Shown piece after piece: positions 1-64,000 of a stretch of DNA of 64,000 nt (within the stretch, counting starts at the first letter, position 1; each line of letters starts with the position of its first letter). Source of the stretch: Flavobacterium sp. CF108 (GTDB taxonomy: Bacteria; Bacteroidota; Bacteroidia; Flavobacteriales; Flavobacteriaceae). Position numbers and translations under genes: made by a program. The notes under the pieces are model-generated. The model did no database searches. It was not told where the DNA came from and saw only the letters and a program-made list of their open reading frames with translations. The stretch spans positions 434,001-498,000 of the forward strand of contig NZ_FQWW01000004.1 of the NCBI RefSeq assembly GCF_900129795.1, in the 5' to 3' direction.

Positions 1-2
1 TT

Positions 3-923
3 CTTCTGGAATGGAATAATGTTTATTATGATGAAAGCCCAAAATTGATTAATTCTGGAAAAAGTATTATTCGATTGGGATTAATTCAATGGCAGATGCG
101 TCAGCTCAATAATGTTGAAGCGCTTTTTGAACAGGCCGAATTTTTCATTGATGTTGTTTCTGGTTACGGAAGTGATTTTGCATTATTCCCTGAACTTTTC
201 ACAGCGCCTTTAATGGCCGATTTCAATCATTTATCTGAAGCCGAAGCAATTCGGGAATTAGCCAGACATTCAGATCCAATTAGAAGGCGTTTTCAGGAAT
301 TTGCCATTTCGTACAACATCAATATTATAACCGGAAGTATGCCGCACCTGGAAAATGGTGTTTTGTATAATGTTGGTTTTTTATGCAAAAGAGACGGAAC
401 TTCTGAGATGTATTATAAAATCCACATCACACCAAATGAAGTGCATCATTGGGGGATGAAAGGCGGATCTGAATTTAAAACTTACGATACGGATTGCGGT
501 AAAATTGGAATTTTGATTTGCTATGATGTCGAATTTCCGGAACTTTCAAGATTATTGGCAGATGAAGGAATGAATATTCTGTTTGTTCCGTTTTTAACCG
601 ATACGCAAAATGCGTATACACGAGTAAAACATTGTTCGCAGGCACGTGCGATTGAAAATGAGTGTTATGTTGCCATTGCCGGCTGTGTTGGAAATCTTCC
701 GAAGGTAAATAATATGGATATTCAATATGCACAAGCTTCGGTTTTTACGCCTTCTGATTTTGCTTTTCCAAGTAATGGAATCAAAGCAGAAGCAACTCCA
801 AATACCGAAATGACGCTGATTGTTGATGTCGATTTAGACTTACTGAAAGATCTACATGAACACGGAAGTGTGCGAATTTTAAAGGATAGAAGAACCGATT
901 TATATCAAGTTAAAAAAACGTAA
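3..923 (+). CDS. Carbon-nitrogen hydrolase (nitrilase superfamily), C-terminal part of a protein cut by the window edge
   Basis: The nitrilase-fold catalytic triad is visible: Glu in FPELF, Lys in YYKIHITP and Cys in LICYDVEFPEL. The family hydrolyses non-peptide C-N bonds such as amides. The frame stays open to the left edge with no stop, and the residues before the first possible start (LLEWNNVYYDESPK) look like a domain linker. I infer that this is the C-terminal half of the GNAT acetyltransferase-nitrilase fusion common in Bacteroidota, and that the TTG at 45 is not the true start. The next gene begins 4 bases after the stop, so this probably heads or continues an operon. The substrate is unknown. 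Confidence 0.85.
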   Translation, partial: LLEWNNVYYDESPKLINSGKSIIRLGLIQWQMRQLNNVEALFEQAEFFIDVVSGYGSDFALFPELFTAPLMADFNHLSEAEAIRELARHSDPIRRRFQEFAISYNINIITGSMPHLENGVLYNVGFLCKRDGTSEMYYKIHITPNEVHHWGMKGGSEFKTYDTDCGKIGILICYDVEFPELSRLLADEGMNILFVPFLTDTQNAYTRVKHCSQARAIENECYVAIAGCVGNLPKVNNMDIQYAQASVFTPSDFAFPSNGIKAEATPNTEMTLIVDVDLDLLKDLHEHGSVRILKDRRTDLYQVKKT

Positions 924-926
924 TAG

Positions 927-1274
927 ATGAGAACATGTCTTGAATGTGCGGAAAAACTTGTGGGCCGTGAAGATAAAAAGTTCTGCTCAGACAATTGTCG
1001 AAATGCCTACAACAATAAAATAAATAAAGACAGCAACAATTTCATGCGAAATGTAAACAACAAATTACGAAAAAATTACCGTATTTTGTCAGAGCTAAAT
1101 GTTGACGGAAAATCAAAAGCAACTAGGGAGAAAATGATTAATAAAGGTTTTGATTTTGATTTCTTTACTAATATCTTGCAAACCAAAACAGGGAATACCT
1201 ACTATTTCTTGTACGACCAAGGATATAGATCTTTGGACAATGATTATTATATGCTTGTTAAAAAAGAAATTTAG
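927..1274 (+). CDS. Small zinc-ribbon protein, function unknown
   Basis: This 115-residue basic protein has two cysteine pairs near the N-terminus (Cys4/Cys7 and Cys20/Cys24, CxxC and CxxxC), the spacing of a treble-clef or zinc-ribbon knuckle. The rest is lysine- and asparagine-rich, with no motif I recognise. It starts 4 bases after the hydrolase stop and ends 9 bases before the peptidase start, so it is almost certainly co-transcribed with both. A nucleic-acid-binding role is plausible from the charge and the zinc knuckle, but this is inference only. Confidence 0.75.
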   Translation: MRTCLECAEKLVGREDKKFCSDNCRNAYNNKINKDSNNFMRNVNNKLRKNYRILSELNVDGKSKATREKMINKGFDFDFFTNILQTKTGNTYYFLYDQGYRSLDNDYYMLVKKEI

Positions 1275-1283
1275 TTATTCATC

Positions 1284-3680
1284 ATGAGAAAAAACCCCAC
1301 CTCAATTCTGGCAGTTGTCTTAATTCTAGCCATTTTAGGTATCATTTATGCCACAATGATGCCGCAATACATTTCAAAAAATGATGAAGCTCTTGCTGAT
1401 TTTTCGACGGAACGAGCTTTAAATCAGGTTGAAATTATTGCGCAAAAACCGCATTATGTGGGTTCGACAAATCATGAACTGGTAGCCAATTATCTTAAAC
1501 TGGAGCTAAACAGAATTGGATTAGAAACGAGTGTTCAGGAAGGTTTTACTCTTAATGATAAAGGACTTTTAGTAAAATCTAAAAATATTCTTGCAAGAAT
1601 CAAAGGAACAAATAGTTCAAAAGCACTTTTATTACTTTCTCATTATGACAGTGCGCCGCATTCTTTTTCAAAAGGCGCAAGCGACGATGCATCTGGAGTT
1701 GCCACAATACTAGAAGGAATCAGAGCTTTTTTATATGCCAAAGAACCTCAAAAAAATGATATTATTATTCTTTTTTCAGATGCTGAAGAATTAGGTTTAA
1801 ACGGCGCTGCTCTTTTTGTAAATAAACATCCTTGGGCAAAAGATGTAGGTTTGGTTTTAAACTTCGAGGCAAGAGGAACTTCCGGACCAAGTTATATGCT
1901 GATGGAAACCAACAAAGGAAATCAGGCACTTGTACAGGAATTTACAAAAGCAAAAGCATCTTATCCGGTATCAAACTCATTGATGTACAGCATTTATAAA
2001 ATGCTTCCAAACGATACCGACTTAACCGTTTTTAGAGAACAGGGAAATATTCAGGGGTTTAATTTCGCTTTTATCGACGGACATTATAATTACCACACAC
2101 AACAGGACGATGTTCAGCATTTAAATAAAATGACTCTCGCGCATCAAGGATCTTATTTGATGCCATTATTAAGATACTTCGCAAATGCTGATTTAAACCA
2201 AACGGCTTCAACAGAAGATTATGTTTATTTCAGCGCTCCATTTTCTTTCATCAGTTATCCGTTTTCCTGGGTAATGCCAATGACTTTAATCGCTTTTGGT
2301 TTATTAGTACTTTTCATGTTCATCGGAAAAGCCAAAAGAATGATTACTTTAAGAGAAATATTCAAAGGTTTCGTCCCTCTTTTAGGATCTTTAATTATAG
2401 CTGGTTTAGTTACCTTTTTAGGATGGAAAATTATTTTAGAAATCTATCCGCAGTATTCTGATCTCTTAAACGGATTTACATATAATGGCCATGCTTACAT
2501 TGGCGCATTTGTAACCTTAAGCATTGCGATTTGTTTCGCTTTTTACCACCATTTTTCTGATGCAAAAATTACAATGAACCATTTTGTAGCGCCTTTGTTA
2601 CTTTGGATTTTTATAAACGGATTTTTAGCAAACAGCTTAACTGGGGCAGGATTCTTAATTATTCCGGTTTATTTCGGAATTCTTTTATTCGGAATTTTTG
2701 TTTTTACGCAGCATTACAGTTTAGGCGTAAATTTAATTTTCAGTATTCCGGCTTTAGCGATTATTGCGCCATTTATTGTCATGTTTCCAATTGGTTTAGG
2801 ATTAAAAATACTTTTTGGAAGTGCTGTTTTAACCGTTCTTCTCTTCGGATTATTACTGCCAATATTCAATACTTTTGCTAAAAAAGGCGCATGGATCATG
2901 GTTTTCTTTGCAGCATCGATTGGCTTTTTTATCTACGCCGGATATAATTCAGGATACGAACACGGAAAAGCAAAATCAAACAGTTTACTTTACGTTTATA
3001 ATGCCAATACAAACTCAGCACTTTGGGCAACTTATGATGTAAATCTTGACGACTGGACTAAATCGTATTTGGGTCAGAAAAACCAAAAAGCGGTAGGCTT
3101 AAACAGTCTTCCTATTGCAAGTAAATACAATTCTGCTTTTACATACAGCGCCATTGCTCCTGTTGTTGATATTCCAAAACCTACTATTTCTTTCTTAAAA
3201 GACAGCGTTGTGGGTAATAACAGATATATCAAAATCAAGATAACTCCAAATAGAAAAGTAAACCGTTACGATATCTACGCCAACCCAAAAATGACGTTTT
3301 ACAACTTTAAAGCAAACGGCGTTTCAGCTTCTGGCGAAAAAACAAATCGTTTAGAACGCGACGGAATGCGTGTTCTGTGTTATTATGTTGTAGGAAACGA
3401 ACCGCTTGTTATGGATTTCTACATCAATAAATCGTCTATTTTTGATATGGATTTAATTGAAAGTTCATTCGACTTGATGACAAATCCGTTGTTGAAAGTG
3501 AATCCGAGAAGTGACTGGATGATGCCAACGCCATTTGTTTTAAATGATGCGGTTATGATTCAGCAAAAAATTAAAAGATATACAGCTCCGGTAAACCCGA
3601 CAGTACAACCTGCGACAGTTCAGGATAGTGCCGTAATTGCAAAAGACAGTTTAATAAAACCAGTTACAACACCAGAATAA
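1284..3680 (+). CDS. M28 family membrane-anchored zinc aminopeptidase
   Basis: A 798-residue protein with one N-terminal membrane segment (about residues 7-27), then an M28 aminopeptidase domain. The metal-ligand motifs are present in order: SHYDSAP, GASDDASGVA, SDAEELGLNG, NFEARG and a late His in HYNYHTQQDD. From about residue 325 a run of hydrophobic segments forms a multi-span membrane region, followed by a soluble C-terminal domain. This is the layout of the vacuolar/Pff1-like branch of M28. The catalytic domain should face the periplasm. It sits in the five-gene plus-strand run with gaps of 13 bases or fewer. The natural substrate is unknown. Confidence 0.88.
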   Translation: MRKNPTSILAVVLILAILGIIYATMMPQYISKNDEALADFSTERALNQVEIIAQKPHYVGSTNHELVANYLKLELNRIGLETSVQEGFTLNDKGLLVKSKNILARIKGTNSSKALLLLSHYDSAPHSFSKGASDDASGVATILEGIRAFLYAKEPQKNDIIILFSDAEELGLNGAALFVNKHPWAKDVGLVLNFEARGTSGPSYMLMETNKGNQALVQEFTKAKASYPVSNSLMYSIYKMLPNDTDLTVFREQGNIQGFNFAFIDGHYNYHTQQDDVQHLNKMTLAHQGSYLMPLLRYFANADLNQTASTEDYVYFSAPFSFISYPFSWVMPMTLIAFGLLVLFMFIGKAKRMITLREIFKGFVPLLGSLIIAGLVTFLGWKIILEIYPQYSDLLNGFTYNGHAYIGAFVTLSIAICFAFYHHFSDAKITMNHFVAPLLLWIFINGFLANSLTGAGFLIIPVYFGILLFGIFVFTQHYSLGVNLIFSIPALAIIAPFIVMFPIGLGLKILFGSAVLTVLLFGLLLPIFNTFAKKGAWIMVFFAASIGFFIYAGYNSGYEHGKAKSNSLLYVYNANTNSALWATYDVNLDDWTKSYLGQKNQKAVGLNSLPIASKYNSAFTYSAIAPVVDIPKPTISFLKDSVVGNNRYIKIKITPNRKVNRYDIYANPKMTFYNFKANGVSASGEKTNRLERDGMRVLCYYVVGNEPLVMDFYINKSSIFDMDLIESSFDLMTNPLLKVNPRSDWMMPTPFVLNDAVMIQQKIKRYTAPVNPTVQPATVQDSAVIAKDSLIKPVTTPE

Positions 3681-3692
3681 TAAATATATAAT

Positions 3693-3899
3693 TTGGAAGG
3701 CCCTGATTTAACAACATTATTTCTTCTGCTTTTTGTATTATGTATTTTGATGTATAGATCTTTAAGTTCTAAAAACGGAAAAATTTTTACAAAAGATTAT
3801 TTTAGTCAATACCAATCAATCCACCATGTTTTCTATATGCTGATTGGTGCTATAATAGTGATTGTTGAAATAGTTAGACAACTAACAAACAATAAATAA
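3693..3899 (+). CDS. Small two-span membrane protein, function unknown
   Basis: A 68-residue frame from a TTG start, with two hydrophobic segments (about residues 7-20 and 47-62) separated by a short polar loop. No family is recognised. It is supported as a gene by its position: 12 bases after the M28 stop and 6 bases before the SRPBCC start, in the same direction, with no other frame filling the gap. The start is uncertain because no ATG lies at the 5' end. An in-frame ATG about 16 codons in would shorten the first membrane segment. Confidence 0.55.
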   Translation: MEGPDLTTLFLLLFVLCILMYRSLSSKNGKIFTKDYFSQYQSIHHVFYMLIGAIIVIVEIVRQLTNNK

Positions 3900-3905
3900 T
3901 ATACT

Positions 3906-4325
3906 ATGGCAACAAATGTTTCTACAATATTTTTAAGTGCGCCAATAGAAAAAATCTGGAATGCATTGACAAAACCAGAATTAGTCAAACAATGGCAATA
4001 TGGAAGTGATTTAATCACAGACTGGAAAGTAGGAAATGAAATCCGATTTAGGAATGAATGGGAAGGTCAGGTTTTTGAGCAATGGGGAACGGTTTTAGAA
4101 GTTTCTCCAAATCAAAAAATAAAATATTCGTTGTTTTTTCCGAGACCGGAATTAGAAGACAAACCCGAAAATTATTTCATAATGAGTTATGTTTTATCCG
4201 AAGAAAATCAAAAAGTAAAACTCGAAATAATTCAGGAAGACAATCGTCCGGGAGCGGTTCAGGAAAAACCTCAAGGCGAAGAAAATCCAATTCTTCAGAG
4301 TTTAAAAGCTATAATTGAATCTTAA
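3906..4325 (+). CDS. SRPBCC / AHSA1-like domain protein
   Basis: 139 residues with the typical opening of AHSA1-type START-like proteins: a short beta strand, then APIEKIWNALTKPELVKQW, followed by alternating strands (DWKVGNEIRFRNEWEG) and a C-terminal helix. The fold makes a hydrophobic cavity. Members bind small lipophilic ligands or Hsp90, and no catalytic residue can be named here. It is the last gene of the operon and ends 18 bases before a strong hairpin that separates it from the convergent rhodanese gene. Confidence 0.8.
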   Translation: MATNVSTIFLSAPIEKIWNALTKPELVKQWQYGSDLITDWKVGNEIRFRNEWEGQVFEQWGTVLEVSPNQKIKYSLFFPRPELEDKPENYFIMSYVLSEENQKVKLEIIQEDNRPGAVQEKPQGEENPILQSLKAIIES

Positions 4326-4343
4326 ATTTATTTTCAAATATTA

Positions 4344-4370
4344 AAAGGCAGACCAACCAAGTCTGCCTTT
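4344..4370. terminator. Bidirectional intrinsic terminator
   Basis: A perfect 10-bp inverted repeat (AAAGGCAGAC and GTCTGCCTTT) with a 7-base loop lies between two convergent genes. The A and T flanks give a T-tract on both strands, so it can end transcription from either side. Confidence 0.85.
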
Positions 4371-4374
4371 CTAT

Positions 4375-4770
4375 TTAACAAGCACATTCAATCTGTAACC
4401 CAGATTCAATTCCTTTTATTCCTTTGGTGGCATAACCATCAAACTTCCACCATTCAATTCCTCCAATTAATTCTTTTACCTTAAAGCCTAGTTTTGTCAT
4501 ATTCAAAGCGCCTTTAGTCGAAGCGTTACAGCCAATTCCGTCGCAATACGTAACATATAGAATATCTTTATCTAAATGTTTTGTGCTTTCTTCGGACATT
4601 TCGCGATGCGGAATATTAATCGCACCCGGAATATGTTCTGCTTCAAACCCAAAAGCTTTTCTCGCATCAAGTGCTATTACTTTTTCGCCATTATTTAAAG
4701 CATCGAATAAATCAGACGGATCCATTTCGAATGCTAGTTTATGCTCATAAAATTTAATTTGATCTTCCAT
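4375..4770 (-). CDS. Rhodanese-like sulfurtransferase domain protein
   Basis: A single 131-residue rhodanese domain. The CH2A-like motif ALDARKAFGFEAEHIPGAINIP and the catalytic loop Cys in VTYCDGIGCNAS are both visible. Such proteins carry sulfane sulfur as a cysteine persulfide. The start of the active-site loop (CDGIGCN) has a second Cys six residues after the first. The gene is divergent from the LysR regulator at 4917, which could control it. A TAnnTTTG element lies 30 bases upstream. The sequence ends ECAC, an unusual double-Cys tail that might bind metal or form a disulfide. Confidence 0.85.
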   Translation of the reverse strand: MEDQIKFYEHKLAFEMDPSDLFDALNNGEKVIALDARKAFGFEAEHIPGAINIPHREMSEESTKHLDKDILYVTYCDGIGCNASTKGALNMTKLGFKVKELIGGIEWWKFDGYATKGIKGIESGLQIECAC

Positions 4771-4800
4771 ATCGATGTAGTTTTAATGATTTTGTTTTTT

Positions 4801-4808
4801 CAAAAGTA
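4801..4808 (-). promoter_or_regulatory. Likely -7 promoter element of the rhodanese gene
   Basis: Read on the minus strand this is TACTTTTG, matching the Bacteroidota -7 consensus TAnnTTTG about 30 bases before the rhodanese ATG. No clear TTG -33 element is seen. The palindrome TTCATGAA at 4842-4849, between the two divergent genes, is a candidate regulator site. Confidence 0.45.
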
Positions 4809-4916
4809 GCAGCTCATATAGTACCATAAAAACGAAAAGAATTCATGAACTGCATTAGTTTTTTTCATGCAAAAGCCAGTCTAAAATTTTGTTCCTTTGT
4901 ATATAAATCTCAAAAA

Positions 4917-5819
4917 ATGGAAATACGCCACCTAAAATTGATAAAAGCAATTGTTGAAGAAGGAAGCATTACAAAAGCAATTGACAAACTTCATTTGACA
5001 CAATCGGCTTTGAGTCATCAGCTCAAAGAAGCAGAATATCAATTGGGTACGGCCATTTTTTTAAGAACCAACAAAAAACTGGTGCTCACAAAGGCTGGCG
5101 AAAAAATCTATGATTTGGCAAATGAAATTCTGGATAAGCTTTCGCAGGCGCAAACACAAATCAAACAGATGGTTTATGGTGAATACGGCGAAATCAGAAT
5201 CAGTACCGAATGTTTCTCAAGTTACCACTGGCTTCCGCCGGTTTTAAAACAGTTTCACCTTTTATACCCAAATGTTGAACTGAAAATTATAACCGAAGCG
5301 ACACATATTCCGCTGCAAAAACTTTTAGAAAACACAATTGACATTGCCATTGTAAGCGACACTATTAAAGACAATCATATAAAATATACCGAACTTTTTC
5401 AGGATGAAGTTGTAATGGCCGTTTCAGAAAATCATCCGTGGGCAGATAAAAAATATGTGGTTGCCGAAGATTTTATCAACGAACATCTGATAATTCATTC
5501 CCTTCCGATGGAAACGGTTACAATTCATCAGTTTGTTTTGGCTCCAGCCAAAGTAACACCGAAAAAGGTAACCCCGCTTCCGTTAACAGAAGCTTCTCTT
5601 GAAATGGTAAAAGCCGATATGGGCGTTATGTCGATGGCAAAATGGGCATTACAGCCACATTTAAAGAATAATCCAATTAAAGCGGTAAAAGTGGGCAAAA
5701 ACGGCTTAAAACGAAAACATTTCATAGCGACGAGAGCAAACGAAACTTATCCGGATTATTTTCAGCATTTTATTAATTTTCTACAAAACGAAATTAATCT
5801 GCAATGGAATATTCAATAA
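4917..5819 (+). CDS. LysR-family transcriptional regulator, MetR-like
   Basis: A 300-residue LysR regulator. The N-terminal winged helix-turn-helix (IVEEGSITKAIDKLHLTQSALSHQLKEAE) is followed by a linker helix and a periplasmic-binding-protein-like effector domain. The QSALSHQ recognition helix and the region STECFSSYHWLPPVLKQFH resemble MetR, the homocysteine-responsive activator of methionine genes, but no methionine gene is adjacent. I chose the ATG at 4917 because homology to the LysR N-terminus begins exactly there. An upstream in-frame ATG at 4845 would add 24 unrelated residues and overlap the probable promoter region. It is divergent from the rhodanese gene. Confidence 0.88.
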   Translation: MEIRHLKLIKAIVEEGSITKAIDKLHLTQSALSHQLKEAEYQLGTAIFLRTNKKLVLTKAGEKIYDLANEILDKLSQAQTQIKQMVYGEYGEIRISTECFSSYHWLPPVLKQFHLLYPNVELKIITEATHIPLQKLLENTIDIAIVSDTIKDNHIKYTELFQDEVVMAVSENHPWADKKYVVAEDFINEHLIIHSLPMETVTIHQFVLAPAKVTPKKVTPLPLTEASLEMVKADMGVMSMAKWALQPHLKNNPIKAVKVGKNGLKRKHFIATRANETYPDYFQHFINFLQNEINLQWNIQ

Positions 5820-6256
5820 GGAATTGTGAAATAGGCGATTTACCTAAACTGGTTGTTTTATGCCAAAAACATGCTGAATTCGAGAAAGCCGATTTTTCTC
5901 CGGAAGGAAAAGAAGAAAAATTAAAAGAAGCCATTTTCAGTAAAAACCCAAAAGTATTCTGTTTAGTCGTTGCCGCAAAAGAAACAATTGTAGGTTATGT
6001 TTCTTATACTTTTGATTATTCAACTTGGGACGCCGCCACTTTTATGTACATGGATTGTTTGTTTCTGGAAGAAGAAGCCCGCAGTTTCGGAATTGGTGAA
6101 GTTTTAATTGAAAAGCTAAAAGAAATCGCTGCTAAAAATAACTGCGTCAACATTCAATGGCAGACTCCTGAATTTAATACTAGAGCAATTAAATTTTACA
6201 ATAGAATTGGCGCAAAAGGAAAAGACAAAGTTAGATTTACGCTAAATTTGATTTAA
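5804..6256 (+). CDS. GNAT family N-acetyltransferase
   Basis: 150 residues with the GNAT fold: an N-terminal strand and helix (SIRNCEIGDLPKLVVLCQKH), the central strands VVAAKETIVGYVSYTF and MDCLFLEEEARSFGIGEVLIEKL (the acetyl-CoA pyrophosphate loop, degenerate as RSFGIG), and a C-terminal NTRAIKFYNRIGAK. The acceptor is unknown. The ATG lies inside the end of the LysR gene (16-base overlap), indicating translational coupling and a shared transcript. Confidence 0.85.
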   Translation: MEYSIRNCEIGDLPKLVVLCQKHAEFEKADFSPEGKEEKLKEAIFSKNPKVFCLVVAAKETIVGYVSYTFDYSTWDAATFMYMDCLFLEEEARSFGIGEVLIEKLKEIAAKNNCVNIQWQTPEFNTRAIKFYNRIGAKGKDKVRFTLNLI

Positions 6257-6425
6257 TCTCGCAAAGTCGCAAAGACGCAAAGACGCAAAGTTTTTTATTT
6301 ATCGCCACAGATTAAAAGGATTAAAATGATTTTAAAATCTGCTCAAATCTGCAGAATCTGCAGAATCTGCGTGAAACAAAAAACCTTTGAACCTTTGTAT
6401 CTTTGCCCCTTTGAACCTCCAAAAA
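6257..6425. repeat. Intergenic short-repeat mosaic
   Basis: Contains the unit GCAAAGTCGCAAAGACGCAAAG, a GCCACAGATTAAAAGG block, tandem CTGCAGAAT units and alternating CCTTTGAA/CTTTG units. The same words recur in many gaps of this window (for example 8845-8960, 17380-17415, 21212-21481, 42192-42275 and 57680-57746). They lie between genes and are not part of a recognised mobile element. Confidence 0.7.
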
Positions 6426-6430
6426 AAGAA

Positions 6431-7264
6431 ATGAAACAAATAAGTATATTAGGCTGCGGCTGGTTAGGACTGCCTTTAGCAAAAAGGCTAATCGAAAAAG
6501 GAAATTCGGTAAAAGGATCTACAACTTCTGAAAATAAACTTTCTATTTTAGAAAATGCTGGAATAAATCCGTTTCTTGTCATCCTGAGCGAAGTCGAAGG
6601 AATACTTGAAAGCGAAAATGTATCTAAAAACATTACTGATTTTTTAGCCGAGAGCGAAATCCTGATTATTGACATTCCGCCAAAATTGCGAGCTGTTTCA
6701 TCAGAATCTAAAAAGGTTTTTGTTCAGAAAATCGAAAACCTAATTCCGTTTATTGAGAAATCAAGTATTTCAAAAGTCCTTTTTGTGAGTTCAACTTCTG
6801 TTTATGGAGATGAAAACGAATTTATTACTGAAGAAACAACACCAAATCCGGAAACTGAAAGTGGAAAACAATTGGTTTTAGCAGAAGCAATTCTTCAAAA
6901 AAATCAAAACTTCGAAACCACAATCCTGCGTTTCGGCGGATTAATTGGAGAAGACCGTCATCCGGTTAAGTTTTTAGCTGGAAAAGAAAACCTTGAAAAT
7001 CCAGATGCTCCAATAAATTTAATTCACCAAAAAGACTGCATCGCAATCATTGAAGAAATCATAAGCCAATCAAAATGGAATGAAGTTTTCAACGCCGCTG
7101 CGCCTTTTCATCCATCAAGAGAAGATTATTATACTCAAAAAGCAAAAGAACAAAACTTAGTTTTACCAAAATTCAGTTCTGAAAAGTCAAACATCAAAAA
7201 GATTATTTCAAGCGAGAAAATCGAAACCATTTTAAATTATCGATTTAAGCTGGAGAATTATTAA
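6431..7264 (+). CDS. Extended SDR-type NAD(P)-dependent oxidoreductase/epimerase-like protein
   Basis: 277 residues with a Rossmann nucleotide-binding start, SILGCGWLGLPLAKRL (GxGxxG variant), and the SSTSVYGD stretch typical of NAD-dependent epimerase-like SDRs (the Tyr of SVYGD is the catalytic position). The substrate is unknown. The ATG at 6431 is chosen because the Rossmann strand begins directly after it. An in-frame upstream ATG at 6326 would translate intergenic repeat DNA. Residues 50-57 (VILSEVEG) are encoded by a dispersed intergenic palindrome lodged in frame (see the 6578-6600 repeat). Confidence 0.8.
   Translation: MKQISILGCGWLGLPLAKRLIEKGNSVKGSTTSENKLSILENAGINPFLVILSEVEGILESENVSKNITDFLAESEILIIDIPPKLRAVSSESKKVFVQKIENLIPFIEKSSISKVLFVSSTSVYGDENEFITEETTPNPETESGKQLVLAEAILQKNQNFETTILRFGGLIGEDRHPVKFLAGKENLENPDAPINLIHQKDCIAIIEEIISQSKWNEVFNAAAPFHPSREDYYTQKAKEQNLVLPKFSSEKSNIKKIISSEKIETILNYRFKLENY
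6578..6600. repeat. Copy of a dispersed intergenic palindrome inside a coding region
   Basis: This 23-base block matches the reverse complement of the right arm of the hairpin at 7275-7338 at 22 of 23 positions, sharing the core CTGAGCGAAGTCGAAGG. Here it is read in frame within the SDR gene and adds VILSEVEG to the protein. Confidence 0.8.
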
Positions 7265-7274
7265 ACACTCCGAA

Positions 7275-7338
7275 TGTCAGGCTGAGCGAAGTCGAAGCCT
7301 TTTTGTTTCCATAAGCCTTCGACTTCGCTCAGGGTGAC
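7275..7338. terminator. Long hairpin made of the CTGAGCGAAGTCGAAG repeat, likely terminator
   Basis: Two arms of about 25 bases (7275-7299 and 7314-7338) carrying GAGCGAAGTCGAAG and its complement face each other across a T-rich loop, 10 bases after the SDR stop. The stem is strong enough to act as a 3' end, but its sequence is that of a dispersed repeat rather than a gene-specific terminator. Confidence 0.6.
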
Positions 7339-7461
7339 AATAATGTAAACTTTATGACTTTTGCAAAACAACAAAAACTTAAATTACTTACATAACTTAT
7401 ATGGTTTAAAAAAACTTTGCGAACTTTGCGATAAACCTTTGCGCCTTTGCGGTAAAAAAAT

Positions 7462-7938
7462 ATGGAAACAGTATATGTTAATTCGCCTTTAGGAATCACC
7501 AAGATAGTTGGAGATGAAGATGGTATTGCAATAATCTCCGTTTCTGATGTTGGCACAAACGAAGTTTCAAAGAAAATACCAAAAGTTTTAAAAGATGCCG
7601 TTTCGCAGCTTGAAGAATATTTCGAAGGAAAAAGAAAAGATTTTGATTTAAAACTAAATCCAAAGGGCACCGAATTCCAACAAAAAGTCTGGAAAGCATT
7701 ACTGGAAATTCCGTACGGAAAAACGGTGAGTTATATGGATCAAACTAAAAAGCTGGGCGATATAAAAGCAATTCGTGCTGTCGCATCTGCAAATGGTAAA
7801 AACCCGCTTTGGATTGTTGTTCCCTGCCACAGAGTTATCGGTACAAATGGTTCTTTAACCGGTTACGCCGGCGGATTGTCCCGCAAAAAATGGCTTCTCG
7901 AACACGAAAGCCCTTCTGCACAACAGAGTTTATTCTAA
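7462..7938 (+). CDS. ogt: Methylated-DNA--protein-cysteine S-methyltransferase
   Basis: A 158-residue suicide enzyme that removes O6-alkyl groups from guanine. The active-site motif PCHRVIG with acceptor Cys is intact, followed by LTGYAGGLSRKKWLLEHE. The helix-turn-helix region (TEFQQKVWKALLEIPYGKTVSYMDQ) binds the DNA minor groove. The length fits the Ogt type without an Ada N-terminal domain. It is preceded by repeat-rich spacer and probably transcribed alone. Confidence 0.93.
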   Translation: METVYVNSPLGITKIVGDEDGIAIISVSDVGTNEVSKKIPKVLKDAVSQLEEYFEGKRKDFDLKLNPKGTEFQQKVWKALLEIPYGKTVSYMDQTKKLGDIKAIRAVASANGKNPLWIVVPCHRVIGTNGSLTGYAGGLSRKKWLLEHESPSAQQSLF

Positions 7939-7947
7939 AAAGTGTTA

Positions 7948-8118
7948 GCCACGAATTTCACTAATTTTCACGAATTTTTTTCTTTCATAATTATGACTCA
8001 AAAAATCTCTTTATTTAAAGAAAATTCATTCAATTAATAAATCCGTGCCCGAAAAAAATTCAAATTATTGTACATTTATCTCCACAAAGAATTAGTGAAA
8101 ATTAGTGAAATTCGTGGC
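7948..8118. repeat. Inverted repeat GCCACGAATTTCACTAAT flanking the ogt-exonuclease gap
   Basis: Arms of 28 bases at 7948-7975 and 8091-8118 are near-perfect reverse complements. The same word recurs at 57650-57790. The 115 bases between the arms hold no gene. The right arm ends 8 bases before the exonuclease ATG. Confidence 0.75.
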
Positions 8119-8126
8119 AAAAAAAT

Positions 8127-8840
8127 ATGATTGAAAAAATAAACCTTAATAACATTCTCTTTCTTGATATAGAAACCGTTCCGGAGGAAGAAAACTTCAA
8201 TTCTCTTGACGAAGAAATGAAGTCTCTTTGGGATTTAAAAACGCAATATCAGCGAAAAGACGATTTTACTCCAGAAGAATTTTACGAACGCGCCGGAATT
8301 TGGGCAGAATTCGGAAAAATTATTTGTATTTCGGTTGGGTATTTTACGATCAAAGGAGATGTTCGCAATTTTAGGGTAACTTCCTTTTTTGGAGAAGAAA
8401 AAAAGATCCTGAAAGACTTTAATAATCTGCTGAACAATCATTTCAATCAGCCGCAGCATCTTTTATGCGGACATAATGCAAAAGAATTTGATATTCCGTT
8501 TATCGCACGTCGTATGATTATCAACCAAATCGCAATTCCGGACAAGCTGAATTTATTCGGCAAAAAACCTTGGGAAATTGCACATCTTGATACTTTAGAA
8601 TTATGGAAGTTTGGCGATTATAAGCATTTTACTTCTTTAAAGCTTTTGACCAAGATTCTCGGAGTCCCATCGCCAAAAGGCGATATTGATGGAAGTCAGG
8701 TCGCACACGTTTATTATGTCGAAAAAGACATAGACCGAATTATAACGTATTGTGAAAAAGATACAATCGCCGTAGCGCAAATTTTCCTTCGTTTGCGCCG
8801 TGAAGATTTATTGATTGATGATGAAATTATTCATGTATGA
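8127..8840 (+). CDS. 3'-5' exonuclease, DEDD family (predicted PolB-like exonuclease)
   Basis: 237 residues. Three exonuclease motifs are visible: Exo I FLDIETVP (Asp and Glu metal ligands), Exo II GHNAKEFDIPFIARR (Asp), and Exo III YCEKDTIAVAQIFLRL (Tyr and Asp, the DEDDy form). The family removes nucleotides from 3' DNA ends as a stand-alone proofreading-type nuclease. No polymerase domain is attached. The neighbours ogt and the AlkZ-like gene are also DNA-repair proteins in the same direction, although each is separated by repeat-rich spacer. Confidence 0.85.
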   Translation: MIEKINLNNILFLDIETVPEEENFNSLDEEMKSLWDLKTQYQRKDDFTPEEFYERAGIWAEFGKIICISVGYFTIKGDVRNFRVTSFFGEEKKILKDFNNLLNNHFNQPQHLLCGHNAKEFDIPFIARRMIINQIAIPDKLNLFGKKPWEIAHLDTLELWKFGDYKHFTSLKLLTKILGVPSPKGDIDGSQVAHVYYVEKDIDRIITYCEKDTIAVAQIFLRLRREDLLIDDEIIHV

Positions 8841-8844
8841 TTTT

Positions 8845-8960
8845 TGAAAGACAAAGGTGCAAAGGTTCAGAGGGACAAAGTTTTATTTAAATAAACTTAT
8901 ATTCCTAAGGTTTAAAGGCACAGAGCAAAATTAAATAAACTTATATAACTTATATGGTTT
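8845..8960. repeat. Intergenic repeats (AAGGTTCAGAGG and AAACTTATAT words)
   Basis: Holds the GACAAAGGTGCAAAGGTTCAGAGG motif and repeated ATAAACTTATAT units, also seen before ogt (7390-7410) and at 53600-53640. No hairpin or reading frame of note. Confidence 0.5.
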
Positions 8961-8975
8961 AATAAAATATTAAAG

Positions 8976-10049
8976 ATGACACATTCGGAAATTTCACATC
9001 ATCGTCTTGTTTCGCAGAAGCTGTATAAAACAGACAAATGTTCTCCTCAGGAAATTGTGCACCATTTTGGCGCTATGCAGGCTCAGGATTATGCAATGGC
9101 AAAATGGGCGATTGGTTCCCGTTGTGATGCATCTGAAAAAGAAATTGAAGAAGCTGTAAACTCGGCCCAAATAATAAGAACTCATATTTTACGCCCAACC
9201 TGGCACTTTGTTGCAGCCGAAGATATTTACTGGATGTTAGATCTTGCCGGACCACAAATAAAAAGAATGACTATATCCGGAGCTAAAAAATTTGATTTTG
9301 ATGAAAAGAAACTGGATCAGGCTAATAATGCTATCGAAAAGCTATTATCTGGAAACAATCATTTGACCCGGGATGAAATTATGCAGGAACTCGGTATTAA
9401 AAAAACTTCAAAAGAAGATTTTCTAAGTGCTGCCATTATGATGCATGCTGAACAAGATGGTTTGGTTTGTAACGGCAGAATGAAGGGTAAAAAAATCACA
9501 TATGCATTACTTGAAGAACGAGTTAAAAAACCTAAAACGCAATTAACAAAAGAAGAAGGTTTGGCAAAACTAGCCAAACGTTATTTTGAAAGTCACGGTC
9601 CGGCAACTTTGCTTGATTTTTCGTGGTGGTCAGGTTTTCCGCCTACTATATGTCAAAAAACTATTGATGCAATTAAGTTGCAATTAGAATTTGTTGAAAT
9701 TGAAAATCAAAATTATTACTTTGTAAATCAAAATATTAAAAAGGTTAACTTCAAGGAAAACATTCACTTTCTTCCCGCTTTTGATGAAATTTTGATTTCT
9801 TATAAAACCAGAGAAGCTTCTTTTTTATCAGAACATCAAAATAGAGTTTTTACCAATAATGGCATCTTTAAACCGATAATTCTTGAAAATGGAAAGGTTA
9901 TCGGAATATGGAAACGGACCTTCAAAAAAGATCACGCCAAAATCGAAACGGAGTTTTTTAATGAACCCGAAGATTCTAAAAAAGAAATTCTGTTTGAAGG
10001 AATTAAAGCTTTTGAAAACTACTTAGAAACTAAAATTTTTATCGAATAA
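8976..10049 (+). CDS. Winged-helix DNA glycosylase-like protein (AlkZ/YcaQ family)
   Basis: 357 residues. The N-terminal region has the opening typical of the family (HRLVSQKL, then HHFGAMQAQDYAMAKWAIGSR). The MQAQD segment matches the QxQ motif that in AlkZ/YcaQ provides the catalytic glutamines for unhooking interstrand crosslinks. TRTHILRPTWHFV-type sequence (here IIRTHILRPTWHFVAAEDIYWML) is also characteristic. Winged-helix repeats follow. I infer a DNA repair role, in keeping with the two upstream repair genes. The substrate cannot be told from sequence. Confidence 0.8.
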   Translation: MTHSEISHHRLVSQKLYKTDKCSPQEIVHHFGAMQAQDYAMAKWAIGSRCDASEKEIEEAVNSAQIIRTHILRPTWHFVAAEDIYWMLDLAGPQIKRMTISGAKKFDFDEKKLDQANNAIEKLLSGNNHLTRDEIMQELGIKKTSKEDFLSAAIMMHAEQDGLVCNGRMKGKKITYALLEERVKKPKTQLTKEEGLAKLAKRYFESHGPATLLDFSWWSGFPPTICQKTIDAIKLQLEFVEIENQNYYFVNQNIKKVNFKENIHFLPAFDEILISYKTREASFLSEHQNRVFTNNGIFKPIILENGKVIGIWKRTFKKDHAKIETEFFNEPEDSKKEILFEGIKAFENYLETKIFIE

Positions 10050-10159
10050 TTTAAAATTTCACTAAAAGTCTGCACTTTCTTAGAAATACTTCTCCTTTGT
10101 GGAATAAAATCTTTGTGCATATTCTGCCTAAATAATTACATTTACAAAAAAATAGCATT

Positions 10160-11599
10160 ATGGTATTAAGTAGATTTTGGTTAGTTATTTTTATTTCTTC
10201 GATTGTTTTTATTGTAGTCAGTTTATTTACTGCCAATACTTATACGATTGATTCTGTTTTAAATGGAAAGAAAGATGATCCTGTTTTAGTTTCTGAAAAA
10301 TATATTCATGAACTTCCGGCTTTCATTAAAGACAGTATAAAAAAAGCGCCGGATCAAACCATGATTATCAATCGTGATACGCTTAATGCCGACACGACTT
10401 ATGTTTACAAAAGCAAAACTGTAAAAATTTACAGCGGTCTTCAAAAATCTGATGGTTTACTGCCAACTTGTAAAAGCACTTTAGTTGATTTAATTCTGCC
10501 GCTTATTGCTTATTTGGCTTTCTTTTGCGGATTAATGGAACTTTTAATCGTTTCCGGAGCTTCTGGAAATCTGGCTAAACTATTGAGTCCGGTTTTTGTA
10601 AAAGTGTTTCCAAGTATTCCTAAAAATCACCCTTCAATATCCTACATGACTTTGAATTTTGCTGCCAATTTCTTGGGATTAGATTCGGCAGCAACACCAT
10701 TTGGATTGAAAGCCATGGAAAGTTTACAGGAAATAAATCCCGATAAAGACAAAGCGAGCGATGCGCAAATCATGTTTATGTGTCTTCATGCTTCGGGCTT
10801 AACTTTAATCGCAACTTCAATTATTGGATATCGCGCTGCTGCAAATGCAAGCAATCCTGCCGATGTTATGCTGCCTTGTATTATTACTTCTTTCATCGGA
10901 ACTATTGCTGCATTTTTAATTGTGGGAATTAAACAAAAAATCAATTTCAAAAGCGCTTCTCTTCTTATCGTCTTAATGGGATTAATTGCCGCCATTGTTG
11001 GTTTGCTGATGTATGTTAATCATTTGGACTTAATTGGAAAAAACTATTTTACTTCTAACCTTTCGGGATTAATTTTAATTGCCATTATTGCTTTTACTTT
11101 GATATTCTCTTTCAAAAACGAAAAGAAATTCAGCGAGGCTAATACAACTGTTTTTGACACTTTTGTTGTTGGTGCAAATAATGGTGTTAAAACCGGAGTA
11201 ACGATTTTCCCTTATGTTTTGGGCATGCTGGTAGCTATTTCTTTATTCAGAAACAGCGGTTTATTTGAAATTATCAGTGACGGAATTGCTTTTGTCTTTT
11301 CAAATATGGGAGTAAGTAAAGAAATCACGAATGCGTTGCCTGTTGCTATGCTTCGTCCTTTTAGTTCTGCTGGTTCCCGTGGATTCTTAATCGATTCGAT
11401 GAATACTTTTGGTGCCGATTCTTTAACGGCGAGACTGAGCAGTATTTTTCAATGCAGTGCCGAAAGTACTTTTTATGTAATCGCAGTTTATTTTGGTTCA
11501 GTTAATATCAAAAATACCCGTTATGCTTTAGGTACTATGCTTTTAGTGGATCTTATTTGTGTGATTACGGCAATTTTTGTGGCGACCTGGTTTTTTTAA
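10160..11599 (+). CDS. Nucleoside-recognition (Gate) membrane protein, SpmA-SpmB fusion
   Basis: A 479-residue protein with about ten membrane spans. After one N-terminal span and a periplasmic stretch of about 90 residues, residues about 110-260 resemble SpmA (NFAANFLGLDSAATPFGLKAMESLQ) and residues about 330-479 resemble SpmB (LRPFSSAGSRGFLIDSM, SSIFQCSAESTFYVIAVYFGS). Bacillus SpmA and SpmB act in spore core dehydration, but this lineage does not sporulate, so the role here is probably transport of a small molecule. The two halves are single genes elsewhere. Predicted to reside in the inner membrane. Confidence 0.82.
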   Translation: MVLSRFWLVIFISSIVFIVVSLFTANTYTIDSVLNGKKDDPVLVSEKYIHELPAFIKDSIKKAPDQTMIINRDTLNADTTYVYKSKTVKIYSGLQKSDGLLPTCKSTLVDLILPLIAYLAFFCGLMELLIVSGASGNLAKLLSPVFVKVFPSIPKNHPSISYMTLNFAANFLGLDSAATPFGLKAMESLQEINPDKDKASDAQIMFMCLHASGLTLIATSIIGYRAAANASNPADVMLPCIITSFIGTIAAFLIVGIKQKINFKSASLLIVLMGLIAAIVGLLMYVNHLDLIGKNYFTSNLSGLILIAIIAFTLIFSFKNEKKFSEANTTVFDTFVVGANNGVKTGVTIFPYVLGMLVAISLFRNSGLFEIISDGIAFVFSNMGVSKEITNALPVAMLRPFSSAGSRGFLIDSMNTFGADSLTARLSSIFQCSAESTFYVIAVYFGSVNIKNTRYALGTMLLVDLICVITAIFVATWFF

Positions 11600-11631
11600 A
11601 AACGTATTAAATACGATTCTTCTTTATACAT

Positions 11632-11808
11632 AAACTGGACTAAAGTCCAGCCCTACAATATGGTTTGAGCCGTTGGCTCTTTTTTCCAGTTTTGGAAAAA
11701 ACTATTTGTAGAGCTGGACTTCATTCATTTCTATAGCATTAACCAAGATATAGATGTAAAGTTCCAAAGGAACGATTCATTTTGTAGGGCTGGACTTCAG
11801 TCCAATTT
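11632..11808. repeat. REP-like palindrome cluster (GGACTnnAGTCC family), upstream of RAYT 1
   Basis: Contains four hairpins in a row: AAACTGGACTAAAGTCCAG (11632-11650), GAGCCGTTGGCTC (11667-11679), GTTCCAAAGGAAC (11761-11773) and TGGACTTCAGTCCA (11791-11804). The same hairpins, in the same order, form the unit of the tandem array at 45569-46081. The cluster lies in the gap between the SpmAB gene and the transposase. Confidence 0.85.
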
Positions 11809-11891
11809 AAATATAACATGATGAAAGAATTTATTTATTTGTAAGAAAATTTATATATTTATAGCGAATTTTTAATCGTTAATAATATAAA

Positions 11892-12353
11892 ATGTCAAAC
11901 ACTTTTCATCAAATTTATATACAAGCCGTTTTTGCAGTTAAATATAGAGAAGCACTTATTACAAACGAATGTAAATCTAAAATATTAAGCGTAATAGGAA
12001 ATTTAATAAATGAAACTGGCTGCAAAACCATAATAGTAAACGGAACCGAAGATCATGTTCATTGTCTTCTAGCTCTTAAACCAACCGTTTCCGTTTCAGA
12101 TTTGATGAAAGTTGTAAAAGGGAAATCTTCAAAATACATCAATGATCATCAATTGACAAAATACAAATTTGAATGGCAGGAAGGTTATGGCGTTTTTTCA
12201 TATAGTAAATCCCACATTGATGCTGTCTATAAATATATTGAAAATCAAGAAGAGCATCATAAAAAACAAACTTTCAAAGATGAATATTCTTCTTTTTTAA
12301 ATAAACACGATGCTAAATTTGATGAGAGATGCCTTTTTGAAAATTTAATATAA
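11892..12353 (+). CDS. REP-associated tyrosine transposase (IS200-like, Y1 HUH nuclease), RAYT 1
   Basis: 153 residues of the Y1_Tnp family. The HUH metal motif is EDHVHCLL (His55, His57). The catalytic Tyr lies in AVYKYIENQEEHHKK (Tyr113 or Tyr115, more likely the latter by comparison with RAYTs). Residues such as GTEDHVH and KGKSSKYIN are intact, so the enzyme looks active. No TnpB/IscB partner is present, and the gene is bracketed by REP-like palindromes (11632-11808 and 12371-12392), which fits a RAYT rather than an autonomous IS200/IS605 element. It is predicted to nick single-stranded DNA at those hairpins. Confidence 0.88.
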   Translation: MSNTFHQIYIQAVFAVKYREALITNECKSKILSVIGNLINETGCKTIIVNGTEDHVHCLLALKPTVSVSDLMKVVKGKSSKYINDHQLTKYKFEWQEGYGVFSYSKSHIDAVYKYIENQEEHHKKQTFKDEYSSFLNKHDAKFDERCLFENLI

Positions 12354-12370
12354 TTACATCATATCAATCT

Positions 12371-12392
12371 AAACTGGACTGAAGTCCAGTTT
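12371..12392. repeat. REP-like palindrome downstream of RAYT 1
   Basis: A perfect 22-base inverted repeat with core CTGGACTGAAGTCCAG, 17 bases after the transposase stop. It is followed by TTAAATATAA, as is the upstream palindrome at 11791-11804, so the two may mark the ends of one unit. Confidence 0.8.
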
Positions 12393-12450
12393 AAATATAA
12401 TAAGCACATACAAGCCCCTTATTCAAATTCTTTCTTAGGTAAATAATTTC

Positions 12451-12458
12451 TAACTTTG
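12451..12458 (+). promoter_or_regulatory. Likely -7 promoter element of the fumarase gene
   Basis: TAACTTTG, an exact TAnnTTTG match, lies 15 bases before the fumarase ATG. No convincing TTG -33 element is seen at the expected spacing. Confidence 0.5.
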
Positions 12459-12473
12459 TAAAAAAACAAAGAA

Positions 12474-14078
12474 ATGATTGATTTTATATACCAAGATCCT
12501 TACCCAATTTTAAAGGATGATACGCAGTACCGCAAAATTACTTCTGATTTTGTAAAAGTGGAACAATTTGGAGAACGCGAAGTTTTAACCGTTGATCCAA
12601 AAGGTTTAGAATTACTGGCTGAAGAAGCCTTAACCGATGTTTCGTTCATGCTTAGAACGACACATTTGCAAAAACTAAGAAACATTCTTGACGATCCTGA
12701 GGCGACAGACAATGATCGTTTTGTGGCATACAATTTACTTCAAAATGCTTCTGTTGCGGCCGAAGGTCAGTTACCAAGCTGTCAGGATACCGGAACTGCG
12801 ATCGTAATGGCTAAAAAAGGCGAAAGCATCTTTACAGGTGTTGATGATGCTGAATGGTTAAGCCGTGGTATTTTCAATACGTACCAAAAACGTAATTTAC
12901 GTTATTCTCAAATCGTTCCAATTTCGATGTTTGAAGAGAAAAACTCAGGTTCAAATCTTCCTGCACAAATTGATATTTATGCTAAAAAAGGAACTTCATA
13001 CGAATTTCTATTTATGGCAAAAGGCGGTGGTTCTGCAAATAAAACTTACTTATATCAACAGACCAAATCGCTATTAAACGATAAATCAATGGATGCTTTT
13101 GTAAGAGCAAAAATCAAAGATTTAGGAACTTCGGCTTGCCCTCCTTACCACTTGGCTTTGGTTATTGGCGGAACTTCTGCTGAAGCAAACTTAAGTGCCG
13201 TTAAAAAAGCATCTGCAGGATATTATGATCACTTACCAACTTCTGGAAATATGGCGGGTCAGGCATTTCGTGATTTAGAATGGGAAGCACGAGTTCAAAA
13301 AATCTGTCAGGAAAGTGAAATTGGAGCTCAATTTGGAGGAAAATATTTCACGCATGACGTTCGCGTAATTCGTTTACCCCGTCACGCTGCTTCTTGTCCG
13401 GTTGGATTAGGGGTTTCTTGTTCTGCCGATAGAAATATCAAAGGAAAAATTACAAAAGACGGAATCTTCGTTGAGCAGTTAGAAGTAAATCCAAAACAGT
13501 TTTTACCAGAAACAGCTCCGCATTTAGAAGCTCCGGTTGAAGTTGATTTAGATCAGCCAATGGCAGACATTTTGGCTAAATTATCTCAATATCCTATCAA
13601 AACCCGTTTAAAACTAAACGGAACTGTAATTGTTGCCCGTGATATTGCACACGCAAAAATTAAAGAATTACTGGATGCCGGAAAACCAATGCCGGAATAT
13701 TTTAAAAACCATCCGGTATATTATGCAGGACCGGCAAAAACTCCGGAAGGAATGGCTTCGGGAAGTTTTGGACCAACAACTGCCGGACGTATGGACGTTT
13801 ATGTGGATGAATTCCAAAAACATGGTGGAAGCATGATTATGCTTGCCAAAGGAAACCGTACTAAACAAGTTACAGATGCCTGCAATAAATACGGCGGATT
13901 CTATTTAGGTTCTATTGGAGGTCCGGCTGCTATTTTGGCACAAGACAATATCCTAAAAGTTGAAGTTGTTGATTTTGAAGAATTAGGGATGGAAGCCGTT
14001 CGTAAAATCACCGTAAAAGATTTTCCTGCTTTTATTATCACCGATGATAAAGGAAATGATTTCTTTGAAAATTTATAA
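12474..14078 (+). CDS. fumA: Fumarate hydratase, class I (iron-sulfur)
   Basis: 534 residues, the usual length of the one-chain class I enzyme, which interconverts fumarate and malate in the TCA cycle. The alpha part contains [17 protein letters not shown], with Cys as one 4Fe-4S ligand. Further conserved Cys residues lie in [16 protein letters not shown] and [15 protein letters not shown]. The beta part ([77 protein letters not shown]) is complete. A TAnnTTTG element precedes the ATG, and a strong terminator follows. Apparently monocistronic. Confidence 0.95.
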
Positions 14079-14121
14079 GTTTTTGCCACAAAGGCACTAA
14101 GACACAAAGATTTTTTAAAAT

Positions 14122-14147
14122 AAAAACCGCCTCATTGGGCGGTTTTT
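14122..14147. terminator. Intrinsic terminator between fumarase and the PAS gene
   Basis: The stem AAAAACCGCC / GGCGGTTTTT with a 6-base loop and T-tract on both strands lies between convergent genes. It is nested inside a wider inverted repeat: GCCACAAAGGCACTAAGACACAAAG (from 14085) faces its near-complement at 14170-14197. Confidence 0.85.
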
Positions 14148-14204
14148 ATTTTATGTTTTGCTTAAAATTTCTTCACGTCTTAGTGTCTTTGTGGCATTTA
14201 AAAA

Positions 14205-14705
14205 CTAAGCGCTTTTATCTTCTTTTTCAAAAGCTATAAAATGCGAGAGCTCTCCTTTCAAATTATAAATTGGAGCTGCATCCATGCTGCATTTATAACT
14301 TCTGCCGTCTTTTTTATAGTTTTGGATGGTTTTCTTAAACGGTTCTTGCAGTTTTATTGCTTCCTGAATTTCTTTTAAAACAGTTTTACAAGTCTCAGGG
14401 CCTTGAAACATTTTAGGCGTTTTACCTAAAATTTCTTCTTCATAATATCCCGTCATTCTTTTGATTCTGTTGGAGGCAAAGACGATTTTTAAATCTAAAT
14501 CAGTAATAAGCACTACTTCATCTTTGATTCTTTCTTCGATTTTAAGGTTTTTATCGTTCCAGGTAAATTGATTTGAGATTTTATTTAGCTTTTTCATGTC
14601 GGCAAAAACCGCCTTCAATTCATTTAAATACTCATAATGAAGATCTAAGGCCAAAATAGGCAACCAACTCCGGTTTGCTGTTTCTTCAGAGTTATTCTTT
14701 TTCAT
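14205..14705 (-). CDS. Single PAS-domain protein, LOV-like but without the photoactive cysteine
   Basis: About 166 residues. A short N-terminal helical part precedes one PAS domain (VVLITDLDLKIVFASNRIKRMTGY onward). The loop LGKTPKMFQGPET and the following NYKKDGRSYKCSMDAAPIYNLKGELSHF align closely with LOV flavin photoreceptors. The LOV motif GRNCRFLQG reads GKTPKMFQG here, with Pro where the photoactive Cys should be. No output domain is attached. The ATG at 14705 is preferred because a TTG start at 14738 would lie within a TAnnTTTG promoter element. Ligand and partner unknown. Confidence 0.8.
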   Translation of the reverse strand: MKKNNSEETANRSWLPILALDLHYEYLNELKAVFADMKKLNKISNQFTWNDKNLKIEERIKDEVVLITDLDLKIVFASNRIKRMTGYYEEEILGKTPKMFQGPETCKTVLKEIQEAIKLQEPFKKTIQNYKKDGRSYKCSMDAAPIYNLKGELSHFIAFEKEDKSA

Positions 14706-14735
14706 ATTAAATGAATTTTTTGAAATCTTTTCTCT

Positions 14736-14743
14736 CAAAGTTA
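14736..14743 (-). promoter_or_regulatory. Likely -7 element of the PAS gene, decides its start
   Basis: On the minus strand this reads TAACTTTG. Its last three bases are the TTG that an extended reading frame would use as a start codon. Transcription from here would begin a few bases downstream, so that TTG cannot be translated and the ATG at 14705 must be the start. Confidence 0.5.
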
Positions 14744-14780
14744 CAATTAAAGTTACAAAATGAATTACGGGAAAACCTCA

Positions 14781-14800
14781 TTTAGTAAAATTTTACTAAA
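14781..14800. repeat. Perfect AT-rich palindrome downstream of dinB
   Basis: TTTAGTAAAATTTTACTAAA is a perfect 20-base palindrome lying between the dinB stop and the PAS promoter, both on the minus strand. It could be a regulator site for the PAS gene, or a weak 3' hairpin for dinB. Confidence 0.5.
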
Positions 14801-14812
14801 ACTTTTCTAAAT

Positions 14813-15895
14813 TTAAAATGCAAACTTTAGTTGTACTACAACAGCCTTTTTTTCTTCGTTATTCAAATTGTTGAGCGAAATTCCGAGCAAACGAACAGAA
14901 TCTTTCATTTTTTCCTGATAAAGCAGTTCTTCCACAATCTCCATAATCAAACTTTTATCTGAAATAAAATAAGGCAGCGTTTTACTTCTTGTCTGCTGGG
15001 TAAAGTCGCTGTATTTGATTTTAAGCGTAACTGTTTTACCGGAAATGTTGTGTTTTTTTAATCTTTTTTCTAATGAAACCGCAATTCTATCAAGCTGTTC
15101 GAGCATAAATATTTCCGAAGATAAATTGACATCAAAAGTATGTTCTGCAGCTACAGATTTTGTAACTCGATATGGTTTTACTTCACTATTGTGAATTCCC
15201 CGAACTACTTTATAATAAAAAGTACCTGATTTTCCGAAATGTTTCTCCAGAAATTCCAGCGATCTCCCCTTGAGGTCCAGTCCGGTAAAAATTCCAAGCT
15301 GGTACATTTTTTCAGTTGTAACTTTTCCAACTCCATAGAATTTTCGAATGGGTAATTCTTCCAAAAAAGGTATAATTTCATCTGGATTTACCGTTTTTTG
15401 TCCGTTTGGTTTATTGACATCGCTGGCAATTTTGGCTACAAACTTATTTACAGAAATTCCTGCTGAGGCTGTAAGCCCAACTTCATTTAAAATTCGAAGC
15501 CTTATTTCCTTTGCTAATAAACTGGCGCTTGGATTTCCTTTTTTATTTTGGGTTACATCAAGATAAGCTTCATCCAGCGAAAGCGGCTCTACTAAATCTG
15601 TGTATTCGTGAAAGATTTTATGGATTTTAGAAGAAATCTCTTTGTAGCGGTCAAATCTCGGTCGGACAAAAATAATTTCGGGACAATATTTTTTTGCCAA
15701 AACTCCGCTTATAGCACTGCGAACGCCAAATTTCCTGGCTTCGTAACTTGCGGCCGAAACTACTCCTCTATTTTCTGAGCCGCCAACAGCAACAGGTTTT
15801 CCGCGCAAAGCAGGATTATCCATCTGCTCTACCGAAGCATAAAAAGCATCCATATCAATATGGATAATTTTTCGATATGTTGGCATCTCTGACAT
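14813..15895 (-). CDS. dinB: DNA polymerase IV (Y-family translesion polymerase)
   Basis: 360 residues. The Y-family catalytic motifs are all present: HIDMDAFYASVEQ (first metal Asp), YEARKFGVRSAI, and LSLDEAYLDVT (catalytic Asp and Glu). The helix-hairpin-helix and little-finger regions follow (YGVGKVTTEKMYQLGI, then KSVAAEHTF). The final residues VVQLKFAF resemble a beta-clamp-binding QLxxF tail. The enzyme copies past lesions and is error-prone. The ATG at 15895 directly precedes the catalytic domain. No LexA-type box is recognised upstream. Confidence 0.93.
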   Translation of the reverse strand: MSEMPTYRKIIHIDMDAFYASVEQMDNPALRGKPVAVGGSENRGVVSAASYEARKFGVRSAISGVLAKKYCPEIIFVRPRFDRYKEISSKIHKIFHEYTDLVEPLSLDEAYLDVTQNKKGNPSASLLAKEIRLRILNEVGLTASAGISVNKFVAKIASDVNKPNGQKTVNPDEIIPFLEELPIRKFYGVGKVTTEKMYQLGIFTGLDLKGRSLEFLEKHFGKSGTFYYKVVRGIHNSEVKPYRVTKSVAAEHTFDVNLSSEIFMLEQLDRIAVSLEKRLKKHNISGKTVTLKIKYSDFTQQTRSKTLPYFISDKSLIMEIVEELLYQEKMKDSVRLLGISLNNLNNEEKKAVVVQLKFAF

Positions 15896-16003
15896 TATGC
15901 AAATTTAAACAGTAAAGCAATAAAAAGAACGCTGCCAATAGTTATAAATAGTATCAATTTTTAAAGATTAACAACTAAATGAGTTCAAACAAATCATTTT
16001 AAT

Positions 16004-16011
16004 TATTTTTG
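16004..16011 (+). promoter_or_regulatory. Likely -7 promoter element of the metallophosphatase gene
   Basis: TATTTTTG matches TAnnTTTG 23 bases before the ATG at 16035. The -33 element is not clear. Confidence 0.4.
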
Positions 16012-16034
16012 TAGTTTACTCGAAATATTAAACA

Positions 16035-16769
16035 ATGCGAACATTTGTTATAGGCGACATACACGGAGGATTACTCGCACTTGAGCAAGTGTTGAAAAGA
16101 GCCGAAGTTACTACACAAGATACTCTTATATTTTTAGGCGATTATGTTGACGGCTGGAGCCAGTCGGCAGAAGTTATTGATTTTTTAATCGACCTTAAAA
16201 CCAAACAAAACTGTATTTGCATTAGAGGAAATCATGATCAGCTGGCATTGGACTGGCTGGAGAACAGACATGAAGATCTGGATGAAGAAATGTGGTATAA
16301 ACATGGCGGAAAAGCTACTGTTGAAGGATATTCTAAAATTTCACCGGAACGAAAAAAAGAACATATCGCTTTTTTTGAATCGCTGAAAGATTATTATCTG
16401 GATGATGAAAACCGCCTTTTTGTTCATGCTGGATTTACGAATTTAAATGGCGTTGTCTGGGAATACTTTCCAAAATTATTTTATTGGGACAGAACACTTT
16501 GGGAATCTGCATTGGCTTTAGACCCGAATTTAAAACCTGATGATTTATATTATCCGAAGCGATTTACAGTTTATAAAGAAATTTATATTGGTCACACTCC
16601 GGTTACCAGAATTGGAGAAACGGTGCCCATAAACAAAGCCTGCGTTTGGAATGTAGATACTGGCGCTGCTTTTAAAGGTCCGTTAACGATTATGAATGTG
16701 AATACCAAGGAATTCTGGCAAAGCGAACCGTTAAATGAATTGTATTCTAACGAAAAAGGTAGGAATTAA
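16035..16769 (+). CDS. Calcineurin-like metallophosphoesterase (Ser/Thr phosphatase type)
   Basis: 244 residues with the PPP-family metal motifs in order: GDIHG (residues 7-11), LGDYVDGW, RGNHDQL and later His ligands in FVHAGF and IGHTPVT. This layout is that of bacterial PrpA/ApaH-like phosphatases, which act on phosphoproteins or dinucleoside polyphosphates. The substrate here is unknown. No signal peptide, so cytoplasmic. Followed 47 bases later by the outer-membrane protein gene, but with no evidence of functional linkage. Confidence 0.87.
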   Translation: MRTFVIGDIHGGLLALEQVLKRAEVTTQDTLIFLGDYVDGWSQSAEVIDFLIDLKTKQNCICIRGNHDQLALDWLENRHEDLDEEMWYKHGGKATVEGYSKISPERKKEHIAFFESLKDYYLDDENRLFVHAGFTNLNGVVWEYFPKLFYWDRTLWESALALDPNLKPDDLYYPKRFTVYKEIYIGHTPVTRIGETVPINKACVWNVDTGAAFKGPLTIMNVNTKEFWQSEPLNELYSNEKGRN

Positions 16770-16816
16770 TATGTAAAAAACTAAATTTGCACAGCAAAAT
16801 AATTAATATTTAAATT

Positions 16817-17347
16817 ATGAAAAAAGTTATTACATTATTGTTTTTAGTATCATTCGGATTTATTCATGCGCAGAAAGCTTTTACAGGTAAAGGCGATATG
16901 AGAGTAAACGTAGGTGCTAATTTACAAGATGGAGGTTCAGGAATTCAGGGGTCTATTGATTTTGGTTTAGGAGAAAATTTCTCTTTCGGATTTGTTTCTA
17001 GTTATTTACTTGGAGTAGATAATTTTAATGGTTTCTACCACGGAGGCCCAACTTACTACACTGATCACAAACCAGAATTTCAAGATCGTTTTGATGCAAA
17101 AGCTAGAATTAATGCTAATTTAAGCAGCGTTATTGGTGTTGAACAATTAGATGTTTACCCGGGTTTAAGTTTAGGTTTACGTAACTTTGGAGGACACATT
17201 GGCGGACGTTACTTTTTTACTGACGGATTTGGTGTGTTTACAGAACTTGGTTTTCCAATTGCAAAATATAGTAATGAGAAAGATATGTTCGATCATTTAA
17301 ACAATCAAGTTACTTTTAGTTTAGGAGCTTCTTTCAATTTGAACTAG
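16817..17347 (+). CDS. Secreted beta-rich protein, probable small outer-membrane barrel (DUF6646-like)
   Basis: 176 residues with a clear signal peptide (MKKVITLLFLVSFGFIHAQ). The mature part is glycine-rich with alternating hydrophobic strands (GIQGSIDFGLGENFSFGFVSSY, LGLRNFGGHIGGRYFFTDGFGVFTELGF) and ends in a strand with aromatic/hydrophobic alternation, VTFSLGASFNLN, as in outer-membrane beta barrels. I recall a Flavobacteriia-specific family of this type (DUF6646) but could not check it. Function unknown. Confidence 0.75.
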   Translation: MKKVITLLFLVSFGFIHAQKAFTGKGDMRVNVGANLQDGGSGIQGSIDFGLGENFSFGFVSSYLLGVDNFNGFYHGGPTYYTDHKPEFQDRFDAKARINANLSSVIGVEQLDVYPGLSLGLRNFGGHIGGRYFFTDGFGVFTELGFPIAKYSNEKDMFDHLNNQVTFSLGASFNLN

Positions 17348-17421
17348 GTTTTAAACGCAAAGATTTACGCTAAGTTTGCCGTTTTAATCTCGCAAAGACG
17401 CGGAGTCGCAAAGTTTTATAA

Positions 17422-17447
17422 AAAAACCGCTCGATTGAGCGGTTTTT
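17422..17447. terminator. Bidirectional intrinsic terminator
   Basis: The perfect 11-bp stem AAAAACCGCTC / GAGCGGTTTTT with a 4-base loop and T-tracts on both strands separates the convergent outer-membrane protein and SAM-hydrolase genes. Confidence 0.87.
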
Positions 17448-17474
17448 CTTTTTTTATATAAAAATAACTTGAGC

Positions 17475-18362
17475 TTATTTGCTTAACAAAATACTCCAGT
17501 CTGCTCCGCTGTAAATTTTATGTTTTGCTGAGAAACTGCCTTGATTTACGGCCAATGAAAAGTTCAAAAGACTATTGAAATATGTAACATCAGTTCCTAC
17601 CGGAACTTCTCCAAAAGTATTTACCAGTTTTAGCTTTCCTTCGTAAGCTCTTTTAGTTCCGTTAAAAATCTGGATTTTAACAAAATCCCCTGCTTTTAAA
17701 TCAAGATTAGCAAAAGTCTTTTTATCAATATTTGTCCAAACGTTTCCGTATTGAATATCCAGAATTGGAATTCCGCCTTTTATAACGCCGTTTTCAAATA
17801 CTGGTTTTTGGTAATCAATTTTAACTACTTCACTTGGTAATTTTGGTCCAACTTCTTCAAAAGTAATTGTTTTTGATGCTAAACGTGCTCCGGTAAAAGC
17901 ATATACATCACGTCCGTGAAACGTATACGATTCATTTGAATTTTGACGACGGTTTTTTACCTCATCGATTTCACGAACTTCCTGAATTCCTAATTGTTCT
18001 GCAATTAAAGTCAAAGTTCCGTTATCCGGAGTTACAAAATAATGCCCTGATTTTGTCAATAAAACTACTGAATGTCTTGCAGTACCAACTCCCGGATCAC
18101 AAACCGAAACAAAAACAGTTCCCGTTGGGTAATATTGAGCAGTCTGAGACAAACGATATGCTGCTTCCCAAATATTAAAAGCCGGAATTTCGTGTGTTAA
18201 GTCAAATATTTTCAAATCGGTTGAAACACCCATTGCAACACCTTTCATGGCAGAAACTGCTCCATCTTTCAAACCAAAATCTGATTGAAAAACCAATACA
18301 TTATTTTGCGAAAAACCATTAAATGTAATAGCAAGCAAAAAAAGTAATACTCTTAATTTCAT
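17475..18362 (-). CDS. SAM hydrolase / SAM hydroxide adenosyltransferase family protein (DUF62), exported
   Basis: About 295 residues. The mature N-terminus (VLVFQSDFGLKDGAVSAMKG) and the stretches VCDPGVGTARHSVV and FVTPDNGTLTLIAEQLG match the DUF62 family, which hydrolyses S-adenosylmethionine to adenosine and methionine and is related to fluorinase. The ATG at 18362 is chosen because it starts a signal peptide (MKLRVLLFLLAITFNGFSQ), while the longer frame to 18437 would include a promoter element at 18385-18392. A signal peptide on a SAM-using enzyme is unusual and suggests a periplasmic substrate other than cytosolic SAM. Confidence 0.83.
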   Translation of the reverse strand: MKLRVLLFLLAITFNGFSQNNVLVFQSDFGLKDGAVSAMKGVAMGVSTDLKIFDLTHEIPAFNIWEAAYRLSQTAQYYPTGTVFVSVCDPGVGTARHSVVLLTKSGHYFVTPDNGTLTLIAEQLGIQEVREIDEVKNRRQNSNESYTFHGRDVYAFTGARLASKTITFEEVGPKLPSEVVKIDYQKPVFENGVIKGGIPILDIQYGNVWTNIDKKTFANLDLKAGDFVKIQIFNGTKRAYEGKLKLVNTFGEVPVGTDVTYFNSLLNFSLAVNQGSFSAKHKIYSGADWSILLSK

Positions 18363-18384
18363 TTTTTCTCTTTTTAAATTTACG

Positions 18385-18392
18385 CAAAGATA
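18385..18392 (-). promoter_or_regulatory. Likely -7 element of the SAM-hydrolase gene, supports its start
   Basis: Minus-strand TATCTTTG, an exact TAnnTTTG match 22 bases before the ATG at 18362. It lies inside the longer open frame and so argues against the upstream start. Confidence 0.5.
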
Positions 18393-18514
18393 TTTCATTA
18401 AAACCAAAAATTGATATGCATATCTTAGAAAAAACAAGATTATATAAATTGATTTTAGTTTTTTACAATTACATTTGCATTTTATTCTTTATCCTATATA
18501 AATAGTAGGTAATT

Positions 18515-18522
18515 TATTTTTG
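18515..18522 (+). promoter_or_regulatory. Likely -7 promoter element of the TonB receptor gene
   Basis: TATTTTTG matches TAnnTTTG 28 bases before the ATG at 18551. No clear -33 TTG. Confidence 0.4.
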
Positions 18523-18550
18523 CCTTTCTTTTATTTCAAACCATTTTATT

Positions 18551-21205
18551 ATGAGAAACCAACTAAAATTTATTATAACTCTCGTTCTCACTTTGTCGAG
18601 CAGTTTGTTTTTTGCCCAAAATCATGAAATCAACGGAACCATTACAACCGAAACAGGAATTCCGTTAGAATTTGCGACAATTCTTGTAAAAGGTTCTCAA
18701 ATAAGTACTGCAAGCGATGCGTTAGGGAGATTTAAAATTCAATCTCCTGTAAATAATCCAACACTTATTGTATCGCTATTTGGCTATCAAACCAGAGAAA
18801 TTGTGACAAAAGATCATTTTGTAGATATTCAGCTGGTTTTAGAAAATAATAGTTTAGATGAAATTGTGGTTGTTGGAAGCAGAAACCCAAAGAAAAGCAA
18901 ATTAGAAACAGCAGTTCCTGTTGATGTTGTAAATCTGGCAAAAATCAGAAATACAACACCTCAGACTACAACAAATGATATTTTAACTTATTTGATTCCG
19001 TCTTTTAATTCAAACAGACAATCTTCTGCAGATGGTACAGAACATATCGATCCGGCCTCTTTAAGAGGTTTAGGACCAGATCAGGTTTTGGTTTTAATTA
19101 ATGGAAAAAGAAGACATACAACTTCTTTGGTAAATTATCAAAATACGGTTGGAAACGGTTCTGTTGGTACAGATTTGAGTGCGATTCCAGCTTCGGCAAT
19201 TAAACGAATTGAAGTTTTGCGTGATGGAGCTGCGGCACAATATGGATCTGATGCTATTGCGGGAGTTATAAATTTGATTTTGAAAGATAATGCCGGTTTA
19301 GAAGCAAATGCTACTTATGGTTCGACATCGAGAGATGATGGACAAACGACCAATTTAAACCTGAATTATGGAACAAAAATTGGAAACAAAGGCGGTTTTA
19401 TCAATTTTACTGGTGAATTTAATGATCGCCAAAAAACGAATCGTTCTCAAAATCATAATCTTATTATTTTTGATCAATCGGCACAAGGAAATTTCTTTGC
19501 TTATGAATATGCAGATGATCCGGCTCAGTCACGTCAAATTGATGATAATTTGTTAGCTCAAAATGGTTTAAAGCGTGATGATTTCAATTTCCAGATTGGT
19601 GATGCTAAAATCCAGAATTTACAAGGTTTTTTTAATGCTTCAATTCCGTTAAACGATCAAATCGAATTTTATGCTTCGGGAGGTGTGAGCCACAGAAAAG
19701 GAACGGGGTACGGTTTTAGACGTTTACCAAGTGAAACTGAAAGTGTTGTGGCTTCTATTTTTCCATTTGGATTTCAGCCTGAATTGAACTCTGTTGTAAC
19801 AGATCTTTCGTCATCTTTTGGTTTCAAATTTAAATTTGGCGAATGGAAACTGGATTTGAGCAATACTATTGGTGAAAACAAATTTGTTTATGATGTTTCA
19901 AACACAAACAACTTTTCTTTAGGAGATGCAAGCCCAACAGAATTTAGAGCGGGAAATCATTCTTTTCTTCAAAATACTGTAAATGCAGATATTTCGAGAT
20001 TGTATAAAGATATTTTCAGCGGATTGAATGTTGCTTTTGGTGCTGAATACAGATATGAAAAATACAAAATTGTTCCCGGTGAAGAAGCTTCTTATATCAA
20101 CGGCGGCGCACAATCTTTTCCTGGGTTTTCTCCTTTGAATGAAGTGAACGAAGACAGAAACAGCGTGGGCGTTTATGCTGATGTTGAAGCTGATATTACG
20201 GATAAATTCTTGGTTGGAATTGCCGGACGTTATGAAGATTATACTGATTTTGGAAATACTATTAATGGAAAATTATCTCTGAGATATAAAATTCTGGACA
20301 ATCTTTTTGTTCGTGGAGCGATCAGTTCCGGCTTTAGAGCGCCTTCTCTGCATCAGCAATATTTCAATAATATCGCAACAGATGTTGTTGACGGGGAACT
20401 TTTGAATTCGGGTATTTTTAGAAATGATAGTGATGTGGCGAAACAACTTGGAATTCCGAAATTGAAAGAAGAAACTTCGAGAAATTATAGTGCTGGTGTT
20501 GTTTTTTCTCCAACTAAACAATTGCATATTACGGCTGATTATTACCATATCAGAATTGATAACAGAATTATCTTAACTGGAAATTTAGGAAATGATGCAT
20601 ATGGAGAACCTGTTCCTGAACTTCGTAATTTGTTTGCTCAATATGGCGCGCAAACAGGTCGTTTCTTTACAAATGCAATTAATACTACTACAAATGGTCT
20701 TGACGTTGTTATCGATTATGATTTAAATGCCGGACGTGGTAAACTGAATCTTTCGTTATTGTATAATTACAACAACAACCAGGTTGATAATCAATTGAAC
20801 AATATTCCGTCGATATTTATTGGTCAGGAAGATGTGTATTACGGTCCGCAGGAAAGAAGTTTGATCGAATCGAATACGCCTAAACATAAAGGAACATTTG
20901 CTGTAAACTACAATATCGACAAATGGAACTTTTTATTGAGAAATACTTATTTTGGTGAGGTTGTTCGTGATGGTTTCCCTTTTGGAGGAATCCAAAGACA
21001 CAACGGAAAAGTGGTTACTGATTTGACAATTGCTTATAAAATAACGCCAAAACTTCAGTTTGCTTTGGGCGCAAATAACTTATTTGATGTTTTCCCGGAT
21101 AAACAAATTTATGAGAATAGTTATTTCGGAGTGTTTAAATATGCACCAGTTCAAATGGGAACTACTGGAGCTTACTATTTCGGAAGAATGAGTTTTAGTT
21201 TGTAG
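18551..21205 (+). CDS. TonB-dependent outer-membrane receptor
   Basis: 884 residues. Signal peptide (residues 1-22), then a carboxypeptidase-regulatory-like domain (INGTITTETGIPLEFATILVKG, to about residue 100), a TonB-box-like stretch (LDEIVVVGSR), the plug domain (SLRGLGPDQVLVLINGKRRHTTSLV, RIEVLRDGAAAQYGSDAIAGVINLILK) and a long beta barrel ending in YYFGRMSFSL with a terminal aromatic-type strand. It imports a ligand across the outer membrane using TonB energy. No SusD partner is nearby, so it is not a SusCD pair. The ligand is unknown. It converges on the M4 protease gene. Confidence 0.9.
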   Translation: MRNQLKFIITLVLTLSSSLFFAQNHEINGTITTETGIPLEFATILVKGSQISTASDALGRFKIQSPVNNPTLIVSLFGYQTREIVTKDHFVDIQLVLENNSLDEIVVVGSRNPKKSKLETAVPVDVVNLAKIRNTTPQTTTNDILTYLIPSFNSNRQSSADGTEHIDPASLRGLGPDQVLVLINGKRRHTTSLVNYQNTVGNGSVGTDLSAIPASAIKRIEVLRDGAAAQYGSDAIAGVINLILKDNAGLEANATYGSTSRDDGQTTNLNLNYGTKIGNKGGFINFTGEFNDRQKTNRSQNHNLIIFDQSAQGNFFAYEYADDPAQSRQIDDNLLAQNGLKRDDFNFQIGDAKIQNLQGFFNASIPLNDQIEFYASGGVSHRKGTGYGFRRLPSETESVVASIFPFGFQPELNSVVTDLSSSFGFKFKFGEWKLDLSNTIGENKFVYDVSNTNNFSLGDASPTEFRAGNHSFLQNTVNADISRLYKDIFSGLNVAFGAEYRYEKYKIVPGEEASYINGGAQSFPGFSPLNEVNEDRNSVGVYADVEADITDKFLVGIAGRYEDYTDFGNTINGKLSLRYKILDNLFVRGAISSGFRAPSLHQQYFNNIATDVVDGELLNSGIFRNDSDVAKQLGIPKLKEETSRNYSAGVVFSPTKQLHITADYYHIRIDNRIILTGNLGNDAYGEPVPELRNLFAQYGAQTGRFFTNAINTTTNGLDVVIDYDLNAGRGKLNLSLLYNYNNNQVDNQLNNIPSIFIGQEDVYYGPQERSLIESNTPKHKGTFAVNYNIDKWNFLLRNTYFGEVVRDGFPFGGIQRHNGKVVTDLTIAYKITPKLQFALGANNLFDVFPDKQIYENSYFGVFKYAPVQMGTTGAYYFGRMSFSL

Positions 21206-21211
21206 AATTTT

Positions 21212-21481
21212 AACGCAGAGAGCGCTAAGGTTTTTCGCAAAGTTCGTAGGGATTTTTATTTCTGAATGAAAGAATCTCGCAAAGTCGCAAAGTTTTTATT
21301 AATTGCCTCCTGCTTTAGCTGGAGGAAGGATAAGAGATTACACAAAAGGGCTTTAGCCAAACAAATTACTGTTTGGCTAAAGCCTTTTTACTTTGCGACT
21401 TTGCGACTTTGCGAGATTCTTTCATAAAGCTTAAAAAAAACCTCTGCAAACTTTGCGAAAAACCTTAGCGCTCTCTGCGTT
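21212..21481. repeat. Large nested inverted repeat (270 bp) between convergent genes
   Basis: The outer arms 21212-21244 and 21449-21481 are a perfect 33-base inverted repeat. Inside lie second arms (21268-21292 and 21391-21423) that match over 25 bases, the right one having one extra 8-base TCGCAAAG unit. The core has a small hairpin (CCTCCTGCTTTAGCTGGAGG) and a strong stem, AAAAGGGCTTTAGCCAAAC facing its complement (21344-21389). The core is related to the palindromes at 48545-48661. The core hairpin with its T-run may serve as the 3' end of the TonB receptor transcript. This repeat accounts for the gene-free stretch 21206-21561. Confidence 0.85.
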
Positions 21482-21518
21482 AAAAATCTCTGCGCCATTT
21501 GCGGTAAAAAAAGAAAAA

Positions 21519-21539
21519 AGCCCCGCAAATTGCGAGGCC
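21519..21539 (-). terminator. Probable terminator of the M4 protease gene
   Basis: On the minus strand GCCTCGCAA faces TTGCGGGGC (stem with one G-T pair), followed by a run of T, 23 bases after the protease stop codon. Confidence 0.65.
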
Positions 21540-21561
21540 TCTTATCTACTAATTCGGGTTT

Positions 21562-24333
21562 TTATTTTTTAGCAAATTTTTTCACGATTTTCTTATCGCC
21601 GTTATTTAATTCGATAAGATAAATTCCTGTACTTAATTTACTTACATCAATTGCACCTGCAACTTGTCCTGAACCAAGCTGCTGTCCTAATGAATTTAAG
21701 ATTTTATATGAATACCCATTTTCTTCTGAAATTGAAACGTTTAATTCGCTTTCAACCGGATTTGGATACACTGCAAAACCAGCCGGTGCAGTAGTTTCAA
21801 CTAATCCTGCTGTGATTTCTTCTGCTGCAACTGTTCCAGAAGCTGTAATGTTTATAGAGTAATCTTCAACTTGTCCGTAAGAGAAACTTTCACAAGCAGT
21901 TGGAACTCCATTATATTTCAAAGAAACTCTTAATTTAGTTGTTCCTAAAGCTGCTGTAGCCGGAATTGTAATTGTCCCTGTTACCGGAGTTGTTTTTGAT
22001 GCTGTTTTTGTCCACACCGTTTCTCCAGAATCTGAAAAATCTCCATCTTGGTTATAATCGATGAATACTCCGTATCCTTCATTATAAACAGTTGATGTCC
22101 AAGTTGGTGTAATTGTAATAGTATAGGCAGTTCCTCTTGCTGCATTTGTAGAAATAGCACTATAGTTTTCGTAACCTGTTGTTGCTGTAGAAGTATTATT
22201 GATTGTTCCGAAAACAACTTTACCAATTCTTTCATCAGTTGCGTCGTTTCCTTGAGATGAACAATATGTTACAGAAGTTGTTGTTGTGGTTACGTTTACT
22301 GTATTACTTGCTGCAGAAATATTTCCGGCAGCATCTTTAGCTTTTACGCTGAAAGTATAAGCTGTTGAAGGTGTTAATCCAGTTACTGTGTATGAAGTTG
22401 TAGTTGAAGAACCTTTTAGCGTTGTTCCTTGGTAAATATCATATCCGGTAACGGCTACATTATCTGTAGAAGCTGTCCAAGTTAAGTTTGTAGTAGTTCC
22501 AGTTGTTCCAGAAGCTGCTAAACTAGTTGGTGCAGATGGTGCAATTGTATCAGAACCTCCTCCAGAATATGCAGCTCCAACTCCTACTGCGTAAAATGCA
22601 TTTGTTGTTGCAATAACTTCTGCAGAACCAGCTCCGTATAAATCTATAGCCGATTGTATTCCGTAAGTTCTTGCATTAGCATAAGTTGAGTTTGCTCCTA
22701 AATAGAAATCTTCTAAACGGAAAGCAATTTTTTCTGCTTTATCAATAGTGATTCCAGTTACATTGTAAGCGTTTCCAATATCATTCGTTCCTGATTTACC
22801 TACTGATAAGATATAAAACCAATGGTTTAAAACTCCAGAATTCGTATGAACTCCACATTGGTCGTTATTGTTTGTTGGTGTACAGTTTACATTAACCCAA
22901 TTCGTTCCTCCGTAAGTATCCGGCTGCCCTTCTGCATTTGGATCGCTCATAGAACGCAATGCTACATGCCCGCTTCTTCTTTCAATATCTTCACCAACCA
23001 GCCAGATTGATTTTGTTGGCGCTGAATGATATTCAATACAAGCTGCCCAAATATCAGAGAAAGCTTCGTTCATAGCTCCAGACTCTTTTTGGTACGCTAA
23101 GTTTGCTGTATAAGTACATACGGCATGACCTATTTCGTGACCTGCAACGTCAAGTGAAGTTAAAATATCGAATCCTCCGGTACCGCTTCCATCTCCGTAA
23201 GTCATAACACTTCCGTTCCAGAAAGCATTATTATTGCTTGAATATCCAGCAGCAATTAAATTATAATGCACGTAGCTTTTAATTTTTGCACCAGCATTGT
23301 CAAAACTGTTTCTTCCATGAACAGCTGACCAATAATCATATGTCATTTCAGCTCCCCAATGTGCATCAAGTGCTCCATTGTCTTTGTTGGTGTTGTTATA
23401 TTCTATCCAGTTATTATCTACATCAGAAAAATTTGTTGTTGGATAAGTCGCCGTTCTCGCAGAATTATAGGTTTGGATTCCTAAACCACGAGTACCATCC
23501 AGTAAAATATAAGATGAACCGTTTAACGTAGTTTGAATGGTCTGCGTTCCGCTGTAACGTGTTGCTGCATTCGCTGCAACGAATGCCATTTTTGAAGCGG
23601 CTTCATTTTTAGCAGAATTTGAAACCTTACTTCCGTGAACATTGTCGTTCAAGTGTTTTATAGTGGCATTATAAAACAATGCTTTTCCAGTTTCAGCATC
23701 AATGTAAAGATCTCCGCGGCTTAATGGTTTTGTCGCATAAATGTCAAATTTATAAGCTAAACGAACTTTATCGCTTCCTCTTTTTTGACCTTGCTGTTCC
23801 ATATCCGGAAGCAGAACCAGTTCTCCTTTTGGTTTTTCATAACCCAGTTCGCGTGCGTCTTGCGGTTTGTCCCAAAGGTATTCGGTTGCGCGGGTATAAC
23901 CCAATGCTTTATTAAAAGCATCTTGCGCAGAAAGTGACGGAGCAAGTTTCACATTTTCAATGTTATAGAATTCACCGTTCATCGAAACTAATTTTCCATC
24001 TTTTGAATGCAAAGTATAATTAGCAAATTCTACTTTAATTCCTTGTTCATACAATTGAAATTTTTCATGCGTGTAACCTTGTTTATCCGATTCTGTTTTA
24101 ATTTTTGTGAAGGATTGAGAATCTTTTAAACCTAATTGTTCTTTAAAAACCTTTTGTGATTCTGAACTTTTATAACTTGAAAGTTCATTAAACTTAATTA
24201 AGTTCGGCTGTCCGTTTTCTGAAACGCTTTTCTCCTCTACACGTTTGTCATCTTTTTGGACTTGTGCAAAGGCAGAAAAAGAAAAACTAAGAACAATTGC
24301 GGTCACAATAATCTTTGGTAATTTTTTTTTCAT
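21562..24333 (-). CDS. Secreted thermolysin-like (M4) metalloprotease with T9SS C-terminal sorting domain
   Basis: 923 residues. Signal peptide (1-24), FTP/PepSY-type propeptide (about 40-220), M4 catalytic domain (about 260-590) with the zinc motif HEIGHAVC and the third ligand in GAMNEAFSDIWAA, a fibronectin type III domain (about 600-690), a GEVED-type domain (YGVFIDYNQDGDFSDSGE to QVEDYSINI), and a C-terminal type A sorting domain (FAVYPNPVESELNVSI to KIVKKFAKK). The last domain directs export across the outer membrane by the type IX system. The propeptide inhibits and chaperones the enzyme until secreted. It acts outside the cell on proteins. Monocistronic. Confidence 0.93.
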   Translation of the reverse strand: MKKKLPKIIVTAIVLSFSFSAFAQVQKDDKRVEEKSVSENGQPNLIKFNELSSYKSSESQKVFKEQLGLKDSQSFTKIKTESDKQGYTHEKFQLYEQGIKVEFANYTLHSKDGKLVSMNGEFYNIENVKLAPSLSAQDAFNKALGYTRATEYLWDKPQDARELGYEKPKGELVLLPDMEQQGQKRGSDKVRLAYKFDIYATKPLSRGDLYIDAETGKALFYNATIKHLNDNVHGSKVSNSAKNEAASKMAFVAANAATRYSGTQTIQTTLNGSSYILLDGTRGLGIQTYNSARTATYPTTNFSDVDNNWIEYNNTNKDNGALDAHWGAEMTYDYWSAVHGRNSFDNAGAKIKSYVHYNLIAAGYSSNNNAFWNGSVMTYGDGSGTGGFDILTSLDVAGHEIGHAVCTYTANLAYQKESGAMNEAFSDIWAACIEYHSAPTKSIWLVGEDIERRSGHVALRSMSDPNAEGQPDTYGGTNWVNVNCTPTNNNDQCGVHTNSGVLNHWFYILSVGKSGTNDIGNAYNVTGITIDKAEKIAFRLEDFYLGANSTYANARTYGIQSAIDLYGAGSAEVIATTNAFYAVGVGAAYSGGGSDTIAPSAPTSLAASGTTGTTTNLTWTASTDNVAVTGYDIYQGTTLKGSSTTTSYTVTGLTPSTAYTFSVKAKDAAGNISAASNTVNVTTTTTSVTYCSSQGNDATDERIGKVVFGTINNTSTATTGYENYSAISTNAARGTAYTITITPTWTSTVYNEGYGVFIDYNQDGDFSDSGETVWTKTASKTTPVTGTITIPATAALGTTKLRVSLKYNGVPTACESFSYGQVEDYSINITASGTVAAEEITAGLVETTAPAGFAVYPNPVESELNVSISEENGYSYKILNSLGQQLGSGQVAGAIDVSKLSTGIYLIELNNGDKKIVKKFAKK

Positions 24334-24606
24334 AATAAGTGGGGGTTTTAGTTTGGTTAAAAATAATTTTTGAAATCAATTAAAGTAAGTAAATACTTAA
24401 ATTTGAGATAAAAGTATTTTAATTTTGTTAGATAATCGATGAAATTTGCCGTTAATCGATAAAATGCAACATTTTTTACATAAATTTAACTTTTATATAA
24501 CAAAGTATAAGAATTCAGCAGCTAAATTGTCCGAAAATTAACATATCAATTATTTTTAATGTACTGAAATACAGACAAAAGGCTTTAAATAGGTCAAAAT
24601 AGAAAT
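24334..24606. other. Gene-free AT-rich spacer upstream of the M4 protease
   Basis: This stretch holds the leader of the protease gene and no frame worth calling. An imperfect repeat pair (GATAATCGATGAAATTTGCC and TTAATCGATAAAATGCAAC, around 24430-24470) is visible. I found no exact TAnnTTTG element near the protease start. Confidence 0.4.
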
Positions 24607-24607
24607 A

Positions 24608-24635
24608 AAAAAACCGCCTTTTTGGGCGGTTTTTT
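24608..24635. terminator. Intrinsic terminator, strong stem with T-tract
   Basis: AAAAAACCGCC / GGCGGTTTTTT with a 6-base loop, immediately downstream of the small membrane-protein gene on the minus strand (stop at 24661). Confidence 0.85.
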
Positions 24636-24660
24636 TTATTTCTTATATATGAACAAATGG

Positions 24661-25101
24661 TTATACTCTGGAAAATTTTCTTTTTAATCTAACAATAAAC
24701 TCTTTCAAGGTAATATCATCATCTTGATCTGAATAATCTTCGACTAATTCTGAAATATCCTTTTTTCTATAAGGAAGAAATAAGAAGAAAATCGAACTAT
24801 CCGAATTATTTGTTGTTGCATTTGGAAACATAACCAATAAGTAATAGAAAACCAAAAGTCTAACAAACACAAAAATCTTTCGAAAACCTTTATTTAAATC
24901 ATATTTATTATTTTCCCTTACAGCTTTAATAGTAAAATAAATCAGTTGAACGATAAAAAGTGGTATAAGAAAGTCTGATAGATGATATACTAAACTGTAG
25001 CTATTAATTAAAAACATTAACAACACTATTATAATCGAAATGGTCATATTTGCTATAAAAAAATAGCTTCCCCATTTAATATCTATTTCAAACTTTTCCA
25101 A
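24661..25101 (-). CDS. Hypothetical membrane protein with acidic then basic C-terminal tail
   Basis: 146 residues with three hydrophobic segments (about 14-34, 42-60 and 76-94), followed by a soluble tail with an acidic patch (ELVEDYSDQDDD) and a basic end (RLKRKFSRV). No family is recognised. Flanked by terminators on both sides (24608-24635 and 25171-25200), so it is an independent unit. No start alternative upstream. Confidence 0.6.
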   Translation of the reverse strand: MEKFEIDIKWGSYFFIANMTISIIIVLLMFLINSYSLVYHLSDFLIPLFIVQLIYFTIKAVRENNKYDLNKGFRKIFVFVRLLVFYYLLVMFPNATTNNSDSSIFFLFLPYRKKDISELVEDYSDQDDDITLKEFIVRLKRKFSRV

Positions 25102-25170
25102 ATGTGTTTTTTTTAATTCACAGCAAAACTAAATAAAGATTACTTGTTATTTAGTCTCAAAGGATAAAAA

Positions 25171-25200
25171 AAGAGAATCTTCAATAATGAAGATTCTCTT
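25171..25200. terminator. Terminator of the CoA-transferase operon
   Basis: A perfect 13-bp stem, AAGAGAATCTTCA / TGAAGATTCTCTT, with a 4-base loop and flanking A/T runs, 28 bases after the scoB stop codon (minus strand). Confidence 0.8.
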
Positions 25201-25227
25201 TTATATAAATTAATTGGAAGATTAAAA

Positions 25228-25884
25228 TCAGATCTCCATTTCGGGAATTTCACCTTCAATTATCAAATCTGCTTCGGTTGAAGCGATAATATGCTCCACA
25301 GAAATACCTGGCGCTCGTTCTAAGAGCTTAAAACCCTTTTCTGTTACTTCTAGAACTGCAAGTTCTGTTACAATCTTTTTAACGCATCCTACGCCTGTTA
25401 GTGGCAAAGTACATTTTTTTAAGATTTTAGATTCTCCTGCTTTGTTCACGTGCATCATCGCAACGATTATATTTTCGGCGGAAGCCACTAAATCCATTGC
25501 ACCTCCCATTCCTTTTACCATTTTTCCCGGAATCTTCCAGTTTGCGATATCTCCGTTTTCAGAAACTTCCATTGCGCCTAAAATCGTTAAATCTACTTTT
25601 TGGCTTCGGATCATTCCGAAACTAAAAGCGGAATCAAAGAAACTTGCTCCCGGCAATGTTGTAATGGTTTGTTTTCCTGCATTGATAATATCAGCGTCTT
25701 CTTCTCCGGCAAAAGGAAAAGGTCCCATTCCTAAAACTCCGTTTTCACTTTGAAATTCAACGGCAATATCTTCCCGAACATAATTCGCAACCAAAGTTGG
25801 AATTCCAATTCCAAGGTTTACAAAATATCGATCTTTAACTTCTTTTGCAATTCTCTTCGCTATATCTTCTTTACTAAGTGCCAT
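25228..25884 (-). CDS. scoB: 3-oxoacid CoA-transferase, subunit B
   Basis: 218 residues. The opening RIAKEVKDRYFVNLGIGIPTLVANYV and the motif FQSENGVLGMGPFP, with the catalytic Glu of SENG that forms the CoA-thioester adduct, are diagnostic for the beta subunit. With subunit A, it moves CoA from succinyl-CoA (or acetyl-CoA) to a 3-oxo acid such as acetoacetate. The acid specificity cannot be settled by eye. Second gene of a two-gene operon, 81 bases after scoA. The gap contains short ATTATCTAATTA repeats. Confidence 0.92.
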   Translation of the reverse strand: MALSKEDIAKRIAKEVKDRYFVNLGIGIPTLVANYVREDIAVEFQSENGVLGMGPFPFAGEEDADIINAGKQTITTLPGASFFDSAFSFGMIRSQKVDLTILGAMEVSENGDIANWKIPGKMVKGMGGAMDLVASAENIIVAMMHVNKAGESKILKKCTLPLTGVGCVKKIVTELAVLEVTEKGFKLLERAPGISVEHIIASTEADLIIEGEIPEMEI

Positions 25885-25965
25885 ATTTTTTTATGTGTCA
25901 ATTAGAAATTTGATAATTAGATAATGGTTATAATTATCTAATTAACAAATTATCTCATTATCTAA

Positions 25966-26667
25966 TTACGCTCTCTGTCTTACAGTTCGCTGTTCAATTC
26001 TCTTTTCAAATTTTTCTCCCTGAAAGATACGCTGTACCATAATTCCCGGAATATGAATTTGATTTGGATCTAAAGTTCCAACGGGAACCAGTTCTTCAAC
26101 TTCGGCAATGGTAATTTTTCCGGCACCAGCCATACAAGCATTAAAGTTTCTGGCTGTTCCTTTAAAAATAAGGTTTCCGGCTTCATCACCTTTCCATGCT
26201 TTTACAATGGCGAAGTCAGCTTTGAAAGCTTCTTCCATAATGTGCATTTTACCGTTGAATTCACGAACTTCTTTTCCTTCTGCAACTTCAGTTCCGTAAC
26301 CGGCTGGAGTAAAAAAGGCAGGAATTCCGGCTTGAGCGGCGCGGCATCTTTCTGCCAAAGTTCCTTGCGGCGTTAATTCAACTTCCAATTCTCCCGAAAG
26401 CATCTGGCGTTCAAACTCGGCATTTTCACCCACATAAGAGGAGATCATTTTTTTAATCTGTTTCTTTTGCAAAAGCAATCCTAAACCAAAATCATCTACA
26501 CCTGCATTATTTGAAATACAAGTTAAATCTGAAATTTGAGTGTTTACCAATGCTGCAATTGTATTTTCCGGAATTCCGCATAAACCAAATCCGCCAAACA
26601 TAACTGTCATTCCGGTTTCAATTCCTGCAATAGCATCCTGAACATTATTAACTTTTTTTGTTATCAT
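25966..26667 (-). CDS. scoA: 3-oxoacid CoA-transferase, subunit A
   Basis: 233 residues. The alpha-subunit signature [13 protein letters not shown] lies at about residues 21-33, with further family blocks ([69 protein letters not shown]). It pairs with scoB downstream to form the heteromeric transferase used in ketone-body or branched-acid metabolism. First gene of the operon. Confidence 0.92.
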
Positions 26668-26780
26668 AACAAATGGTCTTTATTACTGTAATATTTTTGA
26701 TAAAAATAAGATTTTTAGATTGAATTATATCGATTTCGTAAAAAATAAATTTAAAATTAGTTGTTAGTTACGATTAATTA

Positions 26781-26985
26781 TAAACACATAAAAATATATC
26801 TCGTAGAGATTAAATATGGGTAGAATATTTATTAGTAGTAATATTTTTTTTGTCCCGTAGGGATTATATGTGAAGTTTATCAAGAATCTTAAAAAGATGT
26901 AGTCCCTACGGGACACTTTTGAAATCTTATCATTACTTCTTGCTACCGATATTTAACTCCTAACGGAGTATTGAAAATATGTTTT
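26781..26985. repeat. REP-like palindromes (CCCGTAGGGA / TCCCTACGGG family)
   Basis: The stem arms 26851-26864 (TGTCCCGTAGGGAT) and 26901-26915 (AGTCCCTACGGGACA) are nearly complementary. Flanking shorter palindromes TCTCGTAGAGA (about 26800) and CTCCTAACGGAG (about 26960) have the same style. No RAYT gene for this family lies in the window. This and AT-rich DNA fill the gene-free stretch 26668-27093. Confidence 0.65.
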
Positions 26986-27026
26986 ATAAAGCTTAAAAAT
27001 AAAGCCGATCGTATTCCAAAAAAAAA

Positions 27027-27069
27027 TCCTCTTGTATTCTTCCAGACTTAGAAGACCACAAGAGGGTTT
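27027..27069 (-). terminator. Probable terminator of the ricT-gldH-pbp1A run
   Basis: CCTCTTGTGGTCTTC on the minus strand faces GAATACAAGAGG, with a T-rich 3' side, 25 bases after the PBP stop codon. Confidence 0.65.
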
Positions 27070-27093
27070 ATTATTTAAAAAACCAAACTTAAA

Positions 27094-29400
27094 CTATAGT
27101 TCAAATTCGTCTGTATTTTGTTCTGTCTGCGTTGTATCTTTCACTACAGCTGGTCTTTGGTAACAATCTACTTTTATAGAAAGATTTGCCGGACGTTCAA
27201 ATTCTGATTTTGAGATTTGAAGGTTTTCATCTTTATAACAAAGTTTCATGAAATAAGCCCAAACAGGTAACGCTGCCGTTGCACCTTGTCCGTAAGTTAA
27301 GCTTTTAAAACGTGCCGAACGATCTTCACATCCTACCCAAACTCCGGTTACTAAGTTTGGAACCATTCCCATAAACCAACCGTCTGACTGGTTTTGTGTT
27401 GTTCCTGTTTTACCAGCAATTGGGTTTTTGAACATGTATGGATATCCTGTCCAACGGTTATCTCCACTTCCACCACCCTGCGTACGTAAACGCGCTCCAG
27501 AACCGGTTTCGGTTACACCTTCTAATAATTTGATTACGGCAAAGGCAATATCTTTATTTAAAACGTCGTGAGATTCAGGAATTGGTTCGTAAATAACCTC
27601 GCCGCTTTTATTTTCAATTCGGCTTAAAAACTGAGGTTTTACATAAACTCCTTGGTTTGCAAATGTGCTATATGCGGCAACCATATCTTCAACTGTAATA
27701 TCTACTGCTCCTAATGCGATTGAAGGTTGTACTGGAATTTCCGTTTTTACACCTAACTTTCTAGTCAAATCTACAACAGCTTCTGGACCAGTTCTGTCAA
27801 TTAATTTAGCAGAAACTGTATTGATAGAGTTTGCTAAACCTTGTTTTAAGGTTACCATTCCGCGGTATCTGTTATCAGAGTTTCTTGGCTCCCAATCTTC
27901 TGTTACGTGGTGGCGCCCTTTATGAATCATAAAAGGTCCGTCAAGAATAGAGTCGCAAGGAGACATATTTAATTCTTCGATGGCAGTTGCATAAACAAAA
28001 GGTTTAAATGTAGAACCTACTTGTCTTGCTCCCTGACCTACGTGATCGTATTGGAAATATTTGTAATTGATTCCCCCAACCCAAGCTTTAATGTTACCGG
28101 TTTGTGGTTCCATTGCCATTAATCCTGATTGTAAAAAGTGTTTGTAATAACGAATAGAATCTAATGGAGTCATGATGGTATCACGCTCTCCTTTCCATGT
28201 AAATACACGCATTCTTGTTTTTACTTTGAAAGAAGCAATAATATCATCTTCGCTTTTATCGGCATCTTTCATTTGAGCCCAACGGTCAGAATTTTTCATG
28301 GCCTGCATCATGATTCTTTCTGTCTCTGCTTGGGTAATATTTACAAAAGGCGCATTTTTATTGTTTTTCATTTCAATAAAAAATTGCTGTTGTAAATTTT
28401 TCATGTGTTCAGAAACGGCTTCTTCTGCATAAGATTGCATTCTCGAATCGATGGTTGTATAGATTTTCAAACCATCCTTGTAAATATCATAATCAGATCC
28501 GTCTGGTTTTTTGTTTTCAGTTACCCATTTTTTCATATAATCACGAAGATATTCTCTAAAATAAGTAGCTGTTCCTTCGCGGTGGCTTTCAAGTTTGAAT
28601 TTTAATGCAATTGGTAAAGCTTGTAATCTTTCTTTTTCAGCTTCTGTAATCATTTTTGCTTTTGCCATCTGCGAAAGCACCACATTACGACGGTTTTTTA
28701 CTCCTTCCGGATTTCTAACCGGATTGTATAATCCTGAGTTTTTGAACATTCCAACTAAAATAGCCGATTCGTCCATGGTTAAATCTTTTGGATCTTTTGA
28801 GAAATAAGTCTGCGCCGCAGAACTTACTCCAACAGAATAATTCCCGAAATCATATACGTTGCAGTACATGGCAAGGATTTCATTCTTAGTATATTGTCTT
28901 TCCAGACGAATGGCGATAATCCATTCTTTTATTTTTTGTACAATTCTAAAAGGAAGAAATTTTGAACCTTCTCCGTGAAATAATTGTTTTGCAAGCTGTT
29001 GTGTTAATGTACTCGCTCCACCGTTTGTTCCTAAACTAGAAACCGCTCTTAAGGTTCCACGTCCGTCAATTCCAGAATGTTCGTAGAAACGAGCATCTTC
29101 GGTAGCGACTAAAGCTTCAACTAAGCTTTTTGGTAAATCAGAGTATTTAAGCTGAGATCTGTTGGTTTTGAAATATTTACCAATTACAACTCCATCTGAA
29201 GAAATAATCTCAGTAGCCAAATTAGAATCCGGGTTTTCTAAGTCTTCAAAGGAAGGCATTGAACCGAAAAATCCCCAAGAGGCAAATAAAAAGAAAGCCA
29301 GAACGCCTAAAAGTGAATAGGCAAAAATTCTCCAGAATTTCTTTTTGTAATAATTAATATCCTTTACGGTATTGGTTTGATTGTTTTTTTTAGCAGCCAT
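27094..29400 (-). CDS. Class A penicillin-binding protein (PBP1A-type transglycosylase/transpeptidase)
   Basis: 768 residues. N-terminal anchor (about 29-50). Glycosyltransferase-51 domain with the catalytic Glu in ATEDARFYEHSGIDGRGT and further motifs GGASTLTQQLAKQLF and RKINEWIIAIRLE-type sequence (here KIKEWIIAIRLERQYTKNEIL). Transpeptidase domain with SxxK in GSTFKPFVYA, SxN in LANSINTVSAK and KTGT in IAGKTGTTQNQ. All active-site motifs are intact. It polymerises and crosslinks peptidoglycan in the periplasm. It lies 10 bases downstream of gldH in the same direction, so likely co-transcribed with it. Confidence 0.94.
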   Translation of the reverse strand: MAAKKNNQTNTVKDINYYKKKFWRIFAYSLLGVLAFFLFASWGFFGSMPSFEDLENPDSNLATEIISSDGVVIGKYFKTNRSQLKYSDLPKSLVEALVATEDARFYEHSGIDGRGTLRAVSSLGTNGGASTLTQQLAKQLFHGEGSKFLPFRIVQKIKEWIIAIRLERQYTKNEILAMYCNVYDFGNYSVGVSSAAQTYFSKDPKDLTMDESAILVGMFKNSGLYNPVRNPEGVKNRRNVVLSQMAKAKMITEAEKERLQALPIALKFKLESHREGTATYFREYLRDYMKKWVTENKKPDGSDYDIYKDGLKIYTTIDSRMQSYAEEAVSEHMKNLQQQFFIEMKNNKNAPFVNITQAETERIMMQAMKNSDRWAQMKDADKSEDDIIASFKVKTRMRVFTWKGERDTIMTPLDSIRYYKHFLQSGLMAMEPQTGNIKAWVGGINYKYFQYDHVGQGARQVGSTFKPFVYATAIEELNMSPCDSILDGPFMIHKGRHHVTEDWEPRNSDNRYRGMVTLKQGLANSINTVSAKLIDRTGPEAVVDLTRKLGVKTEIPVQPSIALGAVDITVEDMVAAYSTFANQGVYVKPQFLSRIENKSGEVIYEPIPESHDVLNKDIAFAVIKLLEGVTETGSGARLRTQGGGSGDNRWTGYPYMFKNPIAGKTGTTQNQSDGWFMGMVPNLVTGVWVGCEDRSARFKSLTYGQGATAALPVWAYFMKLCYKDENLQISKSEFERPANLSIKVDCYQRPAVVKDTTQTEQNTDEFEL

Positions 29401-29410
29401 AACTATTTTT

Positions 29411-29890
29411 CTAATCTTTTTGTTCTATTCTAAAACCTACGTCTGTAATACCTTCTAAAGCCTCAACACCAGGAATTTTACCTGATTCTCTAACAGCTTG
29501 TTTGATATGAACTTTGTATTTTCCTTTAAACGTTACATTGTCTTTGTAAAAAAGCTTACTTTCTTTAATATCAGAAAAACCATTTCCCATTAATGTTCCG
29601 TCAGGGTTTGCCATTTGGTACTCTAAAGTATCCACTTTAGTAAAACCACTTGGTGTTTCAATAGCCACAATTAAAAATAAATTATTGAAAGGATAATTGT
29701 TGTTATCCCTCAAATTTACAAACAAATTGTACTTTTTGGTAGAATCTAAAACTGGCAGGTCAAAGGTTACAACGCTGTCTTTGTGCCATGCACTTCCAAC
29801 AGATTTGTACTCGTCGAATACTCTTTTTTTATCGCACGAAAAAAGAAGTATCGCCGCCAAAAGAAGAATCACGCTATTTTTTATTCTCAT
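29411..29890 (-). CDS. gldH: Gliding motility lipoprotein GldH
   Basis: 159 residues with a lipoprotein signal ending LLFSCDKK (lipobox Cys at about residue 19). The mature sequence (VFDEYKSVGSAWHKDSVVTFDLPV, LFVNLRDNNNYPFNNLFLIVAIETPSG, DVTFKGKYKVHIKQAVRESGKIPGVEALEGITDVGFRIE) matches the GldH family required for gliding in Flavobacterium, where loss also affects the type IX system. The start overlaps the end of ricT by 17 bases, indicating coupling. Its presence is a strong marker for a gliding or T9SS-bearing Bacteroidota. Confidence 0.93.
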   Translation of the reverse strand: MRIKNSVILLLAAILLFSCDKKRVFDEYKSVGSAWHKDSVVTFDLPVLDSTKKYNLFVNLRDNNNYPFNNLFLIVAIETPSGFTKVDTLEYQMANPDGTLMGNGFSDIKESKLFYKDNVTFKGKYKVHIKQAVRESGKIPGVEALEGITDVGFRIEQKD

Positions 29891-31250
29891 TTTTTGTGAT
29901 AATTATAGGTTTTCTAGGTTCAGCTGGTTTATTTTCATTTGAAGCTGGCTTGTTCGAATTGTTTTTATTCGGATTCGGCTTGTTCTTATGATTTGGTTTA
30001 TTTGGGTTGTTTTGTTTGTTCTGCGGCTGGTTCGGATTTGGATTTACTCCCGCAGGTTTATTATTGTTGTTATTACTTACCTGTTTTGGTTTTTCAGGTG
30101 CTGCAACAACTGCATTTTCAGCATTTTTGCGTTTGCGATTTGGTTTTTTCTTTCTTTTTGGCTGATCGAAACGTGTTAAGCTTTCCTGACCCATTGCGTT
30201 ATTAAAGTCTTTTTCAGGCTCTGAAGTAACTTCGATTGCGAAATCTTCTAAAGAAGAAACTTTATTTTTTTGTTTATTTTCAGCAATAATTTCTTTTACC
30301 TGATCAATTTTTAAAACGTGCCAGTTTGCAAAATTATTAGTGTAGGCAAACCACATTAATCCTTTAAAAATATCTTGTTTTTGGCAGACAGCATCTCCTT
30401 TTTCGGTCACTAATTTAGTGTCGTAATCCGGAAAATCTTTCAATGCATCCATGTACGTGTCTAACTCATAGTTTAAACAGCATTTTAGTTTACCACATTG
30501 TCCGGCTAATTTCTGCGGATTTAGTGATAATTGCTGATAACGTGCTGCAGATGTATTGACACTTCTAAAATCTGTAAGCCATGTTGAACAGCAAAGTTCT
30601 CTTCCGCAAGAGCCAATTCCCCCTAAACGAGCTGCTTCCTGACGGAAACCTACTTGTTTCATCTCGACTCTGGTGCTGAATTCTTTTGCAAAATCTTTAA
30701 TTAAAAGTCTAAAATCGACTCTGTCATTTGCTGTATAATAAAATGTTGCTTTTGATCCGTCTCCCTGGAATTCAATATCTGAAATTTTCATTTCCAATTT
30801 ATGCTGAATCGCCAATTCACGTGCACGAACTTTCATTGGTTCTTCACGATCACGCGCTACAGACCAAATGTCGATATCTTTTTGAGATGCTTTTCTGTAA
30901 ATTTTAGGAATTTCGTTACTATCCGGATTTACTCCTTTTTTCTTCATTTGAATTTTTACCAATTCGCCTGTCAAAGTAACAATACCAATATCATGTCCCG
31001 GTGAAGCAACAGTTGCTACAATATCACCAATACTTAAAGTTAATTTTTCTGAATTTCTAAAGAATTCCTTACGTCCGTTTTTAAAACGAACCTCAACACA
31101 ATCAAAAATCGCCTCTCCATTAGACGGACTCATGTTAGAAAGCCAGTCAAAAACCGTCAATTTATTGCAGCTATCGGTGCCGCAAGTCCCATTATTTTTA
31201 CAACCTTTTGGTGCGCCGCCATCTGAGGTTGAACAACTTGTACATGCCAT
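29874..31250 (-). CDS. ricT: PSP1-domain protein, RicT/YaaT family, with Asn/Pro/Lys-rich tail
   Basis: 458 residues. The N-terminus has five closely spaced Cys residues (CTSC, GCKNNGTC, DSC), likely iron-sulfur ligands. The PSP1 core follows, including GSCGRELCCSTWL and GQCGKLKCCLNYELD, which are typical Cys-rich motifs of RicT. In Bacillus, RicT with RicA and RicF promotes RNA maturation with RNase Y. Here no ricA or ricF is near, and the role in Bacteroidota is not established. From about residue 365 the tail is low complexity (NNNNNKPAG, NPNPNQPQNKQ) and probably disordered. First gene of the run leading to gldH. Confidence 0.87.
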   Translation of the reverse strand: MACTSCSTSDGGAPKGCKNNGTCGTDSCNKLTVFDWLSNMSPSNGEAIFDCVEVRFKNGRKEFFRNSEKLTLSIGDIVATVASPGHDIGIVTLTGELVKIQMKKKGVNPDSNEIPKIYRKASQKDIDIWSVARDREEPMKVRARELAIQHKLEMKISDIEFQGDGSKATFYYTANDRVDFRLLIKDFAKEFSTRVEMKQVGFRQEAARLGGIGSCGRELCCSTWLTDFRSVNTSAARYQQLSLNPQKLAGQCGKLKCCLNYELDTYMDALKDFPDYDTKLVTEKGDAVCQKQDIFKGLMWFAYTNNFANWHVLKIDQVKEIIAENKQKNKVSSLEDFAIEVTSEPEKDFNNAMGQESLTRFDQPKRKKKPNRKRKNAENAVVAAPEKPKQVSNNNNNKPAGVNPNPNQPQNKQNNPNKPNHKNKPNPNKNNSNKPASNENKPAEPRKPIIITKNENKK

Positions 31251-31510
31251 AATTATATATGTAGTGCCGCTAAAGCGCAGCTTAAGTTCATAAACGTTTG
31301 ATCGGTAAAGATAGTATTTTTTTTATTTGGCTATTTATAGATTAATTCTAAAGGGGTGTTAAAAGACTAAACAACTGATTATTAAGCAAAAATATTGTCG
31401 TTGATTCGCTTATTGTACTTTGATTGTTTTATTTTGAAATCTTTAACTTACAATTTTATAAATTTTAAAACGTTATACTTCCTTCAATAAAAATTTAGGA
31501 ATAACTTTGT
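31251..31510. promoter_or_regulatory. Divergent intergenic region with -7 element at 31502-31509
   Basis: Gene-free AT-rich region between ricT (minus) and a hypothetical exported protein (plus). TAACTTTG at 31502-31509 matches TAnnTTTG for the plus-strand gene. Because transcription would start just after it, an in-frame ATG at 31511 is probably untranslated, and the ATG at 31589 is the start. Confidence 0.4.
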
Positions 31511-31588
31511 ATGCTTGTCAAAATTGTCTTACGGTTAAGACAAAAACTAAGTAAATCAATCTTTAAAATAATCATTGATTCTTTAAAC

Positions 31589-32401
31589 ATGAAAACATAT
31601 TTATTATTTATAGTAACACTTCCTTTCGTTAGTTTGACTGCTCAAGTCAATGATGGTAAAAAAGATACATTATTTTTTAGTGTAGATAAGTATTATACTG
31701 TATCTCCTTCGATCGAATTAAAGCTGTCAAATGAAAATTACAACAAGAAACTGGCGTTTGAAAAAATGCAGTTTAGGCAGACAAATACTGACGGTTATAT
31801 TTTTTTTAGTGGTGATTCTGCTTCAACAAAAAACATCAAACCCAAAAACATAATCTCCATAAAAGATTATATTGAAAACAGAAAGTTTTATCATGACGGA
31901 AATTCCAATAAAATAGTAGACAAATGGAAATTAAAAGATTCTTTAACTGATAAATATGTGATTTTTTTTGATGATTGCAATCAACTAATACAAGCTAAAA
32001 GTTTAGAATATATCTCTTACTATCCTATACAGAAAGATTCGAAAATTATTGAAAATAGAAGAAAGGACACTCTTTTTTTTAAATTAGATAATAAATACAT
32101 CTATGAATCTCAGCCAGTAGTTAATCCGAAACAATATTATTTAAAAGACAGCGGCAAGTCTAAAACCGGTACTTTTTTCTTTGAGGAATTTGACGAGCAA
32201 ACCAGACCCAGATTCAAATCTAAAAAAATACTTGATTTAGAAAACTTTGTGCATTCAACCCGATTTTATAATGCTGAACAGCAAATAATTGAAGATCGTA
32301 ATCTATCAAACTATTTAAGCAATTATATCATTTTTCTAGACAAAGAGATCGAAAACAAACATGATTATATACAGATTAAACCTTCTGTAACGATAGAATA
32401 A
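31589..32401 (+). CDS. Exported hypothetical protein with two copies of an approximately 110-residue module
   Basis: About 270 residues with a signal peptide (MKTYLLFIVTLPFVSLTAQ). The mature part is two related modules. Each begins KDTLFF followed by (S/K)(V/L)D, runs through an IKPKNIISIKDYIENRKFY / FKSKKILDLENFVHSTRFY block, and ends YVIFFDD / YIIFLDK. An internal duplication is therefore clear, though the family is not recognised. It is probably periplasmic or surface-associated. It is followed by a strong terminator and has no operon partner. Confidence 0.7.
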   Translation: MKTYLLFIVTLPFVSLTAQVNDGKKDTLFFSVDKYYTVSPSIELKLSNENYNKKLAFEKMQFRQTNTDGYIFFSGDSASTKNIKPKNIISIKDYIENRKFYHDGNSNKIVDKWKLKDSLTDKYVIFFDDCNQLIQAKSLEYISYYPIQKDSKIIENRRKDTLFFKLDNKYIYESQPVVNPKQYYLKDSGKSKTGTFFFEEFDEQTRPRFKSKKILDLENFVHSTRFYNAEQQIIEDRNLSNYLSNYIIFLDKEIENKHDYIQIKPSVTIE

Positions 32402-32442
32402 TTCCGCAGATGAAACAATTAAAAGAGTTGAAATAAATATTA

Positions 32443-32478
32443 AAAACCCATATTTGTAAATAGCAAAATATGGGTTTT
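32443..32478. terminator. Bidirectional terminator
   Basis: AAAACCCATATTTG faces CAAAATATGGGTTTT, followed by a T-tract. It lies between the convergent hypothetical gene and the ferredoxin gene. Confidence 0.8.
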
Positions 32479-32500
32479 CATTTTTTTATAATATTATTTT

Positions 32501-32731
32501 CTAAGTCTCTTTTACAGTAATGATCTTAACCGGACAAGCCTTTGCTGCCAATTCACAGCTTTCTACAATTGTATGATTTGGTGATTTTAATGTAAAAAAG
32601 CCTTTTGCATTTACAGAATGAATCAAAACCGATTTCCCGTCTTTTTTTGACATCTGAAAATGTACCGGATCCATTTCGACACAGTAATTACAGCCAATGC
32701 ATTTATCTCTTTGTAAAGTAACAATAACCAT
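32501..32731 (-). CDS. Single-cluster [4Fe-4S] ferredoxin
   Basis: 76 residues. Cys11, Cys14 and Cys17 form a CxxCxxC group (DKCIGCNYCVE), and a distal Cys in KACPVKI completes one 4Fe-4S site. A further Cys in ESCELA lies nearby. Its start shares a base with the stop of trhP, so the two are translationally coupled. I infer that it supplies electrons to the Fe-S cluster of the U32 protein or to its reaction. No direct evidence for that partner exists in sequence alone. Confidence 0.83.
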   Translation of the reverse strand: MVIVTLQRDKCIGCNYCVEMDPVHFQMSKKDGKSVLIHSVNAKGFFTLKSPNHTIVESCELAAKACPVKIITVKET

Positions 32732-33972
32732 TATGCCTCAACAATTTTATATAATTTGTCCGACATTCTGATTCTAAAAGGAAGTTTAAATGTACAATCA
32801 TCTCCTTTTGTTGCTTTTTCAGCTTCAAGATCGTTTACAAACATTTCATCGATAATCATTTCCTGAGCGCCTGTACTTGGTCCTGTTACCAGAATTTTAT
32901 CTCCAATTTTAATATCGTAAGCTTCAATTTTGAATTGACCTACATTGGCTTTCGGGAAATAATGTGTTCCTTTTCCAACATAAACTTTCTTCTGTGTTGC
33001 AGCAGATCCTGGAATAGCACTCCACTCGCCTAATTCTTGTCCCAAATAATACCCTGACCAGAAACCACGATTGTAAACAGTTTCTAAAGCCTGCATCCAA
33101 AATGTGATTTTTTCTTTTGTGAAAGTCCCTTCGTAATACGCATCAATTGCTTCACGATATGTTTTGATAACTGTTGCCACATATTCTGGCGCACGGCCGC
33201 GGCCTTCAATTTTTAAAACCTGAATTCCCGAATCTATAACCTGATCTAAGAAATCCAGTGTACATAAATCTTTCGGTGACATCATGTATTCGTTATCGAG
33301 TTCGATTTCAAAACCCGTTTCCTGATCGATAACCGTATATTTTTTTCGGCAGTTTTGTTTGCACGCACCACGATTTGCCGATGAATTATGCGAATGCAAA
33401 CTCAAATAACATTTTCCTGAAACCGCCATACACAAAGCTCCGTGTCCAAAAATCTCGATCTCTACCAAATTTCCGTTTGGACCTTTTATCTGTTCTTTCT
33501 CAATTTGGGCCGTAATGTTTTTTACTTGACGTAAGCTCAATTCCCGGCTTAAAACCATAGTATCAGCAAATAAACTGTAGAATTTTATGGTTTCGATATT
33601 GGTTACATTCAGCTGAGTTGAAATATGAACTTCCATTCCAATTGATCGTGCCATTGCAATTACAGCTTGATCAGATGCAATTACGGCTGTAATGTTTACA
33701 TCTTTGGCTTTGTTCAATAATGTTTTTACGACTGATAAATCGTGATCGTAAATAATAGTGTTTAAAGTAAGATAGCTTCGAACGTTTTTTGCTTCGCAGC
33801 GATTGGCTATTTCTTTTAAATCTTCTACTGTGAAATTTACCGTTGAACGCGCACGCATATTGAGTTGTTCTACCCCAAAGTAAATAGAATCTGCACCATT
33901 ATCTAGTGCTGCCTGAAGTGACTCAAAACTCCCCGCAGGAGCCATGAGTTCAATTTTGTTAGTAAGTATCAT
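32731..33972 (-). CDS. trhP: U32 peptidase-family protein, tRNA U34 5-hydroxylation protein TrhP
   Basis: 413 residues. The U32 core begins ELMAPAGSFESLQAALDNGADSIYFGV. The four Cys of the U32 cluster site (Cys181, Cys188, Cys204, Cys208: GALCMAVSGKC, RGACKQNC) are intact. The final segment, residues 328-413, is the U32 C-terminal domain. In E. coli, TrhP makes 5-hydroxyuridine at tRNA position 34 using prephenate, and Fe-S biogenesis is required. Despite the family name, it is not expected to be a protease here. Downstream ferredoxin overlaps by one base. TrhO, the oxygen-dependent alternative enzyme, is encoded upstream on the same strand. Confidence 0.87.
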   Translation of the reverse strand: MILTNKIELMAPAGSFESLQAALDNGADSIYFGVEQLNMRARSTVNFTVEDLKEIANRCEAKNVRSYLTLNTIIYDHDLSVVKTLLNKAKDVNITAVIASDQAVIAMARSIGMEVHISTQLNVTNIETIKFYSLFADTMVLSRELSLRQVKNITAQIEKEQIKGPNGNLVEIEIFGHGALCMAVSGKCYLSLHSHNSSANRGACKQNCRKKYTVIDQETGFEIELDNEYMMSPKDLCTLDFLDQVIDSGIQVLKIEGRGRAPEYVATVIKTYREAIDAYYEGTFTKEKITFWMQALETVYNRGFWSGYYLGQELGEWSAIPGSAATQKKVYVGKGTHYFPKANVGQFKIEAYDIKIGDKILVTGPSTGAQEMIIDEMFVNDLEAEKATKGDDCTFKLPFRIRMSDKLYKIVEA

Positions 33973-34020
33973 TTTTATTTGTATTTTTTTTGCTAATAAC
34001 TGAAACTATAGGTAATGATT

Positions 34021-34190
34021 ATAGCGTGGTATTTTTATTGTTTTTCAAGATAGCCGAAGATTCAACCTTGCAAGATGTATTATCGTTGTGGATATTCGTT
34101 GCGTTCCTGCGGTTAAAACCGCAGGCTATGTTTTTCCTTTGCACATGTTGTTTCAATATAGCCCGTGGTTTCAACCACGGGAAACGTATT
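34021..34190. repeat. REP-like composite element, copy 1 (CCCGTGGTTTCAACCACGGG family)
   Basis: A 170-bp unit starting ATAGCGTGGTAT and ending GGGAAACGTAT. It contains the hairpins CCTGCGGTTAAAACCGCAGG and CCCGTGGTTTCAACCACGGG. A near-identical copy follows at an offset of exactly 224 bases. Both lie 3' of RAYT 2. Together they fill the gene-free stretch 33973-34427. Confidence 0.85.
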
Positions 34191-34244
34191 GATGAGCATA
34201 TTTCTATATTCCAACAGTTAAAGTTAAAACCATTGACAATGGTT

Positions 34245-34414
34245 ATAGCGTGGTATTATTATTGTATATAAAACTGCAAAACGTTCAACCTTGTAAAACG
34301 TATTATCGTTGTGGATATTCATTGTGTTCCCGCGGTTGAAACCACAGGCTATGTTTTTCCTTTGCCCATGTGGTTTCAATATAGCCCGTGGTTTCAACCA
34401 CGGGAAACGTATCG
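34245..34414. repeat. REP-like composite element, copy 2 (CCCGTGGTTTCAACCACGGG family)
   Basis: Second copy of the 34021-34190 unit, same order of hairpins, with the first hairpin slightly degraded (CCCGCGGTTGAAACCACAGG). It ends 14 bases before the 3' end of the RAYT 2 gene. Confidence 0.85.
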
Positions 34415-34427
34415 TTGAATCAAGCAA

Positions 34428-34862
34428 TCATTTATCTCCCAACCCATGCAATTTTATAAAATCATCAAATTCATCTTGACCATTTTTCTTAAGATGATGT
34501 TGCTTTTGATTTTTAATGTAATTGTAAGCAGCATCTAACTGGGATTCGCTGACAGAGAATGCCGCAAAACCAGTTTGCCAAGCAAATTTTTCAAGGATAA
34601 ATTCTCCTCTATTCATAAAATGAGAAGAACTTCCTTTAATTTGCTTAACAATGTCTGAAACAGTTTTTTGTGGATTTTGTAAAAATAAGACATGCACATG
34701 ATCTGGCATTCCATTGATGATTCTAACGGGACATCCAAGTTCAGTCAGCTCTAGCCAAATAAAATCGTACAATGTTTTCTCAATTGAAAAATCAATTAAT
34801 TCCTGACGATTTTTGGTTGCCCAAATTGCATGAGTCCATAATTTGGTATAGGATTGTGACAT
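34428..34862 (-). CDS. REP-associated tyrosine transposase (IS200-like), RAYT 2
   Basis: 144 residues. HUH motif PDHVHVLF (His55, His57, the same register as RAYT 1) and catalytic Tyr in AAYNYIKNQKQHH (Tyr113/Tyr115). A conserved QIKGSSSHFMN block is intact. Alignable along its length with RAYT 1, but clearly diverged, and associated with a different palindrome family (34021-34414). There is no TnpB. It starts 24 bases after the trhO stop on the same strand and separates trhO from trhP, so it probably entered a former trhO-trhP neighbourhood. Confidence 0.88.
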   Translation of the reverse strand: MSQSYTKLWTHAIWATKNRQELIDFSIEKTLYDFIWLELTELGCPVRIINGMPDHVHVLFLQNPQKTVSDIVKQIKGSSSHFMNRGEFILEKFAWQTGFAAFSVSESQLDAAYNYIKNQKQHHLKKNGQDEFDDFIKLHGLGDK

Positions 34863-34866
34863 AAAT

Positions 34867-34893
34867 AAATTAGCATAAAATTTATGCTAATTT
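34867..34893. repeat. Perfect 13-bp-arm palindrome overlapping the trhO stop
   Basis: AAATTAGCATAAA, one base, then its exact complement. It spans the last codons of trhO and ends just before the RAYT 2 start codon. It could be a hairpin at the trhO 3' end or a regulatory or target hairpin of RAYT 2. Confidence 0.6.
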
Positions 34894-36245
34894 AAAATTT
34901 TATACAACTTATCTGACAAACGAATACGAAAAGGAACCTCAAAAGTAACCTTATCACCAATTTTTGCAGTTGTAGTTTCAGCACCATCAACAATAAATTT
35001 GTTTAAAATCAATTCTTGTTCACCCGTTGTTGGTCCAGTAATAAGGATTTTATCGCCAATGTTTAATCCGTGGTTTTCAATAGTAAACTGTCCCACTTGA
35101 GCTTTTACATAATAATGTTCTGCTTTTCCAAGAAGTACTTTTTTTACTTTTACTTTTTGACGAATATCAACTTGTTTTTCGGCTGCTGCCAATGCAGTAT
35201 TTGGCAGCTCGCCTGAATGTTTGAATTTTAGATTTTCAGATTTTCCTTTTCTAAACACTTTGTTTCCAACTTGTTTTCCAGTTCTTAAACGAACTTGGTC
35301 AACCAAAGGCATATGAATAATTTCCAAACATTCTGTAGAACAACAGTTTTCCATTGCAGCTTTACAATCATCACATTGAATAAACAATAAATGACAACCG
35401 TCATTTTCGCAGTTTGTGTGATTATCGCAAGGTTTTCCGCATTGGTGGCATTGTGAAATAATATCATCCGTGATTCTTTCACCAAGACGATTATCAAATA
35501 CAAAGTTTTTACCAATGAATTTACTTTCTAAACCTTCCGCTTCAATTTGTTTAGCATAATTAATGATTCCGCCTTCTAACTGAAACACATTTTTAAAACC
35601 TTGGTGTTTAAAATAAGCACTAGCTTTTTCGCAGCGAATTCCTCCGGTACAATACATTACCAGATTTTTATCTTCTTTATGGTTTTGAAGCTGTTCGTTG
35701 ATTATGGGTAAACTTTCTCTAAACGTTTCAACATCTGGAGTAATCGCATTTTTAAAATGTCCAACTTCACTTTCATAGTGATTTCTAAAATCAACAACGA
35801 TAGTGTTTGGATCATCTAAAATCTCGTTGAATTCTTTGGCTTTCAAGTGAACGCCAATATTAGTTACATCAAAAGTATCATCATTCAAACCGTCGGCAAC
35901 AATTTTGTGACGCACTTTAATAGTCAATTTTAAAAACGAATGGTCATCATGTTCTACAGCTTCATTCAAACGAATGCCTTTCATGAAATCATAAGCTTCA
36001 AGAGTTGTTCTAAAAGCCTCCAAATTTTCTTCCGGAATACTCATTTGAGCATTTATTCCTTCATTGGCAACATAAATTCGGCCTAAAGCATCAAGTGCAT
36101 TCCAGGCTAGAAATAAATCATCACGAAATTTTTTGGGATCTTCAATTTTGGCATACGCATAGAAAGACAACGTAAGACGTTGTTTACCTGCATCATCGAT
36201 CATGACAGCTCTTTCTTCTGCGCTCAAAGTGTTGTACAGTTGCAT
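34887..36245 (-). CDS. trhO: Rhodanese-family tRNA U34 hydroxylase TrhO with extra U32-type C-terminal domain
   Basis: 452 residues, about 100 longer than E. coli TrhO. Residues 1-130 form the N-terminal acylphosphatase-like domain; the rhodanese domain has catalytic Cys199 in VMYCTGGIRCEKAS. A Cys-rich zinc-type segment follows (residues 266-306, CHQCGKPC to CCSTEC), as in TrhO. TrhO makes 5-hydroxyuridine at U34 using oxygen. Residues 368-452 are an addition: they match TrhP residues 328-413 at about 48 of 85 positions by hand count (shared blocks VGQF, IGDKIL, PFRIR, SDKLYKI). The gene order places both enzymes together. Confidence 0.88.
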   Translation of the reverse strand: MQLYNTLSAEERAVMIDDAGKQRLTLSFYAYAKIEDPKKFRDDLFLAWNALDALGRIYVANEGINAQMSIPEENLEAFRTTLEAYDFMKGIRLNEAVEHDDHSFLKLTIKVRHKIVADGLNDDTFDVTNIGVHLKAKEFNEILDDPNTIVVDFRNHYESEVGHFKNAITPDVETFRESLPIINEQLQNHKEDKNLVMYCTGGIRCEKASAYFKHQGFKNVFQLEGGIINYAKQIEAEGLESKFIGKNFVFDNRLGERITDDIISQCHQCGKPCDNHTNCENDGCHLLFIQCDDCKAAMENCCSTECLEIIHMPLVDQVRLRTGKQVGNKVFRKGKSENLKFKHSGELPNTALAAAEKQVDIRQKVKVKKVLLGKAEHYYVKAQVGQFTIENHGLNIGDKILITGPTTGEQELILNKFIVDGAETTTAKIGDKVTFEVPFRIRLSDKLYKILN

Positions 36246-36428
36246 GCTATAAACAGTTTTAAGTTAAGAATATATAATCGAATTCTATTTTCTGAGTGAA
36301 TTCGGGCGCAAAGGTAGGTTTTTCTTTTCGATTTCAAAAACAATTAACTAACCCTGTTTGAACCATATAAGAGATTTAAGCTCATTTTATTTTTTGTTTT
36401 TAAAATGTAATCGTTGCGTGTTTTGCTT

Positions 36429-36443
36429 TGCAACTTTGTTGCG
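36429..36443 (+). promoter_or_regulatory. Operator-like palindrome upstream of the RND efflux operon
   Basis: TGCAACTTTGTTGCG, arms GCAAC/GTTGC. The extended 20-base word (36428-36447) differs at one position from the sequence at 51212-51231 before the Fur-family gene. It lies 77 bases before the adaptor ATG. Part of it (AACTTTG) also resembles a -7 element, so chance overlap with a promoter is possible. Confidence 0.55.
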
Positions 36444-36519
36444 TTAACAAAAAATAAATACTGTTTATCAATACGTTATAAAAATTTCACTAAATTTATA
36501 AGGTACAATTTTAACATTT

Positions 36520-37680
36520 ATGATTATGAATGCTTTAAAACTACCCAAACCACTCTTCCCAATTCTTTTACTTTTAACAATTTTAATCTCTTGTAAAAAA
36601 GAAAAACCAAAAGCCCCTCCTCCCATGCAAGCGCCTTTTGTAACCGTCAAGAGCGAAGATGTCCCTATTTACAAAGATTTTGCCGGACAGACTTTTGGAG
36701 ATTTAGACATTGAATTAATCGCCAGAGTTGATGGAATTTTAACCGGAATTCATTTTAAAGAAGGTCAGCGCGTTAAAAAAGGGCAATTATTATACACCAT
36801 TGATCCGCTGGAATACGATACAAAAGTGGAACAAGTGCGCGGTCAGGTAGCTGCGGCACAGAGTAATGTTGTAAATGCCGAAGAAGAATTAAAAAGAATT
36901 CGTCCGCTTGCAGACATGAATGCCGTAAGTAAAAGAGAATTAGATGCGGCTGTAGCCAAAGACAAAGCGGCAAAATCTAACCTAAACAGTATTCAGGCAA
37001 GTTTACGAAATCAGCAGATAGAAAGAAGTTACTGCAATATCCTATCTCCAATCGACGGCGTTATTGGTCTTTCGAATGCTAGGTTAGGAGATTATATTAC
37101 CAAAATTGGAAATGACTCTAAATTAAACACTGTTTCGAAACTAGAAAAAGTTAGAGTTCAATTTACTGTCAGTGAATCAAATTATCTGCAATATCAAAAA
37201 CAAGTCAAAGACGGAGAACGAATTACCGATCTTGCTTTAATCCTTTCAGATGGAAGTACACATCCATACAAAGGAAGTCTCAATTTCTCTGACACAAAAA
37301 TAGACCCAACAACAGGAACTGTAACTATTGAAGCACAATTTCCTAATCCAGACGGAACTTTACGATCCGGGCAATTTGCTAAAGTTCGTGTTTTACTCCG
37401 AACTCAAAAAGATGCAATAGTTGTTCCTCAAAAAGCCGTAACCGAAATTCAAGGATTATTCCAAGTCTCTATTATTGACGATAAAAACACCATTCAAACC
37501 CGAATGGTCGAAGTGGGACAGAAAATAGGTATCGATTGGATTATTACAAAAGGTTTAAAACCCAACGAAAAAGTCGCCATTATTGGCAATCAGTTTATTC
37601 AGCCTGGATCAACAGTCGTTCCAGTTCCCTACGTAGCCGACAAAGATAAAAAGCAGATTGCATCATCTCTAAACAATTAG
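36520..37680 (+). CDS. RND efflux periplasmic adaptor (membrane fusion protein), lipoprotein
   Basis: 386 residues. A lipoprotein signal ends ILISCKKEK (lipobox Cys). The barrel-sandwich/lipoyl halves (ELIARVDGILTGIHFKEGQRVKKGQLLYTIDP and ERSYCNILSPIDGVIGLSNARLGDYI) flank an alpha hairpin, followed by beta-barrel and membrane-proximal domains (GSLNFSDTKIDPTTGTVTIEAQFPNPDGTLRSGQFAKVRV). This is the AcrA/MexA layout. It bridges the inner-membrane pump and outer-membrane channel. First of three genes with gaps of 3 bases or overlaps. A second ATG two codons in is also possible. Confidence 0.92.
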   Translation: MIMNALKLPKPLFPILLLLTILISCKKEKPKAPPPMQAPFVTVKSEDVPIYKDFAGQTFGDLDIELIARVDGILTGIHFKEGQRVKKGQLLYTIDPLEYDTKVEQVRGQVAAAQSNVVNAEEELKRIRPLADMNAVSKRELDAAVAKDKAAKSNLNSIQASLRNQQIERSYCNILSPIDGVIGLSNARLGDYITKIGNDSKLNTVSKLEKVRVQFTVSESNYLQYQKQVKDGERITDLALILSDGSTHPYKGSLNFSDTKIDPTTGTVTIEAQFPNPDGTLRSGQFAKVRVLLRTQKDAIVVPQKAVTEIQGLFQVSIIDDKNTIQTRMVEVGQKIGIDWIITKGLKPNEKVAIIGNQFIQPGSTVVPVPYVADKDKKQIASSLNN

Positions 37681-37683
37681 ATT

Positions 37684-40600
37684 ATGGATAATTTCTTTGT
37701 AAGACGACCAATCGTTGCTATTGTACTCTCCATTTTTATTGTCCTTATTGGAGGACTTTCGGTTCTGTCAACGCCCATTGCGCAATATCCTGAAATTGCA
37801 CCGCCTCTCGTTCAGGTTTCTACAAGTTACCGCGGAGCCAATGCACTAAATGTTGAACAAGCCGTTGCAACACCCATCGAACAAAAAGTAAATGGTGTCG
37901 AAAATATGCTTTACATGCAGTCGACTAATACAGGTGACGGAAGTATGACGCTTTCGATCACTTTTGATATGGGAACAGATTTGGACAATGCGACGATGTT
38001 AACCCAAAACAGAGTTGCTGAAGCGACCAACAAACTTCCAAACGATGTAAAAACAACCGGAGTTACAACCAAAAAGTCATTATCAATGCCCATGTTGATT
38101 TTGTCTTTGTATTCTCCCAATAAAACTTTCGACAATAACTTTTTGACCAATTATGCGAGCATTAATCTTGTAGATGCACTCGCCCGTATTAAAGGTGTTG
38201 GAGAAGTTACCCTTTACGGAGGAAGTAATTATGCCATGCGAATTTGGGTCAAGCCCGATATCATGGCAAAATACAATTTAACCGTTCCCGATATTATACG
38301 ATCGATTCAGGAACAAAACGCCATTGCGCCTGGAGGAAAATTTGGTGCGCCGCCAGCAACCCAAAACAACGAATTCACGTATAATGTAATGCTGAAAGAT
38401 CGTTTGGTAAATCCAGAAGATTTCGAAAATATCATTCTAAAATCAAACATAAACAATCAGCAGGTTCGGTTGAAAGATGTTGGAACAGTAACACTCGGAA
38501 CCGAAAGTTATGCATCAGTTGCCAAACTCAACGGAAATCCCGCAGGAACTATCGGAATCAAACAAATGCCGGGTTCCAACGCTCTTGAAGTTGCCGAAAA
38601 TGTAAAAAACACGATTGAACAACTCAGCAAAAGATTTCCTCAGGATTTAAAATATGCTGTTTCATTAGACACGACTTTAGCAATTTCTGAAGGAATCAAC
38701 GAAATCATGCATACTTTAGTTGAAGCCATTATTTTGGTAATTCTGGTAGTTTTTATATTTCTGCAAAACTGGCGTGCGACCTTAATTCCGCTTTTAACCG
38801 TTCCCGTCTCCTTGATTGGAGTATTTATGCTCTTTCCGTTGCTAGGGTTTTCTATAAATGTACTTTCACTTTTAGGATTAGTACTCGCCATTGGGATTGT
38901 TGTCGACGATGCTATTGTGGTGGTTGAAGCCGTAATGCATCATATCGAACAAGGAATGTCTCCGCGAGAAGCCACAAATCAGGCGATGCGTGAAGTTTCG
39001 GGACCCGTAATTGCCATTGCGATTGTTTTAACTGCCGTATTTATTCCGGTTGCTTTGACTCCGGGAATTACCGGAAGATTGTATCAGCAATTTGCTATTA
39101 CAATTGCTATTTCGGTGATTTTCTCTGCATTAAGTGCTTTGACTTTAAGTCCGGCTTTATGTTCACTTTTGCTAAAACCAAATCAGGAAGCAAAAGGCTG
39201 GCTCGGAAAATTCTTTAAATGGTTTAATGTTAAGTTTGGTGCTTTTACCAATAAATACAGAGGTTTTTCAGGATTTCTAATTAAGAAAACAGCCCGAAGT
39301 TTAATTTTTATCGGAATTGTGGTTGGAGCCATTATTCTTTTGGGAGGAAAAATTCCAGGCGGATTTGTTCCCGAAGAAGATCAGGGTTATATGTTTGTCA
39401 ATATTGAACTTCCCGGTGCTTCTTCTCTAGAAAGAACCGGCAAAGTCATTCAAAAAGTGGAACATATTTTATCTAAAAATCAAGGTGTTGAATATTATAC
39501 TTCGGTTGCCGGATTTAGTTTAATCAAAAACTCGGTTGCCACTAATAACGGATTTTTCTTCGTTGCCTTAAAAGAATGGAAAGAACGTGAACAAGATGTT
39601 TTCCAAATTCTGAAAGAAGTCAACGGAAAAGTAGTTTTCGGAATACCCGAAGCGACAGTATTTGCTTTTGGGCCTCCGCCGATTACAGGAATTGGAAACG
39701 CTGCCGGATTCTCGATGATGCTTCAGGATAAAGAAGGAAACACGCCGCAATATCTTTTTCAAAATGCCCAAAGGTTTATGGCTGAAGCGAAAAAAAGGCC
39801 TGAAATTGGAACCATCCGAACGACCTTCAATCCAAATGTTCCGCAGATTAGTCTGGATATTGATCGGGAAAAAGTATCAGAACTGAATCTTTCCTTATCC
39901 GATGTCAATCTTGCCATTGGTGCCAGTTTGGGAGGTCAATACATAAACGAGTTCAATAAATTCGGACGACAGTATATTGTTTTGCTTCAGGCAGATCCAA
40001 GTTTTACCGTAAATCCCGAAGACATTAATAAAATATTTGTCCGAAGTCGGGATAATAAAATGATTCCAATTACGAGTATTGCCACCATTCGAAAAGAAAG
40101 CGGACCCGAATTTACAACACGTTTTAACTTGTATCGTGCCGCAGAAATTGGAGGAACGCCCTCACCAGGATTTACTTCGGCAGAAGCCATGAAAGCATTA
40201 CAAGAAACCGCTGCAAAAGTTCTTCCCGCGGGAATGGGTTACGAATGGGCCAATATGAGTTATCAGGAAAAACAAGCCGAAGGAAAAGGAAATACCGTTT
40301 TTATCATGGCCTTGTTTTTTGTGTTTTTAATTCTCGCTGCGCAATATGAAAGCTGGAAATTACCTTTCAGTGTTTTACTCGGAACACCATTTGCCGTTTT
40401 TGGTGCTTTCCTCGGATTATATCTCTGCAGGTTATTAAGTCCGGATTATGTAAATAATGTTTTTGCGCAAATTGGTCTCGTAATGCTGATTGGTCTTGCT
40501 GCCAAAAATGCTATTTTGATCGTAGAATTTGCCAAAGAAGAATACGAAAAAGGAATGCCGGTTAAAGAAGCCGCACTATATGCTGCCAAATTACGTTTCC

Positions 40601-40830
40601 GACCAATTTTAATGACGGCTTTTGCTTTTATCTTGGGAGTTGTTCCATTGTTAACCGCAAGTGGAGCCGGAGCGCAAGCCAGAAAAGTAATGGGAATGAC
40701 GGTTTTTAGCGGAATGCTGGTCGCCACTATTTTGGGCGTTTGTCTGATTCCGGTGTTATTTGTATTTATTGAAACATTCGGAAAGAAAAAACCGGAGGAA
40801 ATCGATGAACCTAAAGAGGAAGAAAAATGA
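37684..40830 (+). CDS. RND efflux pump, inner-membrane transporter (HAE1, AcrB-like)
   Basis: 1048 residues, the usual length. Starts MDNFFVRRPIVAIVLSIFIVLIGG as in AcrB. TM4 carries the proton-relay pair in GIVVDDAIVVVEAV, and TM10 the Lys in LIGLAAKNAILIVEFA. Twelve membrane spans and two large periplasmic loops are evident. Such pumps export drugs, bile acids, dyes or lipophilic metabolites using the proton gradient. Substrate range cannot be predicted here. Sits 3 bases after the adaptor gene. Confidence 0.95.
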   Translation: MDNFFVRRPIVAIVLSIFIVLIGGLSVLSTPIAQYPEIAPPLVQVSTSYRGANALNVEQAVATPIEQKVNGVENMLYMQSTNTGDGSMTLSITFDMGTDLDNATMLTQNRVAEATNKLPNDVKTTGVTTKKSLSMPMLILSLYSPNKTFDNNFLTNYASINLVDALARIKGVGEVTLYGGSNYAMRIWVKPDIMAKYNLTVPDIIRSIQEQNAIAPGGKFGAPPATQNNEFTYNVMLKDRLVNPEDFENIILKSNINNQQVRLKDVGTVTLGTESYASVAKLNGNPAGTIGIKQMPGSNALEVAENVKNTIEQLSKRFPQDLKYAVSLDTTLAISEGINEIMHTLVEAIILVILVVFIFLQNWRATLIPLLTVPVSLIGVFMLFPLLGFSINVLSLLGLVLAIGIVVDDAIVVVEAVMHHIEQGMSPREATNQAMREVSGPVIAIAIVLTAVFIPVALTPGITGRLYQQFAITIAISVIFSALSALTLSPALCSLLLKPNQEAKGWLGKFFKWFNVKFGAFTNKYRGFSGFLIKKTARSLIFIGIVVGAIILLGGKIPGGFVPEEDQGYMFVNIELPGASSLERTGKVIQKVEHILSKNQGVEYYTSVAGFSLIKNSVATNNGFFFVALKEWKEREQDVFQILKEVNGKVVFGIPEATVFAFGPPPITGIGNAAGFSMMLQDKEGNTPQYLFQNAQRFMAEAKKRPEIGTIRTTFNPNVPQISLDIDREKVSELNLSLSDVNLAIGASLGGQYINEFNKFGRQYIVLLQADPSFTVNPEDINKIFVRSRDNKMIPITSIATIRKESGPEFTTRFNLYRAAEIGGTPSPGFTSAEAMKALQETAAKVLPAGMGYEWANMSYQEKQAEGKGNTVFIMALFFVFLILAAQYESWKLPFSVLLGTPFAVFGAFLGLYLCRLLSPDYVNNVFAQIGLVMLIGLAAKNAILIVEFAKEEYEKGMPVKEAALYAAKLRFRPILMTAFAFILGVVPLLTASGAGAQARKVMGMTVFSGMLVATILGVCLIPVLFVFIETFGKKKPEEIDEPKEEEK

Positions 40831-42191
40831 AAAATCTAAAAATACTTTCAGCGTTATTTTTGATGGTTGTTTTTCCTTACGGATGCATGGTTGGGCCAAA
40901 ATACGTCAAACCCGAACAACCTCAGGCAGATACTTTCCGCTTTGGCGATCAAACTAAAGACACCACAAAATCAGTTACCGCCATCAAATGGTCATCGATA
41001 TTTAACGATGATGTATTAATTGGCCTGATTGAAAAAGGAATTCAGAATAATTACGATCTGAAAATTGCTTTGGCACGTTTAGAACAAGCAAAAGCCAATC
41101 TCGGAATTGCAAAAGCCGATTTATTTCCTGCTTTTCAATATTCCGGACAGGTAAATAGTACCGAAACGATTATGCAGCCTTCATCGGCTTTGGCCAATAT
41201 GTCTTGGGAACTGGATTTTTGGGGAAAATACCGCCATCAAAATAAAGCGTTGCAAAATGAACTTTTAGCGACTGATGAAGCCCGAAAAGTAATTCTCTCA
41301 AATATTGTGAGCACTATTGCTATTTCTTATTTTGAATTGCGTGATTTTGATAATCAATTGGAAATTACAACACATACATTAGAAACCAGACAAAAGGCGT
41401 ATGATATTATTAACGAACGTTTTATAAGTGGTTACGTTGCCGAATTGGATAAGGTTCAAATTGAACAGCAAGTTGCGATTGCCGAAGCAAATATTCCGTT
41501 AATCAAAAGACAGATTACGGCTCTGGAAAATTCAATTTCGATTTTGGTTGGACAAGTTCCGCAACCAATTCAGCGTGGAAAAACGAATAGTGAATTGTTG
41601 ATTTTAGCCACTTTTCCAACTTCGATTCCATCATCTTTATTAGAAAACAGACCCGATGTAAAACGTCAGGAATATTTATACAAAGCGGCTTATGAAAGAA
41701 TTGGTGTTGCACAGGCCTTGCGTTATCCATCATTTAATATTGCTGCCGTTGCAGGTTTTACCAGTATTATGGTGGGAGATTTATTTAATGATGGTTCGTA
41801 TATGCAGAATGTTGGCGCAGGCGTTACGGGACCAATTTTCAACTTCGGAAAAAACAAACGCCGTGTTGATGTAAATCGACAAATTGCGGAAGAAGTAAAA
41901 TTCAATTTCCAGAAAACCTATTTAACCGCAATTGCCGAAGTCGAAAATTCTCTTCAAAACGTGGCAATGTTCAAAGAAGAATGGACCGCAAGAAACCGAC
42001 AGGTTGTAGCCGCACAAAAAAACTATGATCTCTCAAACGCAAGATATTACAACGGTTATGTTTCATATCTGGAAGTTCTGGATGCCCAAAGATCTTTGTT
42101 TGAAGCGCAGTTGAGTCTTTCTCAATTAACTCAAAAACAATTAAGTTCTATGGTTCAGTTGTATAAAGCGCTTGGCGGAGGATGGAATTGA
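40827..42191 (+). CDS. Outer-membrane efflux channel (TolC/NodT family lipoprotein)
   Basis: 454 residues. Signal ends VFPYGCMVGPKYVKP, the lipobox Cys and NodT-type VGPxYxxP motif. Two long coiled-coil repeats (ARLEQAKANLGIAKADLFPAFQYSGQ, and LLENRPDVKRQEYLYKAAYERIGVAQALRYPSFNI) form the periplasmic tunnel. The ATG overlaps the pump stop by 4 bases (ATGA). Completes the tripartite export system. Confidence 0.94.
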   Translation: MKNLKILSALFLMVVFPYGCMVGPKYVKPEQPQADTFRFGDQTKDTTKSVTAIKWSSIFNDDVLIGLIEKGIQNNYDLKIALARLEQAKANLGIAKADLFPAFQYSGQVNSTETIMQPSSALANMSWELDFWGKYRHQNKALQNELLATDEARKVILSNIVSTIAISYFELRDFDNQLEITTHTLETRQKAYDIINERFISGYVAELDKVQIEQQVAIAEANIPLIKRQITALENSISILVGQVPQPIQRGKTNSELLILATFPTSIPSSLLENRPDVKRQEYLYKAAYERIGVAQALRYPSFNIAAVAGFTSIMVGDLFNDGSYMQNVGAGVTGPIFNFGKNKRRVDVNRQIAEEVKFNFQKTYLTAIAEVENSLQNVAMFKEEWTARNRQVVAAQKNYDLSNARYYNGYVSYLEVLDAQRSLFEAQLSLSQLTQKQLSSMVQLYKALGGGWN

Positions 42192-42295
42192 TTTTTTTGA
42201 GGTTCAAAGGTACAAAGAGACAAAGGTTCAAAGTTTTTTTTAAGTTGCTAAGATTTTGAGACGCTAAGATTCTAAGTTTTTTTCTTTTTATATCT
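42192..42295. repeat. Intergenic AAGGTTCAAAG / CTAAGATT short repeats
   Basis: Holds AGGTTCAAAGGTACAAAGAGACAAAGG and CTAAGATT units found elsewhere in the window (8845-8960, 53598-53684, 55199-55260). No gene. Confidence 0.5.
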
Positions 42296-42301
42296 AGTTA
42301 T

Positions 42302-42478
42302 CATTCCGTAGGAATGTTTCATCGGTAGAAAAAAATGGCGATCTCCCATATTTACGTTCCTTAGGAACGTTTGATGTTATCAGATTATAAAAAACGATAC
42401 CAAAATCAAACGTTCCTACGGAACGTAAAACAATGACAACAATATAATTTTCTACCGATAAAATGTTCCTACGGAACA
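42302..42478. repeat. Nested inverted REP-like element (CGTTCCTACGGAACG family)
   Basis: Outer arms: CATTCCGTAGGAATGTTTCATCGGTAGAAA (from 42302) faces TTTCTACCGATAAAATGTTCCTACGGAACA (to 42478). Inner arms: ACGTTCCTTAGGAACGTTTGA faces TCAAACGTTCCTACGGAACGT. A 177-bp double palindrome with no coding capacity. Related in style to 26781-26985, and it fills much of the gene-free stretch 42192-42615. Confidence 0.8.
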
Positions 42479-42495
42479 AGGAAACATATAAAATG

Positions 42496-42533
42496 AAAAG
42501 AGGGCTGTTTCAAAATTGAAACAGCCCTCTTTT
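42496..42533. terminator. Very strong intrinsic terminator (18-bp perfect stem)
   Basis: AAAAGAGGGCTGTTTCAA faces its exact complement with a 2-base nominal loop, and T-tracts on both sides. It lies between the RND operon (plus) and the bacilliredoxin gene (minus), so it can serve both. Confidence 0.88.
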
Positions 42534-42615
42534 AAATCTTTGTACCTATGTACCTTTGCTGCTATGAGCCTAAACCTTAGAACCTCAGCAACTCAGAATC
42601 TTAGTAACTTAAGAA

Positions 42616-43026
42616 TTAACAGAATTCGTTAAACGCATCTTGCAAGTTCTCAGCGATTAATTCTGCTGGACGACCTTCGATGTGGTGACGCTCTAACATG
42701 TGAACCAATTCTCCGTTTTTGAACAAAGCCATAGATGGCGATGATGGAGGAAAAGGAAACATATGTTGTCTAGCAGCATCAACAGCTTCTTTATCAACAC
42801 CAGCAAAAACTGTAATAAGGTGATCTGGTTTTTTAGCGCCTTCTAAACTCATTTTTGCTCCCGGACGTGCATTTCTTGCAGCGCAACCGCAAACAGAGTT
42901 TACAACAACTAAAGTGGTACCTTCCGCTTTGATAGCATTTTCAACAGCTTCAGCACTATGTAAATCTTGAAACCCAGCAGCTGTAAGTTCAGCCTGCATT
43001 GGTTTTACCATTTCTTCTGGATACAT
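42616..43026 (-). CDS. Bacilliredoxin, BrxA/BrxB (YphP) family
   Basis: 136 residues matching the YphP/BrxA family: [18 protein letters not shown] contains the CGC active site, and the end [40 protein letters not shown] is typical. In Firmicutes these proteins remove bacillithiol from mixed disulfides. In Bacteroidota, many of which make bacillithiol, the same role is likely. A TAnnTTTG element (minus-strand TAACTTTG at 43060-43067) precedes it. The next gene upstream is an ArsR regulator on the same strand. Confidence 0.9.
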
Positions 43027-43059
43027 ATTTTTATTCTTTTAAATTTTACTTTTGAACTG

Positions 43060-43067
43060 CAAAGTTA
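43060..43067 (-). promoter_or_regulatory. Likely -7 promoter element of the bacilliredoxin gene
   Basis: Minus-strand TAACTTTG matches TAnnTTTG 33 bases upstream of the ATG. The expected TTG -33 is only present at too short a spacing. Confidence 0.45.
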
Positions 43068-43153
43068 CAAAGTTTACTCGCAACTACTTAATTTGAAGTA
43101 TAAAGTTTTGTTATAGTTCAATATAAAATTCTAAGCCTCGTATTTCAGAATAT

Positions 43154-43585
43154 TTAAACTGCCACTTGTTTTACTTTTTTCTCAGGAAATTGATAATTAT
43201 ATTGTTTTAAATGTCTGTTTCTACCTCTCATTTTACGCTTTGTTGTTAAAACCGTTTCCTTATCTTGTTCAGAAATCTCAATAGTTGAAAGATAATTACT
43301 TACATATCTTTTAAGAACTTCCATATTATCAACTTCTATAGAATATATCGTTTTTTTGCCTTCATATTTTACCTCGACCAAATTTGCTTTTTTTAATTCC
43401 AATAAATGTTTGGAGATTGTGGATTGTGCCAGCGGAATTAAATCAACAATTTCGCCGCAAGTTCTATTGTCTTTTCTCCATAAAAGGGTCATAATTTGAA
43501 TTCTTGTAGGATGACCCAGAGCCTTGCAGATCTTTCCTATTGCTTCCGTTTCGATATCAAATTTTAAACATTTAGTAGTTCCCAT
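43154..43585 (-). CDS. ArsR-family winged-helix transcriptional regulator
   Basis: About 143 residues. Core: ICKALGHPTRIQIMTLLW, then CGEIVDLIPLAQSTISKHLLELKKANLVEVKYEGKKTIYSI, a classic ArsR helix-turn-helix. An N-terminal Cys (TTKCLKFD) and a Cys in RTCGEIVD could bind thiol-reactive ligands or metal, but the canonical ELCVCDL metal motif is absent. The C-terminal tail is basic and unusual. The ATG at 43585 is preferred over a TTG 12 bases upstream. The targets are unknown. Adjacent same-strand bacilliredoxin is a candidate. Confidence 0.85.
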   Translation of the reverse strand: MGTTKCLKFDIETEAIGKICKALGHPTRIQIMTLLWRKDNRTCGEIVDLIPLAQSTISKHLLELKKANLVEVKYEGKKTIYSIEVDNMEVLKRYVSNYLSTIEISEQDKETVLTTKRKMRGRNRHLKQYNYQFPEKKVKQVAV

Positions 43586-43815
43586 AATCCGCCTCAATTA
43601 ATGAATGAATTTTGTATTATTTTTCAAATACAAAATTAGTTGGCCGGACATCTTTTAGATCGCTTCAAAAAGTCATAAAAATAAAATAATAAGGTATTTT
43701 TTATGCAATCATGTCACAGTACTCAAAGTATGCACTACTTATTGCGATAAAAAAATTAGAATAAGATGGTCCGCAGATTTTACAGATTTAGGCCGATGTA
43801 CGCTGAGTTTTTATC

Positions 43816-44997
43816 TTAACTGAATAAAACTCGAAACAATGCTTTTATAAAAGGTACTTTTGGGCATTTTAAAATCACTTGAAGATCTTCAAATAAATTA
43901 GTTTCTTCATCTAAGAATTTAAAAATCAATTGTGGATTTTCTTTTTTGAATAAAGAAGAAAAAATAGAACTTCCCAATTCATTATGGCGATACAGAATAT
44001 CTAAAAACAATAAATCATAAAACCAAAATCGGCTTTTTTTATGAAATGCTTTCATATTGAGTGATTCTGAGATTTCGGGAGAAGTATTATCAGAAAGAAA
44101 TTTTACTAATCCTGAGGATTTTTTATCCGCGTTTTTAAAAGTATAGCCTGTACTTGCTTTTGTCCATCCGCCGGCAGTTCCAATGTTTAAAACTCGTTTG
44201 GTATTTTTCTTCCAAAATGGATAAGAAGTCATTGGAATGTTTCCCTGCTCCTTTTCGATAATTTTATAATGCTGAATTCCGAGTTTTTGTAAATAGATTT
44301 GAATTTCATTTTCGTATTCTGCTGTAGGAAGCAGTTTTTCTGAAAACAAAGTATACTCAACCAAAGCTTCGGTTGCAGAAGTTGGTAAAACATACATAAA
44401 CCTTGTGTTTTCTTTTTGTTCTACCGAAAAATCCATGAAAGTAACTTCTTCAGGATTGAAAACTTCTGATTCTGATTTTATAAACCAGCCTACAAAGTGC
44501 TGCTGTAAAACCGGATATTTGGTTTGACTTTCGGCGAAAGCCTTAGTATAAATACTGTTGAATAAACAATTACAGGTATATCTGTTTTCTTCTGTTCCAA
44601 CAAAAACATGGGTTTCGAGTTCGTTGATATCGGTTACTTTTTCATTTAGAAAAGTAATATTCTGCTGATTTGAAATGGCTCCGAAAGCGAAACCATAAAA
44701 TTCTAATCCATTGATTTTATTATAGGTATAAGGCTTTAATTCAAGATCTCGTTTAAAGTTTTCATTGGCAAACAAAGCCAAATCCCATTTTTTAGAGACA
44801 ATCGGATTCCAAATAGAATCTTCTTTTTCCCAAAAACACCAAGTTCTGTCATTTGTTTTCTTCGAATCCTGATCTAAGAGCAAAATTGATTTATCAGAGA
44901 AGTTTTTAGATAAAACCATTTTATAAACTGTCATTAAAGATGCCAGTCCGGTTCCTGTAAAAATGTAATCGAAATGTTTAATTTGCGAAGAATTCAT
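43816..44997 (-). CDS. crtY: Lycopene beta-cyclase family protein (CrtY/CrtL type)
   Basis: 393 residues. FAD-type start FDYIFTGTGLASLMTVYKMV, then LLLDQDSKKTNDRTWCFWE, which matches the bacterial lycopene-cyclase motif, and IGTAGGWTKASTGYTFKNADKKS near the C-terminus. It cyclises lycopene ends to beta-carotene in zeaxanthin or related pigment synthesis. No other carotenoid gene is in the window, so it is unlinked here. ATG at 44997 preferred to a TTG 6 bases upstream. The downstream neighbour on the transcript is unrelated. Confidence 0.85.
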   Translation of the reverse strand: MNSSQIKHFDYIFTGTGLASLMTVYKMVLSKNFSDKSILLLDQDSKKTNDRTWCFWEKEDSIWNPIVSKKWDLALFANENFKRDLELKPYTYNKINGLEFYGFAFGAISNQQNITFLNEKVTDINELETHVFVGTEENRYTCNCLFNSIYTKAFAESQTKYPVLQQHFVGWFIKSESEVFNPEEVTFMDFSVEQKENTRFMYVLPTSATEALVEYTLFSEKLLPTAEYENEIQIYLQKLGIQHYKIIEKEQGNIPMTSYPFWKKNTKRVLNIGTAGGWTKASTGYTFKNADKKSSGLVKFLSDNTSPEISESLNMKAFHKKSRFWFYDLLFLDILYRHNELGSSIFSSLFKKENPQLIFKFLDEETNLFEDLQVILKCPKVPFIKALFRVLFS

Positions 44998-45015
44998 TCT
45001 CAAAAATAAGAAAAT

Positions 45016-45480
45016 TTATTCTTTCCCTTTTTCTAAAAGAAGGTTAAAATCCTTTGGACTCAAATAATTGCTGTACTGCAGTATAATCTCGTTTTTCTCA
45101 TTCAAAACACACAAAACTGGATATACAATTTGATCGTTAATGGTTCCAAGCTGTAAAGCCAGTTCATGAACCCCAACATTATTTCCCGAAGGTTTGTATT
45201 TAAATGTCTGATTATTAAAAGTAATATCTCGTTTTTCTTCAGCATTCAAATCAATAAAATAGAAATTTGAGTTTAGTTTTTCGATAATTTCCTGATTTTT
45301 GAATGTTGTAGATTTCATTCGCTGGCAAAACTGACACCAATCGGTATGGATGAAAACGATGATTTTTCGCTTTTGAATTTGCTGTAAACTATCCACCTCC
45401 TCAAAAGTTCTGCTTTTTAACTGGCAGAATCCTGTTGAAATTATCCCGAAGAAGAAGAATATTATAAATAGCTTTTTCAT
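45016..45480 (-). CDS. Exported thioredoxin-fold protein (CxxC)
   Basis: About 154 residues after choosing the ATG at 45480, which starts a signal peptide (MKKLFIIFFFFGIISTGFC). Active site WCQFCQRM in HTDWCQFCQRMKSTTF, a thioredoxin-like CxxC, followed by YPVLCVLNEKNEIILQYSNYL. Predicted periplasmic thiol oxidoreductase. The Cys at the end of the signal (GFCQLKS) could make it a lipoprotein, but it lacks a standard lipobox. Its stop is 19 bases before crtY on the same strand, so the two may be co-transcribed. Confidence 0.82.
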   Translation of the reverse strand: MKKLFIIFFFFGIISTGFCQLKSRTFEEVDSLQQIQKRKIIVFIHTDWCQFCQRMKSTTFKNQEIIEKLNSNFYFIDLNAEEKRDITFNNQTFKYKPSGNNVGVHELALQLGTINDQIVYPVLCVLNEKNEIILQYSNYLSPKDFNLLLEKGKE

Positions 45481-45568
45481 GTTGTTGTTTTTTAGCCCAC
45501 AGATTAACACAGATTGAACGGATTATATGATTTTTTTGTTACAACGACATTAAAATTTTCATCTCATT

Positions 45569-46081
45569 AAACTGGACTGAAGTCCAGCTCTACAATATGA
45601 ATTGAGCCTATGGCTCTTTAAGTTCCAACGGAACGAACTATGTTGTAGGGCTGGATTTGATGATTGCGTATTTTTTTTCATTACAATGACCGTTTCGTAC
45701 CATTAAACTGGACTGAAGTCCAGCTCTACAATATGAATCGAGCCTATGGCTCTTTAAGTTCCAACGGAACGAACTATGTTGTGGAGCTGGATTTGATGAT
45801 TGCGTATTTTTTTTCATTACAATGACCGTTTCGTACCATTAAACTGGACTGAAGTCCAGCTCTACAATATGAATCGAGCCTATGGTTCTTTAAGTTCCAA
45901 CGGAACGAACTATGTTGTGGAGCTGGATTTGATGATTGCGTATTTTTTTTCATTACAATGACCGTTTCGTACCATTAAACTGGACTAAAGTCCAACTCTA
46001 CAATATGAATTGAGCCTATGGCTCTTTAAGTTCCAACGGAACGAACTATGTTGTAGGGCTGGACTTTAGTCCAGTTTAATT
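45569..46081. repeat. Tandem array of 136-bp units made of GGACTnnAGTCC palindromes
   Basis: The word AAACTGGACT starts at 45569, 45705, 45841 and 45977, an exact 136-base period, giving three full units and a fourth ending with the opposite-orientation palindrome TGGACTTTAGTCCA. Each unit contains the hairpins CTGGACTGAAGTCCAG, GAGCCTATGGCTC and GTTCCAACGGAAC, the same set and order as beside RAYT 1 (11632-11808). Units 2 and 3 differ only at single positions. There is no coding frame. This fills the gene-free stretch 45481-46134 with a little flanking spacer. Confidence 0.92.
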
Positions 46082-46134
46082 ATGGATTGGCATTATTTCA
46101 ATTTATATTGTTATGAAATCTGTGAACGATAAAT

Positions 46135-48396
46135 TTACCTCAAAGTATATCGCAACCCAAAAAACCCTCGAATAGTTTGGTTTTGTCCATAAACATACGT
46201 TGTATCAAAAGTTAATCCGTATGGGTTATCTGGAGTTCTAAGTACTTTTCCTGCCGCATCGTATTGCACATTTTTATCAAAAGGATCATTCGTTCTCGAA
46301 ATCAAAAAAGGATTATTCTGCTTTGGAGTAAAGTTCAGCAAATTTTTGATACCGCCGTAAAGCTCGAAATTCTTCCAGCCTGTGTATGTAAACTGAATAT
46401 TTTGAATGCTGTACCAAGGCGAATTTGGATTTCTTGGATCGTATTCGTTCAGCAAAGGCAGTTTCATCGGACTGTAAACATTTCCAGTATAATCCAGCAA
46501 TAAATTCCAAGGCTCTATTTTATAAGATACACTCCATGTTCCTGTGAATTTTTCGGTTAGAAAAGGTCTTTCTGAAATTCCGTCCTGAACATTTTTATTG
46601 TCTAAAACCGTTGCACCCAGAATGAACTTTAAACCATTAGTAAAATTAACATCAACATTGGTGCTGATTCCCTGACTGATAGCGTAACCATCAATATTAT
46701 CGTAAATGATTTTATTAGGATCGGTTTCATAATCTGAAATGATTTTATTGCTGAAACGAGTATAAAAAGCCGTCGTTTCGATTCCGATAAAAGTTCCGTT
46801 ATTAAGGTTTATTTTCTGAATATAATTCAAGTTTACGTTTACAGATTGTTCGGGTTTCAAATCATTTTTAATTACAACTTCTCTTGAACCTGTAAGTGCA
46901 GCGTGATCTTCGGTAAATAAATTCACAACTCGAAATCCCGTTCCGGCATTTAATCTGAAAATCGTATTGTCATTTGCTTTAAAGCGATACGCAAATCTTG
47001 GTGTAAAAATAGAACCGTGAATCGAGTTATAATCGTAACGCGCTCCCAGCAAAACCTGACTTTTTGGTGAAAACGTAATTTCATCCTGAACAAAAATTCC
47101 CGGTAACCAGGTACTTTCAGCATCTTTTGTTGCCGGAGTATTGTCGTCATAATACGAATATCGATTCGCAATTCCGGCAAGTAAATCATTACTACCAATC
47201 TTTTTATCCCAAGTCAATTGCAGGAAACCAATTTTTTGATTCGCAATGAATGATGTTGTTCCGTAGCGGCTGTCTTGATAATGCACATTTCCGGAAAAAG
47301 AAAGCATTAGTTTTTCTTCAAACGGCAATTGGTAACTTCCTATTAATTCTGCTCTTTTGGTATAAATGCTTTCGCCATAAATTTCGTCGCCACCTCTGTA
47401 CTTTTTCTCCCAACGGACGTCTCCGCCCCAACGATCTTCATACATTCCGCGCGCTGCAATCGTAAAAAGGCGATTATCATTTCTGTGAAAACTCCATTTA
47501 TTAAAAACCGAAATACGGTCAGAAAGCGTTACATCAGTAAAATTATCGTTGTCTTTATCAATAACCTGATTGTAGCTGAAATAATTAATTCCCAAAAGCG
47601 AAGTCGCTTTTTTGCCGACATTAAACTTCATTCCCAAATCAAGATTGTTTTCAAAATAAGTCGTTGTAAAATAATCCGCAGAAAACATTGGGGCGTTTGT
47701 TGGGTTTTTAGTGATAATGTTGATCAAACCTCCAACGGCCTCACTTCCGTAAAGAGACGAGGCGGGACCTTTTACAATTTCTATTCGTTCCACCAAAGAA
47801 TTCGGAATTCCGGATAAACCATAAACTGTCGAAAGACTGCTTACAATTGGCATTCCGTCAATCAAAACTAAAGTATACGGACCTTCCAGACCGTTTATGT
47901 GAATATCGCCCGTATTACAAACGCCACAATTCAACTGCGGCCGAACGCCGTTTATATTTTGAAGCGCATCATAAATACTAGGTGTTGGATTTTTTTTGAA
48001 GAAAACCGGAGAATAAACCTCAACAGGAACGGCACTTTCTAAACGTTTCACCGGTTTTAAAGTTCCAGAAACTACTACTTCGTTAAGCTGGTTTTCGTTG
48101 TCTTCTAAATCAATATCAAGATTTAGGTTTTGTCCTTTTGTAATTGAAAATCTTTGTGTCACTGGTTTAAATCCAGTCGAAGTTGCTTGAATTTTTCCAT
48201 CTTCAATAGTAACATTTTCAAAAACATAATAACCTAAACTATCTGAAACTGTTTTTTGTTTTGTTCCTAATAGTTGAACATTTGCGGTTTGTAATTTTTG
48301 TCCGTTGCCAGTTATAAAACCAGAGATTTTAGAGGTTTGCTGGGCAAAAGAAAAGTGTAAATTAAATAATATCAATATCCAAATTGACTTTTTCAT
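46135..48396 (-). CDS. TonB-dependent receptor with CxxC in the plug domain
   Basis: 753 residues from the ATG at 48396, which starts a signal peptide (MKKSIWILILFNLHFSFAQ). Carboxypeptidase-like N-domain (ISGFITGNGQKLQTANVQLLGT), TonB-box-like LNEVVVSGT, then a plug with NCGVCNTGDIHINGLEG (Cys157, Cys160), YTLVLIDGMPIVSS and RIEIVKGPASSLYGSEAVGGLINIITK. Barrel C-terminus IRGFFGLRYTLR. The Cys pair in the plug is a feature of a Bacteroidota receptor subgroup I associate with metal or metallophore uptake. That link is inference. An in-frame ATG 8 codons upstream exists. Confidence 0.88.
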   Translation of the reverse strand: MKKSIWILILFNLHFSFAQQTSKISGFITGNGQKLQTANVQLLGTKQKTVSDSLGYYVFENVTIEDGKIQATSTGFKPVTQRFSITKGQNLNLDIDLEDNENQLNEVVVSGTLKPVKRLESAVPVEVYSPVFFKKNPTPSIYDALQNINGVRPQLNCGVCNTGDIHINGLEGPYTLVLIDGMPIVSSLSTVYGLSGIPNSLVERIEIVKGPASSLYGSEAVGGLINIITKNPTNAPMFSADYFTTTYFENNLDLGMKFNVGKKATSLLGINYFSYNQVIDKDNDNFTDVTLSDRISVFNKWSFHRNDNRLFTIAARGMYEDRWGGDVRWEKKYRGGDEIYGESIYTKRAELIGSYQLPFEEKLMLSFSGNVHYQDSRYGTTSFIANQKIGFLQLTWDKKIGSNDLLAGIANRYSYYDDNTPATKDAESTWLPGIFVQDEITFSPKSQVLLGARYDYNSIHGSIFTPRFAYRFKANDNTIFRLNAGTGFRVVNLFTEDHAALTGSREVVIKNDLKPEQSVNVNLNYIQKINLNNGTFIGIETTAFYTRFSNKIISDYETDPNKIIYDNIDGYAISQGISTNVDVNFTNGLKFILGATVLDNKNVQDGISERPFLTEKFTGTWSVSYKIEPWNLLLDYTGNVYSPMKLPLLNEYDPRNPNSPWYSIQNIQFTYTGWKNFELYGGIKNLLNFTPKQNNPFLISRTNDPFDKNVQYDAAGKVLRTPDNPYGLTFDTTYVYGQNQTIRGFFGLRYTLR

Positions 48397-48544
48397 CGTG
48401 GTAAAATTAAATTTAGACAAAACTAAAAATTAAATTTGACAAATATTGGTTTTAAATTTAGAAATTTATAACTTTAGATATGTCAATATGTTATATTTCT
48501 ATTTACCTTAAGATTTAAAGAGAAATAAAACAAATTCAATAGCG

Positions 48545-48661
48545 TCCAGCTTTAGCTGGATGAAAATATAAATGAAACCAATAGGTCTTTAGCCAAACCG
48601 ATACAATTTGGCTAAAGACCTGTTTCGATTCAAATCTAATTCCCCTAGCCGAAGCTAGGGG
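48545..48661. repeat. REP-like palindrome cluster (CTTTAGCC / GGCTAAAG family)
   Basis: Three hairpins in a row: TCCAGCTTTAGCTGGA (48545-48560), a stem AGGTCTTTAGCCAAA facing TTTGGCTAAAGACCT (48583-48621), and CCCCTAGCCGAAGCTAGGGG (48642-48661). The first two parallel the core of the large inverted repeat at 21306-21389. Sits between two minus-strand genes and may end the oxidoreductase transcript. Confidence 0.75.
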
Positions 48662-48681
48662 CTATTTAAACTTTATAAACT

Positions 48682-49590
48682 TCAAAAATCCTCATCAATA
48701 AGTTCTTTATTGATTACAGCTCCGGCGAAAGATCCTGTAGAAACCGCAATGGCCACAGATCGCATTTGAGTCGTACAATCTCCGCTCGCATAAATTCCTG
48801 CATCGTTTGTTTTCTGCATAAAATCAACTTTTAGCAAACCTTGTTCGTTTATGTCGCAGCCCAAATCCGCCGGCAATGAACAATGCTGTTCAAATGGTGG
48901 TCTTGCATAAATGGCTTTAACGGCAACTTTTTCCTGATTTTTGAAGATGATGTTTTTGACATATCCCTCTTTGTGTTCAAAGGAATCTATTACTTCCTCA
49001 AAAATTTGAACTCCATGTTTCTTAAGTATTTCGGTTTGTTCTAAAGTCAAAGTTGATTTTCCATTCGTGCATAATCTCAAATCTTTTGTCCAATTCGAAA
49101 TCAGTTTAGCAAAATCAAATGCCATTTCGCCATTTGCAATGATGGCTGTTTTTTCATTTTTAACTTCATAACCATGACAATACGGACAATGTAAAACCGA
49201 AATTCCCCAGCAGTCTGCAAACCCTTTAATCTCAGGAAGCAGATCTTTAACTCCGGTTGCAAACAGGATTTTTCTTGAATTGAAAGTTTCACCAGATTCC
49301 GTTGAAACTTCAAATCCGCTTTCTTTCTTGACCGCCTTTACGGCAAGTCCGTTATAAAAATGAACCGTTTTATAGAGATCGACTTGTAATTTGGCTTTCG
49401 CCGAAATCACAGCGGGCTTTTCACCATCTTGGGTAATAAAATTATGTGAATGCGGCGTTTGTCGGTTACAAGGCAAACCGCTGTCTATAACCAAAACCTG
49501 ACGCAGAGCGCGTCCTAAACTCATTGCTGCAGATAATCCGCTGTAGCTTCCGCCAATGATGATAACATCATATGTATAATTGTCTTTCAT
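48682..49590 (-). CDS. FAD-dependent thioredoxin-reductase-like oxidoreductase
   Basis: 302 residues. N-terminal FAD site DVIIIGGSYSGLSAAMSLGRA, redox motif CPYC (residues 135-138, in LHCPYCHGYE), NADPH-site region, and C-terminal GIYASGDCTTQMRSVAIAVSTG. This is the layout of low-molecular-weight thioredoxin reductases and bacillithiol-disulfide reductase-like enzymes. True partner unknown. It is the last gene of the minus-strand run MerC - GTPase - oxidoreductase, 11 bases after the GTPase. Confidence 0.88.
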   Translation of the reverse strand: MKDNYTYDVIIIGGSYSGLSAAMSLGRALRQVLVIDSGLPCNRQTPHSHNFITQDGEKPAVISAKAKLQVDLYKTVHFYNGLAVKAVKKESGFEVSTESGETFNSRKILFATGVKDLLPEIKGFADCWGISVLHCPYCHGYEVKNEKTAIIANGEMAFDFAKLISNWTKDLRLCTNGKSTLTLEQTEILKKHGVQIFEEVIDSFEHKEGYVKNIIFKNQEKVAVKAIYARPPFEQHCSLPADLGCDINEQGLLKVDFMQKTNDAGIYASGDCTTQMRSVAIAVSTGSFAGAVINKELIDEDF

Positions 49591-49601
49591 AATTTAAATA
49601 T

Positions 49602-50807
49602 TTAAGATGTTCTTGATATCGGAAAAAGATCCTTTTTTGGAAACAAACCTTCATGATAATCTATAATTTCATCTTCTGTACAAAGACATTTTTTAAGTTC
49701 GTTGAGAATTTCAGTTTCTTTTATTTTTTGACCAATGAAAACAAGCTCATTCAATCTGTCTCCAAAATTAGCAGTCCAGCGTTCTTCTATTATATCCTGA
49801 AATTCAACGAAATTGTTAAATGTCATTCGTTCACTTAACGGCATACTCGCCCACCAGACCCCTGCTCCTTCAGCTTTAATTGATCCACCAGCTTGGCTCC
49901 AATTAATAGCCTGCTCCGGTCGGGATGCCATCCACAATAATCCTTTACTTCTAATGATGCCAGCCGGAAAATCTGAAGTAATAAAATTCCATAATCGATT
50001 GGGATGAAAAGGTCTCGGATCTCTAAATACAAAAGAATTTATTCCATATTCCTCCGTTTCCGGCGTATGAATTCCTTCTAATTCTCTAATCCAGCCTGCT
50101 GAATTTTCGGCTTCTTCATAATTGAATAATCCTGTATTTATAATTTCATTCGGATTTACTTTTCCAAAAACCGAAGTGATTATTTTCGCCACAGGATTCA
50201 ACTTCTGAATCGAGGCTTTTAGCATTTTTAATGATTCTGAATCGATAAGATCTGTTTTATTCAAAATAATAACATTGGCAAACTCTACCTGATCGACCAA
50301 AAGATTGACTATTGTGCGAGTATCGTTTTCAATCTCTGATAAATTTTGTTCCTGCAAAGTTTTAGCCGAACCAAAATCCTTAAAAAAGTTAAAGCTATCT
50401 ACAACAGTAACCATCGTATCGATGTAACTAAACTTAGACAAATCAATATTTTCCTCTTCATTTACAAACGAAAAAGTTTGAGCAACTGGTATGGGTTCAC
50501 TAATTCCTGTACTTTCAATAAGTAAATAATCAAATCTGTTTTCCTTTGCTAATCTTTCAACCTCAACCATTAAATCTTCGCGCAAAGTACAGCAGATACA
50601 GCCATTTGTCATTTCAACTAATTTCTCTTCGGTTCGGGACAAAGTATTTTGATTTTTCACAAGTTGTGCATCAATATTAACTTCACTCATGTCATTAACG
50701 ATTAGGGCGACTTTTAATCCTTCTTTATTATGAAGAATATGATTAAGAAGCGTGGTTTTTCCTGCTCCAAGAAATCCGCTTAATACTGTAACAGGCAGTT
50801 TTTTCAT
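49602..50807 (-). CDS. COG0523 (CobW/ZNG-type) GTP-dependent metal chaperone
   Basis: 401 residues. Walker [14 protein letters not shown] (residues 11-23), the metal-binding GCICC motif (residues 69-73, [13 protein letters not shown]), Walker B-like [17 protein letters not shown], and NKTDLI guanine-binding motif. The C-terminal CobW_C domain includes [11 protein letters not shown]. The closest fit is the ZigA/YeiR-type zinc chaperones induced when zinc is low. The divergent Fur-family gene and MerC neighbour support a zinc-starvation context. ATG overlaps the MerC stop by 4 bases. Confidence 0.9.
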
Positions 50808-51157
50808 TTGTGTATGCTTTTATGATTTATATAATTAGTCAAATGCCCGATAATCATTCCTATTCCTCCAAAATAAATCAGGTCCAGATGAATCTCTAAG
50901 AAGATTTCAGTTAAAATACTGATCCAGATTAAACTCAATGAAACAATCAAAATCGACGAAACCAACAGACTTGATTTTTTCGTAATTTTGAGAATTGCAA
51001 ATAAGCCTATCGAAGCAAATACTAAATCGATAATTGGATTGTGACTTAAGCCCAAAGGAAGGATTGTTAAAAATGGGAAAATCAAACAATGAACCAGACA
51101 GATCGTCGCACTTGAAATTCCTAAAATATCGTAAAAGGATGAGGTTGTTTTCTTCAT
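50804..51157 (-). CDS. MerC-domain membrane protein
   Basis: 117 residues with four membrane spans. The first span holds CLVHC ([20 protein letters not shown]), the paired-Cys motif of MerC, a mercuric or, in Bacteroidota, likely other divalent metal importer. The gene heads a three-gene minus-strand operon and is divergent from the Fur-family regulator. Both promoters share a 94-base gap with two operator-like palindromes. Confidence 0.85.
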
Positions 51158-51176
51158 TTCTTGTACATTTGCTTAA

Positions 51177-51191
51177 TGCAATTTTGTTGCA
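51177..51191. promoter_or_regulatory. Operator-like palindrome, box 1, between MerC and Fur-family genes
   Basis: TGCAATTTTGTTGCA: arms TGCAA and TTGCA with a 5-base centre. Lies 20 bases upstream of the MerC start codon. Aligned with boxes at 51213-51227 and 36429-36443 the shared form is TGCAAYnTTGTTGCR. Confidence 0.6.
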
Positions 51192-51211
51192 AATATACAC
51201 ATTAAAATCAA

Positions 51212-51231
51212 TTGCAACATTGTTGCGTTAA
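51212..51231. promoter_or_regulatory. Operator-like palindrome, box 2, before the Fur-family gene
   Basis: Contains TGCAACATTGTTGCG, followed by TTAA. The 20-base word differs at one position from 36428-36447 upstream of the RND operon. It is 21 bases before the regulator ATG, so autoregulation is likely. Confidence 0.6.
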
Positions 51232-51251
51232 ATTTTTTAATTCAAAATAAA

Positions 51252-51644
51252 ATGAAAGCTACACGTAACACTACAGCAAAGACAGCCGTTTTAGAGGTTT
51301 TTGAGAAATCTAAAACAGCACTGTCCCACACCGAAATTCAAAAACAATTGAACGATGTCTGCGATCGCGTTACCATTTATAGAATTTTAGATCGTTTGGT
51401 TAATGATGATATCATTCATAAAATTTCGAATCTTGACGGTACGGTAAAATATGCAAAATGCAATCATTCACATCAAAGAGTACACATTCATAATCATGCT
51501 CATTTTAGCTGCGAGAACTGCCATGAAATTACTTGTCTCGAAACTGTAAAGCCAAGTTATATTATGCCTCATAATTATAAAGTAAACGAAATAAACTTCA
51601 CACTTTCTGGATTATGTCCAAAATGTTTGAATTCTAACATTTAA
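51252..51644 (+). CDS. Fur-family metalloregulator, probably Zur-like
   Basis: 130 residues. Winged helix (ALSHTEIQKQLNDVCDRVTIYRILDRLVNDDIIHKI) followed by a dimerisation domain with His-rich metal site HSHQRVHIHNHAHFSC and the structural zinc pair CENC ... CPKC. Ferric, zinc or peroxide sensing cannot be told apart by eye. The gene neighbours (COG0523 GTPase and MerC) favour zinc. Divergent operon and box positions suggest that it represses both itself and the MerC operon. Confidence 0.85.
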   Translation: MKATRNTTAKTAVLEVFEKSKTALSHTEIQKQLNDVCDRVTIYRILDRLVNDDIIHKISNLDGTVKYAKCNHSHQRVHIHNHAHFSCENCHEITCLETVKPSYIMPHNYKVNEINFTLSGLCPKCLNSNI

Positions 51645-51645
51645 G

Positions 51646-51663
51646 TTTTAGACAAGTCTAAAA
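51646..51663. promoter_or_regulatory. MntR-type operator upstream of the Nramp gene
   Basis: TTTTAGACAAGTCTAAAA, a perfect inverted repeat with 8-base arms and a 2-base centre. The form resembles DtxR/MntR operators (TTTAGxC-GxCTAAA). It ends 6 bases before the -33 element. A DtxR-family regulator is encoded after the transporter. Confidence 0.75.
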
Positions 51664-51669
51664 ATATTG

Positions 51670-51699
51670 TTGAGCGAATATAATTTTTCTATATATTTG
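51670..51699 (+). promoter_or_regulatory. Promoter of the Nramp transporter gene
   Basis: TTG at 51670-51672, a 19-base spacer and TATATTTG at 51692-51699. This is an exact match to the Flavobacterium TTG-N17-23-TAnnTTTG consensus and the clearest promoter in the window. Confidence 0.75.
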
Positions 51700-51718
51700 G
51701 TAAATCAATATTTTAAAA

Positions 51719-53590
51719 ATGACCAAATCATTAGAAGAAGTTAACCAATCGGTTGCTACAGAACATAAAAAAACAGGTTTCAGGAAAATATTAGCCTTTT
51801 TAGGCCCGGCATATTTAGTAAGCGTTGGTTACATGGATCCCGGAAACTGGGCCACCGATATTGCCGGCGGAAGCCAGTTTGGCTACACTTTAGTCTGGGT
51901 TTTGCTAATGAGTAACTTAATGGCTTTGCTTTTACAGAGTTTAAGCGCAAGACTTGGAATTGTAACGCAGCGTGATTTAGCACAGGCTTCGAGAGAAACG
52001 TATTCAAGATTCATCAATTACATTTTATATTTTCTGGCCGAAATTGCGATTGCGGCTTGTGATTTGGCCGAAGTTCTCGGAATGGCGATCGGAATTAATC
52101 TTTTATTCGGAATTCCACTTTTTGAAGGAGTTTTGATTACCGTTTTAGATACTTTCCTTTTATTATTCTTAATCAATAAAGGAATCCGTAAAATGGAAGC
52201 TTTTATTATTGTTTTGGTCGCCATTATTGGATTTTCTTTCATTTTCGAAATGATTTTTGCAGAACCTGAAGTTCCAAAAATCCTTGCGGGACTTATTCCT
52301 TCTATTCCAAATTCAGCTGCTTTATATATTGCAATCGGAATTATTGGAGCAACCGTAATGCCTCACAATCTTTACTTACACTCTTCTTTGGTTCAAACCA
52401 GAAAATTCGACCGAAGCCCCGCCGGAATTAAGCAGGCGTTGAAATATAATTTCATAGATTCGACAATTGCTTTGAATTTGGCTTTCTTCGTAAATGCTGC
52501 GATTTTAATTCTGGCCGCGGCAACTTTTCACAAAAACGGAATGTTTGAAGTCGCCGAGATTCAGGATGCGCATAAATTTCTCGAACCTTTACTAGGAACA
52601 AAATGGGCACCAATATTATTTGCTGTTGCCTTGATCGCTGCGGGACAAAGTTCGACTGTAACTGGAACACTTGCCGGGCAAATTGTGATGGAAGGTTATT
52701 TACATTTGCGTATTCAGCCTTGGGTTCGCCGAATCATAACGCGTTTAATTGCAATTGTTCCTGCTTTAATCGTTATTTGGATTTATGGCGAAAGTGTAAC
52801 CGGAAAACTTTTAATTCTAAGTCAGGTGATTTTGAGTTTGCAATTAGGTTTTGCGATTATTCCGCTGATTCATTTTGTGAGTGATAAATCAAAAATGAAT
52901 GGTTTCCATATTTCGAGAACTACGCAGGTTGTTTCATGGATCATTGCTGCGATTATTGTTTCATTGAATGCGAAGTTGGTTTATGATGAAATTACGTCTT
53001 GGCTTGCAAGTTCAAATCATCCGATAGTATTATGGCTTACCGTTGTGCCGCTTGCTTTTGCTTTCTCGGCTTTGCTTCTATACATTGTGTTCAAGCCTTT
53101 TATTGCAAAAGCCAAATCAAAAACTATAAATCACTCGCCACATAACCTGAAACTTCACTTTTCGCAAAAGAAAACTCAGGAAGTAAAAAATATTGCTGTT
53201 TCTGTCGATTTTTCTCATGCCGATGAAGCGGCGCTTAATCATGCTTTCGAATTAGGCGGAATGGATGCAAAATACACACTTATTCATGTTGTCGAAACAG
53301 TTGGTGCTTTGATCTATGGAATTCACATTCATGATCACGAAACTACAATTGATGAAAAACTATTGTTAGAGTATAAAAAAATGCTTTCAGAAAAAGGATT
53401 TAACATTGAAACGGAGCTTGGTTTTGGAAAACCAAACAAAATAATTCCGGAAATCATCAACAATGGTGTTTTTGATATTTTGGTAATGGGAACCCACGGC
53501 CACACTGGATTAAAAGATATTCTTTTTGGCACAACGGTAGATAAATTGAGACATAAAATTTCAATACCTTTGTTGATTGTTAAAAAATAG
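51719..53590 (+). CDS. mntH: Nramp-family Mn/Fe transporter with C-terminal universal stress domain
   Basis: 623 residues. Nramp core of about 11 spans (residues about 25-470) with the metal-binding DPGNW (residues 40-44) and MPHNLYLHSS (214-223) motifs. A universal-stress domain is fused at residues 489-623 (NIAVSVDFSHADEAAL, then MGTHGHTGLKDILFGTTVDKL), with the GxxGxxxxxxxGT ATP-binding type. Imports manganese or iron by proton symport across the inner membrane. The USP part should be cytoplasmic and could sense ATP. Preceded by an MntR-type box and followed by the DtxR-family gene. Confidence 0.92.
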   Translation: MTKSLEEVNQSVATEHKKTGFRKILAFLGPAYLVSVGYMDPGNWATDIAGGSQFGYTLVWVLLMSNLMALLLQSLSARLGIVTQRDLAQASRETYSRFINYILYFLAEIAIAACDLAEVLGMAIGINLLFGIPLFEGVLITVLDTFLLLFLINKGIRKMEAFIIVLVAIIGFSFIFEMIFAEPEVPKILAGLIPSIPNSAALYIAIGIIGATVMPHNLYLHSSLVQTRKFDRSPAGIKQALKYNFIDSTIALNLAFFVNAAILILAAATFHKNGMFEVAEIQDAHKFLEPLLGTKWAPILFAVALIAAGQSSTVTGTLAGQIVMEGYLHLRIQPWVRRIITRLIAIVPALIVIWIYGESVTGKLLILSQVILSLQLGFAIIPLIHFVSDKSKMNGFHISRTTQVVSWIIAAIIVSLNAKLVYDEITSWLASSNHPIVLWLTVVPLAFAFSALLLYIVFKPFIAKAKSKTINHSPHNLKLHFSQKKTQEVKNIAVSVDFSHADEAALNHAFELGGMDAKYTLIHVVETVGALIYGIHIHDHETTIDEKLLLEYKKMLSEKGFNIETELGFGKPNKIIPEIINNGVFDILVMGTHGHTGLKDILFGTTVDKLRHKISIPLLIVKK

Positions 53591-53597
53591 TTCTTTT

Positions 53598-53684
53598 TAG
53601 AGGGACAAAGGTTCAGAGATCCAAAGTGACAAAGGTTTTCTCTCAATCTAAAATCTAAAATCAACACTCTAAAATCTAAAATCG
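53598..53684. repeat. Intergenic AAGGTTCAGAG / CTAAAATCTAAAAT repeats
   Basis: Short direct repeats (GACAAAGGTT, and TCTAAAATCTAAAATC twice) in the gap between mntH and the DtxR gene. The tandem CTAAAATC word is partly palindrome-free and ends 2 bases before the start codon, so little room remains for a separate promoter. Confidence 0.5.
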
Positions 53685-53685
53685 A

Positions 53686-54339
53686 ATGACCTTTTCAGAA
53701 GAAAATTATCTAAAATCTATATATCACTTAACAGCGGCTTTAGAAACTGAAGTAAGCACGAATGCCATTGCAGAAATCATGGAGACAAAGGCTTCTTCGG
53801 TAACGGATATGCTTAAAAAACTGGCTGATAAAGATTTAGTAAATTATAAAAAATACCAAGGTGTTTCGTTAACCGAAAACGGAAAGCTGGCTGCTAAAAT
53901 GATTGTTAGAAAACATCGTTTATGGGAAGTTTTTCTGGTAGAGAAACTAAATTTCAGCTGGGATGAAGTTCACGATATTGCAGAGCAGTTAGAACATATC
54001 AAATCTGAGCAGTTAATTAATCGTTTAGATGATTTTCTGGGAAATCCTACGGAAGATCCGCATGGCGACCCAATTCCGGATGCTAACGGCCGAATTATCA
54101 AAATTGAAAAACAGCTGCTTTCTGAATTATTAGAAAATCAAACTGGAGTTTGTGTTGGCGTAAAAGATACTTCTTCAGAGTTTCTGAAATATCTGGATAA
54201 ACAAGGAATCGCTTTAGGTTCTAAAATTGAATTTCTTTCTAAAGAATCTTTCGATTTGTCAGTAAAAATTAAGGTCGATGGAAAGGAATTATCTATTTCT
54301 AATAAAATTGCTTCTAACTTGTTTGTGAAGCTGGTTTAA
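53686..54339 (+). CDS. mntR: DtxR-family manganese/iron-dependent regulator (MntR-like)
   Basis: 217 residues. N-terminal winged helix (TFSEENYLKSIYHL, ISTNAIAEIMETKASSVTDMLKKL-type sequence), the dimerisation/metal region with LWEVFLVEKLNFSWDEVHDIAEQLEHI and the His-containing DPHGDPIP motif, then an FeoA/SH3-like C-terminal domain (about residues 145-217). Metal-loaded repressor expected to bind the palindrome at 51646-51663. Same strand and directly after mntH, 95 bases downstream. Confidence 0.9.
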   Translation: MTFSEENYLKSIYHLTAALETEVSTNAIAEIMETKASSVTDMLKKLADKDLVNYKKYQGVSLTENGKLAAKMIVRKHRLWEVFLVEKLNFSWDEVHDIAEQLEHIKSEQLINRLDDFLGNPTEDPHGDPIPDANGRIIKIEKQLLSELLENQTGVCVGVKDTSSEFLKYLDKQGIALGSKIEFLSKESFDLSVKIKVDGKELSISNKIASNLFVKLV

Positions 54340-54373
54340 TTGGGTGAAGAAATAAAAAAATCACACATAAAAT

Positions 54374-54715
54374 ATGAATGAATTTAAGATAAATTCAGAG
54401 AACAAAGAAAAAGAACTTGAAGATCAATTAAAAAAACTTCCTAAAGAAAAACGGAAAATCTGGCGATTAATCGCCGTTGGAATTATTATGCCTTTTATTG
54501 GTCCATATATCCCTATGAGAAAAGGAATGCTAGTTGATAGAATGGGTTACCAGGATTCTGTTTTGATGTTTTTTGCAATTTTTTTGATCGCAATCCCAGC
54601 AGGTTGTTATATGCATTTTCAAAAAATCAATAATGAAATATTTGATATTGAATGTCAACTTGAAAATTTAAAACAACAGAATAAGCAAAAAATTGAGCGT
54701 GAAATTGTAGAATAA
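54374..54715 (+). CDS. Hypothetical membrane protein with coiled-coil ends
   Basis: 113 residues: a charged N-terminal helix (KEKELEDQLKKLPKEKRKIW), two hydrophobic segments (about 34-52 and 63-80), and a second charged coiled-coil-like end (NNEIFDIECQLENLKQQNKQKIEREI). No family recognised. It lies 34 bases after mntR on the same strand. Nothing else links it to metal homeostasis. Confidence 0.6.
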   Translation: MNEFKINSENKEKELEDQLKKLPKEKRKIWRLIAVGIIMPFIGPYIPMRKGMLVDRMGYQDSVLMFFAIFLIAIPAGCYMHFQKINNEIFDIECQLENLKQQNKQKIEREIVE

Positions 54716-54799
54716 AATTCTAAAAACTAAAACTCTTTTGTGATTCCACAAAAAATATGATTTTCTCTACTATCAGTATTAGATCCTAAAAAATAGTAT

Positions 54800-55198
54800 T
54801 TAAATAATTCCCTTTTCAATCATTTCCAACATAACCGGCGACGCATTCTTAAATGTTGGCGGCTGTTCGATAATACTTCCGGCGTTCTTTTTATTTACTT
54901 TGAAAGTAACGTCGTTATCTGTAGTAAACAAAAGTGCGGTTAGAAATGGTTTCTTTATGTAAGAACCTAAAACCAATAAAGCTTCATCTAAAGTGTGAAC
55001 ACTTTCAATTTCTTCTGTTTTATAACGAGAAGTTAATGAAATGGAGAATGTATTATCTTCATTCAAAACCAAACGAAAATAGATATTCTTAAGTTCTGTG
55101 TCGCCCATAGTTTTAGCCAAAGTCAGTTTTGCAAAAGTTCCAGCCTGGATGCTTTCTTTAACTCGTTCACAAAAAAGGGCAAATATAGGTTCGTACAT
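54800..55198 (-). CDS. Hypothetical protein, single alpha/beta domain
   Basis: 132 residues, with a mix of strands and helices (IFALFCERVKESIQAGTFAKLTLAKTMGDTELKNIYFRLV, then HTLDEALLVLGSYIKKPFLTALLFTTDNDVTFKVNKKNAGSI). I recall similar stretches as the N-terminal domain of longer Bacteroidota SAM-dependent methyltransferases. If so, this is a stand-alone or truncated version. I could not verify this. No methyltransferase motif is present in the 132 residues or just downstream. Confidence 0.55.
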   Translation of the reverse strand: MYEPIFALFCERVKESIQAGTFAKLTLAKTMGDTELKNIYFRLVLNEDNTFSISLTSRYKTEEIESVHTLDEALLVLGSYIKKPFLTALLFTTDNDVTFKVNKKNAGSIIEQPPTFKNASPVMLEMIEKGII

Positions 55199-55365
55199 TT
55201 TTTTAAGGTTCTAAGGTTCTGAGATACTAAGGCTCTAAGTTTTTTAAGCTTTTGTTTATTATTTTACCGCAAAGTTGCACAAAGAATTCGCAAAGTTACA
55301 CAAAGATTTATAAATTTTTTCTTTGTGAACCTCTGTGCTATCTCCGCGCAACTTTGTGGAATAAC
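55199..55365. repeat. Intergenic AAGGTTCTAAGG and GCAAAGTTNCACAAAG repeats
   Basis: Direct repeats of GGTTCTAAGG-type and of CGCAAAGTTGCACAAAG-type words, with inverted counterparts (TTTGTGAACCTCTGTG and GCGCAACTTTGTGG) at 55321-55358, forming a weak long hairpin. No gene. Confidence 0.55.
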
Positions 55366-56148
55366 TTATTTCCCTGTAAATTCAGCTTTACGTTTTTCTA
55401 AAAAAGCTGTAGTTCCTTCTTTAAAATCCTCAGTTCCGAAACATTTTCCAAATGATTTTATTTCGGTGTCGAATCCGTTTTTACCATCTTCAAAATTAGC
55501 ATTGATTGCTTTAATAGCTTTAGCAATCGCAAACGGAGCATTTTTGATAATTTTTTGAGCAATTACGTTCGTAAACGATAAAAGTTCTTCTTGCGGCACT
55601 ACGTGATTTACTAAACCGTATCGTTTTGCTTCTTCTGCAGAAATCATCGCTGCGGTCATAATCATTTCCATTGCACGACCTTTTCCAACCAATTGTGGTA
55701 AACGCTGTGTTCCTCCGTAACCCGGAATTAATCCTAAAGTTACTTCTGGCAATCCCATTTTTGCATTGTCTGAAGCTACTCTAAAATGACATGCCATTGC
55801 CAGCTCTAATCCTCCGCCTAAAGCAAAACCATTAACGGCTGCAATAACTGGCTTTTTAAGATTTTGGACATAATCAAATAATAATTCCTGGCCTTCGGCT
55901 GCTAATTGTGCGCCTTCAACAACGGTATAATTTGCAAATTCCGAAATATCTGCTCCGGCTACAAAAGCTTTTTCTCCGCTTCCGGTTAAAATAATAACAC
56001 GAACATCGTCACTTTCTCCTAATAGCTTAATGGCATTACTCAAATCGCTAATTGTCGATTTGTTTAAAGCATTCAGTTTTGTAGGTCTGTTTATTGTGAT
56101 TGTAGCAACCTTTTCCTCAATAGAAATTAATATATTTTCGTAGTTCAT
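55366..56148 (-). CDS. Enoyl-CoA hydratase/isomerase family protein
   Basis: 260 residues from the ATG at 56148, which begins directly before the crotonase fold (MNYENILISIEEKVATITINRP). The oxyanion-hole block KPVIAAVNGFALGGGLELAMACHFRVASDNAKMGLPEVTLGLIPGYGGTQRLPQLVGKGRAMEMIMT contains the two catalytic Glu positions. Likely hydrates 2-enoyl-CoA in beta-oxidation or butanoate metabolism. An earlier in-frame ATG at 56220 would overlap the kinase gene and add unrelated residues. Starts 10 bases after the histidine kinase stop on the same strand. Confidence 0.92.
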   Translation of the reverse strand: MNYENILISIEEKVATITINRPTKLNALNKSTISDLSNAIKLLGESDDVRVIILTGSGEKAFVAGADISEFANYTVVEGAQLAAEGQELLFDYVQNLKKPVIAAVNGFALGGGLELAMACHFRVASDNAKMGLPEVTLGLIPGYGGTQRLPQLVGKGRAMEMIMTAAMISAEEAKRYGLVNHVVPQEELLSFTNVIAQKIIKNAPFAIAKAIKAINANFEDGKNGFDTEIKSFGKCFGTEDFKEGTTAFLEKRKAEFTGK

Positions 56149-56158
56149 GACGATGAAT

Positions 56159-57628
56159 TTAAGAGTTTGTAATAGGTAAAGAAACTCTAAACGTGGTTCC
56201 TTTTCCGTAAGTTGATTCAAAGGTAATTGTTCCTTTGTAATTTTCTATAATGTTTTTGATAATTCCGAGTCCGAGTCCCATACCACTGGTTTTGGTGGTG
56301 AATTTTGGTTCGAAGATTCTACCGATATCTTGTTTTTGGATTCCAATTCCGTTGTCTTTTACCGCAATTTCAACATTGTTATTTCGTCTTTTTACCGTAA
56401 CGACAATCGATTTTTGAAACTGACTTTCGGGAATTGCCTGTGTTGCATTTTTAACCAAATTGGTAATAACACGGATCAATTGCGTACGATCCATTTTCGA
56501 AATGATTTCTTCTTCATCGCTTTCGAAAGAAATATATTCTTCGTTGAAAATATCCAAAGCCAATTCGACAACCTCAACCACATTCAAGGTTTCGTTTTGC
56601 TGTGCCGGCATAGAAGCAAAGTTTGAAAATGCCGAAGCCACCGCCGTCATCGTATCAATCTGCTGAATTAAGGTTTCAGAGTAATCGTTCATTTTCTGCT
56701 TTACGTCAGGATCATTCGGATCAAACTTTCTTTGGAAACTCTGAACCGTTAATCGCATCGGTGTAAGCGGATTTTTAATTTCGTGTGCAACCTGTTTAGC
56801 CATTTCGCGCCACGCTTCTTCACGTTCGCTTTGTGCTAATTTAATTGCACTGGTTTCCAGTTTGTCGACCATTCCGTTATAAGCTTTTATCAGGAAGTTG
56901 ACTTCTTTACTATTGGCTTCTAAAACAATTTTCTCGTTTTTCTGATCTAGATTGGTTTCTTCCAATCTGTCAGAAATGGTTTTTAGGGATTTTGTGATAT
57001 AGGTCGAAAGGAAATACGCCAAGGCAAAAGCCACAATCAGCATAAAAGAGTAAACCTGACTTAAGCGAATCAGGAATGTATTCAACTCGTTATCATAATA
57101 ACCGTCATCTTCTAAATACGGAAGGTTTAAAATTCCGAGTGGTTTGAATTTTTCGTCTTTTATTAAACTATACGAAGATCTATTTTTAACTCCGTCGATG
57201 GTTTTAATGTCTACAAAACGTTTTTCAATAGAAGAACGAACCAATTTCAAGATATATTCAGGAATTGGCGGCGCAATTTTATCAACGGCGAAAGATTCTT
57301 TGGAAGATTTTAAAAGTTTCCCATCAAGGCTGTAAATGTTGATTTCAATTTTGTGAATCTGTGCTAGTTCGTGGATTTTATCTTTGAAGATTAAATCTAA
57401 GTTTTGAGTTTTAAGCGGATAAGTCGTTGTAGAAAGCACATAATTGATGTGTTCTTTTACCGCATTTTCTTTTCGTTCTAGTCTTTCTTGGTGATATTCT
57501 TTGGCCTCGGTTTTAAACTGAATAATCGAAATCGAAGCCAATAAAAAAGATGCTACAACAATCAATACAATCATCGACAGGAAAATCCTGGTACGAAGAG
57601 ATAGCATTGTCATTTTAATGTTTAGCAT
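56159..57628 (-). CDS. Sensor histidine kinase, NtrY-like, orphan
   Basis: 489 residues. TM1 (about 11-32), periplasmic sensor region (about 33-185, dCache-like), TM2 (about 190-210), HAMP (about 211-265), HisKA with phospho-acceptor His in EMAKQVAHEIKNPLTPMRL, and HATPase with N (NLVKNATQA), G1 (VKDNGIGI) and G2 (GMGLGLGIIKNIIE) boxes. No response regulator gene lies nearby, so its partner is elsewhere. Three in-frame ATGs (57628, 57613, 57607) precede TM1. I report the longest. The enoyl-CoA hydratase follows within 10 bases, giving a likely shared transcript. Confidence 0.9.
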   Translation of the reverse strand: MLNIKMTMLSLRTRIFLSMIVLIVVASFLLASISIIQFKTEAKEYHQERLERKENAVKEHINYVLSTTTYPLKTQNLDLIFKDKIHELAQIHKIEINIYSLDGKLLKSSKESFAVDKIAPPIPEYILKLVRSSIEKRFVDIKTIDGVKNRSSYSLIKDEKFKPLGILNLPYLEDDGYYDNELNTFLIRLSQVYSFMLIVAFALAYFLSTYITKSLKTISDRLEETNLDQKNEKIVLEANSKEVNFLIKAYNGMVDKLETSAIKLAQSEREEAWREMAKQVAHEIKNPLTPMRLTVQSFQRKFDPNDPDVKQKMNDYSETLIQQIDTMTAVASAFSNFASMPAQQNETLNVVEVVELALDIFNEEYISFESDEEEIISKMDRTQLIRVITNLVKNATQAIPESQFQKSIVVTVKRRNNNVEIAVKDNGIGIQKQDIGRIFEPKFTTKTSGMGLGLGIIKNIIENYKGTITFESTYGKGTTFRVSLPITNS

Positions 57629-57649
57629 GTTCCTTTTGTTTTTTCGCCA

Positions 57650-57790
57650 CGAATTTCACTAATTTACACTAATTATTTTTTTTGCCACAGATTAAAAGGA
57701 TTTAAATGATTTTTTTAATCCTCAAATCCTTTTAATCTGTGGCAAAAATTATAAAAATAAATTCGTGCTAATTCGTGAAATTCGCGGCAA
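57650..57790. repeat. Nested inverted repeats: GCCACGAATTTCACTAAT outer, GCCACAGATTAAAAGGATT inner
   Basis: Outer arms at 57650-57675 and 57765-57790. An inner hairpin runs TTTGCCACAGATTAAAAGGATT to AATCCTTTTAATCTGTGGCAAA (about 57681-57746). The outer word matches 7948-8118, and the inner word matches the spacer at 6304-6320. Lies between hemJ and the kinase gene, and may act as the hemJ 3' hairpin. Confidence 0.8.
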
Positions 57791-57797
57791 ACTCTTT

Positions 57798-58346
57798 TTA
57801 TTTCTTTTCTCGTATGCGCTTGTAAAATCGAAATCCCAGCATTATTAAAACCGAGAATAAAATGATTCCGATTACGCCGAAAATCCAGTTGATGGCACTT
57901 TTTAAAACTACTAAAAAGACAACAGCAAATAAAATAATTGTTGCGCCTTCATTCCATAAACGCATAAAATTATTGGAATATTTTACCTCATCATTTTGTA
58001 ATTGTTTAAAAATTTGATGACATTTTCCGTGATATAAATATAAAAGAAAAACGAAACACAATTTTACGTGCATCCACGGCATTTTGAGCCATGCATTTCC
58101 TAGATCTGTAAAAAACAGCATCCAAAAAGCAAAAATACTTGCCAAAACCGCCGACGGCCATGTAATAATGTACCACAAACGGTAGGCCATAATTTTGTAT
58201 TGTGCCTGCAAAATTTCTTTTTCGGGAGATGGTTTTTCATTGGCCTCTATTTGATACACAAACAAACGCACAATATAAAACAAACCCGCAAACCAAGTGA
58301 TTACAAATATAAGATGCAGTGATTTTAGATAATTGTAATATTCCAT
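57798..58346 (-). CDS. hemJ: HemJ-type protoporphyrinogen IX oxidase (CopD-like membrane protein)
   Basis: 182 residues with four to five membrane spans. TM1 begins KSLHLIFVITWFAGLFYIVRLFVYQ, with the conserved His11, and TM3 contains WMHVKLCFVFLLYLYHG, with conserved Lys: both are expected of HemJ. It oxidises protoporphyrinogen IX to protoporphyrin IX, the substrate of ferrochelatase, encoded 33 bases upstream. The pairing with hemH favours HemJ over a copper-transport CopD role. Its stop lies 7 bases from the inverted repeat. Confidence 0.85.
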   Translation of the reverse strand: MEYYNYLKSLHLIFVITWFAGLFYIVRLFVYQIEANEKPSPEKEILQAQYKIMAYRLWYIITWPSAVLASIFAFWMLFFTDLGNAWLKMPWMHVKLCFVFLLYLYHGKCHQIFKQLQNDEVKYSNNFMRLWNEGATIILFAVVFLVVLKSAINWIFGVIGIILFSVLIMLGFRFYKRIREKK

Positions 58347-58379
58347 AAAGTCTTTTTTCTTTACTCTTGCTTCTATTTT

Positions 58380-59393
58380 CTATTTAGCCCAATCATTAAT
58401 CCAATTCCCAACAGTTTGGCACCATTCGTCATCGTCATTTAAACATGGAATTGCAAGGAACTCTTCGCCTCCATTTTTTTCAAAATCTTCTTTGGCACGC
58501 ATCGCGATTTCTTCTAAAGTTTCTAAACAATCCGAAACGAAAGCTGGTGTTACAACTGCTAATTTCTTGATTCCTTTTGCCGGCATATTATCAATTTCAA
58601 CATCAGTATAAGGCTCTAACCATTTATCTCCCGCTAAACGCGATTGAAATGTCAGACTATATTTATCCGCAGGAAGTCCTAATAACTTAACGACTTGTCT
58701 TGTTGTTTCGTAACATTGATGACGATAACAGAAATCGTGCGCCGAAGATGGCGTGTTGCAGCAAGAACCGTCAATTTTACAATGTGATTTCGTTACATCT
58801 GTTTTGCGAATGTGACGCTCTGGAATTCCGTGGTAAGAAAACAACAAATGATCATATTCAAATCCAACTAAATGTTTTTGAATTGAATCTGCTAAATTCT
58901 TGATATAATCCGGTTTGTTGTAAAATGCCGGAACATCTGTAAAAGTCATGTGCGGGAATTTCTTTTTACGAATTTCTTCGGCTTTCACTAAAATAGTCAA
59001 AGTAGAAGCCATTGCATATTGTGGATATAAAGGAAAAAGCATTACATCTGTAACTCCTTTATCGCTCAATTCCTGAAGTCCTTTTTCGATGGTCATACTT
59101 CCGTAACGCATTGCCAGAGAAACTGGAACGTTTACAAGAGGCTGCACTTTTTTCTGCATTCTTTCTGAAAGAACAACTAATGGAGAACCTTCTTCCCACC
59201 AAATTTTTGCGTAAGCGTGCGCTGATTCTTCTGGTCTTTTTCTTAAAATAATACCGCGAACTAATAATGCTCTCAATAAATACGGAACGTCGATCACGTA
59301 TTTATCCATTAAAAATTCATCTAAATAAGGTTTTACATCTTTTGTTGTTGGACTATCGGGAGACCCTAGATTTACTAATAATACGCCTTTCAT
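58380..59393 (-). CDS. hemH: Ferrochelatase with internal Cys cluster
   Basis: 337 residues. The start KGVLLVNLGSPDSP and the active-site His in LLFSYHGIPERH (His188) identify the family. Inserts iron into protoporphyrin IX. An insertion after the active site carries five Cys (205, 211, 212, 222, 227: HCKIDGSCCNTPSSAHDFCYRHQCYETT region). Some bacterial ferrochelatases carry an internal [2Fe-2S] cluster at this location, and I infer the same here. Directly followed by hemJ on the transcript. Confidence 0.93.
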   Translation of the reverse strand: MKGVLLVNLGSPDSPTTKDVKPYLDEFLMDKYVIDVPYLLRALLVRGIILRKRPEESAHAYAKIWWEEGSPLVVLSERMQKKVQPLVNVPVSLAMRYGSMTIEKGLQELSDKGVTDVMLFPLYPQYAMASTLTILVKAEEIRKKKFPHMTFTDVPAFYNKPDYIKNLADSIQKHLVGFEYDHLLFSYHGIPERHIRKTDVTKSHCKIDGSCCNTPSSAHDFCYRHQCYETTRQVVKLLGLPADKYSLTFQSRLAGDKWLEPYTDVEIDNMPAKGIKKLAVVTPAFVSDCLETLEEIAMRAKEDFEKNGGEEFLAIPCLNDDDEWCQTVGNWINDWAK

Positions 59394-59545
59394 GTTTTTT
59401 GCTTTAGGCTTTAAGCGCTAGGCTTTAAGCTTTTATTTATTTTTAAAAATTTCGTCAAAAGTATTCCATTGAACTTTTTAGAAATATGATAATTATTACT
59501 TTTTAGTTATGTTCTTATTTATAAAATTGATGTTTTAAAAAATCA

Positions 59546-60088
59546 TTAGTTTTTAACCTTTTTATATTTGTTGAATAGTTTTTCCAACGCTTTATATTCT
59601 TCTTCTGTTCCAAAGTTTTCTGTCTGGATTTCTCTTTTAGAACTAATAAGATAAAACTGGCGACAGGAAAGACATATTTTAGCTATTCCTGAAATTTCTT
59701 TATTCTTTTTAAAAACCAAAATATCTCTATATTGAGGTGAACAGGCATATACATTTTCAAGCATCTTTAAAGAAGATTTCTCCAAAAAAATATCATTTCT
59801 TAAATACTCAGCATCTTTTTGAGATATTACAACCTTAGAAAATCCATCAGAGTTAATTGTTTTGTAAAAAATATCATTATTTACTTTATCTGGATAATTA
59901 TCAAAAAAGATTTTATCAAAAATAGGATTTTCAATACTTTTCCTGTTATTTTCTTCCATTTCTTCTTCTTTGCTTTTATTTAATGAATAATATTCAACGC
60001 TGTCAAAATCAAAAAACATTTTTTCTTCTTTTGATTTACAAGACAGAATTAGGAAAAGTAATAAAACTATTGAATATCTTTTAACCAT
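59546..60088 (-). CDS. Hypothetical lipoprotein
   Basis: 180 residues. Lipoprotein signal MVKRYSIVLLLFLILSCKSK, with Cys17 in LILSC. Mature sequence is highly charged (EEEMEENNRKSIEN, EEEYKALEKLFNKYKKVKN) with a Cys pair region VYACSPQYRD ... KICLSCRQFY. No family recognised. The start shares one base with the AraC regulator stop, so the two genes are coupled. It has no relation to hem genes that I can show. Confidence 0.65.
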   Translation of the reverse strand: MVKRYSIVLLLFLILSCKSKEEKMFFDFDSVEYYSLNKSKEEEMEENNRKSIENPIFDKIFFDNYPDKVNNDIFYKTINSDGFSKVVISQKDAEYLRNDIFLEKSSLKMLENVYACSPQYRDILVFKKNKEISGIAKICLSCRQFYLISSKREIQTENFGTEEEYKALEKLFNKYKKVKN

Positions 60089-60960
60089 TAAACATTCGTA
60101 TTAATCGACATCAAATACTTCTTTGGAGTTGTAGCAAACTTTTTCTTGAAGGCTGCTATAAAGTGACTTCCGGTGCTGTAGCCAATTTTAAGTCCAACTT
60201 CGTTTACGTTATAAGAACCGCTATCTAAAAGTTTTCGGGCGAAATCCATTTTGTAATCGAAAAGGAAACCATAAACCGTGTCGCCGTAAATTTGTTTGAA
60301 ACCCATTTTTAGTTTCTTTAAATTTAAACCAATTTCATCTGCCAGTTCTTGCAATCCCGGAGGCTCAGCCATATTGGCGATGATAATTTCTTTGGCTTTT
60401 CGGATTTTTAGAACATTGTCTTCATCAATCAAAAACGGACATTGTTCTGCGTTTGGATCTTCAGTTCGGTTAAAATACAAACTCAATAATTCATATCCTT
60501 TTCCTTTGTAATAAAGGTTTTTTATGGATGGATGAAGGTTGTAATGAAACAGCTGACTTAACACAATAGCCATTGAAGGACTAATATTTCCTTCGTTATA
60601 ATACTTTTTGTCCTTATTATCAGGACTTAAAAAAGTAATATAATCCGCTTCTGCAGAAAACAACGCGTGAAATTTTTTGATGGAAACAATTACCGAAATC
60701 ACCCACGAGTTTGGAGCCAATTCTAAATTCAATGGCAATTCTTTCTGCGGATTGTATAAAAGCAGCGATTTTTCTTCTTTCAATTCTAAAGCATAATTGC
60801 CTTGATTGAACAAAAATTTAGCATTGCCTTTTATACCAAAGTGAAACTGTATCAGGCCTGTACCTATTTCATGCTGTGCATAAAAAGGCTCCGGACCATC
60901 GTTTTGAAAACGGATCAGCGTAAAGTCGTCTTCAATTTTTATAACTTCTTGAGAACTCAT
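60088..60960 (-). CDS. AraC-family regulator (PchR-like), divergent from hemA
   Basis: 290 residues. An N-terminal effector domain (about 1-185) lacks a recognised ligand motif. The C-terminal AraC domain (about 190-285) has both helix-turn-helix units: LQELADEIGLNLKKLKMGFKQIYG and VNEVGLKIGYSTGSHFIAAFKKKFATTPKKY. Similar in outline to PchR, the siderophore-responsive activator, so it may sense iron or haem status. Divergent from hemA with two AGTACTT direct repeats between them. Confidence 0.87.
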   Translation of the reverse strand: MSSQEVIKIEDDFTLIRFQNDGPEPFYAQHEIGTGLIQFHFGIKGNAKFLFNQGNYALELKEEKSLLLYNPQKELPLNLELAPNSWVISVIVSIKKFHALFSAEADYITFLSPDNKDKKYYNEGNISPSMAIVLSQLFHYNLHPSIKNLYYKGKGYELLSLYFNRTEDPNAEQCPFLIDEDNVLKIRKAKEIIIANMAEPPGLQELADEIGLNLKKLKMGFKQIYGDTVYGFLFDYKMDFARKLLDSGSYNVNEVGLKIGYSTGSHFIAAFKKKFATTPKKYLMSINTNV

Positions 60961-61051
60961 AGCGATATTTTTTTGAAACTAAAAGCAAAAGAAAAGCAAA
61001 ATGTTATTTAGAATGACTCTAAACAAATCATTTCAAACAAGTTGATTTTGC

Positions 61052-61125
61052 TACAAAAGTACTTCTTTTTGAATAAAATGAGACGTTTAGAATCAAAAAA
61101 ACATACAGCGATACAAAAAGTACTT
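61052..61125. promoter_or_regulatory. Direct repeats TACAAAA(A)GTACTT between AraC regulator and hemA
   Basis: TACAAAAGTACTT at 61052-61064 and TACAAAAAGTACTT at 61112-61125, the same orientation and 60 bases apart. This is about six helical turns, a common arrangement of AraC-family half-sites. Both lie upstream of the hemA -7 element. Confidence 0.45.
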
Positions 61126-61155
61126 TTAGCGTTACTTTTATAAACAGTATAGTAA

Positions 61156-61163
61156 TAATTTTG
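61156..61163 (+). promoter_or_regulatory. Likely -7 promoter element of hemA
   Basis: TAATTTTG, an exact TAnnTTTG match 23 bases before the hemA ATG. No TTG -33 element is evident, which would fit an activated promoter. Confidence 0.5.
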
Positions 61164-61186
61164 TTGCACTTTATGAAAGTGAATTT

Positions 61187-62437
61187 ATGGAAAACAATAA
61201 TGTACCGAAACACCTTTATTTTTATTCAGTTGGTCTGAGTTATAAAAAAGCTGATGCAGAGGTCAGAGGTCAATTTAGTTTGGATGCAGTTGCGAAGACT
61301 CGCTTATTGGAACAAGCTAAAAACGATGGAATAGAAAGTTTACTAGTTACTTCTACCTGCAACAGAACCGAGATCTACGGTTTTGCAGAACATCCATTTC
61401 AATTAATCAAATTGATCTGCGATAACAGCAATGGTTCTGTTGATGCGTTTCAAAGAGTAGGTTTCGTTTATAAAAATCAAGAAGCAATTAATCATTTATT
61501 TCGCGTAGGAACTGGTTTAGACAGTCAGATCCTGGGCGATTTTGAAATTATATCTCAAATTAAAACCAGTTTTGCTCATTCAAAATCAATGGGATTAGCC
61601 AATACTTTTATGGAAAGATTGGTGAATGCGGTAATTCAGGCAAGTAAAAGAATTAAAAACGAAACGGAGATCAGCTCTGGTGCTACTTCGGTTTCTTTTG
61701 CATCAGTACAATACATTCTTAAAAATGTTGAAGATATCAGCAACAAAAACATTTTACTTTTTGGAACTGGAAAAATCGGTAGAAATACTTGTGAGAATTT
61801 AGTAAAACATACTAAAAACGAACACATTACTTTAATCAATAGAACTAAAGATAAAGCTGAGAAACTGGCTGGAAAACTAAATTTGATTGTTAAAGATTAT
61901 TCTGAATTACACTTAGAACTTCAAAATGCCGATGTTGTCGTTGTAGCAACCGGCGCGCAAAACCCAACGGTGGACAAAGCGGTTTTAAATCTTAAAAAAC
62001 CTATGTTGATTTTGGATTTATCTATTCCGAAAAATGTTCACGAAAATGTAGAGGAATTAGAAGGTGTAACTTTAATTCACATGGATTATTTGTCTCAGTT
62101 GACAGATGAAACATTAGAAAACAGAAAATTACACATTCCGGCTGCTGAAGCAATTATCGAAGAAATCAAAGAAGAATTCGTTATCTGGATGAAAGGCCGA
62201 AAATTTGCGCCAACGATTAATGCTTTAAAAGAAAAACTAAACGCCATTAAAGTTTCGGAATTAGATTTTCAAAGTAAAAAAATCGCTGATTTTAATGAAG
62301 CACAAGCCGAAATCATCAGCAACAGAATCATACAAAAAATCACTACTCATTTCGCAAATCATTTAAAAGACGACGATACCATGGTTGATGAAAGCATCGA
62401 ATGGATCGAAAAAGTCTTCAAAATAAAAGCTTCTTAA
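61187..62437 (+). CDS. hemA: Glutamyl-tRNA reductase
   Basis: 416 residues. Catalytic Cys in LVTSTCNRTEIYGF (about residue 50), substrate region VGTGLDSQILGDFEIISQIK, NADPH-binding LFGTGKIGRNTCENL, then the C-terminal dimerisation helices. It reduces glutamyl-tRNA to glutamate-1-semialdehyde, the first committed step of the C5 route to haem. HemC lies 692 bases downstream on the same strand, separated by one inserted gene. Confidence 0.95.
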   Translation: MENNNVPKHLYFYSVGLSYKKADAEVRGQFSLDAVAKTRLLEQAKNDGIESLLVTSTCNRTEIYGFAEHPFQLIKLICDNSNGSVDAFQRVGFVYKNQEAINHLFRVGTGLDSQILGDFEIISQIKTSFAHSKSMGLANTFMERLVNAVIQASKRIKNETEISSGATSVSFASVQYILKNVEDISNKNILLFGTGKIGRNTCENLVKHTKNEHITLINRTKDKAEKLAGKLNLIVKDYSELHLELQNADVVVVATGAQNPTVDKAVLNLKKPMLILDLSIPKNVHENVEELEGVTLIHMDYLSQLTDETLENRKLHIPAAEAIIEEIKEEFVIWMKGRKFAPTINALKEKLNAIKVSELDFQSKKIADFNEAQAEIISNRIIQKITTHFANHLKDDDTMVDESIEWIEKVFKIKAS

Positions 62438-62441
62438 ATTT

Positions 62442-62562
62442 TAATTTTACCATTAAGATATTAAGAGAATTAAGCCAATCTTTGTCAAGAAAATTAAGCC
62501 GAGCTAATTTTTGATAAGTCGAACGCAAAGCTTAATTAACTTAATACCTTAATGGTAAAAAC
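62442..62562. repeat. Palindromic repeat copy 1 (ACCATTAAG ... CTTAATGGTAAA) flanking GxxExxY gene
   Basis: About 120 bases: TTTACCATTAAG at the left and CCTTAATGGTAAA at the right are inverted, with CAATCTTTGTCAAGA and AATTAAGCC inside. A second copy with the same words follows the GxxExxY gene (62985-63122). The right arm carries an ATG that reads into the nuclease-fold gene. Confidence 0.75.
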
Positions 62563-62575
62563 AATAATATGTTCT

Positions 62576-62980
62576 ATGACAAAAAAAGAGGTTACGCAAT
62601 TGGCTTATGAAATTACAGGTTTTGCTATAAAAGTACATAAAGCTTTGGGACCTGGACTTTTAGAAAGCATTTATGAACAATGTCTTAAATACGAATTAGA
62701 ACGAAACGGATACGATGTTAAACAACAATTAGTTGTAAAAATAGATTATTACGATCTTGAATTAGAATCTGATTTAAGAATAGATTTACTTGTAAATGAT
62801 TGTGTAGTAGTGGAATTGAAAGCAATAGAAAATTTATTGCCCATTCACGAAGCCCAATTATTAACATATATGAAATTATTACAAAGACCTCAAGGACTAT
62901 TGATAAATTTCAACACAACAAACATTACAAAATCAATGAAACCACTTGTGAATGATCATTTCGCAAGATTAATTGATTAA
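62576..62980 (+). CDS. GxxExxY-family protein (PD-(D/E)xK nuclease-like fold)
   Basis: 134 residues from the ATG at 62576. GPGLLESIYEQCL gives the GxxExxY signature, and RIDLLVNDCVVVELKA shows the D...ExK pattern of the PD-(D/E)xK fold. Function in bacteria is not established. I prefer this ATG because the in-frame ATG at 62552 lies in the flanking repeat. The gene splits hemA and hemC and is bracketed by two related palindromic repeats, so it looks like a later arrival. Confidence 0.8.
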   Translation: MTKKEVTQLAYEITGFAIKVHKALGPGLLESIYEQCLKYELERNGYDVKQQLVVKIDYYDLELESDLRIDLLVNDCVVVELKAIENLLPIHEAQLLTYMKLLQRPQGLLINFNTTNITKSMKPLVNDHFARLID

Positions 62981-62984
62981 AAAT

Positions 62985-63122
62985 AAAATATTAAACCATT
63001 AAGAGATTAAGATAAATTAAGTCAATCTTTGTCAAGAGAATTAAGCCAAGCTAAAACACAAGCTTAATAATCTTAAATTCTACACAAAGACTTAATTCTC
63101 TTAATGCCTTAATGGTAAAATA
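62985..63122. repeat. Palindromic repeat copy 2 (ACCATTAAG ... CTTAATGGTAAA), before hemC
   Basis: Shares AAACCATTAAGAGATTAAG, CAATCTTTGTCAAGA, AATTAAGCC and CCTTAATGGTAAAA with the copy at 62442-62562, in the same order. Ends 8 bases before the hemC ATG, so any hemC promoter or RBS here overlaps the repeat. Confidence 0.75.
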
Positions 63123-63129
63123 AAAAAAC

Positions 63130-64000
63130 ATGGCTGAAAAAACAATCAGAATTGGAACGCGCGATAGCGAATTAGCACTTTGGCAGGCACATACTGTCGA
63201 GAAAAAACTAAATGATTTAGGTTATAAAACTTCGATTGTTGCCGTTAAATCTCAAGGTGATATTATTTTGGATAAACCGCTTTACGAACTCGGTATTACC
63301 GGAATTTTTACTAAAACACTTGACATTGCTATGATCAATGGAGATATTGATATTGCGGTGCATTCCATGAAAGATGTTCCAACGGCTTTGCCAAAAGGAA
63401 TTGTTCAGGCTGCTGTTTTACCAAGAGCGAATGTTCTGGATATTTTGGTTCATAAGGGAAATCCTGATTTTGACAATAAACCAAGTACAATTGCAACTGG
63501 AAGTTTACGTCGTCAGGCACAATGGTTTAATAAATACCCAAATCATACTGTAGTTGATTTACGTGGAAACGTGAATACGCGTATGCAAAAACTAAAAGAC
63601 AATGATTGGGATGGAGCTGTTTTTGCCGCCGCCGGTTTAGAGCGAATTAACTTAAAACCTGAAAATTACATTGATTTAGACTGGATGATTCCCGCGCCGG
63701 CACAAGGAGCAATGCTTGTTGTGGCAATGGAAAATGATAATTATACGCTTGATGCGCTTTCGCAGTTAAATGATATCGAAACTGAGATTTGTACATATAT
63801 CGAACGTCAGTTTTTAAGAACGTTGGAAGGCGGTTGTACGGCGCCAATTGGTGCTTTGGTAACTTATAATGAAGATGAAGATACACTGCATTTTCAAGGT
63901 GTTTTACTTTCTATTGATGGAAAGCAAAAATTAGAAATCAATAAAACCGTTGATATTTCAGAATGGAAAAAACTAGGTTTTCATTCAGCGCAGGAGATTT
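63130..64000 (+). CDS. hemC: Hydroxymethylbilane synthase, cut by the right edge
   Basis: 290 codons are visible, open to the window end. Start MAEKTIRIGTRDSELALWQA, then the substrate-binding VHSMKDVPTALP, SLRRQAQW and DLRGNVNTRMQKL blocks. The dipyrromethane-cofactor Cys lies in LRTLEGGCTAPIGAL. It joins four porphobilinogens into hydroxymethylbilane. The usual length is about 305-310 residues, so only the last few residues are missing. The second haem gene of the plus-strand run. Confidence 0.95.
   Translation, partial: MAEKTIRIGTRDSELALWQAHTVEKKLNDLGYKTSIVAVKSQGDIILDKPLYELGITGIFTKTLDIAMINGDIDIAVHSMKDVPTALPKGIVQAAVLPRANVLDILVHKGNPDFDNKPSTIATGSLRRQAQWFNKYPNHTVVDLRGNVNTRMQKLKDNDWDGAVFAAAGLERINLKPENYIDLDWMIPAPAQGAMLVVAMENDNYTLDALSQLNDIETEICTYIERQFLRTLEGGCTAPIGALVTYNEDEDTLHFQGVLLSIDGKQKLEINKTVDISEWKKLGFHSAQEI

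Follow-up and report, generated by a model that had tools for sequence, protein, structure and literature searches.

TrhO and TrhP have been described as two independent routes to one and the same tRNA base. As for their layouts in E. coli, the sections of Sakai et al. 2019 (PMC6599085) on which we draw give TrhP with the domain PF16325 and TrhO with Rhodanese and Rhodanese_C, and state that the CXGGXR active-site loop is needed for hydroxylation by TrhO. In the excerpted part of an F. psychrophilum transcriptome study (PMC9723704), the rhodanese-related YceA falls into a promoter class that is induced by low nutrients. Neither a TrhO with a C-terminal tail nor a TrhO::TrhP fusion is described in the titles and opening lines of abstracts of the open-access literature that we searched.

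We analysed a 64,000-nt stretch of the Flavobacterium sp. CF108 genome (contig NZ_FQWW01000004.1, positions 434,001 to 498,000; hereafter the window), in which a tailed trhO, a transposase gene, a U32 gene and a ferredoxin gene lie side by side (Table 1). The TrhO protein scores 266.5 bits against the TrhO equivalog model NF001133 (cut-off 170), and its CTGGIR loop (residues 199-204) does not vary among 27 aligned tailed TrhO; by family membership, it is a predicted maker of ho5U34 from O2. A solved relative, PDB 9j5o (‘tRNA uridine(34) hydroxylase’), matches residues 18-307. E. coli-type TrhO (YceA) likewise consists of the N-terminal domain, rhodanese, Rhodanese_C and the CTGGIR loop, with 53% identity over query residues 3-335 (best 10 of 59 matching records in a plasmid collection), but it lacks the barrel: in these ten records the match is confined to residues 3-335, and none of the 59 covers 80% of the window TrhO. 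The sequence-only reading was thus right that the segment is absent from E. coli TrhO.

Table 1. Positions of the genes and protein parts discussed (numbering of the window)
Feature	Position	Strand	Remarks
4Fe-4S single-cluster ferredoxin	32501..32731	(-)	Pfam Fer4_13 E 1.1e-11; start overlaps U32 gene end by one base
U32-family protein, TrhP-like	32731..33972	(-)	413 aa; Pfam PF01136 E 2.1e-69
C-terminal barrel of the U32 protein (other copy), residues 328-411	32740..32991	(-)	BLASTP match to TrhO tail
Duplicated unit after transposase gene	34003-34418		spacing ~223 bp, palindromes CCCGTGGTTTCAACCACGGG
Y1-type (IS200-like) transposase gene, between trhO and U32 gene	34428-34862		REP-associated model matches more weakly
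trhO, oxygen-dependent tRNA uridine(34) hydroxylase with C-terminal extension	34887..36245	(-)	452 aa; NCBIfam NF001133
Putative U32_C / EF-Tu domain 2-like beta barrel (tail), TrhO residues 366-452	34890..35150	(-)	U32-tail identity 57%; model pLDDT 92.3
Variable linker, TrhO residues ~321-365	35151..35285	(-)	length and sequence differ among relatives
Rhodanese_C, TrhO residues 245-306	35328..35513	(-)	Pfam PF12368 E 2e-21
Rhodanese domain with CXGGXR loop, TrhO residues 136-231	35553..35840	(-)	Pfam PF00581 E 1.6e-12
UPF0176_N acylphosphatase-like domain, TrhO residues 25-115	35901..36173	(-)	Pfam PF17773 E 8.9e-23

Residues 368-452 of TrhO, which together with the stop codon do occupy 34887-35144, had been matched by hand to the end of the U32 protein at about 48 of 85 positions. 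BLASTP aligns TrhO 368-451 with U32 328-411 without a gap (48/84 identical, 63/84 positive, 104 bits, E 7e-29), the second-best local match between the two proteins having an E-value of 0.97, and every one of the conserved blocks that had been listed (VGQF, IGDKIL, TGEQE/TGAQE, PFRIR and SDKLYKI) is present. At E <= 10, the tail as query found no third copy in the window's own genome, only the TrhO and U32 places.

When modelled by AlphaFold2 from an alignment of the window tail and 85 related tails, the tail is all-beta, with six strands of at least three residues. Its best structural match is 4he5, a C-terminal domain from a Geobacillus U32 protein (Z 14.4, rmsd 1.2, 80 residues), with 4he6 second at Z 13.5; the Foldseek E-values of the two entries are 2.8e-5 and 5.5e-5. 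The fold of this Geobacillus thermoleovorans domain is that of the TrhO tail, but the sequence identity is 15-18% and the domain is part of a U32 protein, not of a rhodanese hydroxylase. Next, with Z between roughly 10 and 12, come IF2 C-terminal domains, eIF5B, EF1A and EF-Tu domain 2. These barrels share the fold of the tail but belong to GTPases, and the fold likeness alone is no proof of tRNA binding in TrhO.

At E <= 1, GTP_EFTU_D2 matches 32 of the 86 aligned tails (best 7.1e-8) and Peptidase_U32_C (PF16325) matches 29 (best 5.7e-5); for the window's own tail, Pfam gives nothing over the cut-off, and neither of the two profiles matches it at E <= 1. Aligned by hhalign to E. coli TrhP alone, the tail profile scores weakly (E 0.0079, probability 5%). 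By fold, the matches to 4he5 and 4he6 place the window's own tail in Peptidase_U32_C. Taken together, sequence and model identify the TrhO tail as a U32 C-terminal beta barrel, a domain common to TrhO and the U32 protein as had been proposed. A model of full-length TrhO has high pLDDT in the tail (88 to 91 in most ten-residue blocks) and mostly values below 50 in the linker (residues 321-336 and 343-365), which is probably a flexible tether; with a poor pTM of 0.46, this model gives no reliable domain arrangement.

How widespread is the tailed TrhO? Among 296 Bacteroidota genomes, 162 of which have TrhO, it is found in 24: 18 Flavobacterium and six members of a second family, f5. The other TrhO frames listed in this sample are at most 386 aa long, and the tail matches listed elsewhere lie apart from TrhO. 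Twelve further TrhO genomes of the sample include ten with no tail match and two (G234, G241) with the tail on a U32 protein. Within the sample, U32 proteins of many families have the barrel, and TrhO of two families only. None of 12 fetched TrhO loci from other genera of the window's family is tailed; the U32 gene adjoins trhO in four of them.

We then turned to 199 Flavobacterium genomes, some of them incomplete. TrhO is present in 192, a tail match in 193, a U32 body in 86 and the ferredoxin in 87. By tally, 188 of the 192 TrhO genomes have a tailed TrhO; the four exceptions are G339, where the contig ends at the linker, the tailless G472, and two gene fusions (G450 and G468). G472 and G339 are the only short TrhO frames among the Flavobacterium rows listed. 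Two or more tails are present in 82/85 genomes with both TrhO and the U32 gene, and where TrhO is present and the U32 gene was not found, a tail match is still seen in 106/107. Single genomes deviate: G380 has three tail matches, G404 has two with the U32 gene not found, G451 has a tail match without a TrhO body, and the U32 gene of G473 seems broken, with the body match in a 231-aa frame and the tail match in a separate 240-aa frame.

TrhO is encoded by 67 of 148 genomes and 7 of 33 genera of family f5, to which Halpernia and Frigoriflavimonas belong and, we infer, Chryseobacterium and Epilithonimonas as well. The frame is long in 66 of the 67; the only short one (G565) has a distant body (61% identity). 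The TrhO of Myroides pelagicus is also tailed. Among the 80 named loci that best match the tailed-TrhO query, a share biased by that query, 79 are tailed and one (L224) is cut by the contig end. A metagenome-assembled genome titled Rhizobium sp. (L202) has a tailed TrhO of the Flavobacterium/f5 group at 80% identity; its title is probably wrong.

In a TrhO body tree of 108 rows, one branch (SH-aLRT 94) sets all tailed rows apart; a tailless row, a contig-edge row and the two fusions fall within the same group. The separation of tailed Flavobacterium and f5 bodies from the tailless TrhO of other genera has a support of 100 after five rows were dropped. The backbone of the full tail tree (155 rows) is weak, with 63/72 at the root as drawn; TrhO tails require two changes on this tree, with one long U32 tail (L158) among them. 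In a tree reduced to 112 rows, from which near-duplicates, 14 rows on long branches and one short row had been taken out, a branch with support 100 separates the TrhO tails from the rest, and another (96) separates TrhO tails and 22 Flavobacterium U32 tails jointly from 18 other U32 tails. The reduced tree is the product of a quick, non-optimal search: a constrained tree beat the free one by 8.7 log units, and in this better tree the TrhO tails are grouped with every U32 tail from the window's family. Both the single origin of the tail and the precise identity of its donor rest on short alignments.

Since the barrel is found, across the phylum sample, in U32 proteins of many families and in TrhO of two only, the tail most likely passed from a U32 gene to trhO, which gives a direction to the gene-to-gene domain transfer suggested by the sequence-only reading. 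We favour one transfer, most probably in the lineage leading to Flavobacterium and with the adjacent U32 gene as the donor. A second, independent origin had been prompted by eight U32-less loci (L065, L066 and L068-L073) whose TrhO tails are 58-72% identical to the window's U32 tail; it was not upheld, the TrhO tails lying on one side of a branch of the reduced tree. Nor did we find signs of recent copying or ongoing conversion between the two tails: own-genome identity exceeds cross-genome identity by a mean of only 0.57 points, and the own-genome pair is the single best one in 0/24 genomes. As to family f5, a single Flavobacterium TrhO clade separate from f5 was not rejected by the AU test (p 0.47), and holding Flavobacterium U32 bodies together with those of the three f5 genera that have tailed TrhO gave p 0.216. 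It is plausible, though only suggested by the sequences, that the tailed TrhO reached f5 by transfer, and the same may hold for its presence in Chryseobacterium-type bacteria and Myroides. In seven loci (L120-L123, L125, L126 and L050) the TrhO body goes with the window's clade and the tail with the other Flavobacterium type, which suggests recombination inside trhO between species.

The two fusion genomes each encode a single 792-aa frame made up of the TrhO body, a short junction, the U32 domain and one terminal barrel, and the ferredoxin gene follows it. Pfam places UPF0176_N, Rhodanese, Rhodanese_C and Peptidase_U32 on the same chain. The junction keeps a methionine at the U32 start, and an internal translation start within the fusion is possible. 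In G472, the TrhO frame is 359 aa long, has no tail and adjoins a U32 gene. Since the fusions (L061 and L062) and the tailless L112 form a clade nested among tailed TrhO (body tree, SH-aLRT 92), the TrhO barrel was probably lost in the clade of the fusions and G472. The same nesting makes the fusions an unlikely source of the TrhO tails. The fusion's single barrel would then serve both enzymes.

The sequence-only reading had called the U32 neighbour TrhP. In favour of this, it has the U32 domain, aligns over nearly its full length with E. coli TrhP (E 9.7e-42), and its C181, C188, C204 and C208 do not vary in 36 aligned proteins. It scores only 203.4 bits against the TrhP equivalog model NF011996 (cut-off 534), and unlike TrhP (YegQ; Peptidase_U32 plus Peptidase_U32_C) it has a tied ferredoxin gene and a barrel in common with TrhO. 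Because of the missed cut-off we call it TrhP-like; that it is TrhP, making ho5U34 from prephenate, is uncertain. It could instead be another U32 enzyme, such as a hydroxylase of rRNA or other RNA, with the barrel as a general RNA-binding part of U32 proteins and no mark of a common substrate. In the sections of Sakai et al. 2019 (PMC6599085) cited here, U32 proteins comprise 12 subfamilies, three of which act on 23S rRNA, and TrhP occurs mainly in beta- and gamma-proteobacteria, all of which, like the low equivalog score, fits this alternative. The near-full-length alignment with E. coli TrhP, the adjoining of trhO and the U32 gene in two families and their whole-gene fusion favour a shared pathway instead, and we consider the alternative the less probable of the two, though a serious one.

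The ferredoxin is present in 86/86 Flavobacterium genomes with the U32 gene, as opposed to 1/113 without, and in that one genome it lies 36 bases from the contig start. The ferredoxin therefore belongs to the U32 enzyme, a genetic tie that agrees with the coupling noted earlier from gene order, and it is a candidate electron donor to that enzyme. In Flavobacterium circumlabens (L174), an intact tailed trhO is accompanied by a transposase gene and a partial ferredoxin, and the U32 gene is absent from the fetched stretch; this is possibly a U32 gene loss caught part-way.

What does the tail do for TrhO? We calculated dN/dS for 49 non-independent pairs with body dS of 0.15 to 1.0. The tail is under purifying selection, also where the U32 gene was not found: its median omega is 0.086 in 14 pairs with the U32 gene absent from the fetched locus and 0.110 in 16 pairs that have it, the medians for the TrhO body being 0.037 and 0.041, respectively. 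As it is kept without the U32 gene, the tail is neither a passive relic nor solely a contact to the U32 protein. Some translation-factor barrels contact tRNA. Docking of tRNA is the likeliest role of the tail, a reading that builds on the likeness to translation-factor folds, on conservation and on the persistence of the tail where the U32 gene was not found.

We lean, with some reserve, towards the following explanation as a whole: the neighbouring U32 gene gave TrhO its tail domain in one event, and there the domain serves as an RNA-docking module on a tether. The barrel of the U32 (TrhP-like) hydroxylase would have been acquired, most probably once, in a Flavobacterium ancestor; attached through the short variable linker, it would hold the substrate tRNA for the rhodanese active site, and the same barrel would hold RNA likewise for the U32 enzyme. 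It does not depend on the U32 protein, given that it is kept and selected where the U32 gene was not found. In one lineage, both genes have become fully fused, with TrhO's own barrel absent and a single barrel left. The ferredoxin goes with the U32 enzyme, not with TrhO, and would deliver electrons to it. Against this explanation stand the weak backbone of the tail tree and the non-optimal reduced tree, as well as the tailless TrhO beside a U32 gene in G472 and the TrhO of other genera, which manage without a tail.

The barrel could also mainly stabilise or fold TrhO, or tune its turnover, with no RNA contact. The catalytic part can evidently stand alone, since E. coli-type TrhO and that of other genera are tail-free, and the linker is variable, both of which suit such a role; invariant glycines, H377, R440, R442 and D445 across the 27 aligned tailed TrhO and the closest folds (U32_C and translation-factor barrels) suit it poorly, and we regard it as unlikely. 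Lower still we rate a protein-protein contact, in which the like barrels pair and bring TrhO and the U32 enzyme into one complex: the two genes adjoin in many Flavobacterium and f5 loci and are completely fused in two genomes, but TrhO and a tail match persist in 106 Flavobacterium genomes where no U32 gene was found, and tail omega is no higher in pairs lacking the U32 gene than in pairs that have it. Self-association of TrhO as a homodimer through the barrel is possible. That the likeness arose by chance, or that every TrhO has the domain, is practically refuted by the BLASTP E-value of 7e-29 and by the lack of a TrhO tail in 138 of the 162 sampled TrhO genomes and in E. coli-type TrhO.

A transposase gene related to the one between trhO and the U32 gene lies beside trhO in L003, L004, L065, L072, L102 and L103 and in 10 of the best 80 named loci. 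Downstream in the pathway, no match to CmoB over the cut-off was found in the window's own genome, which does encode a PF01596 methyltransferase that might act once ho5U34 has been made (L242, C19:192758-193351). The better of the two PF01596 methyltransferases in this genome has no NCBIfam match at 1e-10, so TrmR is unproven.

In this study we have described a domain that most likely moved between enzymes of the TrhO and TrhP kinds, which in two genomes are fused. In the parts of the open-access literature that we covered, we found no answer as to the role of the U32 C-terminal barrel and no named redox partner for the U32 hydroxylase class. The natural deletion and fusion variants offer a way to ask what the barrel does, and the pattern of gene loss links one specific ferredoxin genetically, and with unusual clarity, to a U32 hydroxylase. 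More tentatively, the barrel may be a portable tRNA-docking module by which two hydroxylases of unrelated chemistry, a rhodanese that uses O2 and a U32 Fe-S enzyme that does not need it, reach the same tRNAs; in some Flavobacterium, a 792-aa bifunctional protein with one barrel might then modify U34 across the whole oxygen range. Finally, that the tail is kept after the neighbouring gene has gone suggests that it does useful work for TrhO, perhaps in holding tRNA.
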